Origin: a virus
Length of the DNA stretch: 29,673 nucleotides
Strand: one strand, 5' to 3'
Virus record (IMG/VR): IMGVR_UViG_3300034355_000273
Location: 1-29,673 of that record
Shown piece by piece: positions 1 to 29,673 of the stretch. Position numbers and translations under genes: made by a program. Numbering within the stretch: the first letter of the stretch is position 1; each line of letters opens with the position of its first letter. The notes under the pieces were generated by a model. It did no database searches and was not told the DNA's origin. It saw nothing but the letters and a program-made list of their open reading frames with translations.

Positions 1-3000
1 TCTTTCCACCAAATATCTTGTTTAATGATTTAAAGGAAGCATCAAAACCTTTGGTAACCTTTATAGTATTTTTACGAACATCTCTTAGTTTCTTTAATAG
101 GTCGTCTAGTGGAGAAGCGTCTGGACCCTTTTTATCTCCTGGAGTATTACCTGTAACTACAGCACCAGAATCTGATTTAACAATATCTGTTAACTGTGTG
201 CTTTTAGCATTAGCAAAATCATCAAAAGTTTTTCCTTTGTTTCCATCCATCGCCAGCCAATTTTTATACTGTTCCTGCATTGCAGGGTCGCCTTCCATGC
301 CGAACATAACTCTTAGGTTTTGCATATACACTTTTTGTTGAAAATCATCTAGTCCTAAAAAATGCTCACTATTTTTACGAAGTGCTTCCATCTCTTCTTT
401 GCCAAGAACTGTTGCAGCGATCTTTAAATCAACCTTGCCTTTGAGGGCCTCTATTTCTGCTAAATCTGTTTTTAAGGCTTCACGAGCATCTTCATCTGTG
501 TTGTAATAGTTTAAAGCAACATCGAGATCTATGACCTGTCCTGATTGAGAAATTTTTTGGAATAGTTGAAGATCTTTTGCTGCCATATCTGGATCTTGTA
601 ATGATAGTCGAGCAACAAAATCTGCAGATTGTTTTGGATCTTTGAACATTGCCACAACTCCCATTGCTTCATTTGCAAACTTTCCACCAAACTTTGTTAT
701 AATGGTAGCAACAGCCTCCATAGATGTTGCGTCCTTACCAAACTTATCAAATATTTCAATCATTTGTAATGGGTCTATTTGTCCACTTGCCATTTCCATT
801 TTTAATGTATACTTTATTTCATCTTTTAATTTAGAATCATTTATTCCTGATGTAGCAAGAGGAACGACATCTTCTAAATTGGTTCCTTTATATCTTTTTG
901 TAATTGCTTTGTCTACACCTGTCATAAGTGCTTTTCTAGTTGCTCCTTCGGATTCACTAAAATTTTTCTGAATATCTCCAACCAGCGCTGCATTTTGTTC
1001 AAGTAAGCGCACTCTATCTTTGGAATACTGTAGTGTAAGTTCATCTATTTTATTTTGATCGCCTTTGGCTTTAGCAATTTCCATCTCTTTTATATATTGC
1101 AATTCTACAGAGTCCATCATTTCTTGCTGCTGCTCAAGAGCCATTTTTTGCATAGCAACGCTTGCACCAGAGGCTTCTCCAATTCTTTTATTTCTATCTT
1201 TTTTAGACAAGAAGTACCCAACGCCTGCGCCAAGTGCTGCGCCAATAATAGTTCCTACAACTGGGACTGCACTACCAATAGTTGCTCCCATTGCTGCTGC
1301 GCCAGCAGCGCCTAATCCAGCAGCAACAAAACCTGTTCCAGCACCTGCTGCAGCACCTCCAAGAGTAAAGCCTCCAGTCTTAAGTTTGTCTGTGCCAGTA
1401 AACCCTCCAGCCTTTCTTGCTGCTTCTGTTGACAAGTTCATTTTTTCTCTTGTATCTTGCAGTATCTTTACTCTAACTCCTATTGGATCCTTAAGAATGT
1501 TTTCTCCGTTTGGTCCTAAGAATTCAATCAATTTTGCATTTACACTAATTCCAAAAGAATAGTCTCCAAGTTCTTGAGCAAGATTTCCTACAATGCTTCT
1601 CGCTTGTGCTGGGCTTAATGCTCCTGAAGCAACAGCAGTTGCCATCTGATTAAATACTTGGTCTTGTGCTACTTGCTTACTTCCAGATGATTTTATTGTT
1701 TCTCCAACATTTTTAGCCATAGCCTTTCCGTCTTCGCCTGCCATGAAAGATTCTCCAAATGTTGTTTTCCCTGTTTTTATTTGGAATGGAGAAAAGGCCT
1801 CTTTTCTTTTTCTGTCCATAGTTTCTCCTGCAGAAACTGTGTTTGCAAATTTTGAGAGATTTCTAATTGATTCAGATCCAGAACCCATTGCTTCTGTCAA
1901 TTTCATTGCTGCATCTTGTGCTTTATCAAATTGCATTCTTTGATATATGTATGCAGCAGTAATGGCACCAACACCTACAGCGAGTGCACCCATTCTGCTA
2001 CTTAGCATTGGAAGAATCATTGCAAGCCCCATAAGTGGCATCATTAATTTTTGAAACATTTCTCCAACTGAACCTGGAATCATTGATCCAACCATTGCCA
2101 CACCAGCAACACCCATTGCTGCACCACCCATGCCCATGCCAGTTTTTGGAGTGCCTGCTGCTTTTGCTGCTGCTTTTGCTTCTTTGCTTGCGTTGTACTT
2201 TGCCTTTAGTTTTTGTTGCATTCTTGCTGCTACACCTTGTTTTTTAACATTTTCAGTCATGTTATCTGTTACTACTTTTTGTGTAACTGCAACTTTTGCT
2301 GCTACATTATTTAATGTTTTTCCATTTCCTTCTAGTTTTTTTAGTTGACGCCTTAAAGACTTTTGCTCAGCGTCTATTGGTCCTGAGCCGTATAATGCAG
2401 TTCTAGATGCTGCTGCTTTTGCTTGAGAGTGCTCTTTAGCAATTCTTTGTTTTACCTCTTGAGATGACATAGGTGCTTCTGAAAAACCAGGAATTTTTAT
2501 ACCTCTTGGTCCTTGACGAACTGATGGGGCTATAGATGCTGGAGCAATTCTTGTATCTTTTGGGCTATTAGATTTAAATTTACGATTGTTTGGCTCTGAT
2601 TTTATTTTTTTAGTTTTTTCGTTTTCATCTTCTGAAACTTCGTCAGGCTTTACCAAAATAGAACTATGTTTTTGATGTAAAGTTTTCCAGTCTACTTTTA
2701 AGCCTTCTTTAAGTCTTTCTAGCATCATAACATACTGAGGCCTTAAAGGATCGGTTAAAGGCATTTTTGCTACGTATGGCTCTGCTTTTGCAAGTTGTCT
2801 TTGAATTTCTGATTTCATAGCACGATCATATTCGTCTGGGCTCATATTTAATGCAATGTCTTTTGTTGCATTAGCAAACCAATTTGGTGAATTTTTTGCC
2901 TGTTTTCCTGGAACGCCCTTTAAATTTTCTTCTGCCATTTCAGCAAGAGAAGGCATTTTTTCTGAAAGTGTTCTTACACCTGAAGCCTTATCAAATACCC

Positions 3001-6000
3001 CCGCAGTTCCAACATCTGTTAATACATTTCCTCCTAGGTTTCCTCTTTTAAGGTCTTTGTCTCCACGAAGGTTAGCGGACACCAATTGTCTAAAATATTG
3101 ATCCTGAGTAAAACTTTTTGGAATTGAATCGGCATACTTTGGGTCAAACTTTGACTCTAAAACAATAATCTTTCTTTTTCCTGTTGGGTCTGTTGGATCT
3201 ATCATTGTGCTTATGGTCTGTTTTGGAGTGTCTAGTCCTTGAACACTTCTAGCAAAATCGGTTGCTCTTTTTTCTGCTATAGCATCTAGTTCGCTCATCA
3301 TTGGCTTTACAAATACTTTTTGACCATTTGGTTTTTCATAAAGTCCACCAATTTCTCTTACAGCAAAACTTCTTCCAGAAGTTCCAGATATTTGTCTTCC
3401 AAAGTTTGTAGGTTTCTTTTGACCAGTTTTTGTCTTTGCTGCATCATCTGCTATTGCCTTTAATCTTGACTCTTGAGTCTGTGCTTTTTCCATGTTTTCT
3501 TGAATTAACTCTGGTGCTGTTACTGGCCCTTTAGAAGTCTTTTGACTTATAACAGGCGTTGTTCCTGTTCCAAGTCTGTTCATGTTTACAACAGTTCCGT
3601 CATTTAGAGTGACAGTTGAAGACTTTGTTACAATCTTATCTGTTCTTCCTTCTCCTGTACCAAAGCCTTCTTTAATACTAAAGTCTTTTATAAATCCTTT
3701 ATCTTTTGCATTTTGAAGAATTTTTCTGCTTTCTTCTGGAGTAGTACCAAGTCCTTTGCCCATGTTAAATCTGTAATCTGTTGCATAAAGTTGTTGTGCT
3801 TTTTGTAATCCCTTGTCGTCAGGACCTAACAGTTCTGGCACTCTGTTTCTAAACAGATCGTCCATAATTGAATCATTTATATATGGCTTAGTGCTCATTC
3901 CTATTGCTTCACGGAATGCTCTATCCATTGATGCTGCTTGAGTTGCATTCATTCCAGAAGCCTTCCATTTTTCTGGACCACGGCGTTCCCACTCTTTTAT
4001 AAACTCTTCCTTAGATACTCCACTAGTTGTACTTGGCATTATCTTATTCATCCACTCAGGGAAATCAAACATTAAGCCGTGCTTGGTTGTTGTCATTGCT
4101 GGTAAACCTTGAGACTTAAAGATTTGCTCCATCGCAAGCAGTTTTGCTTTTTGATCTGCACTCATGTATGGGTTTGTTCTTATAATTTCTTGGATGTCTT
4201 TTGGAGTGCTTTTTCCACCTACGTGAGTTTTATTAACTACATTGTTATCTTTTTTAATTTCTTCTGTACCTTTTTTAAATCCTGGTAACTTTTTTCCTGC
4301 AACCATATGGGCAATAAATGGCTTATTTGCTGGATCCTGTGCTGCATCTGCTGGAATAACTGCTTCTCCAGGAGAAGCAAGAATTGGGACAATATCTCCT
4401 GCACCCTTTGGCCCTGGAATATTTGTAATACCATTAGAATATTTTTTGCTTTGAGGCATTCTTCCTTTTCCTACTGGTCCAGTAAACCCTACCTGTGCTG
4501 CGATTGCGTTTCTGTATGCTAAAGCCAAAGCGTTTACTGCTGCTGTTTCTGAAGTAAATGTTTGTCGTAATCTTTGATGAACCTGATCTAAAGATGCTGC
4601 TACCGCAGAAGCCTCCATCTGTTCTTTAGTTAAATAATCTGTTTGTTGCCCTAAAATCTGTGTTGATGATCCCGCTCTATTAAAAGATGACTTCATTGCT
4701 GCAAATAACTTAATTATATTTGCAACACCGTTAGCAAGCAAACCAAATGTCATAAGGGCTACTGGCCCAATTGCACCTAGGGCAACTGTAAGTATTGTAA
4801 TAAATCTTTTACTTCCGTCACCTAAGCCATTAAACTTTTCTAGAACTTTACCAACAAACTCAACAATGGGCGTCAAGGCTTTTAAAAACTGTTCTCCAAC
4901 TGGAGCAAGAGAAACCTTTAGATCTTCAATTGTTTTCTTAAACCTGTAGGTAGTTGAATCTTCTATCCTTGCTAATTCTCGTTCAGACAAAATTGCTAAT
5001 TCTTCTGTAGTTGCTTTTGTAAGTTGTAAAACTCGTGACGCTTGTGTTCCCTGTGCTGTTACGTTTTGAAATAGCGTTGATAATCTTGAGAACTGAAACT
5101 TTCCAAATAATTGCTCAATTGCTCTAGCACGATTAAGAGGATCTAAAGTATCTAGTGCTGCTGCAAAGTCTACTACAGTTCCTTTAACATCTCCAGCATT
5201 TGCTTCTACAATACCCTTGATATTTATGCCAAGTCCTGCAAGCATCTTGGATGCTTTTTCAGATGGATTAATTAAAGATGCAAGACCAGATTTAAGTGCG
5301 TTAGCGCCTTCTGATGCATTAATTCCACCTTCTTTCATAGCAGTCAGGAAGAATGCAAGGTCTTCTACATCTCCACCAAGTTGTTGAACAACTGGTCCAG
5401 CCTTTGGAATAGCAATTGTTAAATCTTCAATAGATACGACAGTCTGGTTTTCTACTGCGTTAAGGAAGTCAATTTTCTTTGCTAAATCTTCTGCAGCGAC
5501 ACCAAACGCATTGGTTACAGAAATAGTTGTCTCAAGGGCCTGCTCTTGCTCAACACCACCAAGAACAGCAAGGCGAGTTGCTTCCATTACTTGAGCCTTT
5601 AGTTCTTCCCCCATCTTACCCATTGCTGCAGCATTGGCAGCCATCTCCATAGTTTTTTCTACAGCAACGCCATACTTGGTATATTCTTTTGCAAGCAACT
5701 GGATATCTTTAACCATTGCATCGGTTTCTTCTTGTGTGGTAAACATTTCACCATAGACACGCTTAAACCTAATAGCCTGCTCTTCAAGTTTCATGAAGGT
5801 CTTAGCAGCGGTAGAGCCAAGCAACATTAATGGAACTGTAAAACCAACCATCAACTGACGACCAGCCCATTGAGTATTTTTACCAAAGTTTAAAAGATTG
5901 GTAGAGCCTTGCTTTAATAATTGATTTAGTAGTTGCTGTCTTTGTGCTGCCATTGCTGTTTGTGTACCCAGATTTTTCATGTCTAGGGTAAGCGGTCTTA

Positions 6001-6430
6001 CTGCAATAGCCTGAAGAGCACCATTGGCTCCTCTGCCCATCTTAATATACTGGGTCTGTATATCTTTTACACGCTCTCGTGCAACCTTGTTTATTGTTTC
6101 AAATTCAGACTTAAATAGTCTACCGAAAGTTTTTGTGGCTGCGCCAGTGTATCTAAAATACTCTCTAGATGTTAACTTGTTTCTTTCTAGAGCATTAGTA
6201 AAATGTTCGGTACTTGTTGCTACCGTTCGCATCGATGCCTGGAATTGTCCAGTTGCATTTATGCTGTTCATCAAGTTTTGTGCTTGATTTGCTGCTACCG
6301 CTGACGCTGCTGCGCCAGACTTCGACATTTGTGTGTGGAAGGCTGATATTTGACGCTGTAGAAGTTTTAAACTTGCTAGAGCATCCGACGTATCAATATT
6401 TACATGAATATTGGATTGAACATCAGCCAT
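1..6430 (-). CDS. Tail tape measure protein (C-terminus beyond left edge)
   Basis: The frame is open from an ATG at 6430 to the left edge, giving more than 2140 residues. It starts MADVQSNIHVN behind an AGAGGTG ribosome site. Residues about 190-400 look like the TP901-type tape measure core, with stretches such as AFGVAAEDLAKK and KEGGINASEGANALKSGLAS. Hydrophobic segments follow near 197-213 and 535-580. A VPILASPGEAVIPADAA motif near 675-700 is of a kind common in these proteins. A kinase-like insertion sits near 1013-1150. Further hydrophobic, Gly/Ala-rich segments lie near 1430-1495 and 1684-1745. Tape measure proteins set tail length, fill the tail tube and assist DNA entry. At the usual ~1.5 Å per residue the tail would exceed about 300 nm if all residues count. 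It lies directly after the chaperone genes, as expected. Confidence 0.95.
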   Translation of the reverse strand, partial: MADVQSNIHVNIDTSDALASLKLLQRQISAFHTQMSKSGAAASAVAANQAQNLMNSINATGQFQASMRTVATSTEHFTNALERNKLTSREYFRYTGAATKTFGRLFKSEFETINKVARERVKDIQTQYIKMGRGANGALQAIAVRPLTLDMKNLGTQTAMAAQRQQLLNQLLKQGSTNLLNFGKNTQWAGRQLMVGFTVPLMLLGSTAAKTFMKLEEQAIRFKRVYGEMFTTQEETDAMVKDIQLLAKEYTKYGVAVEKTMEMAANAAAMGKMGEELKAQVMEATRLAVLGGVEQEQALETTISVTNAFGVAAEDLAKKIDFLNAVENQTVVSIEDLTIAIPKAGPVVQQLGGDVEDLAFFLTAMKEGGINASEGANALKSGLASLINPSEKASKMLAGLGINIKGIVEANAGDVKGTVVDFAAALDTLDPLNRARAIEQLFGKFQFSRLSTLFQNVTAQGTQASRVLQLTKATTEELAILSERELARIEDSTTYRFKKTIEDLKVSLAPVGEQFLKALTPIVEFVGKVLEKFNGLGDGSKRFITILTVALGAIGPVALMTFGLLANGVANIIKLFAAMKSSFNRAGSSTQILGQQTDYLTKEQMEASAVAASLDQVHQRLRQTFTSETAAVNALALAYRNAIAAQVGFTGPVGKGRMPQSKKYSNGITNIPGPKGAGDIVPILASPGEAVIPADAAQDPANKPFIAHMVAGKKLPGFKKGTEEIKKDNNVVNKTHVGGKSTPKDIQEIIRTNPYMSADQKAKLLAMEQIFKSQGLPAMTTTKHGLMFDFPEWMNKIMPSTTSGVSKEEFIKEWERRGPEKWKASGMNATQAASMDRAFREAIGMSTKPYINDSIMDDLFRNRVPELLGPDDKGLQKAQQLYATDYRFNMGKGLGTTPEESRKILQNAKDKGFIKDFSIKEGFGTGEGRTDKIVTKSSTVTLNDGTVVNMNRLGTGTTPVISQKTSKGPVTAPELIQENMEKAQTQESRLKAIADDAAKTKTGQKKPTNFGRQISGTSGRSFAVREIGGLYEKPNGQKVFVKPMMSELDAIAEKRATDFARSVQGLDTPKQTISTMIDPTDPTGKRKIIVLESKFDPKYADSIPKSFTQDQYFRQLVSANLRGDKDLKRGNLGGNVLTDVGTAGVFDKASGVRTLSEKMPSLAEMAEENLKGVPGKQAKNSPNWFANATKDIALNMSPDEYDRAMKSEIQRQLAKAEPYVAKMPLTDPLRPQYVMMLERLKEGLKVDWKTLHQKHSSILVKPDEVSEDENEKTKKIKSEPNNRKFKSNSPKDTRIAPASIAPSVRQGPRGIKIPGFSEAPMSSQEVKQRIAKEHSQAKAAASRTALYGSGPIDAEQKSLRRQLKKLEGNGKTLNNVAAKVAVTQKVVTDNMTENVKKQGVAARMQQKLKAKYNASKEAKAAAKAAGTPKTGMGMGGAAMGVAGVAMVGSMIPGSVGEMFQKLMMPLMGLAMILPMLSSRMGALAVGVGAITAAYIYQRMQFDKAQDAAMKLTEAMGSGSESIRNLSKFANTVSAGETMDRKRKEAFSPFQIKTGKTTFGESFMAGEDGKAMAKNVGETIKSSGSKQVAQDQVFNQMATAVASGALSPAQARSIVGNLAQELGDYSFGISVNAKLIEFLGPNGENILKDPIGVRVKILQDTREKMNLSTEAARKAGGFTGTDKLKTGGFTLGGAAAGAGTGFVAAGLGAAGAAAMGATIGSAVPVVGTIIGAALGAGVGYFLSKKDRNKRIGEASGASVAMQKMALEQQQEMMDSVELQYIKEMEIAKAKGDQNKIDELTLQYSKDRVRLLEQNAALVGDIQKNFSESEGATRKALMTGVDKAITKRYKGTNLEDVVPLATSGINDSKLKDEIKYTLKMEMASGQIDPLQMIEIFDKFGKDATSMEAVATIITKFGGKFANEAMGVVAMFKDPKQSADFVARLSLQDPDMAAKDLQLFQKISQSGQVIDLDVALNYYNTDEDAREALKTDLAEIEALKGKVDLKIAATVLGKEEMEALRKNSEHFLGLDDFQQKVYMQNLRVMFGMEGDPAMQEQYKNWLAMDGNKGKTFDDFANAKSTQLTDIVKSDSGAVVTGNTPGDKKGPDASPLDDLLKKLRDVRKNTIKVTKGFDASFKSLNKIFGGK

Positions 6431-6450
6431 CCATTAACACCTCTTTTTAT

Positions 6451-6774
6451 TTAATTGTTTACAAGATTGCCAAGTAGAGTAGCGTCTGAAAGTCTAATTC
6501 CAGATGCCTCTTCAACGATCTTGTATACTGTAGGAAGATCCATATTTTCTTCTAGGGCTTCCTTGTCTTCTGCCAATTCTGGCTTGTATTGTTGCATTGC
6601 AATTTGTACGCACTCCATAAGCAGATTCATTGACTTCTCATTATCTTCTGCTACCTTTGCGATATCTTCAAACTTCTTCATAAACGGACGAAGTAGTGAG
6701 ATTTTTAGTGGTCTTACCTTGATCTTGGTTCCGTCGATCAGAGTTACTGTTTTTTCTTCTGTGGCAGTTGCCAT
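6451..6774 (-). CDS. Tail assembly chaperone, short (G-like) form
   Basis: A 107-residue protein placed immediately upstream of the tape measure gene (20-base gap), the normal position for tail assembly chaperones, which bind the tape measure protein during tail assembly but are not part of the virion. It is clearly paralogous to the N-terminal half of the neighbouring gene at 6830-7510. Both begin MAT, then share LIDGT, PLKI and a DLPT-YK motif. It lacks the C-terminal T-like domain. The start at 6774 has a strong AAGGAGGAAT ribosome site, and a CCTTATAAGG palindrome overlaps it. It has its own extended -10 promoter upstream. I see no frameshift continuation before the tape measure start. 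Confidence 0.82.
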   Translation of the reverse strand: MATATEEKTVTLIDGTKIKVRPLKISLLRPFMKKFEDIAKVAEDNEKSMNLLMECVQIAMQQYKPELAEDKEALEENMDLPTVYKIVEEASGIRLSDATLLGNLVNN

Positions 6775-6800
6775 CTATTCCTCCTTATAAGGTTTAGTTA

Positions 6801-6809
6801 ATTATACCA
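6801..6809 (-). promoter_or_regulatory. Extended -10 promoter of short chaperone gene
   Basis: On the minus strand the sequence reads TGGTATAAT, a perfect extended -10 box, about 27 bases before the start at 6774. It would give the short chaperone and the tape measure protein a promoter separate from the long chaperone. No convincing -35 is seen. The same TGnTATAMT motif recurs before many other genes here. Confidence 0.6.
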
Positions 6810-6829
6810 TAGCGGAGTCATATTTTTTG

Positions 6830-7510
6830 CTATTCGTAAACCTCATAAGTAAGGCCCATTCCAATTCCAAACCCAGCCTTTTCTGCATTCTTTCCTTGTA
6901 ATGCAAGAATGTCTTTTCCATCTACGGCCTTACCACCACTGAATACTTTGGCCTTCATGTCTTCCCATGCATTTGGATTCCCTGAATTTTTATCAAGATC
7001 CACTCCTTGCATGGCAGCAGCAAACTTTTTATCACTGTAGTCTAACTCTCTTTTGATTTTAATAGTTGCTGTAAGTTCTGGCATTGAAAGAGATTCTTCT
7101 AGTTCTTCATAATCTTTCCATATCCCTATTAGAAAAGCCTCTGACTCAAGTTTTGCAAGATCTAGCGTTTCCCATGAAGAGCCACTGTCTACTGCTTGAG
7201 ATTTAACCGTGTCTTCAGACTTTTGATTTATCTTAATTCCTGCTGCAATGTCAATTACTTTATATATAGTTGGAAGGTCTAAATTATCTTCAACATCTTC
7301 CAAGGTTTTGATGTGTGGGGCATATTGTTTCATTGTTACTAAACAACAAGAAACCAAAACAGATATAGATTCATCGTCTGACTTTGCTTCTTTTATAGTT
7401 TCAAAAATTTCTAAGAACTCTCTAAGATATTTTATTTTAAGAGGTCCAGCCTCGATGACTGTACCGTCTATAAGACTAAACTTTATTTTTTCATAAATGC
7501 TTGTTGCCAT
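6830..7510 (-). CDS. Tail assembly chaperone, long form with G-like and T-like domains in one frame
   Basis: A 226-residue protein starting MATSIYEK. I prefer this start to the upstream ATG at 7555 because the paralogue at 6451-6774 begins at the same point, and because an extended -10 box ends exactly 6 bases before it. Residues 1 to about 115 match the short chaperone. The C-terminal half, with WKDYEELEESLSMPEL and KKFAAAMQGVDLDK, resembles the T domain that phages of Gram-positive bacteria usually add by a ribosomal frameshift. Here both parts are continuous in one frame. It lies between the major tail protein and the tape measure protein. The message is probably leaderless. Confidence 0.82.
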   Translation of the reverse strand: MATSIYEKIKFSLIDGTVIEAGPLKIKYLREFLEIFETIKEAKSDDESISVLVSCCLVTMKQYAPHIKTLEDVEDNLDLPTIYKVIDIAAGIKINQKSEDTVKSQAVDSGSSWETLDLAKLESEAFLIGIWKDYEELEESLSMPELTATIKIKRELDYSDKKFAAAMQGVDLDKNSGNPNAWEDMKAKVFSGGKAVDGKDILALQGKNAEKAGFGIGMGLTYEVYE

Positions 7511-7516
7511 TATATA

Positions 7517-7525
7517 AGTATACCA
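7517..7525 (-). promoter_or_regulatory. Extended -10 promoter, leaderless start
   Basis: On the minus strand TGGTATACT is followed by six bases (TATATA) and then the ATG of the long chaperone at 7510. Transcription normally begins 6-7 bases after the hexamer, so the message would start at the ATG. No Shine-Dalgarno sequence could fit in that message. Confidence 0.65.
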
Positions 7526-7535
7526 AATGGAAATG

Positions 7536-7568
7536 GAAAAGCCCAGCCTTTTCAAATGTGACTGGGCT
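7536..7568 (-). terminator. Intrinsic terminator after major tail protein gene
   Basis: On the minus strand AGCCCAG (7568-7562) pairs with CTGGGCT (7546-7540) in a 7-bp stem with a 15-base loop, followed by TTT. It lies about 18 bases past the stop of the major tail protein gene and just before the promoter of the next gene. The short T-run suggests partial termination, which would let the tube protein be expressed more than the genes downstream. Confidence 0.6.
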
Positions 7569-7585
7569 AATCCTATTAAGTTGTA

Positions 7586-8239
7586 TTATGCTGTTAGAGA
7601 ACGATCTACGATTCTACCGTATGATGCGTCATCGTTTGGAAGAAGACGGAATGATACTTCAAACATTGAAGCCTCATCACGCTTTGCTGATACTGTTACA
7701 TTCTCAATTGAGAGTGCACGGTATGCAACGTAAATTCTTTCCTTTGGTGTTGCAGCGGAACCAGATCCTGGACCTACTGCTACAAGGCCACGCTCTAATG
7801 GAACGTCACCAATATCTCCTGCAGACATCTTGAGTTGTGAAACTCCTGATGCTGATGTAAGATCTGTGTCATCTGCTGCAATTGCTACTAGAAGATTTTC
7901 TAGTGTTGCCTCTGCGAAAGATGTATTTAGATTAACTGTCATACCTTGCTTGAATAAACGAGCAACGTCGAGAAGTTGATCTACTGCTACCTCACCGAAA
8001 TCAGGTTGGAATGCGAGTTCCAAACCGTTTGATGTGTAGCCTACGTTTGTGTATGCGTCATCTGCATCTACAGTATCCTTATAAGATGTTGCGGATGCGG
8101 TGAATGCTGGTAGATCTGTACCTGCTTGGGTATCAGTAATCTTTCCTGCGCTGTCAAGTCCGATTGGACCTGCATCATGCGTAAATAGTGCTGCTGCACC
8201 TACGATGATGTTACTACTTGAACCACGGCTGTATGCCAT
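7586..8239 (-). CDS. Major tail protein (tail tube subunit)
   Basis: A 217-residue protein forming the tail tube. The call rests on its position directly before the chaperones and tape measure gene and on features typical of such proteins: an N-terminus SSNIIVGAAALF, an internal GYTSNGLELAFQPDFGEV segment, and a C-terminus MFEVSFRLLPNDDASYGRI that resembles the conserved end of siphovirus tube proteins. The start at 8239 has a good GAGGTGAG ribosome site. A TATAAT promoter lies upstream and an intrinsic terminator downstream, so it can be made as a single-gene message, fitting the high demand for tube subunits. Confidence 0.87.
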   Translation of the reverse strand: MAYSRGSSSNIIVGAAALFTHDAGPIGLDSAGKITDTQAGTDLPAFTASATSYKDTVDADDAYTNVGYTSNGLELAFQPDFGEVAVDQLLDVARLFKQGMTVNLNTSFAEATLENLLVAIAADDTDLTSASGVSQLKMSAGDIGDVPLERGLVAVGPGSGSAATPKERIYVAYRALSIENVTVSAKRDEASMFEVSFRLLPNDDASYGRIVDRSLTA

Positions 8240-8290
8240 ATTTTCTCACCTCTTTCATTTTATTAAAAAAGGGCTTGTTTCCTCATCCTA

Positions 8291-8299
8291 ATTATACTG
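8291..8299 (-). promoter_or_regulatory. Probable promoter of the major tail protein gene
   Basis: On the minus strand CAGTATAAT precedes the major tail protein gene, with the hexamer about 50 bases before the start codon. It has a perfect TATAAT but lacks the TG extension found in the other promoters here. The leader carries a GAGGTGAG ribosome site. Confidence 0.45.
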
Positions 8300-8304
8300 C
8301 CTTT

Positions 8305-8907
8305 TTATGATGGGTTGTTTAGGTCTGGGTATACAGCATGCCAGTCGTAATCGATGATCATTTTATTCCCCGCATAAGTACGGGCTGTACCAAAGTCTAT
8401 AATGTCCCTGGTTTCTTCCAACTGATATATCTTAAAGTTATGAAAGTAAGGCACATAGAATGTTCCGTGTCCAGGAATGGTCGCAACTGGTCTAAGGGTT
8501 TCAGTTTCTATTTCAACCTCTAGAGTAGACAGAATCCAAGCATTTAAGTCCTCTGCTGATTCATCTCCATTATCAAGAAGGTCCTGGATTCTTTGAGTTA
8601 TTCTGATTAAGTTTGGGACAGCATTTTCTTCTAGTGCATTAAAGTAATAAAGTAGTTGTTCACACTTAATGTGAGGAAATGGTAATCTTCTCATTTTAAA
8701 CATTCTGTCATATATTGCAGCATTGCCATTAAACACAAACACTCCTGGAGTTCCCTCTGTTAGATTGTTAATAGAAAACTCTTGTGCCAATGAAGCCATG
8801 TCTGTTGGTACTGTTGGAAACATTGGGATAGCGCCAAAGTCTGGACCAAGTTTTTGCTGTAAAAATGCGTTGATAAATGATGGTGGATGATCGATGACTA
8901 CTGACAT
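8305..8907 (-). CDS. Putative tail completion/terminator protein
   Basis: A 200-residue protein between the neck-type gene and the major tail protein, the slot normally held by the tail terminator that caps the tube and meets the head connector. The N-terminus includes FINAFLQQKLGPDFGAIPMF. A central IRITQRIQDLLDNGD is likely helical, and a C-terminal YVPYFHNFKIYQLEETRDI segment follows. I do not recognise a diagnostic motif, so the call depends mainly on order and size. Its start overlaps the previous stop by one base (TAATG), so translation is probably coupled. Confidence 0.6.
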   Translation of the reverse strand: MSVVIDHPPSFINAFLQQKLGPDFGAIPMFPTVPTDMASLAQEFSINNLTEGTPGVFVFNGNAAIYDRMFKMRRLPFPHIKCEQLLYYFNALEENAVPNLIRITQRIQDLLDNGDESAEDLNAWILSTLEVEIETETLRPVATIPGHGTFYVPYFHNFKIYQLEETRDIIDFGTARTYAGNKMIIDYDWHAVYPDLNNPS

Positions 8908-9581
8908 TATGCACCTACTCCTGCGTTAGCAATCCAGCGATAGCCTGTTGAAATTCCTTTTGATCTGCCCATTCTTTTCCCTGCTGCCATATCTTTTTTG
9001 TACACTATTGGATTTTCAAGATACTTGGCAACTCCACTAACCCTTAAGAATGCTTGAGAAAAATATCTATTAAAGAACATATCAAACACTTTTTCAAAAC
9101 CACCTTCTACTGCAGTTCCTCCAGGATTGTCAACTCTAACTTCATTTTTTGTAAACACCATTTCTCCATTATCTTCAAACGCTAAAGCCTGAGCAAGCCT
9201 TGGCCTAATTGTAACTGGAATTCCTTCTTCCATAATTCTTGCCTTGTCATAAAACGGAGTTCTTGATCCATTCTTAATTGATGTAGACTGACTAAAAGAT
9301 GATTTAAAAGATAGTCCCAATTGGCTGGTGGTATATGATATGTCGTATAGTCTTGCACTGGGGCTTCCTGTTTGATGCCATTCGTAAATATGGTGCAGCA
9401 TTTCTGGGTTTACCCTTGCGTTTGAGTCTATAAACTCTTTCATAAGTTCTACTGTTTCTAGTCCTAGTGTTTTTAAAAATACAGTTTTTCCTCTATGAAT
9501 ACCCTCTAAAAATCCAACAGAGTAATCAACAATATTGTTCATATCTTTTTTAAATTGCATAGAATTAAATACTGTTCTCAT
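8907..9581 (-). CDS. Putative neck / HK97 gp10-like protein
   Basis: A 224-residue protein in the connector block. It is basic near the C-terminus (KKDMAAGKRMGRSKG) and contains MEEGIPVTIRP, which I associate with neck-type proteins. It would join head and tail. Its ATG overlaps the upstream stop as ATGA and its own stop overlaps the next start as TAATG, so it belongs to one translationally coupled set. It could instead be another minor connector component. Confidence 0.55.
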   Translation of the reverse strand: MRTVFNSMQFKKDMNNIVDYSVGFLEGIHRGKTVFLKTLGLETVELMKEFIDSNARVNPEMLHHIYEWHQTGSPSARLYDISYTTSQLGLSFKSSFSQSTSIKNGSRTPFYDKARIMEEGIPVTIRPRLAQALAFEDNGEMVFTKNEVRVDNPGGTAVEGGFEKVFDMFFNRYFSQAFLRVSGVAKYLENPIVYKKDMAAGKRMGRSKGISTGYRWIANAGVGA

Positions 9582-10027
9582 ACGTCACCTGTTTGATTTT
9601 CTGATCTTCTGATAATCAACTTATAAGATTCTACTACTCCAAATGGTCCTACAAAAGGCTCGTAGGTCGCTATCTCAAATAGCGTTCCCTTACCAGATCT
9701 TGGACCAGAGGTTTCTAGATAAACTAGGTTTCCTTCTTGATCTTTTACATCTGTTATGAGTATATTAGTTAAAGAATTCTTGTTGTCTCTGGAAGATATT
9801 CTAATGTCTGACTTTGTCCTTCCAACTAAAATGCTATTCTGAGTAATGTTTACATTTGGCTTTACTTCTTCTTTAAATGCTGAGCCTCCTGATGAAAAAC
9901 TGCAAGCAAAGGTTCTATCTAAAACCCATTGTTTTTTAATTGCTCCAAAGTCGCCTTGCTCAACAATTGGATGATATAGAGAGGCTTGCATTGGAAACAT
10001 AAAGTCTGGAGTTTCACAAACAGTCAT
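9578..10027 (-). CDS. Putative head closure (stopper) protein
   Basis: A 149-residue protein placed after the adaptor-like gene, where head closure proteins are found. The N-terminal half has FMFPMQASLYHPIVEQGDFG and a KQWVLDRTF segment; the rest is predicted beta-rich with ITDVKDQEGNLVYLE. Head closure proteins stop DNA leaking from the portal before tail joining. It overlaps both neighbours (TAATG before it, ATGA after it). Function is inferred from order and length, not from a motif. Confidence 0.55.
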   Translation of the reverse strand: MTVCETPDFMFPMQASLYHPIVEQGDFGAIKKQWVLDRTFACSFSSGGSAFKEEVKPNVNITQNSILVGRTKSDIRISSRDNKNSLTNILITDVKDQEGNLVYLETSGPRSGKGTLFEIATYEPFVGPFGVVESYKLIIRRSENQTGDV

Positions 10028-10908
10028 TACAACACCCCAAGTTTTGTAATAGACTTAGTATACTTCGAGAGTATCTTGTCTACAAGTATATTTCCTGTTC
10101 CTTCGAATAAACCTTTATCAAATTGAATTCTATATTGATCTGTGTTGTATGAAGAAATAAATCTCTTGTAATAATCTAACTTCCCGCATTCTATATCGTG
10201 AACAAGCATCTCTGTTGCCTTAACAATATCTGATGGAACAGATGTGTGTCCGTATTCGACGGTTATTCTGTAGTCCCAAGTTTTTCCAAATCCTCTATAA
10301 ATAAACTGTGGATCTAATGAATCAGAAGACGCTGCAGGTAATACTAGTGGGGCTGACTCTGCACGATTAATATTGTCCGTTGATTTCTCAACAATTGCTG
10401 TCTTGTCAGATGTTACTTCATATTCTCTGTCTGTAACCAATTTGTTATTTTCATATACCGTTAAAACTTTTTTTACATCATCCCAGATAGGCAAATAGTC
10501 TGATCCAGTTCCTGTAAAATTTAAAACCTTTTTCTTATAATAAAATCCTTCTCCAACTATTGAATCAATAATTGCTCTTGCTAATTCTTCATTATCTGCA
10601 TAGGCAGAAATGTCTGAGGCTGTATCTCCCTTTGTAGTTGGGTTTACGTACGGCCTGACTATTTCGTATGTAGTATCAGAAACAATATCTCCGTCAATAA
10701 TAACTTCTACTCTATAGTCAGAGTCATATCTTCCAGGAAGGTTTATTGTTACTGTGTCTCCCGTTGAAAGTTCATCAAATTCTAATGTAGAAATTGAAAG
10801 GTCCGCCAAATCGGTAACAGTAACAGTTACATCTTCGTCCACTACAGATGTAGGAACTGTATAAGTAACTGGTATATTAGCGTATGGCGGAACCCTCAAT
10901 ATTTCCAT
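10027..10908 (-). CDS. Putative head-tail adaptor with N-terminal beta domain
   Basis: A 293-residue protein. Residues about 1-90 are Thr/Val/Asp-rich and beta-like (VTVTVTDLADLS, TVTINLPGRYDSDYRVEV), like an Ig-type domain. The C-terminal part (VPSDIVKATEMLVHDIECGK and QFDKGLFEGTGNILVDKI) is helical and resembles adaptor proteins that bind the portal (HK97 gp6 / SPP1 gp15 type). Adaptors are usually near 100 residues, so this one carries a large extra N-terminal part that might be exposed on the neck. Its start is 2 bases after the previous stop. Confidence 0.55.
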   Translation of the reverse strand: MEILRVPPYANIPVTYTVPTSVVDEDVTVTVTDLADLSISTLEFDELSTGDTVTINLPGRYDSDYRVEVIIDGDIVSDTTYEIVRPYVNPTTKGDTASDISAYADNEELARAIIDSIVGEGFYYKKKVLNFTGTGSDYLPIWDDVKKVLTVYENNKLVTDREYEVTSDKTAIVEKSTDNINRAESAPLVLPAASSDSLDPQFIYRGFGKTWDYRITVEYGHTSVPSDIVKATEMLVHDIECGKLDYYKRFISSYNTDQYRIQFDKGLFEGTGNILVDKILSKYTKSITKLGVL

Positions 10909-10910
10909 TT

Positions 10911-11342
10911 TTACAAACCAAAAGCCTTCTTGACTTCTTCTGGTTCTGCAATTCTAACATGTTTGCGAGTTAACCACTTGTCTGCCTGTTGTTTTGTTAC
11001 AATATTGTAACCTTTAGTTACAGACCCGACTTCTGACCAATAAACGCTTTTTGTTGAGTGAATAGCGACCTTGTCTCCAAGACCATCTACCTTAACAGTT
11101 TTCTTAGGGCCGTCTGCTGCCATTGAACCAATTGCTCCTGTTTTAGTAAATCCTAGTGCCTGGACTGGCTCTTCCACTGCTGGTTCTTCGACAACTGGTG
11201 CCTCAACTACTGGTGCTTGTACTGGCTCCTGTACTGGTTCTGGTGCTTGTACTGGTTCTGGTGCTTGTACTGGCTCTGGTGCTTGTGCTGGCTCTTCTAC
11301 AAATTCATGTATTGATCGCATTTCTTTATCATTATTTTCCAT
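10911..11342 (-). CDS. Pro/Glu/Ala-rich repeat protein between capsid and connector genes
   Basis: A 143-residue protein. It begins MENNDKEMRSIHEF. Residues about 16-62 are low-complexity: APEPVQ occurs three times in tandem, followed by Val/Glu/Pro-rich variants. The C-terminal 65 residues form a compact-looking domain with AIHSTKSVYWSEVG, KGYNIVTKQQADKWL and HVRIAEPEEV. Small proteins with such a C-terminal domain sit after the capsid gene in other phages, but I cannot name the family. A head-associated role is inferred from position. It has its own extended -10 promoter and an AAGGAGGAT ribosome site. Confidence 0.75.
   Translation of the reverse strand: MENNDKEMRSIHEFVEEPAQAPEPVQAPEPVQAPEPVQEPVQAPVVEAPVVEEPAVEEPVQALGFTKTGAIGSMAADGPKKTVKVDGLGDKVAIHSTKSVYWSEVGSVTKGYNIVTKQQADKWLTRKHVRIAEPEEVKKAFGL
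11236..11289. repeat. 18-bp tandem repeat, three copies
   Basis: Two identical 18-base copies of GGTTCTGGTGCTTGTACT at 11236 and 11254 are followed by a near-identical copy at 11272. On the minus strand they encode the repeated Ala-Pro-Glu-Pro-Val-Gln unit. Copy number may vary by slippage. Confidence 0.9.
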
Positions 11343-11360
11343 TGTATCCTCCTTGTTTGT

Positions 11361-11369
11361 ATTATATCA
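11361..11369 (-). promoter_or_regulatory. Extended -10 promoter after the capsid gene
   Basis: On the minus strand TGATATAAT, a perfect extended -10 box, lies 18 bases before the start of the Pro/Glu/Ala-rich gene. The AAGGAGGAT ribosome site begins 6 bases after the hexamer. It restarts transcription just past the hairpin at 11382-11411. Confidence 0.65.
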
Positions 11370-11381
11370 CTAAAGTATTAA

Positions 11382-11411
11382 GGGGGACAGGAGAGTGAAC
11401 TCCCGCCCCCC
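11382..11411 (-). terminator. Strong G/C hairpin after the major capsid gene
   Basis: On the minus strand GGGGG pairs with CCCCC across an imperfect inner stem (GAG/CTC next to a TTCA loop). It lies about 22 bases after the capsid stop codon. Only a weak TTAATA run follows, so it may be a partial terminator or an element protecting the 3' end of the capsid message. Confidence 0.55.
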
Positions 11412-11433
11412 ATTAAAGGTTACTGGTTACAGA

Positions 11434-12564
11434 CTATGAGTCTGAAGCAGCATCTGCGTAAGAAATGGCGTCTTCTTCTTCCAACTGGAGTCCGAAGCGA
11501 ACGAATACTGTGTATTCAATCGTGTCCTTCTTTGCTACGTATTCACGGTTTACAGTGATGTCTCTTTGGAATCCCCATACACGGTTTGCTGGGAATGTCA
11601 AGTCGACATATCCTGCTGGGTAGTAAGGAACTTCCTGAACTTCGATTCCGAGAACACGAGTTGTACGTGCTCCACCGAATGTCTGTCCGATACCATCAAG
11701 GTAGTTCTGACGATTTGCTTGTGTGCTTCCTGGAATTTGTCCAGCAAACGCTTCAGCAACTGCATCAGCAAGTGTACCGTTATTCTTAACGATTCCACCG
11801 AATACGTCTGTACCTGCGTAGAACTTAAGATTGTTCTTAAGTGCACGGTACTTACGTGGCATTGCATTGATGATGCCCTGCATTACATCAGGTGTCCAAG
11901 CATTATCTGCTACGGTCACTACTGACTCATGTGCTCCACCATCTTTGGTCTTCTTAATAAAGCCTGGCATGATTGACAAGAATGCTCCTGTTGAACCATC
12001 ACCATTGATAGCGAGATCTTCGATATCATTTGCGAATGCGTTGGTCATCAAGCGTACTAAGTGATCTTCTAGAGCGTCACCTTCTACACCATCTTCCAAT
12101 GATTCTGCTGTTACTTCCCAATCAAGACGAATCTTCTTGGTAGTAAGTTCGACCTTAGAGAATGTTGCGCCTGTGTTTGTGTATGTACCAATTGCTTGCG
12201 CTGCTGCACGAATTACACGCTCACCGACGTTTACCTTCTCAAGTTCCATTGAATTAGCCTTCATTGTTACACGACGGCCATCCTTTGCTAATACTGTAGC
12301 GTCCCAAACATAGTCGATAAAACGACGTGCCTGCTCGGGGCGCAAAATTCCAGAAGCCGCTGAACCACTAGGGTTAACAGCATTTGCTCCGCTTGTTGAT
12401 CCAAGTGTTGCTGTTGGAATGTTTCCGAGAGTGTTTGCTCCTGGATTTGATACTCCACCAATACCACCTGATGCGAAAGCACCTTGACCCTGATACAGAC
12501 CTGGAGTTTCTCCTCCTAGATTTGCTTCAGCGCCTGGCTGGTTTTTGATTATTTCTTCTGACAT
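11434..12564 (-). CDS. Major capsid protein (HK97 fold)
   Basis: A 376-residue protein following the protease-scaffold gene. I chose MSEEIIKNQ at 12564 because TAGGAGGTGA sits 4 bases before it. An upstream ATG at 12591 overlaps the previous stop (ATGA) and would add nine residues. Residues about 15-75 are Gly/Ser/Asn-rich and flexible. After that come features of HK97-type capsids: LTTKKIRLDWEVTAESL, then DLAINGDGSTGAFLSIMPGF, and a C-terminal RVWGFQRDITVNRE with VFVRFGLQL. The flexible N-terminus takes the place of the usual delta domain, which fits a scaffold encoded upstream. A hairpin follows the gene and a new promoter restarts transcription. Confidence 0.92.
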   Translation of the reverse strand: MSEEIIKNQPGAEANLGGETPGLYQGQGAFASGGIGGVSNPGANTLGNIPTATLGSTSGANAVNPSGSAASGILRPEQARRFIDYVWDATVLAKDGRRVTMKANSMELEKVNVGERVIRAAAQAIGTYTNTGATFSKVELTTKKIRLDWEVTAESLEDGVEGDALEDHLVRLMTNAFANDIEDLAINGDGSTGAFLSIMPGFIKKTKDGGAHESVVTVADNAWTPDVMQGIINAMPRKYRALKNNLKFYAGTDVFGGIVKNNGTLADAVAEAFAGQIPGSTQANRQNYLDGIGQTFGGARTTRVLGIEVQEVPYYPAGYVDLTFPANRVWGFQRDITVNREYVAKKDTIEYTVFVRFGLQLEEEDAISYADAASDS

Positions 12565-12587
12565 ATTGTCACCTCCTAGTGATTTGT

Positions 12588-13166
12588 TCATTTGAATAGA
12601 TCGGCTGTTTTGAGGAAACTACCGCCCCATAGGGATTTTTCAACCGTTTCAGATTGATTCTGAAAGATATCGCCGATATCTCCAGACTTTCGGAATGCGG
12701 TGTCTGCTTCCACAGCGTCTACTCGTTTTCCAAATTCATTAAATTCACTTGATACTGCTGCAATATCTTTTGCAACTGCTGCAAATGAATCCTTAACTGT
12801 ATCAACATCTACCTTTGAAGACTTAAGAAGTTCTACTTCTGCTTGCAAAGCCTTTACTGTTGACACTAGATCGCTAAAGGCTGATTCTAGAGTATTTTTC
12901 ATTTCGGTAACTGCTTCTGCAACTACCTCTTCTGACTTAGATACTTCTACAACTGCTTCAACTACTGTTTCGACTGCTTCAGCATCTTCTGCTTTAGTAA
13001 TCTCTTCTGCTACAACTTCATCGGTCTTAGCAACTTCTGTTGCCTCAACCTCTTCTGCCTTAGCAACTTGTTCAGTAACTTCTGCAACTGATGCATCTGC
13101 CTCTGGAGCGACCACAACATCTTCAACTACATCTGTCTTTTCAACTTGTGTTTTTGATTTTGTCAT
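12588..13166 (-). CDS. Scaffold protein from internal in-frame start
   Basis: Within the protease-scaffold frame an ATG at 13166 (MTKSKTQVEK) has a strong AAGGAGGT ribosome site 7 bases upstream. This start would yield a 192-residue acidic coiled-coil protein without the protease domain. The arrangement resembles lambda C and Nu3, where free scaffold is made in excess of the protease fusion from the same frame. The ribosome site is stronger than that of the full-length product. The evidence is the site and the domain boundary; the product itself is inferred. Confidence 0.7.
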   Translation of the reverse strand: MTKSKTQVEKTDVVEDVVVAPEADASVAEVTEQVAKAEEVEATEVAKTDEVVAEEITKAEDAEAVETVVEAVVEVSKSEEVVAEAVTEMKNTLESAFSDLVSTVKALQAEVELLKSSKVDVDTVKDSFAAVAKDIAAVSSEFNEFGKRVDAVEADTAFRKSGDIGDIFQNQSETVEKSLWGGSFLKTADLFK

Positions 13167-13925
13167 AGGTTGTACCTCCTTGTTAATCTTAGAAGTATTA
13201 ATGCCTTTAGCACTATCAACTAAGAATTTTATCATTACTGTTTTTTCGTTATCCGTTTTTTCAACGAACCCTATATTTTCCATTTGTTCTCCACTGACTG
13301 GGCTGAGTTCTGATTCGTTCTCAGATGATATTACAATACCGTTTTCCTTGTCGTAAAAAACATTTTCTAAAACTGTTAAGTCTCCCTTTACGATATCTAC
13401 ACCATCAACTTTTTCAACCGATACTATATTGGCAAATTGATTTGCTGGTGAATCTACAAGGCTTAACTCTATCAGGTCGTAGTCTTTAATAATTCTAATT
13501 TGTGAGTCTGACTTTTCATCAAATCCGTCATCCCATTTGTTCATTCGTCCACCAATAGAAAAACCTGTTAGTGTTCCGTCTAGAACTTTTTCCCAAGTAT
13601 CTTGTGCACCTTTTGAAACATATGCTGAAACGAAAACGCCTCTGTAAAATTTCTTTGAGTCTGGATCAAAATACTTATCTTCTTTAAAATTTACCATCTT
13701 ACCAACTGCAAGTGGTTGATGCATTTCACGAATGTTTCCTCTAAACTTTGCAAAAGCGTTCATAGATGCTTCTGCTGTTACGATATCCATCTGCTTGTCT
13801 AGATTGTCTAATGATGCAAAACCTGAAACGATGCGTCGTTCTTTGTCGACCTTACTAAAAGGCATTGATAGACGAAGATTTTCCCCATCTGAATTCCAAT
13901 GGGCTTTAGATATATTGCTCACCAC
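12588..13925 (-). CDS. Prohead protease fused to scaffold domain
   Basis: A 445-residue protein. Residues 1 to about 175 match the HK97-type prohead protease (peptidase family U35 / S78): His69 in NIREMHQPLAVGK, Ser123 in LTGFSIGGRM and Glu153 in IELSLVDSPAN have the spacing of the HK97 His-Ser-Glu triad. Residues about 255-445 are acidic, Ala/Val/Glu-rich and predicted coiled coil, like a scaffold. Such proteins organise and then cleave the prohead interior. The start is one of two consecutive GTG codons (13925 or 13922). GGAGGG lies 9 bases before the first, while TATAAT lies 6 bases before the second. An internal start at 13166 would give scaffold alone. Confidence 0.9.
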   Translation of the reverse strand: MVSNISKAHWNSDGENLRLSMPFSKVDKERRIVSGFASLDNLDKQMDIVTAEASMNAFAKFRGNIREMHQPLAVGKMVNFKEDKYFDPDSKKFYRGVFVSAYVSKGAQDTWEKVLDGTLTGFSIGGRMNKWDDGFDEKSDSQIRIIKDYDLIELSLVDSPANQFANIVSVEKVDGVDIVKGDLTVLENVFYDKENGIVISSENESELSPVSGEQMENIGFVEKTDNEKTVMIKFLVDSAKGINTSKINKEVQPMTKSKTQVEKTDVVEDVVVAPEADASVAEVTEQVAKAEEVEATEVAKTDEVVAEEITKAEDAEAVETVVEAVVEVSKSEEVVAEAVTEMKNTLESAFSDLVSTVKALQAEVELLKSSKVDVDTVKDSFAAVAKDIAAVSSEFNEFGKRVDAVEADTAFRKSGDIGDIFQNQSETVEKSLWGGSFLKTADLFK

Positions 13926-13928
13926 TAT

Positions 13929-13934
13929 ATTATA
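13929..13934 (-). promoter_or_regulatory. Possible -10 box before protease gene
   Basis: TATAAT on the minus strand ends 3 bases before the first and 6 bases before the second of two GTG codons. It lacks the TG extension, and a GGAGGG ribosome site immediately upstream could explain the start without a promoter here. Weak call. Confidence 0.3.
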
Positions 13935-13977
13935 CCCTCCATTTTACACAAGTATCACATTCTGGACATATCGGACA

Positions 13978-15570
13978 TCAGGGAGTTTTTCTTCCTTCAC
14001 CCTTTGGATTTCGTCCAGCAACGGTTGAAGAACTGTCAGAGTTGTTGTTTGTTCTCTCTGAATCCCTAGCCCTTGTTGTGCTTGCTTCTGCTGCAGCCTC
14101 TGGCTTAAGTTGTAAGACTTCGTCCCCACCTTCTCGCTGTGGCATGTCAAGAGCAACTCGTGCTTCATTCGGAGTCATGATCTGATTCTTTACATACCTC
14201 TCAAGGATTTGAGATTGTGCGATTTCATCTGTTAGGGTTAACTCGTTAAATACAAATTCAACAATGTCTGTCTTTTCACGAATGATCTTATTGATCATTT
14301 TTTCCAATTGTCTTTGTGCTGGCCTTGCAACCTGCTCCTTAAAGGTACGATCCTGTGCAAGTGCTGCTGCAATAGATCCAGAATCGCCACCTCCAAGTTT
14401 AGACAATGGCACTTGATGTGCTACCAGGATGTCATCACGGTTTTGCTTACGATACTCTTTAAATGAGCCGTCTTGTATACCGTCTTCGATGGGTTCCATT
14501 TTAAATTCAACTTTATTGTTTTCGCTATCACCTGGAAGTGGAATATATAGCGTTCTGTGTGACTGCCCTCTGAGATTTGTCTGCAAGAATCGGAACATCT
14601 TATCTTCTGCGTCTCCAGAAAGTTTTGCACCTTTTAGTGTTACTACGTATCTTGGCACTGCTTTATTTGCAAAGTAGTCAATATTATATTGTGAAGCAAG
14701 CGAGTCTCCATGCAGGGAGTTGATGGCCGACATAATGTCTGGTACTCCGTAGAAAGTGTTAAGAGGTGAGTATTGCTTAAAGTGAATAATCTCGTTTGGT
14801 CTTGCATCTGTTGTTAGTGGGTTTGGATTCTTTGCTCCAAAATTACGGAAGTAAACAATCTTATTTCCAATAATTTGTACATATCCGTCTTTGATTCTTC
14901 TTACTCTCATTGTTGTTGCTGGGATGTGACCGACATACCCAATCTCTCCACGAGTAGTTCTTCCTACTTCTAGATATCCGTTTCCAGTTGATTGAAGATC
15001 TGTATAAACCTTTTCCATAGTTGCAGTAAAAGAGTCATCGTCATTGAGTGACTCTAGCCAATCTCTTGCTTCAATCTTAGTTCTTTCAATTCTTTTTCTT
15101 GCCTTTTGTGTAGCGCTATTGTCTTCTGAAGACTCTAAACGAAGCATTGTTCTTTGAGAGATATGAAACTCATAGCCAAGTCCGACAATGTTTTCTACCT
15201 TTGCATCAATGGCTGCGTGGTTTGCAAAAGAAGTGTCGTAATAGTTTGCCAATTCATATAGGTTCCATGGTGGTGTAATAACATCGAACATTCCGTAGCC
15301 GTTTACATATACTAGGCCTGGGTTTATTTCTTTTGACTGTGCTCCATCAATACCGCTTTTTCCAGCAAGTGCTGCAGTTGTGTATTGCGTTGTTGGTTCA
15401 ACCATCTTTGTTGAAGATCTGCTTATGCGTCTTTTAAAGTTTGAGTCTAGGCCGTCTAGAGTCTTTAGTGTTTCCCAATTACCCTTAAAAGGATCTGAGT
15501 TTAAGAATGGCTCGTCTTTACTGATTGCACGATCAATGCTTGCCCCAATAACAATTTCGTTATCTTCCAT
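13978..15570 (-). CDS. Portal protein
   Basis: A 530-residue protein with the length, order and motifs of phage portal proteins: NYYDTSFANHAAIDAKVENI near the N-terminal third, LQSTGNGYLEVGRTTRGEIG, then IIHFKQYSPLNTFYGVPDIM followed by FANKAVPRYVV, and HQVPLSKLGGGDSG. The portal is the ring through which DNA enters and leaves the capsid and where the terminase docks. The last 40 residues are polar and disordered (Ser/Asn/Thr/Arg-rich). The start is 2 bases after the upstream stop and its GAGGAG ribosome site lies inside that gene, so translation is coupled. The closest families I recall are the PBSX and SPP1 gp6 types. Confidence 0.92.
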   Translation of the reverse strand: MEDNEIVIGASIDRAISKDEPFLNSDPFKGNWETLKTLDGLDSNFKRRISRSSTKMVEPTTQYTTAALAGKSGIDGAQSKEINPGLVYVNGYGMFDVITPPWNLYELANYYDTSFANHAAIDAKVENIVGLGYEFHISQRTMLRLESSEDNSATQKARKRIERTKIEARDWLESLNDDDSFTATMEKVYTDLQSTGNGYLEVGRTTRGEIGYVGHIPATTMRVRRIKDGYVQIIGNKIVYFRNFGAKNPNPLTTDARPNEIIHFKQYSPLNTFYGVPDIMSAINSLHGDSLASQYNIDYFANKAVPRYVVTLKGAKLSGDAEDKMFRFLQTNLRGQSHRTLYIPLPGDSENNKVEFKMEPIEDGIQDGSFKEYRKQNRDDILVAHQVPLSKLGGGDSGSIAAALAQDRTFKEQVARPAQRQLEKMINKIIREKTDIVEFVFNELTLTDEIAQSQILERYVKNQIMTPNEARVALDMPQREGGDEVLQLKPEAAAEASTTRARDSERTNNNSDSSSTVAGRNPKGEGRKTP

Positions 15571-15572
15571 AA

Positions 15573-15959
15573 TTACTCCTCGTCTCCATACAATGCTATT
15601 GTATCTTTTGCTGCTTGAACTGCTCCAAGATCGTTTAGATTAGGAAGCAATCCAGAGTTCATTCTGTCTACTTGCTCGCTATACTCTTCTTCAGATACAC
15701 GAGATGAGCCAGCAATAAATTCTACAGTTCCGTCTCCTGGGTCTCCGTAGTGTATTGCTGCCTGCTTTAGTTCTGAAATTTTTGAAATATCCCCTCGCAT
15801 AGAAGGAATATTTAAGACAGAACCATGACCATCTGAGAAATATCTTCCGTTGGCCTTTTTATAAATGTATAGACCCCAGTCATAATCTTTTTCAATGACT
15901 CTACGTCTGACATTTTTAACAATTGGTTGACCAGTTTTTGGGTCTATTAACGAATCCAT
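15573..15959 (-). CDS. Small conserved-looking protein upstream of portal, function unknown
   Basis: A 128-residue protein starting MDSLIDPKTGQP. An in-frame GTG two codons upstream (15965) is possible, but an extended -10 box ends 7 bases before the ATG at 15959, so a leaderless start there fits best. It contains EKDYDWGLYIYKKANGR and ISKISELKQAAIHYGDPGD, and the C-terminus is acidic. I do not recognise the family. Its tight coupling to the portal gene (2-base gap) suggests a head or packaging role. Confidence 0.75.
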   Translation of the reverse strand: MDSLIDPKTGQPIVKNVRRRVIEKDYDWGLYIYKKANGRYFSDGHGSVLNIPSMRGDISKISELKQAAIHYGDPGDGTVEFIAGSSRVSEEEYSEQVDRMNSGLLPNLNDLGAVQAAKDTIALYGDEE

Positions 15960-15966
15960 ATCCACA

Positions 15967-15975
15967 AGTATACCA
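15967..15975 (-). promoter_or_regulatory. Extended -10 promoter of the head operon, leaderless start
   Basis: TGGTATACT on the minus strand is followed by 7 bases and then the ATG at 15959. It lies directly after the stop of the giant structural gene and would drive the small gene and portal as a leaderless message. Confidence 0.6.
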
Positions 15976-15977
15976 TA

Positions 15978-18900
15978 TTAAACGGGATCAACCGTAAATT
16001 TATTCCAGGAAATGTCATTATATAAAGAGTACGCATAATCTCCAACTGTCAATGGGAAGTTGTCTCCTACAATTAATTTATTTGTTCCAGTATAACTCTT
16101 GTATACCTCTGATGGGTTTACTCCATAATAACTGGTTTCAGCCAACACAAGAACTTTATTCCAGTTAAATGATCCAACATTCCAGAACTCCCAGTCCAGA
16201 CCTAAACCAGATAAAACCTTTACCCTAAACCATGGTCTTTCTGATATGTTTTGGACTTCTTGAAGGTTTGTTGATTGATAGTAAGAAATACTATTAAACA
16301 TTAGTGGGCCAGTCAATCTTGTTGCCCCTTCAAAAAATGAAAAGTCAAGACTGTCTGCAAAATTAATACCTAAGAATCCCCACTCTTGAAGAGTTAGCAC
16401 TGGCTCTTTTACAATCTTTCCGTTCCAGTAAAACCCAATGCCGTCTTGAACTAAACCAGTCTTTGCATCAATTGCGTAAATTTTTGCTCTTCTTCCACTT
16501 GGGTCATTTGCAACCATGTAAAACTTTATATATGATCCTTTGCTTTCTACTTCAAATATTTGAGTTGGTGCGTATGGAAAGTAGTCTCCATCAAATCTAA
16601 CAGCCATTTGCATTGCTATTACTTTAAAGTTATTTGCTCTGCTTGTATTCATAGGAATAGAAAGTCCACGATTAACAATAGGATCGTACTGCCCCTTTAC
16701 TTGAATACCACTTGTTTTTGTAAGATACAAATATGGAGATGATCCAGTATATATAGAAAATGGATTATTCTTTTTAAAGTTATAGTAAATTCCAGTTTTG
16801 GTATATGGGTATATAGGGGTTCCAAACCTAGTTCCTATTGGACTTGCGTCTGATTCATTTAGTGCCTGCGATGCGTAAGAAAGTTTTTTAATATTGACAT
16901 TGTGAGTTGATGAATTTTTAACATTTATATCAATATGCGTAACTATAGAGAGATCGTTAAAGTCTACACCAACTGGTGGATAAATTATCATATTGTCTAC
17001 AACTTCATACTTTGTAGTCATCCAGTCTGAGCCAGGAATTAAAATTCCATTTCTAGAAGGTCTTTCTGTTTTTGTAAAATAAAAAGAAGTTTGATTTGCC
17101 CCCAACTCTGTATACTGAAATGTAACATAAGTTTTTACTATTGCTCCATCTGTGTCATACCTATAGTCTTTTGCTATTTTGTTTTTAAGATCTTCATAAT
17201 CATTATAACCAGTAAATAAATAATTATCAAGTGACTCATAAGTTCTTTGAACTGGCAGACCATACTCATTAGCAAGTTCTGCATATGTCCAGTCAACTGG
17301 TTCAGTTTCTATTGCAATAGTTTTTGATGGTATTGGATAGTCTATATTAAACTGTATAAAATCAAGGTCAAAATACTGATCCCCCCGTTTATCTAAAACT
17401 GATTCAGCAAAATATGTTAGCGGAATTTGATCTTCCCAATATGCGTTTGCAGACACTGTTAAACTGTATGTATCAAAAATTTCATCTGGCAAAAGAGTAT
17501 AACTTGCCACATGATCTATAAGAAAATCTTCATCAGATATAAAAACACCACCTCCAGATATAGCGCCGTTAGCCGTATCTGTTGTTCCTCCATGTGGCGA
17601 CATTGATGTTGTGTCTACTCCACCGTCTATATTTATTAACTGATTGTTCTGATACACAGCAAAAAGATCTTCGTTCCAAACTGGAACACCTATCTCATTA
17701 AATAATGACCTAATTTTTTGAAAGTTGTATTTTGTACAAAAGCCAATCTTATAAATTTTACCCGTAAATGTAGAAGTTTCGTCTTTTTTACCGCCTACAT
17801 ATAGTCTTAAATCTGATAAAGATCCAAAGAAATCTGAGGCTGGATTTCCAAACCTAGAAACAAACGCTGGAATATTTATTCCAACATCAATTAATTCCCC
17901 AGGCTCTGCGACAGTTGGAGAGTATATTGTTTCTAAAATTCCGTCATAATTTATAGAGTATGATATTTGATTGTTAATTAGTTCTATTGCAAAATAACTG
18001 TTGGTGTTTTCTTTTTCAATTCTAAAAAGTGTTTGAACAGTAGGAGATGAATCTGGGATTCTCATACAACCATAAAAGGCAGATACTGGGCTTTTTAAAA
18101 AATCAAAGTTTTTAAAAAATAAATAACCAGAAACTAAATTCCAAGTAGGGTTAGGCCTAAAAGAAAAAAAGTTTTCTGTATCAGATGACTGAACTAACTT
18201 ACAGTCTGACAGTAAATCTTTTTCTGTTTTTGACGACAGGACTATTTCTGGAAGAGGTCCAGATGGCACAGATAAAGATTTATTAACAATTGATGTGTTA
18301 TCGTTAAATGCTTGTTGCCAGGATCCAACCTTTGGGTAAGAATAATTGGCAGTATAATCTGCAAAAGCATAATCAATAAATACGGAAGTTCCGCTATATG
18401 ATGTATTAATATTTTCTGGTATTTCTACACCTTGACCAAAAACAAATCTTCTTTTTGCCATAGCGGTTGCAACTACATATGGATAAATTCCAACACAATC
18501 AATTTCTATTGGATAAACTTCTTCGTGTGCATAAAACCCTATCCAGTCTTGGTCTTTTTCGTTTTCATTAAACATTTCTGGGAAAGAAATAGTTTCTCTG
18601 TCATAATCTAAAGATATAACTTCTTGCCCATTAATAACAAGAGAAACAATGTCTATTCCAACTCTCAAGTGAACGAGCATTGGTCTTGTCCACTCTCCAA
18701 CATAATATGTTCTATATTCTTTACCAACTTTAAGACCTATCGCTGGACCGTCAACATATATACCATCATCCGAAGCGATTGGTCCTATGATTTTTTTTGT
18801 TTCATTAGTATAAGAGTTTACCCTTAACCAAGTTTCAAGAGTGTATTCTTTAAATTTTCCAGACTCATTTAAAAGTCCTACTCCAGGAATTATAAGAGAT

Positions 18901-19694
18901 GGATTTGATCCATTTGGATATAATGCTGTTAGGCTGGATGCTCCATAAACCATTGGGATGCTTAAATTTTTTGCTTTAAGCATATTTTCAGAAGCCAAAT
19001 AGTAGGCATCAAGTTCTTGTAATCCATAGCATTTTGCAACAAGGCCTTTCTGTGGAGCAATTGAAATTGTTGAAGGAATATCTATTAAGGTTGTTCCTAG
19101 AGAAGTTGATGCAAACTCTTCTGACCATTGCCCAAAAGTAATTCCGTTTATTAAAAACACATCTTCTATTTCTGATCCCCCAATAAAATTAATCTTAAAC
19201 ACTAGTTGTATTTTTGAATCGTCTGGTGGTATATCAAATGTTTCTGATATAAAAACCCAACTATTGTTTATGATGGTGTCATAATTTTTTAGATGTGTAA
19301 CAATCTGTCCGCTGGTCGTATCTTCATATTGATACCCAATTTCAAAACCTGCAATATAGGCACTTTCAGAATAAAAGTATCCACCAACGGAAAATGTTCC
19401 CAAGTAATCGCTCATATCTCGCAGATCCATAATCTCATTGCTTATTGCAACAATCGATGCTAACTCGTTGCTAGTTGGAGTTGCTGTAATTTTGCCTACA
19501 TAACTATTGATGAATGGTTCGCCTATTGACTGTGGATAGTCTTGATGAGTACCGCCAGTAATCGTCCAGTTAGATAGATTTCTTTGTGGTTCAGAAATTA
19601 AAGAAATATAATCTGCATTATCGTCAAGAGCCCAAAGACCTGTTGGGTGTTCTGCAAACACCTTTTCTGCGTATAGGTTTGATGGAGTAGACAT
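15978..19694 (-). CDS. Giant structural protein with LamG-like regions (tail fibre / minor structural)
   Basis: A 1238-residue protein. The N-terminus (NLYAEKVFAEHPTGLWALDD) is of a type seen in phage proteins carrying concanavalin/LamG folds. Beta-rich LamG-like regions are suggested near residues 270-410 (YTLETWLRVNSY, then LVINGQEVISLDYD), 500-660 (FFGSLSDLRLYVGGKKDE) and 1035-1170 (AMQMAVRFDGDYFPYAPTQI). It is rich in Tyr, Asn and Ser and has no visible signal or membrane segment. Such proteins usually bind host surface glycans as fibres or decorations. Its position before the portal, away from the tail genes, is unusual. No Shine-Dalgarno is seen, and a TGGTAAAAT box lies 9 bases upstream, so the message is probably nearly leaderless. 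The assignment as a structural protein is firmer than the exact site in the virion. Confidence 0.75.
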   Translation of the reverse strand: MSTPSNLYAEKVFAEHPTGLWALDDNADYISLISEPQRNLSNWTITGGTHQDYPQSIGEPFINSYVGKITATPTSNELASIVAISNEIMDLRDMSDYLGTFSVGGYFYSESAYIAGFEIGYQYEDTTSGQIVTHLKNYDTIINNSWVFISETFDIPPDDSKIQLVFKINFIGGSEIEDVFLINGITFGQWSEEFASTSLGTTLIDIPSTISIAPQKGLVAKCYGLQELDAYYLASENMLKAKNLSIPMVYGASSLTALYPNGSNPSLIIPGVGLLNESGKFKEYTLETWLRVNSYTNETKKIIGPIASDDGIYVDGPAIGLKVGKEYRTYYVGEWTRPMLVHLRVGIDIVSLVINGQEVISLDYDRETISFPEMFNENEKDQDWIGFYAHEEVYPIEIDCVGIYPYVVATAMAKRRFVFGQGVEIPENINTSYSGTSVFIDYAFADYTANYSYPKVGSWQQAFNDNTSIVNKSLSVPSGPLPEIVLSSKTEKDLLSDCKLVQSSDTENFFSFRPNPTWNLVSGYLFFKNFDFLKSPVSAFYGCMRIPDSSPTVQTLFRIEKENTNSYFAIELINNQISYSINYDGILETIYSPTVAEPGELIDVGINIPAFVSRFGNPASDFFGSLSDLRLYVGGKKDETSTFTGKIYKIGFCTKYNFQKIRSLFNEIGVPVWNEDLFAVYQNNQLINIDGGVDTTSMSPHGGTTDTANGAISGGGVFISDEDFLIDHVASYTLLPDEIFDTYSLTVSANAYWEDQIPLTYFAESVLDKRGDQYFDLDFIQFNIDYPIPSKTIAIETEPVDWTYAELANEYGLPVQRTYESLDNYLFTGYNDYEDLKNKIAKDYRYDTDGAIVKTYVTFQYTELGANQTSFYFTKTERPSRNGILIPGSDWMTTKYEVVDNMIIYPPVGVDFNDLSIVTHIDINVKNSSTHNVNIKKLSYASQALNESDASPIGTRFGTPIYPYTKTGIYYNFKKNNPFSIYTGSSPYLYLTKTSGIQVKGQYDPIVNRGLSIPMNTSRANNFKVIAMQMAVRFDGDYFPYAPTQIFEVESKGSYIKFYMVANDPSGRRAKIYAIDAKTGLVQDGIGFYWNGKIVKEPVLTLQEWGFLGINFADSLDFSFFEGATRLTGPLMFNSISYYQSTNLQEVQNISERPWFRVKVLSGLGLDWEFWNVGSFNWNKVLVLAETSYYGVNPSEVYKSYTGTNKLIVGDNFPLTVGDYAYSLYNDISWNKFTVDPV

Positions 19695-19703
19695 TATGAG
19701 TCT

Positions 19704-19712
19704 ATTTTACCA
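19704..19712 (-). promoter_or_regulatory. Extended -10 promoter of giant structural gene
   Basis: TGGTAAAAT on the minus strand ends 9 bases before the ATG at 19694. Transcription would start within about 3 bases of the start codon. It lies between the reductase stop and the structural gene. Confidence 0.5.
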
Positions 19713-19719
19713 CAGAAGA

Positions 19720-21753
19720 CTATTTGTTTATCTTTATTTCACAATAGTCAGTTGTGCAATAAGACTCTCCTTGAGCCTCAAGATTTTCTGCTCCATCATA
19801 AATAGCAGAAAAATCAATGTGCTTTAACTTGCCAATATATGACTCGTATTGCTCTTCAGTAATCTGAGTATATGGCTGTTGTGGATATGTATGATTTCCC
19901 ATTGGCAGGAATGAGACTGCCTTTAATTGTCCCTCGTACATATGCAGTGCTGGCACTACATGCTTTGACTCTGTCTCCTTATCAAATGAAAGTGTTACAG
20001 AAACACCATTGTCAGACCAATACTTTTGAGCAGTTGCAGCAAGTGCAATCTTCTCAAACAGGGTTACATCCTTTTCAGATCTTGGATGGCCTGACTTGAT
20101 TGGGAAGTAAACTACTGACGTGTTTGCTGATACTACGTCATCTTCAATTGTATACCCCGCTGCTTTAAACAAATGCATCATCGGATCTGTATTCCCAAAA
20201 CGAACTGCACGAAGGAAGAACTCTCCTCCAGGTCCCCAGTGAACTCCAGGGGTTGCACCAGAAAGAATTGAAACTGATCCTGATGGCTTAACAGTTGTTA
20301 CACGAATTGATTCACGAACACATAGCCATTCTGAATACTGGTGGTCATAGTGACGGATTTTATTATATCCTTCGTCCATCCATTCACGAACGGTTGGTAA
20401 ACCCTTTTGATCTGCAAATGATGCAATACCTGTTAGAGATGTACCAATACGACGATTACGTTGCATGATACCGTTTGTTTGTGGCCAGTGTGTTGGAACA
20501 AGTGTTACAGTCTTTCCATAAAGGTATGCAAACTTCAGGGTACGCAGGAAGTCCTCCTTAGATTCATGACGATTTAAGTGCACTTCTACAAGTGTACATA
20601 GTTCGTATGATTCCAATGGCTGCTCCGCACATGGGTTAAATCCCATCACACGATAATCCTTACCGTCTGGCGCATCCTTTAGTCGTCCATAATTACGAGC
20701 AACATCAAGCCAGATAAAACCTGGTTCTCCGTTTTCAGTAATTAAATCTACATAGTCTTCATACTTTGTTCCTACTTCTGCTGAGATAGAATTATTAGAC
20801 ATCCATGCCCACCCTGGATTTTCTGGATCAAAAGAGTTTCGTTCTGGAAATGACTCAGAGTTCTTTAAATTCATAAACACATCGTCTCCAGCACTACCCA
20901 AAGCAAGGGTTGCTGATCTTCTAACATTTCCTGAAACCACACAGGTTCCAATTAAATTAACCAAGTCCACAATAGCACGAGAATCTAGGGTTTCTCCAGC
21001 CCTAGAGCCTATCACACGGTCTATTTGATTGTGCAACCTGATAAGGGGTGCAGGACCTGATGCAACCCCGCCAAAACCCTTTATAGGGGCTCCTAGGGGC
21101 CTAATTAAGTCATAGTTAAACTTCTGGATGTTCTGATTTGGCCTGAGATATGAATTAATTAAAACTCTGACTGACTCTACCCACCCTTCACGAGTGTCTG
21201 GAATCTCAAAGATTTGCTCTGGCTCTGTGGGGGCATAAATAGAGAAATTTTTATCCTGTCCCACTGTATCAAACCCTACGCCAATGCCAAGCATAAGGGC
21301 ATCCATAACCCAAGCAAACAATGCTCCTGGATCATTTTTGTCAAGGTCTTTCGTTGATACCATTGCACAGTTTTGTAATGCTGCTGAGTTTTTCTTTTCC
21401 ATGGTCATAGGGGTTCCAAATGCCCACATGCCACGACCTGGTGGTGTCCACTTTAAATTAAACATTCTGTCGTATGCTTCTTGTGCTGACTTCTGAGCCT
21501 TATAGTCATTCCATGGCAAACGGTTTTCTTTGGCATGGTTCTTTTGAACTGAATACATCCCCTCGATTACACGACGACAAACTTCGTGCCATCTTTCTTT
21601 AGTTCCATCTTCCTTCATCCTAGAATAAGTACGAATAAAAGTAATTTCTCCAAGTGAATTTTCTGCTGCATCTTTAAATCCAAATGGGCTTTCAACTTTT
21701 ATATACTTTTCTACAAAGTCTTCTGGAAGCCTAAAACTAAAAAAATCTGACAT
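19720..21753 (-). CDS. Adenosylcobalamin-dependent ribonucleoside-triphosphate reductase (class II)
   Basis: A 677-residue monomeric-type class II reductase that makes deoxynucleotides for phage replication using coenzyme B12. Catalytic residues are all present: Cys129 (LQNCAMVS), Cys375 and Glu377 (GFNPCAEQP), Cys386 (ELCTLVEVH), with the same 11-residue spacing as Cys408/Cys419 of the Lactobacillus enzyme. The C-terminal redox pair Cys666/Cys671 is in CTTDYC. I chose MSDFFSFRLP at 21753; an ORF extension to 21810 runs through the promoter and is unlikely. The AAGGAC site is 12 or so bases upstream, rather distant. It depends on host B12. The gene lies between oxygenases and virion genes and has its own promoter. 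Confidence 0.95.
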   Translation of the reverse strand: MSDFFSFRLPEDFVEKYIKVESPFGFKDAAENSLGEITFIRTYSRMKEDGTKERWHEVCRRVIEGMYSVQKNHAKENRLPWNDYKAQKSAQEAYDRMFNLKWTPPGRGMWAFGTPMTMEKKNSAALQNCAMVSTKDLDKNDPGALFAWVMDALMLGIGVGFDTVGQDKNFSIYAPTEPEQIFEIPDTREGWVESVRVLINSYLRPNQNIQKFNYDLIRPLGAPIKGFGGVASGPAPLIRLHNQIDRVIGSRAGETLDSRAIVDLVNLIGTCVVSGNVRRSATLALGSAGDDVFMNLKNSESFPERNSFDPENPGWAWMSNNSISAEVGTKYEDYVDLITENGEPGFIWLDVARNYGRLKDAPDGKDYRVMGFNPCAEQPLESYELCTLVEVHLNRHESKEDFLRTLKFAYLYGKTVTLVPTHWPQTNGIMQRNRRIGTSLTGIASFADQKGLPTVREWMDEGYNKIRHYDHQYSEWLCVRESIRVTTVKPSGSVSILSGATPGVHWGPGGEFFLRAVRFGNTDPMMHLFKAAGYTIEDDVVSANTSVVYFPIKSGHPRSEKDVTLFEKIALAATAQKYWSDNGVSVTLSFDKETESKHVVPALHMYEGQLKAVSFLPMGNHTYPQQPYTQITEEQYESYIGKLKHIDFSAIYDGAENLEAQGESYCTTDYCEIKINK

Positions 21754-21790
21754 AATGTGTATCGTCCTTTCAAAAACGGAATAAGTGTTA

Positions 21791-21799
21791 AGTATAGCA
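21791..21799 (-). promoter_or_regulatory. Extended -10 promoter of the reductase gene
   Basis: TGCTATACT on the minus strand lies about 37 bases before the start at 21753. It also excludes the longer reductase ORF, since that would begin about at the transcription start. A palindrome occupies the -35 side. Confidence 0.6.
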
Positions 21800-21801
21800 G
21801 T

Positions 21802-21820
21802 GTTTTGCAAAAAGCAAAAC
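21802..21820. promoter_or_regulatory. Palindrome GTTTTGC-N5-GCAAAAC at the reductase promoter
   Basis: A perfect 7-base inverted repeat with a 5-base A/T spacer sits at about -14 to -32 relative to the likely transcription start. This is a typical place for a repressor operator. It could also form a weak hairpin ending the upstream message, but no T-run follows it in the minus direction. Apart from this and the promoter, I see nothing in the 117-base gap between the oxygenase and the reductase. Confidence 0.5.
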
Positions 21821-21870
21821 TCTCCCCTAAAGTTGTAGTTAAGAGTTAATAAAAACTATTTTATAAAAGA

Positions 21871-22500
21871 TTAATGAATCCAGTGCTGTGGAACCATAAT
21901 CTTTTCGCCACTTTTTACTAGGTGTGCGGTGTGATGATATGGTGGTGATGGAGGGAAAACAATTATACTTCCAGCCTTGGGCTTTACATAAAAGTTATAG
22001 TTTCCTCTAGTTTTAGCATCATCAAAATCTGGTTCTGGGCTAGGCTGAGTTAGTACTCCTTCTGGAGAAGCAATTGTAAAAGAAATTTCTCCGCCTTCAT
22101 AATCGTCATTTAAATACATAACAAAAGAAACTTTAAGTCTTTGGTCTCCTTCTTGTTGATCAAAGTGTGCACCCATAAATGTTCCTGGCTGATACTTTTT
22201 AATTGGATACTGTGGAAATAGTTTTGGTTCATCTGTAATTCCTTGGGCTTTTGCATAGTCTCTTGCTACATCGTCAAATGCTTTTTGTAAGGTATTATAG
22301 ATATACTTATTTTTTTCATCAGCATCTGAAGTTAGAGCAATGGTTTTATCTGTTCCATAAACATACGCTTCTCCACTACACGCCATCCATTCACCCCAAG
22401 GATCTTTGTTGTCATTTTCAATTGCATCAACAAGTTTCTTTGGGTCTTCAATTACGTTTGTGTAATAGTAGACCTTTTCTTCAAGTATTTCTCTTTCCAT
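21871..22500 (-). CDS. 2-oxoglutarate/Fe(II) dioxygenase, prolyl-4-hydroxylase-like (copy 1)
   Basis: A 209-residue protein with the double-stranded beta-helix signature: HxD at His112/Asp114 (GAHFDQQ), LNDDYEGGEI after it, then KPKAGSIIVFPP, a distal His190 and Lys200 as the likely 2-oxoglutarate carboxylate ligand (GEK). Such enzymes hydroxylate proteins or small molecules using oxygen and 2-oxoglutarate. There is an extra loop of about 25 residues between the GGEI strand and the KPKAG motif (with TQPSPEPDFDD) that the other copies lack. The start has an AAGGAGA site. It is the last gene of the five-oxygenase operon, 11 bases after copy 2. The substrate is unknown. Confidence 0.88.
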   Translation of the reverse strand: MEREILEEKVYYYTNVIEDPKKLVDAIENDNKDPWGEWMACSGEAYVYGTDKTIALTSDADEKNKYIYNTLQKAFDDVARDYAKAQGITDEPKLFPQYPIKKYQPGTFMGAHFDQQEGDQRLKVSFVMYLNDDYEGGEISFTIASPEGVLTQPSPEPDFDDAKTRGNYNFYVKPKAGSIIVFPPSPPYHHTAHLVKSGEKIMVPQHWIH

Positions 22501-22511
22501 AGTATTTCTCC

Positions 22512-23174
22512 TTAGTACTTATTATTTTCATAAAAACCAATTGTCTTCATAAATCCTACAGTCACATAACGAATAGGACCTTCTCCAACATGTCTTACTC
22601 CATGCTCATATTCTTCGTTACCTGGAAAAATAAGCAAGGTTCCTGGCTTTGGCCTCAAATCTGAATTCTCTTTGTTATAAAAAAACAAAGTTCCATCTTT
22701 GTAGTCATCATTAATATATAGTATAGCAGCATATTTAATTGATGGATCGGTATTCTGGTCCGTATGTGCTTTTAGTTCAACGCCCTCTTGCATTCTTTGA
22801 AGAGTTCCAAACCCAGCGAGTTCTAGGGATGGGTCTGCTTTTTCAAGTAACTCTCCAAGCCTTCTTTGAAGAACTGTGCTTATAGGTCTCTTGGTAATAT
22901 CTAGATTTTTATCTTCCCATCCAAGAGTTTTTTCAAATTTACCTTCTGAAATTAAATTTTCAACATCGTCCCTTCCAAATTTTTCCATGCAAAACCTGGC
23001 AAGATTTTTAGTATACTCTATTGACCAGTCTGCGTTGTCAGTGGTATTAATTATGTTCCATAAAATTTCTAACTCTCCGTCTTTTAAAAAATCATAAATA
23101 AACAAAACCTGGTCATGGAAAACCTCAGTGTTATATCCAGCATCATCGAACTCTTTTTTTAAAAAAACATTCAT
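22512..23174 (-). CDS. 2-oxoglutarate/Fe(II) dioxygenase, prolyl-4-hydroxylase-like (copy 2)
   Basis: A 220-residue protein. Iron ligands His137/Asp139 (KAHTDQN) and His191 (YEHGVRHV), with Arg202 as the likely 2-oxoglutarate ligand. Between them are YINDDYKDGTLFF and RPKPGTLLIFPG. The N-terminal 110 residues are helical and specific to this copy. Its ATG overlaps the stop of copy 3 as ATGA. The active site looks complete. The low resemblance to its neighbours outside the motifs argues for an old duplication or separate acquisition. Confidence 0.88.
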   Translation of the reverse strand: MNVFLKKEFDDAGYNTEVFHDQVLFIYDFLKDGELEILWNIINTTDNADWSIEYTKNLARFCMEKFGRDDVENLISEGKFEKTLGWEDKNLDITKRPISTVLQRRLGELLEKADPSLELAGFGTLQRMQEGVELKAHTDQNTDPSIKYAAILYINDDYKDGTLFFYNKENSDLRPKPGTLLIFPGNEEYEHGVRHVGEGPIRYVTVGFMKTIGFYENNKY

Positions 23175-23920
23175 TTTAAATCATCTGCTTTATATTTATT
23201 TCCATTAGCATCAAGTTTCCAACCCTGTTTTAAGAGTTCTTGCCACTCGGCTCTTTCAATTTCTTGATGCGCTCTAGTTTCTTTCATTTCTGCTGCCCAT
23301 GCATCTCTTACTTCTTGTGGGTATGCATCTTCTTCTCGATCATCCCAAAAAGAACCTATGGTGTATCTAACTCCACTAGTGATAAGGGTTACTTCGTGCA
23401 TGTTGTTAAATCCCCCGTCAAATGCAGCAAGCATTCCAACTTTGGGCTGTATGCTTATGTCTTGATCTGGGAACTGCAACATTCCTCCTTCAAAATTATC
23501 ATTTAGATATAAGAATGCAGCATATCTACTCCTTGTAAAGGCACCAGAGTGTCCGTGCTCATCGGTATTGTCGGAATGTTTTCTTGCGTATGCTCCTGGC
23601 TCCCACTTTTGAGTATGATATCCAATTTGAGAAATTATCTTTGGATCAAGGTCATGAACACTTGCTACTGCTTCAATTATCCCCTGCTTCATGTCTGAAA
23701 AAATAGTAGTAGGAAGACCTTCTGCAATAACATGCTCATCATCATCTTGTGGTAATACAGAAGAATAGGATTCGTAGAATGATATTGGCATCCATGTGAT
23801 TGTTCCAACCTCGACATGTTTATCTAAAACTTTTACAAGTTTTTCAGCAGTATCTGCATCAATGAAGTTTTCATAAACAACTATATCTTTAGTTATTCTG
23901 TTTTTGTTTTCTAGATTCAT
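23171..23920 (-). CDS. 2-oxoglutarate/Fe(II) dioxygenase, prolyl-4-hydroxylase-like (copy 3)
   Basis: A 249-residue protein. His115/Asp117 (RKHSDNTD), LYLNDNFEGGMLQF, then QPKVGMLAAFDGG, distal His175 (NNMHEVTLI) and Arg185 (SGVRYTIGSF) complete the site. The C-terminal 55 residues form a charged helical tail (EMKETRAHQEIERAEWQEL) not seen in the other copies, perhaps for partner binding. Coupled by ATGA overlaps at both ends. The RYAAFLYLN strand and SGVRYTIGSFW ending resemble the prolyl 4-hydroxylases of bacteria and cyanophages. Confidence 0.88.
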   Translation of the reverse strand: MNLENKNRITKDIVVYENFIDADTAEKLVKVLDKHVEVGTITWMPISFYESYSSVLPQDDDEHVIAEGLPTTIFSDMKQGIIEAVASVHDLDPKIISQIGYHTQKWEPGAYARKHSDNTDEHGHSGAFTRSRYAAFLYLNDNFEGGMLQFPDQDISIQPKVGMLAAFDGGFNNMHEVTLITSGVRYTIGSFWDDREEDAYPQEVRDAWAAEMKETRAHQEIERAEWQELLKQGWKLDANGNKYKADDLK

Positions 23921-24786
23921 GATATTCTTTTCTCCCTTTCAGCACTATGTTTATTTGGATGAGCATTTCTAAACTCTTCCATAATCTTTTCTTGCATTTT
24001 GTTCCAGACTTCTTTTCCAAACTTTTCTTCTTGTTCAAACCATGCGGATTCTCCTGGTTCGTATTTCATCCAATACATTCTGGAGATATACTTCTTAAAA
24101 CCTTGCGCTGGCATAACTCCGTGTAGGTATATCTTTCCCTCTTTAGTTAAAATTTGTGGATGCCCTGAAGGAAATACCAAAACATCTCCAGCCTGTGGTT
24201 TATACATGTAGGCTTCTCCATCAACAATAAAATCAATTTCACCGCCAGAATAATTATCATTAAAGTATGTCAGGGCCGTTATGACATATTTATGCCCTGG
24301 ACTAGTGATTGGCTCACGGATATAGTCAGAATGATACGTCATTGCAACTGGATCTGTGATGTCTGTTCTGTATCTTGCTATTGATGGACCATTAATCACC
24401 CATTCTTTTATGTCTTGGCCCTCGTGTGTTTTTACAATTTTTTGATCATCTATCTCAATATCAAACCTATTTGCGTAGTCTTTTGTTGCTATATAGAAAT
24501 TTTCATAAAGTTCCAATATTGCATTTTTATGTTCTTCTTGTTTTAAATTTGTTGTTTTTATTACTCTTATCATGCCTATTAATAGTTGGAAAGGGTCATT
24601 TTTAAACAACGGATTGAGATATTCTCCAAAATTAGACCATTTTGTCCATGGCGAAAACAAACCGTCTTCGCTTTCTTCTTCAAGTAATTTTGTAGTTTTT
24701 GCAATATCTTTAAATAAATTCTTATACACAATTATTTTAGGATACAACTCAACAGAATCCAAACTTTTTGAAGACATTGCTATCAT
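23917..24786 (-). CDS. 2-oxoglutarate/Fe(II) dioxygenase, prolyl-4-hydroxylase-like (copy 4)
   Basis: A 289-residue protein, the largest copy. I chose the ATG at 24786 because it overlaps the previous stop (ATGA) and has AGGAGAT upstream; an upstream ATG at 24822 would lie deeper in copy 5. His152/Asp154 (TYHSDYIRE), YFNDNYSGGEIDF, KPQAGDVLVFPSG, His222 (YLHGVMPAQG) and Lys232 form the site. About 12 extra residues lie between the VFPSG strand and the distal His. The N-terminal 140 residues are extended and the C-terminus is rich in Glu/Lys. Confidence 0.87.
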   Translation of the reverse strand: MIAMSSKSLDSVELYPKIIVYKNLFKDIAKTTKLLEEESEDGLFSPWTKWSNFGEYLNPLFKNDPFQLLIGMIRVIKTTNLKQEEHKNAILELYENFYIATKDYANRFDIEIDDQKIVKTHEGQDIKEWVINGPSIARYRTDITDPVAMTYHSDYIREPITSPGHKYVITALTYFNDNYSGGEIDFIVDGEAYMYKPQAGDVLVFPSGHPQILTKEGKIYLHGVMPAQGFKKYISRMYWMKYEPGESAWFEQEEKFGKEVWNKMQEKIMEEFRNAHPNKHSAEREKRIS

Positions 24787-25457
24787 GGCTTTCGATCTCC
24801 TGTATGCTCTGTAATTTCCCAAAAGAAAGGACAGGTAAATCTTAAACCACTTTTAATTTCTGTTACCCCGTGGATATAGTTCTTGTCACCTGGGAAAAAG
24901 TATGCAGCGCCTTTTTTAGGTTTAAACTGCACTTCTTGCAGTGGAAAGTATAGTTCTCCACCTTCGTAGTCATCGTTTAAATAAAACAAACTTGAAAGAT
25001 CATAGTTTGGAAAATCATTTGGTAGGCCAGCATCTGGGCCTTCGTGCAACTCTTTGTCTGCATGCGGTTTTTGAAATTGTCCTGGAAGCCATTTTACAAT
25101 TGTTGTTCCAGTAGGGATAACCTTTACTTTATAAAAATCTTCTACTATAGGCTTTAACCTTTCAAAAAGTCCTGCGATTACTGGAGCAATTGATGGATCA
25201 TTTTTGTTAAGTGTTGGACTGGTTGCAACTCTGTCTTTCCAGTATTCTGAATCATAAACAACAGTTCCATTTTCGTTTACATGGCTTTCTGTTACATCCC
25301 AAATAGTTAAAGACTTTGCAGCCTTTTCTAAAAACTCAATCTCTTCTTGTGTCATAAAGTTTTCTAACTCTACGATCATATCTTTACTATCGCCAAACCA
25401 GCCAGACGGGGTTATCGATGGCTTTCTAACTACAACAGTGGCTTTTTCTTTGTCCAT
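24783..25457 (-). CDS. 2-oxoglutarate/Fe(II) dioxygenase, prolyl-4-hydroxylase-like (copy 5)
   Basis: A 224-residue protein and the first gene of the five-oxygenase operon. His132/Asp134 (QKPHADKELHEG), YLNDDYEGGELYF, FKPKKGAAYFFPG, His196 (YIHGVTEI) and Arg206 (SGLRFTCPFFW) give a complete site. This copy looks closest to canonical prolyl 4-hydroxylase-like proteins. No ribosome site precedes the ATG; instead TGATATAAT ends 6 bases before it, so the operon message is probably leaderless. Confidence 0.9.
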   Translation of the reverse strand: MDKEKATVVVRKPSITPSGWFGDSKDMIVELENFMTQEEIEFLEKAAKSLTIWDVTESHVNENGTVVYDSEYWKDRVATSPTLNKNDPSIAPVIAGLFERLKPIVEDFYKVKVIPTGTTIVKWLPGQFQKPHADKELHEGPDAGLPNDFPNYDLSSLFYLNDDYEGGELYFPLQEVQFKPKKGAAYFFPGDKNYIHGVTEIKSGLRFTCPFFWEITEHTGDRKP

Positions 25458-25463
25458 AATAAG

Positions 25464-25472
25464 ATTATATCA
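25464..25472 (-). promoter_or_regulatory. Extended -10 promoter of the oxygenase operon, leaderless start
   Basis: TGATATAAT on the minus strand, then CTTATT, then the ATG at 25457. Transcription 7 bases after the hexamer would begin with the start codon. It drives copies 5, 4, 3, 2 and 1, all of which are coupled or nearly so. Confidence 0.68.
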
Positions 25473-25483
25473 TAGGGTTTATC

Positions 25484-25939
25484 CTACAATGTCCTTTCTA
25501 TTTCTAGTTGTTTTAAAAACCTGTCTGCATTAAATCTCCAGTTGTCTTTTGCAAATGAGGTAACAATTTTAATACACATCTCTTCGTAGTCTTCTTTGCT
25601 TAACTTATGTTTAACAGAGTGCAAGGCTTCAACCGTATCAATATAATTTTGCCTAACAAACGAAGGATCTCCAGCATGATTTCTTTTTAAAACTTTTGTA
25701 GTGACTATTCCTGATGGCTGATATAGGGAAACTGTAAGATAATCTTTTGCAAACCCAGCATCTTCATACATTGAGTAACCTTTAAATGCCTCGTCTATGT
25801 TGTCAAATGATATTATAGACCGTACTGGAGACTCCCCATCTCTAGCAACTGTTATCATGTAATGGCCAACCTTTCCTTCTTTGGCATTTTTTATATATTC
25901 GCTTACTATATCTTCATGTGTTGGATTTAGTTCACTCAT
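25484..25939 (-). CDS. Unknown protein between oxygenase modules
   Basis: A 151-residue protein starting MSELNPTHEDIVSEYI. The N-terminal half looks alpha/beta (YMITVARDG, RSIISFDNIDEAFKGY). The C-terminal half is helical (YIDTVEALHSVKHKLSKEDY, FNADRFLKQLEIE). No membrane segment, signal or known motif is seen. It overlaps the previous gene as ATGA, so it is made with the DUF6065-like protein before it. I do not recognise a family. Confidence 0.75.
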   Translation of the reverse strand: MSELNPTHEDIVSEYIKNAKEGKVGHYMITVARDGESPVRSIISFDNIDEAFKGYSMYEDAGFAKDYLTVSLYQPSGIVTTKVLKRNHAGDPSFVRQNYIDTVEALHSVKHKLSKEDYEEMCIKIVTSFAKDNWRFNADRFLKQLEIERTL

Positions 25940-26646
25940 AACTCACCAGAACTATCTTTTACAATGAGTTTTAAAGTTTTTGTTTCATGAGAGCCCAGAG
26001 ATTCTTGTTTTTCATTTACAGCGTTTCTATACCAGTCTGTCCATTCTCCCGAAGAATTAAGAACTTGTGCAGCCTCTCCATAAGACCTGTTTGCTTGCTC
26101 TCTTTTTTTGTCATTATCTTGATACTTTATAATATTAATTTCAGTATTGTTTAAGCCTGTTAAGGATATTGGTATTATTGTTGCTACTGGAGTTCCAGCC
26201 TTAATTGTTACCCTTTTATTTGCAAACCTTGCTTTAATTGCTAACGGCAAGGGGTTGTCATAAAAAGAAGTACTTATTAAGGATGACATCGTTTCAAACT
26301 CATCATTAAAATAATTTACTGGATTTATAGTGAGGATGCTGAGTTCTTCTATAGTTCTAAATATTAACCCTGTGTCTAGGCTTACTGATGACTGACCTCT
26401 TCCAGAATATGATCTTTCTGGATTAAATATTGTTACATGATCTTGAGTTTGATCGTTTATCCCGTCCCAAATAAACTCAATATCCTCTTTACAAGAAAGA
26501 CTGTAGCCAACGACATTTGCTTGCGTTACTGGGAAACATCTATAAGCATGGTTTTCTGATGTAGCATCCATCCAATCTCTTTTTATTGACATTGGATTTA
26601 TTTCAAAAATACACCCTGGCATTTTTTCAACTATTATGTTATACAC
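25936..26646 (-). CDS. DUF6065-like protein (copy A), partner of an oxygenase
   Basis: A 236-residue protein beginning at a GTG (TAGTG overlap with the oxygenase stop). Features that recall DUF6065: FEINPMSIKRDWMDAT, AYRCFPVTQANVVGYSL, EFIWDG, LIFRTIEELSILTINPVNYF and KAGTPVATIIPISL. The fold appears beta-rich; no catalytic residues are known to me. Such proteins of unknown function are found near oxygenase genes in environmental phages, from memory. Copy B at 27339-28106 has an equivalent position after a related oxygenase. The family name is a recollection and needs a profile search. Confidence 0.6.
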   Translation of the reverse strand: MYNIIVEKMPGCIFEINPMSIKRDWMDATSENHAYRCFPVTQANVVGYSLSCKEDIEFIWDGINDQTQDHVTIFNPERSYSGRGQSSVSLDTGLIFRTIEELSILTINPVNYFNDEFETMSSLISTSFYDNPLPLAIKARFANKRVTIKAGTPVATIIPISLTGLNNTEINIIKYQDNDKKREQANRSYGEAAQVLNSSGEWTDWYRNAVNEKQESLGSHETKTLKLIVKDSSGEL

Positions 26647-27329
26647 TATTCATTATCCCATTTAGGATCATACATGTCTGGCGTATGATACTTTTTACTA
26701 TAGTCAAGCATGGTAACAATAGAGTATTTAGTTCCAGAATGAACTGGCATAGCCTGATGAGGATACATAAAGTTAGATGGGAAGATGTAAAGATCTCCAG
26801 CCTTTGGCTTAATGTTTAAACCCTGTAGTCTAAAAAATAACTCTCCACCCTCATAGTCATCATTTACATAAGCGACCAACGAAACAGTACAGTTGTAGGA
26901 GTATCCATGATCATGATGCTCTTTAAAGTGTTGGCCTGGACCATATTTAATAAAATTAAAGGCTTCCCAATATTTAAGTGGCATAATGTTGTAGTCTCGT
27001 CTGTAGTCCTCTACTGCTGCAGATTGTGCATCATAGATGTCCTGCCAAAGAGACTGCAACTTTAAAGACTCTTCACTTTTATCTTGTTCAATGTCTGTTT
27101 TTTTAAATTTAAAATCTACACAGTCTCTGTAGTCTGGCATAAGTTGTTGATAACCAACATATGCTGGCATCCAGTGATATCTTTTACCTTCTGTAGACAA
27201 CTCTCCGTACCCAGCAACAGAACCTAAAGTATTTTCAAGCCTATTGACTACATCAAACTCTTTTTTAATAACCCCTCTATAACAGGTTATTCCATTTCCA
27301 AGACTTTCTTTATCTGTCCATGTTTGCAT
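26646..27329 (-). CDS. 2-oxoglutarate/Fe(II) dioxygenase, NCTVS subgroup (copy 6)
   Basis: A 227-residue protein. His138/Asp140 (KEHHDHG), then YNCTVSLVAYVNDDYEGGEL, KPKAGDLYIFPSN, distal His191 (YPHQAMPV) and Lys201. It is clearly the paralogue of the gene at 28106-28819: both have EAFNF-KY, the DHG-YNCTVS stretch, PSN and a GTKY near the end, which the other five copies lack. AGGAGAT gives a good ribosome site. It is coupled to a DUF6065-like gene downstream. Confidence 0.9.
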   Translation of the reverse strand: MQTWTDKESLGNGITCYRGVIKKEFDVVNRLENTLGSVAGYGELSTEGKRYHWMPAYVGYQQLMPDYRDCVDFKFKKTDIEQDKSEESLKLQSLWQDIYDAQSAAVEDYRRDYNIMPLKYWEAFNFIKYGPGQHFKEHHDHGYSYNCTVSLVAYVNDDYEGGELFFRLQGLNIKPKAGDLYIFPSNFMYPHQAMPVHSGTKYSIVTMLDYSKKYHTPDMYDPKWDNE

Positions 27330-27338
27330 TTGTATCTC

Positions 27339-28106
27339 CTATTTATACTCTCTGCGTGACCAAACTTTTTTAATATATACGCCCCCGTCAGGTTGACGAT
27401 AGAACTTTGCGTTATCTACCATTTTACCATATATAGAAGATTGATCTGAAATCTCTATATCATGATCCCAATTTTCTCTTTTAAATGGAAGGACTTGCAA
27501 ATATGGGGTTCCTGCTGGAATAGTGCCTTCCCAACCATCTGCAATAAAAAATGGAAAACTTCCAAGAAGATGAACTTTGTCAGAGTCAACAATTCCAGTT
27601 GTATTTAAAAATGGAAGATCAAACCTGTTCATTGGAGTCATAAATAATGCACTATATCCTTCTGGAAGTTCTAGGCCCCACGGAGAACTCCAGGCAAAAT
27701 GGTGTTGGTAGTATCCTTTTGGATGTTCGAATTGTGGCATTGGAGGTCTTTGAGTACAAAAGTCTTTATACTTAGGGTCATTAATTGTTACATTAATTAT
27801 TCCCTGAGAATTTTTAGCAAATGTTAGATCACAAGGAGTTTTAAATACATATCCTGTCGCAAACGCATCCATAATTGCAGGACACGCTTTCCATGTTGGG
27901 ATCTTTCCATAGTCATCTGTTGTTCCTTCTTTGGGAAATGGACAAACCTCTTTTGTTGCTTTATAGTATTCTCCGTTTGGCATTTTTGCAAATCTATCTG
28001 CATCCTTATACCAGTCTGGTATTTCTTTTTGTGTAGGAACAGGAACAGAGATATCCTCTTTGTTTATCCAAGGCCTGAATGCTGTAAACTTTGCAACTAA
28101 AGACAC
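27339..28106 (-). CDS. DUF6065-like protein (copy B), partner of an oxygenase
   Basis: A 255-residue protein starting at a GTG that overlaps the previous stop (TAGTG). Features include PTQKEIPDWYKDADRF, TWKACPAIMDAFATGYVFKT, HFAWSSPWGLELPEGYSALF and GWEGTIPAGTPYLQVLPF. Proteins with the same CPA-x-DA-x-x-x-GY pattern occur in marine phages near hydroxylase genes, as far as I recall. The GTP-x-x-x-x-x-P ending element and the operon position match copy A, suggesting distant relatives, though their sequences have diverged strongly. Function unknown. Confidence 0.6.
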   Translation of the reverse strand: MSLVAKFTAFRPWINKEDISVPVPTQKEIPDWYKDADRFAKMPNGEYYKATKEVCPFPKEGTTDDYGKIPTWKACPAIMDAFATGYVFKTPCDLTFAKNSQGIINVTINDPKYKDFCTQRPPMPQFEHPKGYYQHHFAWSSPWGLELPEGYSALFMTPMNRFDLPFLNTTGIVDSDKVHLLGSFPFFIADGWEGTIPAGTPYLQVLPFKRENWDHDIEISDQSSIYGKMVDNAKFYRQPDGGVYIKKVWSRREYK

Positions 28107-28819
28107 TACTTGTGTCCCAGTTCATTAATGTCTGTCATTACGACAACACAATATTTAGTTCCTTCTTTCATTGGCAAAGATGCATGCTCATAAATATAGT
28201 TAGATGGACAAAGAACAATGTCTCCTATTTTTGGAGTATGAGTGTAGTTATCCATTCTCGGAAACCTAATCTCTCCCCCCTCGTAATCTTCATTTATATA
28301 GACAACGGCAGACACTGTACAGTTATACATTGGTCCATGGTCTGCATGAATATTGAAGTGTGTTCCTTCTCCTTCATATTTTACAAAGTTAAAGGCTTCA
28401 TAGTATATGACATTTATTCCCCAATACCGTGCATAATCATCAACGCAAAACTTTAACTTTTGATATATTTCTTCATGTAAGTCTAAAAGTTCAGCATTGT
28501 GTTCGTCTCTTGGACCTAAGTTTTCTTGCTTAAATCTAAAGTCTACAGCATCTCTAGCCTTTTTAATTGGAACATCAGAGTTGGTTACTTTTGCCTCTGA
28601 CCATTTGTATTTACCATTACCGCCTAAATTAGATTCAAGAATTTTAATATATCTTTCAGAATCTTCTTTTGAAAATACATTTCTGTATAAATTAATTCCT
28701 AGGGCTGGATTTTCAACTAAGATGTTGTTGCCGATATTCCTTGATGAATACCTATTTAGTGATGTTTCTGATCTATCTTTAGTAAACCATGGAGTTTCAT
28801 TTTCATCATAAATTGTCAT
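28106..28819 (-). CDS. 2-oxoglutarate/Fe(II) dioxygenase, NCTVS subgroup (copy 7)
   Basis: A 237-residue protein. His158/Asp160 (NIHADHG), YNCTVSAVVYINEDYEGGEI, TPKIGDIVLCPSN, distal His212 (YEHASLPM) and Lys222 complete the iron and 2-oxoglutarate sites. It begins the operon that runs through copies B, 6, A and the 151-residue unknown protein. It has an AAAGGAAAAAGT ribosome site and an extended -10 promoter. The N-terminal 45 residues are polar and specific to this copy. Confidence 0.9.
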   Translation of the reverse strand: MTIYDENETPWFTKDRSETSLNRYSSRNIGNNILVENPALGINLYRNVFSKEDSERYIKILESNLGGNGKYKWSEAKVTNSDVPIKKARDAVDFRFKQENLGPRDEHNAELLDLHEEIYQKLKFCVDDYARYWGINVIYYEAFNFVKYEGEGTHFNIHADHGPMYNCTVSAVVYINEDYEGGEIRFPRMDNYTHTPKIGDIVLCPSNYIYEHASLPMKEGTKYCVVVMTDINELGHK

Positions 28820-28844
28820 ACTTTTTCCTTTACTCTATGTATAT

Positions 28845-28853
28845 ATTATATCA
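28845..28853 (-). promoter_or_regulatory. Extended -10 promoter of the module operon
   Basis: TGATATAAT on the minus strand, about 25 bases before the start of oxygenase copy 7. The leader contains an AAAGGAAA ribosome site. It is the same motif as before the other operons. Confidence 0.63.
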
Positions 28854-28871
28854 CAAATAGGAAATAATAAT

Positions 28872-29318
28872 TTATGCTAAAGAACTCTCTCTCGTTTCAG
28901 TATTATACTTAATGCTTTTGCCAAAAGGAAGCCCTTCATGCTTAATAAATTTAACTTCTCCTTCAAAAGCAGCAGCAACAAGTTCTGCAAAATCTGTATC
29001 ATTTGTTGTAACTATCATAGCAATCAAAACATTATCACACAAAAATCCGTAAACTTTATGAGATTCCCAAAACTCTACTGTATCTGGTAGCGCTTTATAG
29101 TGTATGCCATCTAACTCATGACCTCCAGAAAAAGAAGATCCGTCCCAGAAAGCACCTATCAACGCTGTGTTTTTGTATGCAGTTATTTCCATAGGAACTA
29201 TAGGCAATTCGCTATCCCATGCTTCTTTTAGGGATGACAACCTAACCATTGAATAATAATTAAAATCAAAAAATATATCCCAGGTTTGATCATCATTTTT
29301 TACTATTGCACTATACAT
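28872..29318 (-). CDS. Unknown protein between the repeat protein and the oxygenases
   Basis: A 148-residue protein starting MYSAIVKNDDQTWDIFFDF with an AAAGGAGAT ribosome site. It looks alpha/beta, with GAFWDGSSFSGGHELDG, then DNVLIAMIVTTNDTDFAELV, and a basic segment near the C-terminus. I see no signal peptide, membrane segment or known motif. It has its own promoter and a promoter follows it, so it may be a single-gene unit. Confidence 0.72.
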   Translation of the reverse strand: MYSAIVKNDDQTWDIFFDFNYYSMVRLSSLKEAWDSELPIVPMEITAYKNTALIGAFWDGSSFSGGHELDGIHYKALPDTVEFWESHKVYGFLCDNVLIAMIVTTNDTDFAELVAAAFEGEVKFIKHEGLPFGKSIKYNTETRESSLA

Positions 29319-29342
29319 TTTTATCTCCTTTTATTTTAATAA

Positions 29343-29351
29343 AGTATACCA
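29343..29351 (-). promoter_or_regulatory. Extended -10 promoter of the 148-residue unknown gene
   Basis: TGGTATACT on the minus strand, about 25 bases before the start at 29318 and only 2 bases after the stop codon of the Phe/Pro repeat protein. Confidence 0.58.
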
Positions 29352-29353
29352 TG

Positions 29354-29673
29354 TTAGACACAGAGTCCATTACAGACGCAGTCGCATCCTCCAAAGCGTG
29401 GTGGGAAAAATGGTGGGAAGAATGGGAAGAATGGGAAGAACGGTGGGAAGAATGGGAAGAATGGGAAGAACGGGAAGAATGGTGGGAAGAATGGGAAGAA
29501 TGGGAAGAACGGTGGGAAGAATGGGAAGAATGGGAAGAACGGGAAGAATGGTGGGAAGAATGGGAAGAATGGGAAGAACGGTGGGAAGAATGGGAAGAAT
29601 GGGAAGAACGGGAAGAATGGTGGGAAGAATGGGAAGAATGGGAAGAACGGTGGGAAGAATGGGAAGAATGGGA
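29354..29673 (-). CDS. Phe/Pro repeat protein, C-terminal part (start beyond right edge)
   Basis: The minus-strand frame is open from the right edge to TAA at 29354. It reads as Phe-Phe-Pro units with periodic Pro-Pro steps, then ends PPRFGGCDCVCNGLCV, with four cysteines in ten residues. I prefer this strand because all other genes lie on it, a promoter follows directly after the stop, and the unique C-terminal end looks like a natural protein ending. The opposite strand gives a Trp-Glu-Glu repeat with no ribosome site. A repetitive surface fibre or an extended coat-like protein is possible; its neighbours are proline-hydroxylase-like enzymes, so its prolines could be substrates. The family is not recognised. 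Confidence 0.65.
   Translation of the reverse strand, partial: PFFPFFPPFFPFFPFFPPFFPFFPFFPFFPPFFPFFPFFPPFFPFFPFFPFFPPFFPFFPFFPPFFPFFPFFPFFPPFFPFFPFFPPFFPPRFGGCDCVCNGLCV
29411..29673. repeat. 69-bp tandem repeat, 3.8 copies, purine-rich on plus strand
   Basis: Exact 69-base periodicity: CGGGAAGAATGGTGGG recurs at 29471, 29540 and 29609. Each unit holds smaller 9-base TGGGAAGAA steps. The unit is 23 codons, so the frame is preserved. The array continues past the right edge. The plus strand carries regularly spaced GGG runs that could form G-quadruplexes. Confidence 0.95.

Follow-up and report, generated by a model that had tools for sequence, protein, structure and literature searches.

Among solved structures, the best sequence-profile matches to the dioxygenases considered here are bacterial prolyl 4-hydroxylases (5iax, 5hv0 and 3itq, which we take to be Bacillus enzymes). 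These are single enzymes, whereas the phage locus described below holds seven paralogous lineages in one operon, and we know of no PFF-type repeat partner of a bacterial prolyl 4-hydroxylase. Proline-repeat proteins that are hydroxylated by a prolyl 4-hydroxylase and then glycosylated include the plant extensins and arabinogalactan proteins; no homology to these hydroxyproline-rich glycoproteins is claimed, the protein here being of phage tail type, and the aromatic PFF repeat has, to our knowledge, no plant counterpart. The chlorella virus PBCV-1 is said to encode, within one virus, both a prolyl 4-hydroxylase and proline-rich repeat proteins, as this phage does with its P4H-type enzymes. The PBCV-1 enzyme and its peptide substrates were described by Eriksson (1999), as cited in a passage of PMC9301287; that is a eukaryotic virus with one enzyme and other repeats, whereas here a phage carries about seven enzymes and two proteins of putative dUTPase fold in a conserved block.

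The T4-like cyanophages share with this phage a large number of PF13640 genes per genome. Four cyanophages gave 13, 11, 8 and 7 PF13640 matches, and S-SCSM1 has 24 2OG-Fe(II) genes according to a passage of PMC9602691, which also states that 2OG/Fe(II) functions in viruses have not been specifically investigated. The first-pass annotation had taken one or a few such genes to be usual for phages and had treated the number itself as extraordinary; by these counts the first view is out of date and the second is not supported. What differs is the arrangement, since the cyanophage matches are spread over genomes of 190–240 kb. In the 40 kb of S-SCSM1 that was viewed, the 2OG genes lie dispersed between replication genes. 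This phage also has a 2OG–O-fucosyltransferase–2OG triple, which resembles the second module described below, and a group of three 2OG genes situated two genes after a short tail fibre that carries RQPR repeats.

The window, i.e., the whole stretch of 29,673 nucleotides that was analysed, contains the seven adjacent minus-strand dioxygenase genes that had been noted at 21871–28819 (D1–D7, Table 1), together with three extra ORFs, U1, K1 and K2, lying within the block. The block ORFs either overlap their neighbours by 1–40 bases or are separated from them by no more than 26, in keeping with the translational coupling proposed earlier. All seven proteins pass the curated PF13640 (2OG-FeII_Oxy_3) cut-off of 27 bits, with scores of 33.3–58.2 bits, and all retain the ligands HxD...H...[K/R], the 2OG ligand being Arg in three and Lys in four, as first described. 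Pairwise identity among the seven is 17–32%, and 42% for the D6/D7 pair.

Table 1. Features of the window, with coordinates, strand and the basis of each assignment.
Feature	Position	Strand	Basis or remark
Class II ribonucleotide reductase	19720..21810	minus	directly downstream of block
D1, PF13640 dioxygenase (2OG ligand Lys)	21871..22500	minus	profile score and ligand alignment
D2, PF13640 dioxygenase (2OG ligand Arg)	22512..23174	minus	profile score and ligand alignment
D3, PF13640 dioxygenase (2OG ligand Arg)	23171..23920	minus	profile score and ligand alignment
D4, PF13640 dioxygenase (Lys)	23917..24822	minus	33.3 bits; TTG start codon uncertain; missing from some relatives
D5, PF13640 dioxygenase (2OG ligand Arg)	24783..25457	minus	profile score and ligand alignment
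U1, 151 aa	25484..25939	minus	no family; optional member, in 30/80 cassette loci
K1, PF19541 (DUF6065)	25936..26646	minus	92 bits vs cut-off 26.6
D6, PF13640 dioxygenase (Lys)	26646..27329	minus	58.2 bits; D7 is sister lineage
K2, putative dUTPase-fold protein without canonical dUTPase motif 2	27339..28106	minus	phrog_7084, structure model
D7, PF13640 dioxygenase (Lys)	28106..28819	minus	40.5 bits; ligand alignment
148-aa protein, encoded between D7 and the repeat gene	28872..29318	minus	no family; similar gene at 78/196 loci searched
3′ part of P(P)FF-repeat gene, Cys-rich tail at end	29354..29671	minus	cut by contig end

Retention of the metal site, claimed for the seven genes, extends to their relatives. 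Across 597 distinct orthologs, aligned after rows below 250 bits or outside 0.85–1.35 of the length had been dropped, the iron ligands and the Lys/Arg 2OG ligand are essentially invariant: all four were found in 70/71 distinct proteins for D1, 67/67 for D2, 79/79 for D3, 61/61 for D4, 101/104 for D5, 108/108 for D6 and 106/107 for D7, the misses in D1, D5 and D7 (one in D7) being alignment gaps, and the choice between Lys and Arg is fixed within each group. The prolyl 4-hydroxylase matches to the D profile (E 6e-12 to 7e-12) span the catalytic half and are followed in the match list by a prolyl 3-hydroxylase (8k0e); a Tet-like dioxygenase (5cg8) also matches, at E 9.4e-5. Kinship of the D proteins with prolyl 4-hydroxylases is shown at the level of sequence. 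No D protein reached the Tet_JBP (PF12851) cut-off of 34.9, the sole match being D5 at 15.7 bits, and a search of NCBIfam profiles gave no score near any cut-off. The PHROGs names ‘ferrochelatase’ and ‘DNA endonuclease’ were rejected: they belong to phrog_3531, 2297 and 274, and what these families match is the dioxygenase domain.

In a quick tree of 90 rows, each D group forms its own clade or nearly so, and cyanophage sequences are interspersed between the groups, so that a recent tandem amplification was rejected; judged by this tree, D1–D7 are old, separate lineages. Five other phages, T4-like and of cyanophage type, contributed 18 rows from 30 loci (the rest had no profile match above 130 aa or gave a duplicate row), and these 18 fall outside the D3, D4, D6 and D7 clades.

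Uncultured aquatic phages of a widespread group carry the block, which usually holds five to eight distinct P4H-type 2OG/Fe(II) dioxygenases. The portal protein points to kinship with actinophages. A high count recurs in related phages, with 6–9 PF13640 matches per record in 20/20 chosen related records, and because of this the seven-gene set is not a matter of chance. D1–D7 with K1, K2 and the optional U1 are a conserved cassette behind a repeat-protein gene, which is new here. The class II ribonucleotide reductase is probably a neighbour and not part of the system. At one locus at least (L110), the ORFs of K1 and D4 are split, and at 2/196 loci a radical SAM/SPASM-like gene is found within the block or next to it.

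Within the cassette, K2 is the best-conserved gene, with 61% of positions invariant among 46 distinct sequences, and K1 is its remote homolog (hhalign probability 94.1); both match phrog_7084. K1 is a member of DUF6065 (PF19541)/phrog_7084, tied here to the dioxygenase block and to K2 with its dUTPase-like fold; the name DUF6065 was not found in open-licence PMC papers. K2 had no Pfam match at E 0.1, and a PDB sequence search gave just two chance-level matches. An earlier model of K2, built from 13 sequences of which 12 were close, had a pLDDT of 44.6; the present model is confident (pLDDT 92.7), and its best structural match is a dUTPase (Z 10.5, 119 residues aligned, 2.5 Å). The best 50 matches listed in the VIA structure comparison were all dUTPases, and the best PDB E-value in Foldseek was only 1.1e-3. 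Going by the model, K2 belongs by fold to the dUTPase superfamily. By eye, its GxVDxD and GTPxxQ stretches resemble dUTPase motifs 3 and 4, and the RSS of motif 2 is replaced. A tblastn search of 50,697 GenBank phage records found no relative of K1, and relatives of K2 only in haloarchaeal viruses, which further distinguishes the T4-like cyanophage sets from this one. Halovirus HRTV-14 has a K2-like gene with a class II reductase nearby and no PF13640 match, a search of bacterial genome contigs returned distant K2-like genes and contigs of phages that had been binned into MAGs, and the K2-like genes of Gammaproteobacteria MAGs had no D genes in the flanking sequence that was retrieved. We know of no role for K1 or K2 in any prolyl hydroxylation.

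The first-pass annotation considered the substrate not visible, but a strong candidate lies just upstream, cut by the edge of the window: a P(P)[F/Y]F-repeat protein encoded immediately upstream of the cassette on the same strand. A near-identical phage contig holds it at full length (290 aa, G001:31224-32096), where it is FN3-like and of tail type. In 144 distinct repeat DNAs with 2775 units, PFF is encoded in 14 ways, and Tyr occupies the first aromatic position in 180 units and the second in 0; by this comparison, the repeat is constrained as a protein. A chance repeat frame was rejected, the PFF frame continuing the N-terminal ORF in 32 distinct proteins. The P(P)FF rod often has a Cys-rich tip.

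The repeat is upstream of the cassette in 68/80 cassette loci, the other 12 having less than 1.5 kb of upstream sequence or no D7. Approached from the repeat side, a D or K gene lies within 3 kb in 70/75 loci that have 3 kb or more of downstream sequence, and 65 of these 70 have five or more; among the 59 repeat loci without any sampled 100-mer in common with the first set, the corresponding figures are 55 and 51, all of these being counts of loci and not of independent gains. Around two sets of control repeats, the second being collagen repeats, such enzymes occurred within 3 kb at 5/55 and 2/56 loci, and five or more D/K genes at 0/119 and 0/119. Eleven repeat-bearing records lack K2, and nine of them, including records of 38 and 27 kb, have no PF13640 match; the 54-kb one has a single match, although absence from a fragment is no proof of absence from the phage. 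The phages with both repeat and cassette probably form one group, and therefore the linkage may have been inherited through shared ancestry and not repeatedly selected; an island of tail genes held in common might also account for the neighbourhood.

A dedicated multi-enzyme modification pathway, as first proposed, is well supported by the conserved block, the kept ligands, the old separate lineages and the prolyl 4-hydroxylases as nearest solved relatives. We favour, with a probability of about 0.6, the reading that the phage encodes a cassette for maturing a virion protein of tail or adhesin type, in which the dioxygenases would hydroxylate the PFF repeat, probably on its prolines. Counting against this reading are the K2-like genes that occur without D genes, the repeat-bearing records that lack PF13640 matches, the Tet-like match of the D profile and the dispersed 2OG genes of S-SCSM1; enzymes of the PF13640 family are also active on small molecules and on other proteins. 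Being proline-rich, the repeat would be expected to form an extended polyproline-II-like rod. The dioxygenases would bind it after its synthesis and, with O2 and 2-oxoglutarate, hydroxylate it, each enzyme perhaps specialised for a sequence context (P before P, P before aromatic) or for successive steps. K1 and K2, as partners that are non-catalytic or have been repurposed, may hold the substrate or present it. Modification would make the rod stiffer and more soluble, and the rod could then function in binding the host. A bolder version, which we consider doubtful, is that a K1/K2 dUTPase-fold assembly guides position- or residue-specific dioxygenases as a template, giving a P(P)FF polymer on the virion that is patterned and multiply hydroxylated and has no known counterpart among post-translationally modified proteins. 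This version includes perhaps phenylalanines as targets, Tyr being tolerated at the first aromatic only.

The same phage carries a second module, with a (PTPVA)n protein of 44 units followed by a dioxygenase and then by fucosyltransferase-like and nucleotide-sugar epimerase genes; a proline-repeat protein with dioxygenase and sugar genes is also found in relatives. By analogy with plant hydroxyproline-rich glycoproteins, this suggests hydroxylation followed by glycosylation. The (PTPVA)n protein, two proteins of the same phage that narrowly pass the collagen cut-off of PF01391 (27.2 bits) with scores of 27.8 and 28.8, and G-X-Y runs in tail-region proteins of two other contigs (G008 and G017) all lend something to the idea that the main targets are other fibres (collagen-like, (PTPVA)n or FN3 parts) or their glycans, the PFF gene being a co-inherited neighbouring adhesin. 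We regard this as unlikely, as the cassette follows the PFF repeat and not collagen repeats, the collagen-like genes of G001 are far from the cassette (about 16–17 vs 32–39 kb), and the (PTPVA)n gene has another dioxygenase beside it.

If the dioxygenases, the dUTPase-fold proteins and the adjacent reductase made or used modified deoxynucleotides, the dUTPase-like fold modelled for K2, the reductase placed both here and near the HRTV-14 relative, and the weak Tet_JBP match of D5 would find a place. Such nucleotide or DNA modification is nevertheless improbable: read by eye, the canonical RSS motif is absent at its expected position in K2, the D profile finds its best matches among solved structures in prolyl hydroxylases, ribonucleotide reductases are common in phages, and the near-constant repeat gene would be left unexplained. 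More improbable still is an auxiliary metabolic role, with the enzymes lowering 2-oxoglutarate or altering host nitrogen or energy metabolism, since bulk turnover needs no seven specialised lineages with a fixed Lys or Arg, tied to one repeat protein; such a role was proposed for cyanophage homologs in passages of PMC3037559 and repeated in PMC9602691.

No description of this block or of a PFF-repeat phage protein was found in the open-licence PMC literature, a scope that leaves out most subscription papers. If hydroxylation of the repeat is the correct reading, DUF6065-type proteins would gain their first functional context, and phages would produce virion proteins with heavy hydroxylation, a chemistry mostly associated with collagen and plant cell walls. 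In aquatic phages, where 2OG/Fe(II) dioxygenases occur often and lack an explanation, a block with one obvious repeat partner would give these enzymes a directly testable role.

The 29.7-kb uncultured virus record carries seven minus-strand open reading frames (D1–D7) that exceed the PF13640 cut-off, and the ligands that the first-pass annotation ascribed to them are present: HxD, the distal His, and then Lys (D1, D4, D6, D7) or Arg (D2, D3, D5). Interspersed among these 2OG/Fe(II) dioxygenase genes are U1, K1 and K2, and downstream of the block lie genes for a class II ribonucleotide reductase and for a 1238-aa protein that belongs to no family, as well as structural genes encoding portal, protease, head protein and tail tube. 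The virus is of the actinophage type, as the portal's closest GenBank relatives, judged from the best 15 of 271 records, are Streptomyces phages (46–47% over 99%). The gene for the AT-rich 1238-aa protein has the portal region on one side and the reductase on the other; the protein's only family match is a weak lectin-like hit, and relatives of similar size occupy the same position in records G003 and G017.

Positions of the features discussed, in window coordinates unless another record is named
Feature	Position	Strand	Family
D1–D7 (block)	21871-28819	minus	PF13640
U1	25484-25939		none
K1	25936-26646		PF19541 (DUF6065)
K2	27339-28106		phrog_7084
Repeat gene, cut by the contig end	29354-29671	minus	
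Repeat containing the window end	29398-29673		
1238-aa protein	15978-19694		
Complete repeat gene, contig G001	31224-32096 (G001)		
Short tail fibre gene, S-SCSM1	L271:84-1349		

The number of dioxygenases, which had been thought exceptional, turned out not to be unprecedented: PF13640 matches number 13 in S-SCSM1, 11 in S-SCSM2R, 8 in ACG-2014f, 7 in S-H9-1, 3 in Melnitz-3 and 0 in HRTV-14. The paper on S-SCSM1 counts 24 2OG-Fe(II) genes spanning several Pfam families (PMC9602691), and T4-like cyanophages had already been known to carry several such genes (PMC3037559). In these genomes the PF13640 matches are dispersed, with small groups. Two genes after a short tail fibre with 10 RQPR repeats, S-SCSM1 has a set of three 2OG genes, the last two separated by one small gene; elsewhere in that genome a protein O-fucosyltransferase gene stands between two 2OG genes. 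The novelty is the conserved enzyme–repeat block, not the dioxygenase number.

The window end falls within the repeat, as do the starts or stops of several related contigs, so that assemblies of these phages may break at this point and hide the repeat gene. A complete copy is carried by contig G001, which is 99.9% identical to the window over 20.8 kb. Its 290-aa product has FN3/PKD matches under the cut-off, resembles a tail protein weakly (phrog_3995, E 2.7e-4), and contains 76 residues that are exclusively Pro (32) and Phe (44), followed by a Cys-rich tip. In 144 distinct repeat DNAs, PFF was counted 1326 times, PPFF 1269, PPYF 93 and PYF 87; the second aromatic position is never Tyr, and PFF is encoded in 14 ways. 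At least four Cys follow the repeat in 86 of 161 distinct stop-terminated repeat proteins, an RFKxxI motif, suggestive of the S74 chaperone, occurs in 6, and a Hint-like ending in 3, classes that may overlap; 67 have none of the three. By eye, a Hint/intein-like domain seems to take the place of the Cys-rich tip at five loci (L058, L061, L163, L192, L408); L058 and L061 are among the 67 unclassed proteins.

A search of IMG/VR with K2 gave 391 confirmed relatives, and the analysis used the 80 best loci. Where uncut, these show the order D7-K2-D6-K1-(U1)-D5-(D4)-D3-D2-D1, some with an extra D1-like copy and some without D4; the 20 of these records that were counted each have 6–9 PF13640 matches and one PF19541 match. 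The more divergent phages found via the repeat have rearranged orders (D7-D6-K1-K2-D5 in L129, D6-K2-D7-K1-D5 in L131), with D7, D6, K1, K2 and D5 recurrent and D1–D4 variable; as many as 11 dioxygenase genes were counted at one locus, and many loci are cut. Across the larger set, after exclusion of rows below 250 bits or off-length, all four ligands were present in 70/71 (D1), 67/67 (D2), 79/79 (D3), 61/61 (D4), 101/104 (D5), 108/108 (D6) and 106/107 (D7) distinct proteins, every miss being an alignment gap, and no D group switches between Lys and Arg. In a quick tree of 90 rows, single clades are formed by D3, D4, D6 and D7 (for D7 the support is 93, not starred), and two changes are needed for each of D1, D2 and D5; D6 groups with D7 as its sister (97, starred), and the cyanophage rows fall between the D groups. 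By tblastn, D6 has relatives in 209 and D7 in 73 GenBank phage records, nearly all cyanophages and all below 60% identity; K2 has them in 49, haloarchaeal viruses only, and none was found for K1. K1 and D4 are each in two ORFs in L110, possibly through a frameshift or sequencing error. Phage-like DNA binned as Chitinophagaceae (L223) carries the repeat gene with D7, D6, K1, K2, D5 and D4, and that binned as Maricaulis (L231) combines a K2-like gene and a dioxygenase with a gene for G-X-Y repeats.

The repeat lies upstream of the block in 68 of the 80 loci, the other 12 having less than 1.5 kb of upstream sequence or no D7. In the opposite direction, a degenerate scan for the repeat pattern matched at least 120 stretches, from which came 116 new loci; at least five in-frame units are present in 113, and 75 of these have at least 3 kb downstream. 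Among the matches listed, a same-strand D or K gene follows within 3 kb in 70 of the 75, the nearest being D7 in 65, and 65 of the 70 have at least five D/K genes. For the 59 loci without sampled 100-mers common to the first set, 55 were positive, 51 with at least five D/K genes. The exceptions are L105, L119, L134, L146 and L163, the last with D7 at 3.8 kb. Exceptions and loci without a D/K gene in short flanks numbered 32; K2 was searched for in 30 of these records (excluding L173 and L203) and found within the record in 19. Nine of the 11 K2-less records lack any PF13640 match, and the other two have a single one each. Eight of the 11 are shorter than 20 kb; the others, G025, G032 and G047, are 54, 38 and 27 kb. 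Control scans, also matching at least 120 stretches each, gave a nearby D/K gene in 5/55 (PT)n and 2/56 (GPQ)n loci, and at least five in 0/119 of each; the collagen-type (GPQ)n scan also matched the block-bearing L129, which had been found previously and is therefore left out of its count, and the PT scan likewise yielded 119 new loci. The repeat-bearing phages may have one ancestor, and the counts therefore show linkage rather than repeated independent gain.

Judged by eye from the neighbouring genes they share, three of the five PT positives (L375, L391, L397) are members of the same phage group. These and G001 encode a protein of (PT)n, (PTPA)n or (PTPVA)n repeats ahead of a dioxygenase and of genes of the epimerase or glycosyltransferase-like type. 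The G001 protein has 110 Pro in 680 aa and 44 PTPVA units; two small genes separate it from a dioxygenase (65 bits on PF13640), behind which stand genes matching phrog_2954, resembling O-FucT (under the cut-off) and encoding a nucleotide-sugar epimerase. In one phage, then, P4H-type enzymes are found twice with a proline-repeat protein. In L408, another phage, a PT protein is accompanied by a dioxygenase, a K2-like gene and a further dioxygenase. Radical SAM enzymes of the SPASM-like type are often peptide modifiers; a radical SAM gene whose C-terminal cysteines look SPASM-like by eye lies in or beside the block in 2/196 loci (L084, between K2 and D6; L151, beyond D7), and a similar one adjoins the second-module dioxygenase in L391.

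The K2 model, built from 51 diverse sequences (pLDDT 92.7), is matched to dUTPases in the 50 rows listed in a VIA comparison (best Z 10.5, 119 residues, 2.5 A), and Foldseek gave a best PDB E-value of only 1.1e-3, with unnamed phage proteins best among predicted viral structures (E 8e-19). Profile comparison shows K1 to be a homologue of K2 (probability 94.1). Of the dUTPase motifs, K2 keeps GxVDxD- and GTPxxQ-like ones and lacks RSS (by eye), so that it may or may not act on nucleotides. Nor is K2 confined to the block, since Gammaproteobacteria MAGs (L219-L222, L225, L227) have one or two tandem K2-like genes, with no D gene in the flanking sequence covered (at most 8 kb), and haloviruses also have them, the HRTV-14 copy near a class II reductase.

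Among solved structures, the D profile matches prolyl 4-hydroxylases best (E 6e-12 to 7e-12), followed by prolyl 3-hydroxylase 1 and then more P4H and PKHD enzymes. Given the linkage to the repeat as well, the best reading is that the D enzymes hydroxylate the P(P)FF rod, with a probability of roughly 0.6. Which residues would be hydroxylated and in what order, what part K1 and K2 might play, and whether the repeat protein would be present in the virion are all matters of inference. The prolyl 4-hydroxylase of PBCV-1 is reportedly a viral precedent; the enzyme is cited in PMC9301287. In cultured freshwater actinophages two collagen-like proteins adjoin the tail fibre gene, their description naming no oxygenase (PMC10202952). 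Viral modification of proline-rich proteins of the prolyl-hydroxylase type is of an already known kind, and the block would be a variant of it. PMC3368898 states that the prolyl hydroxylases needed for collagen are absent from bacteria and viruses, a statement that this phage group may contradict.
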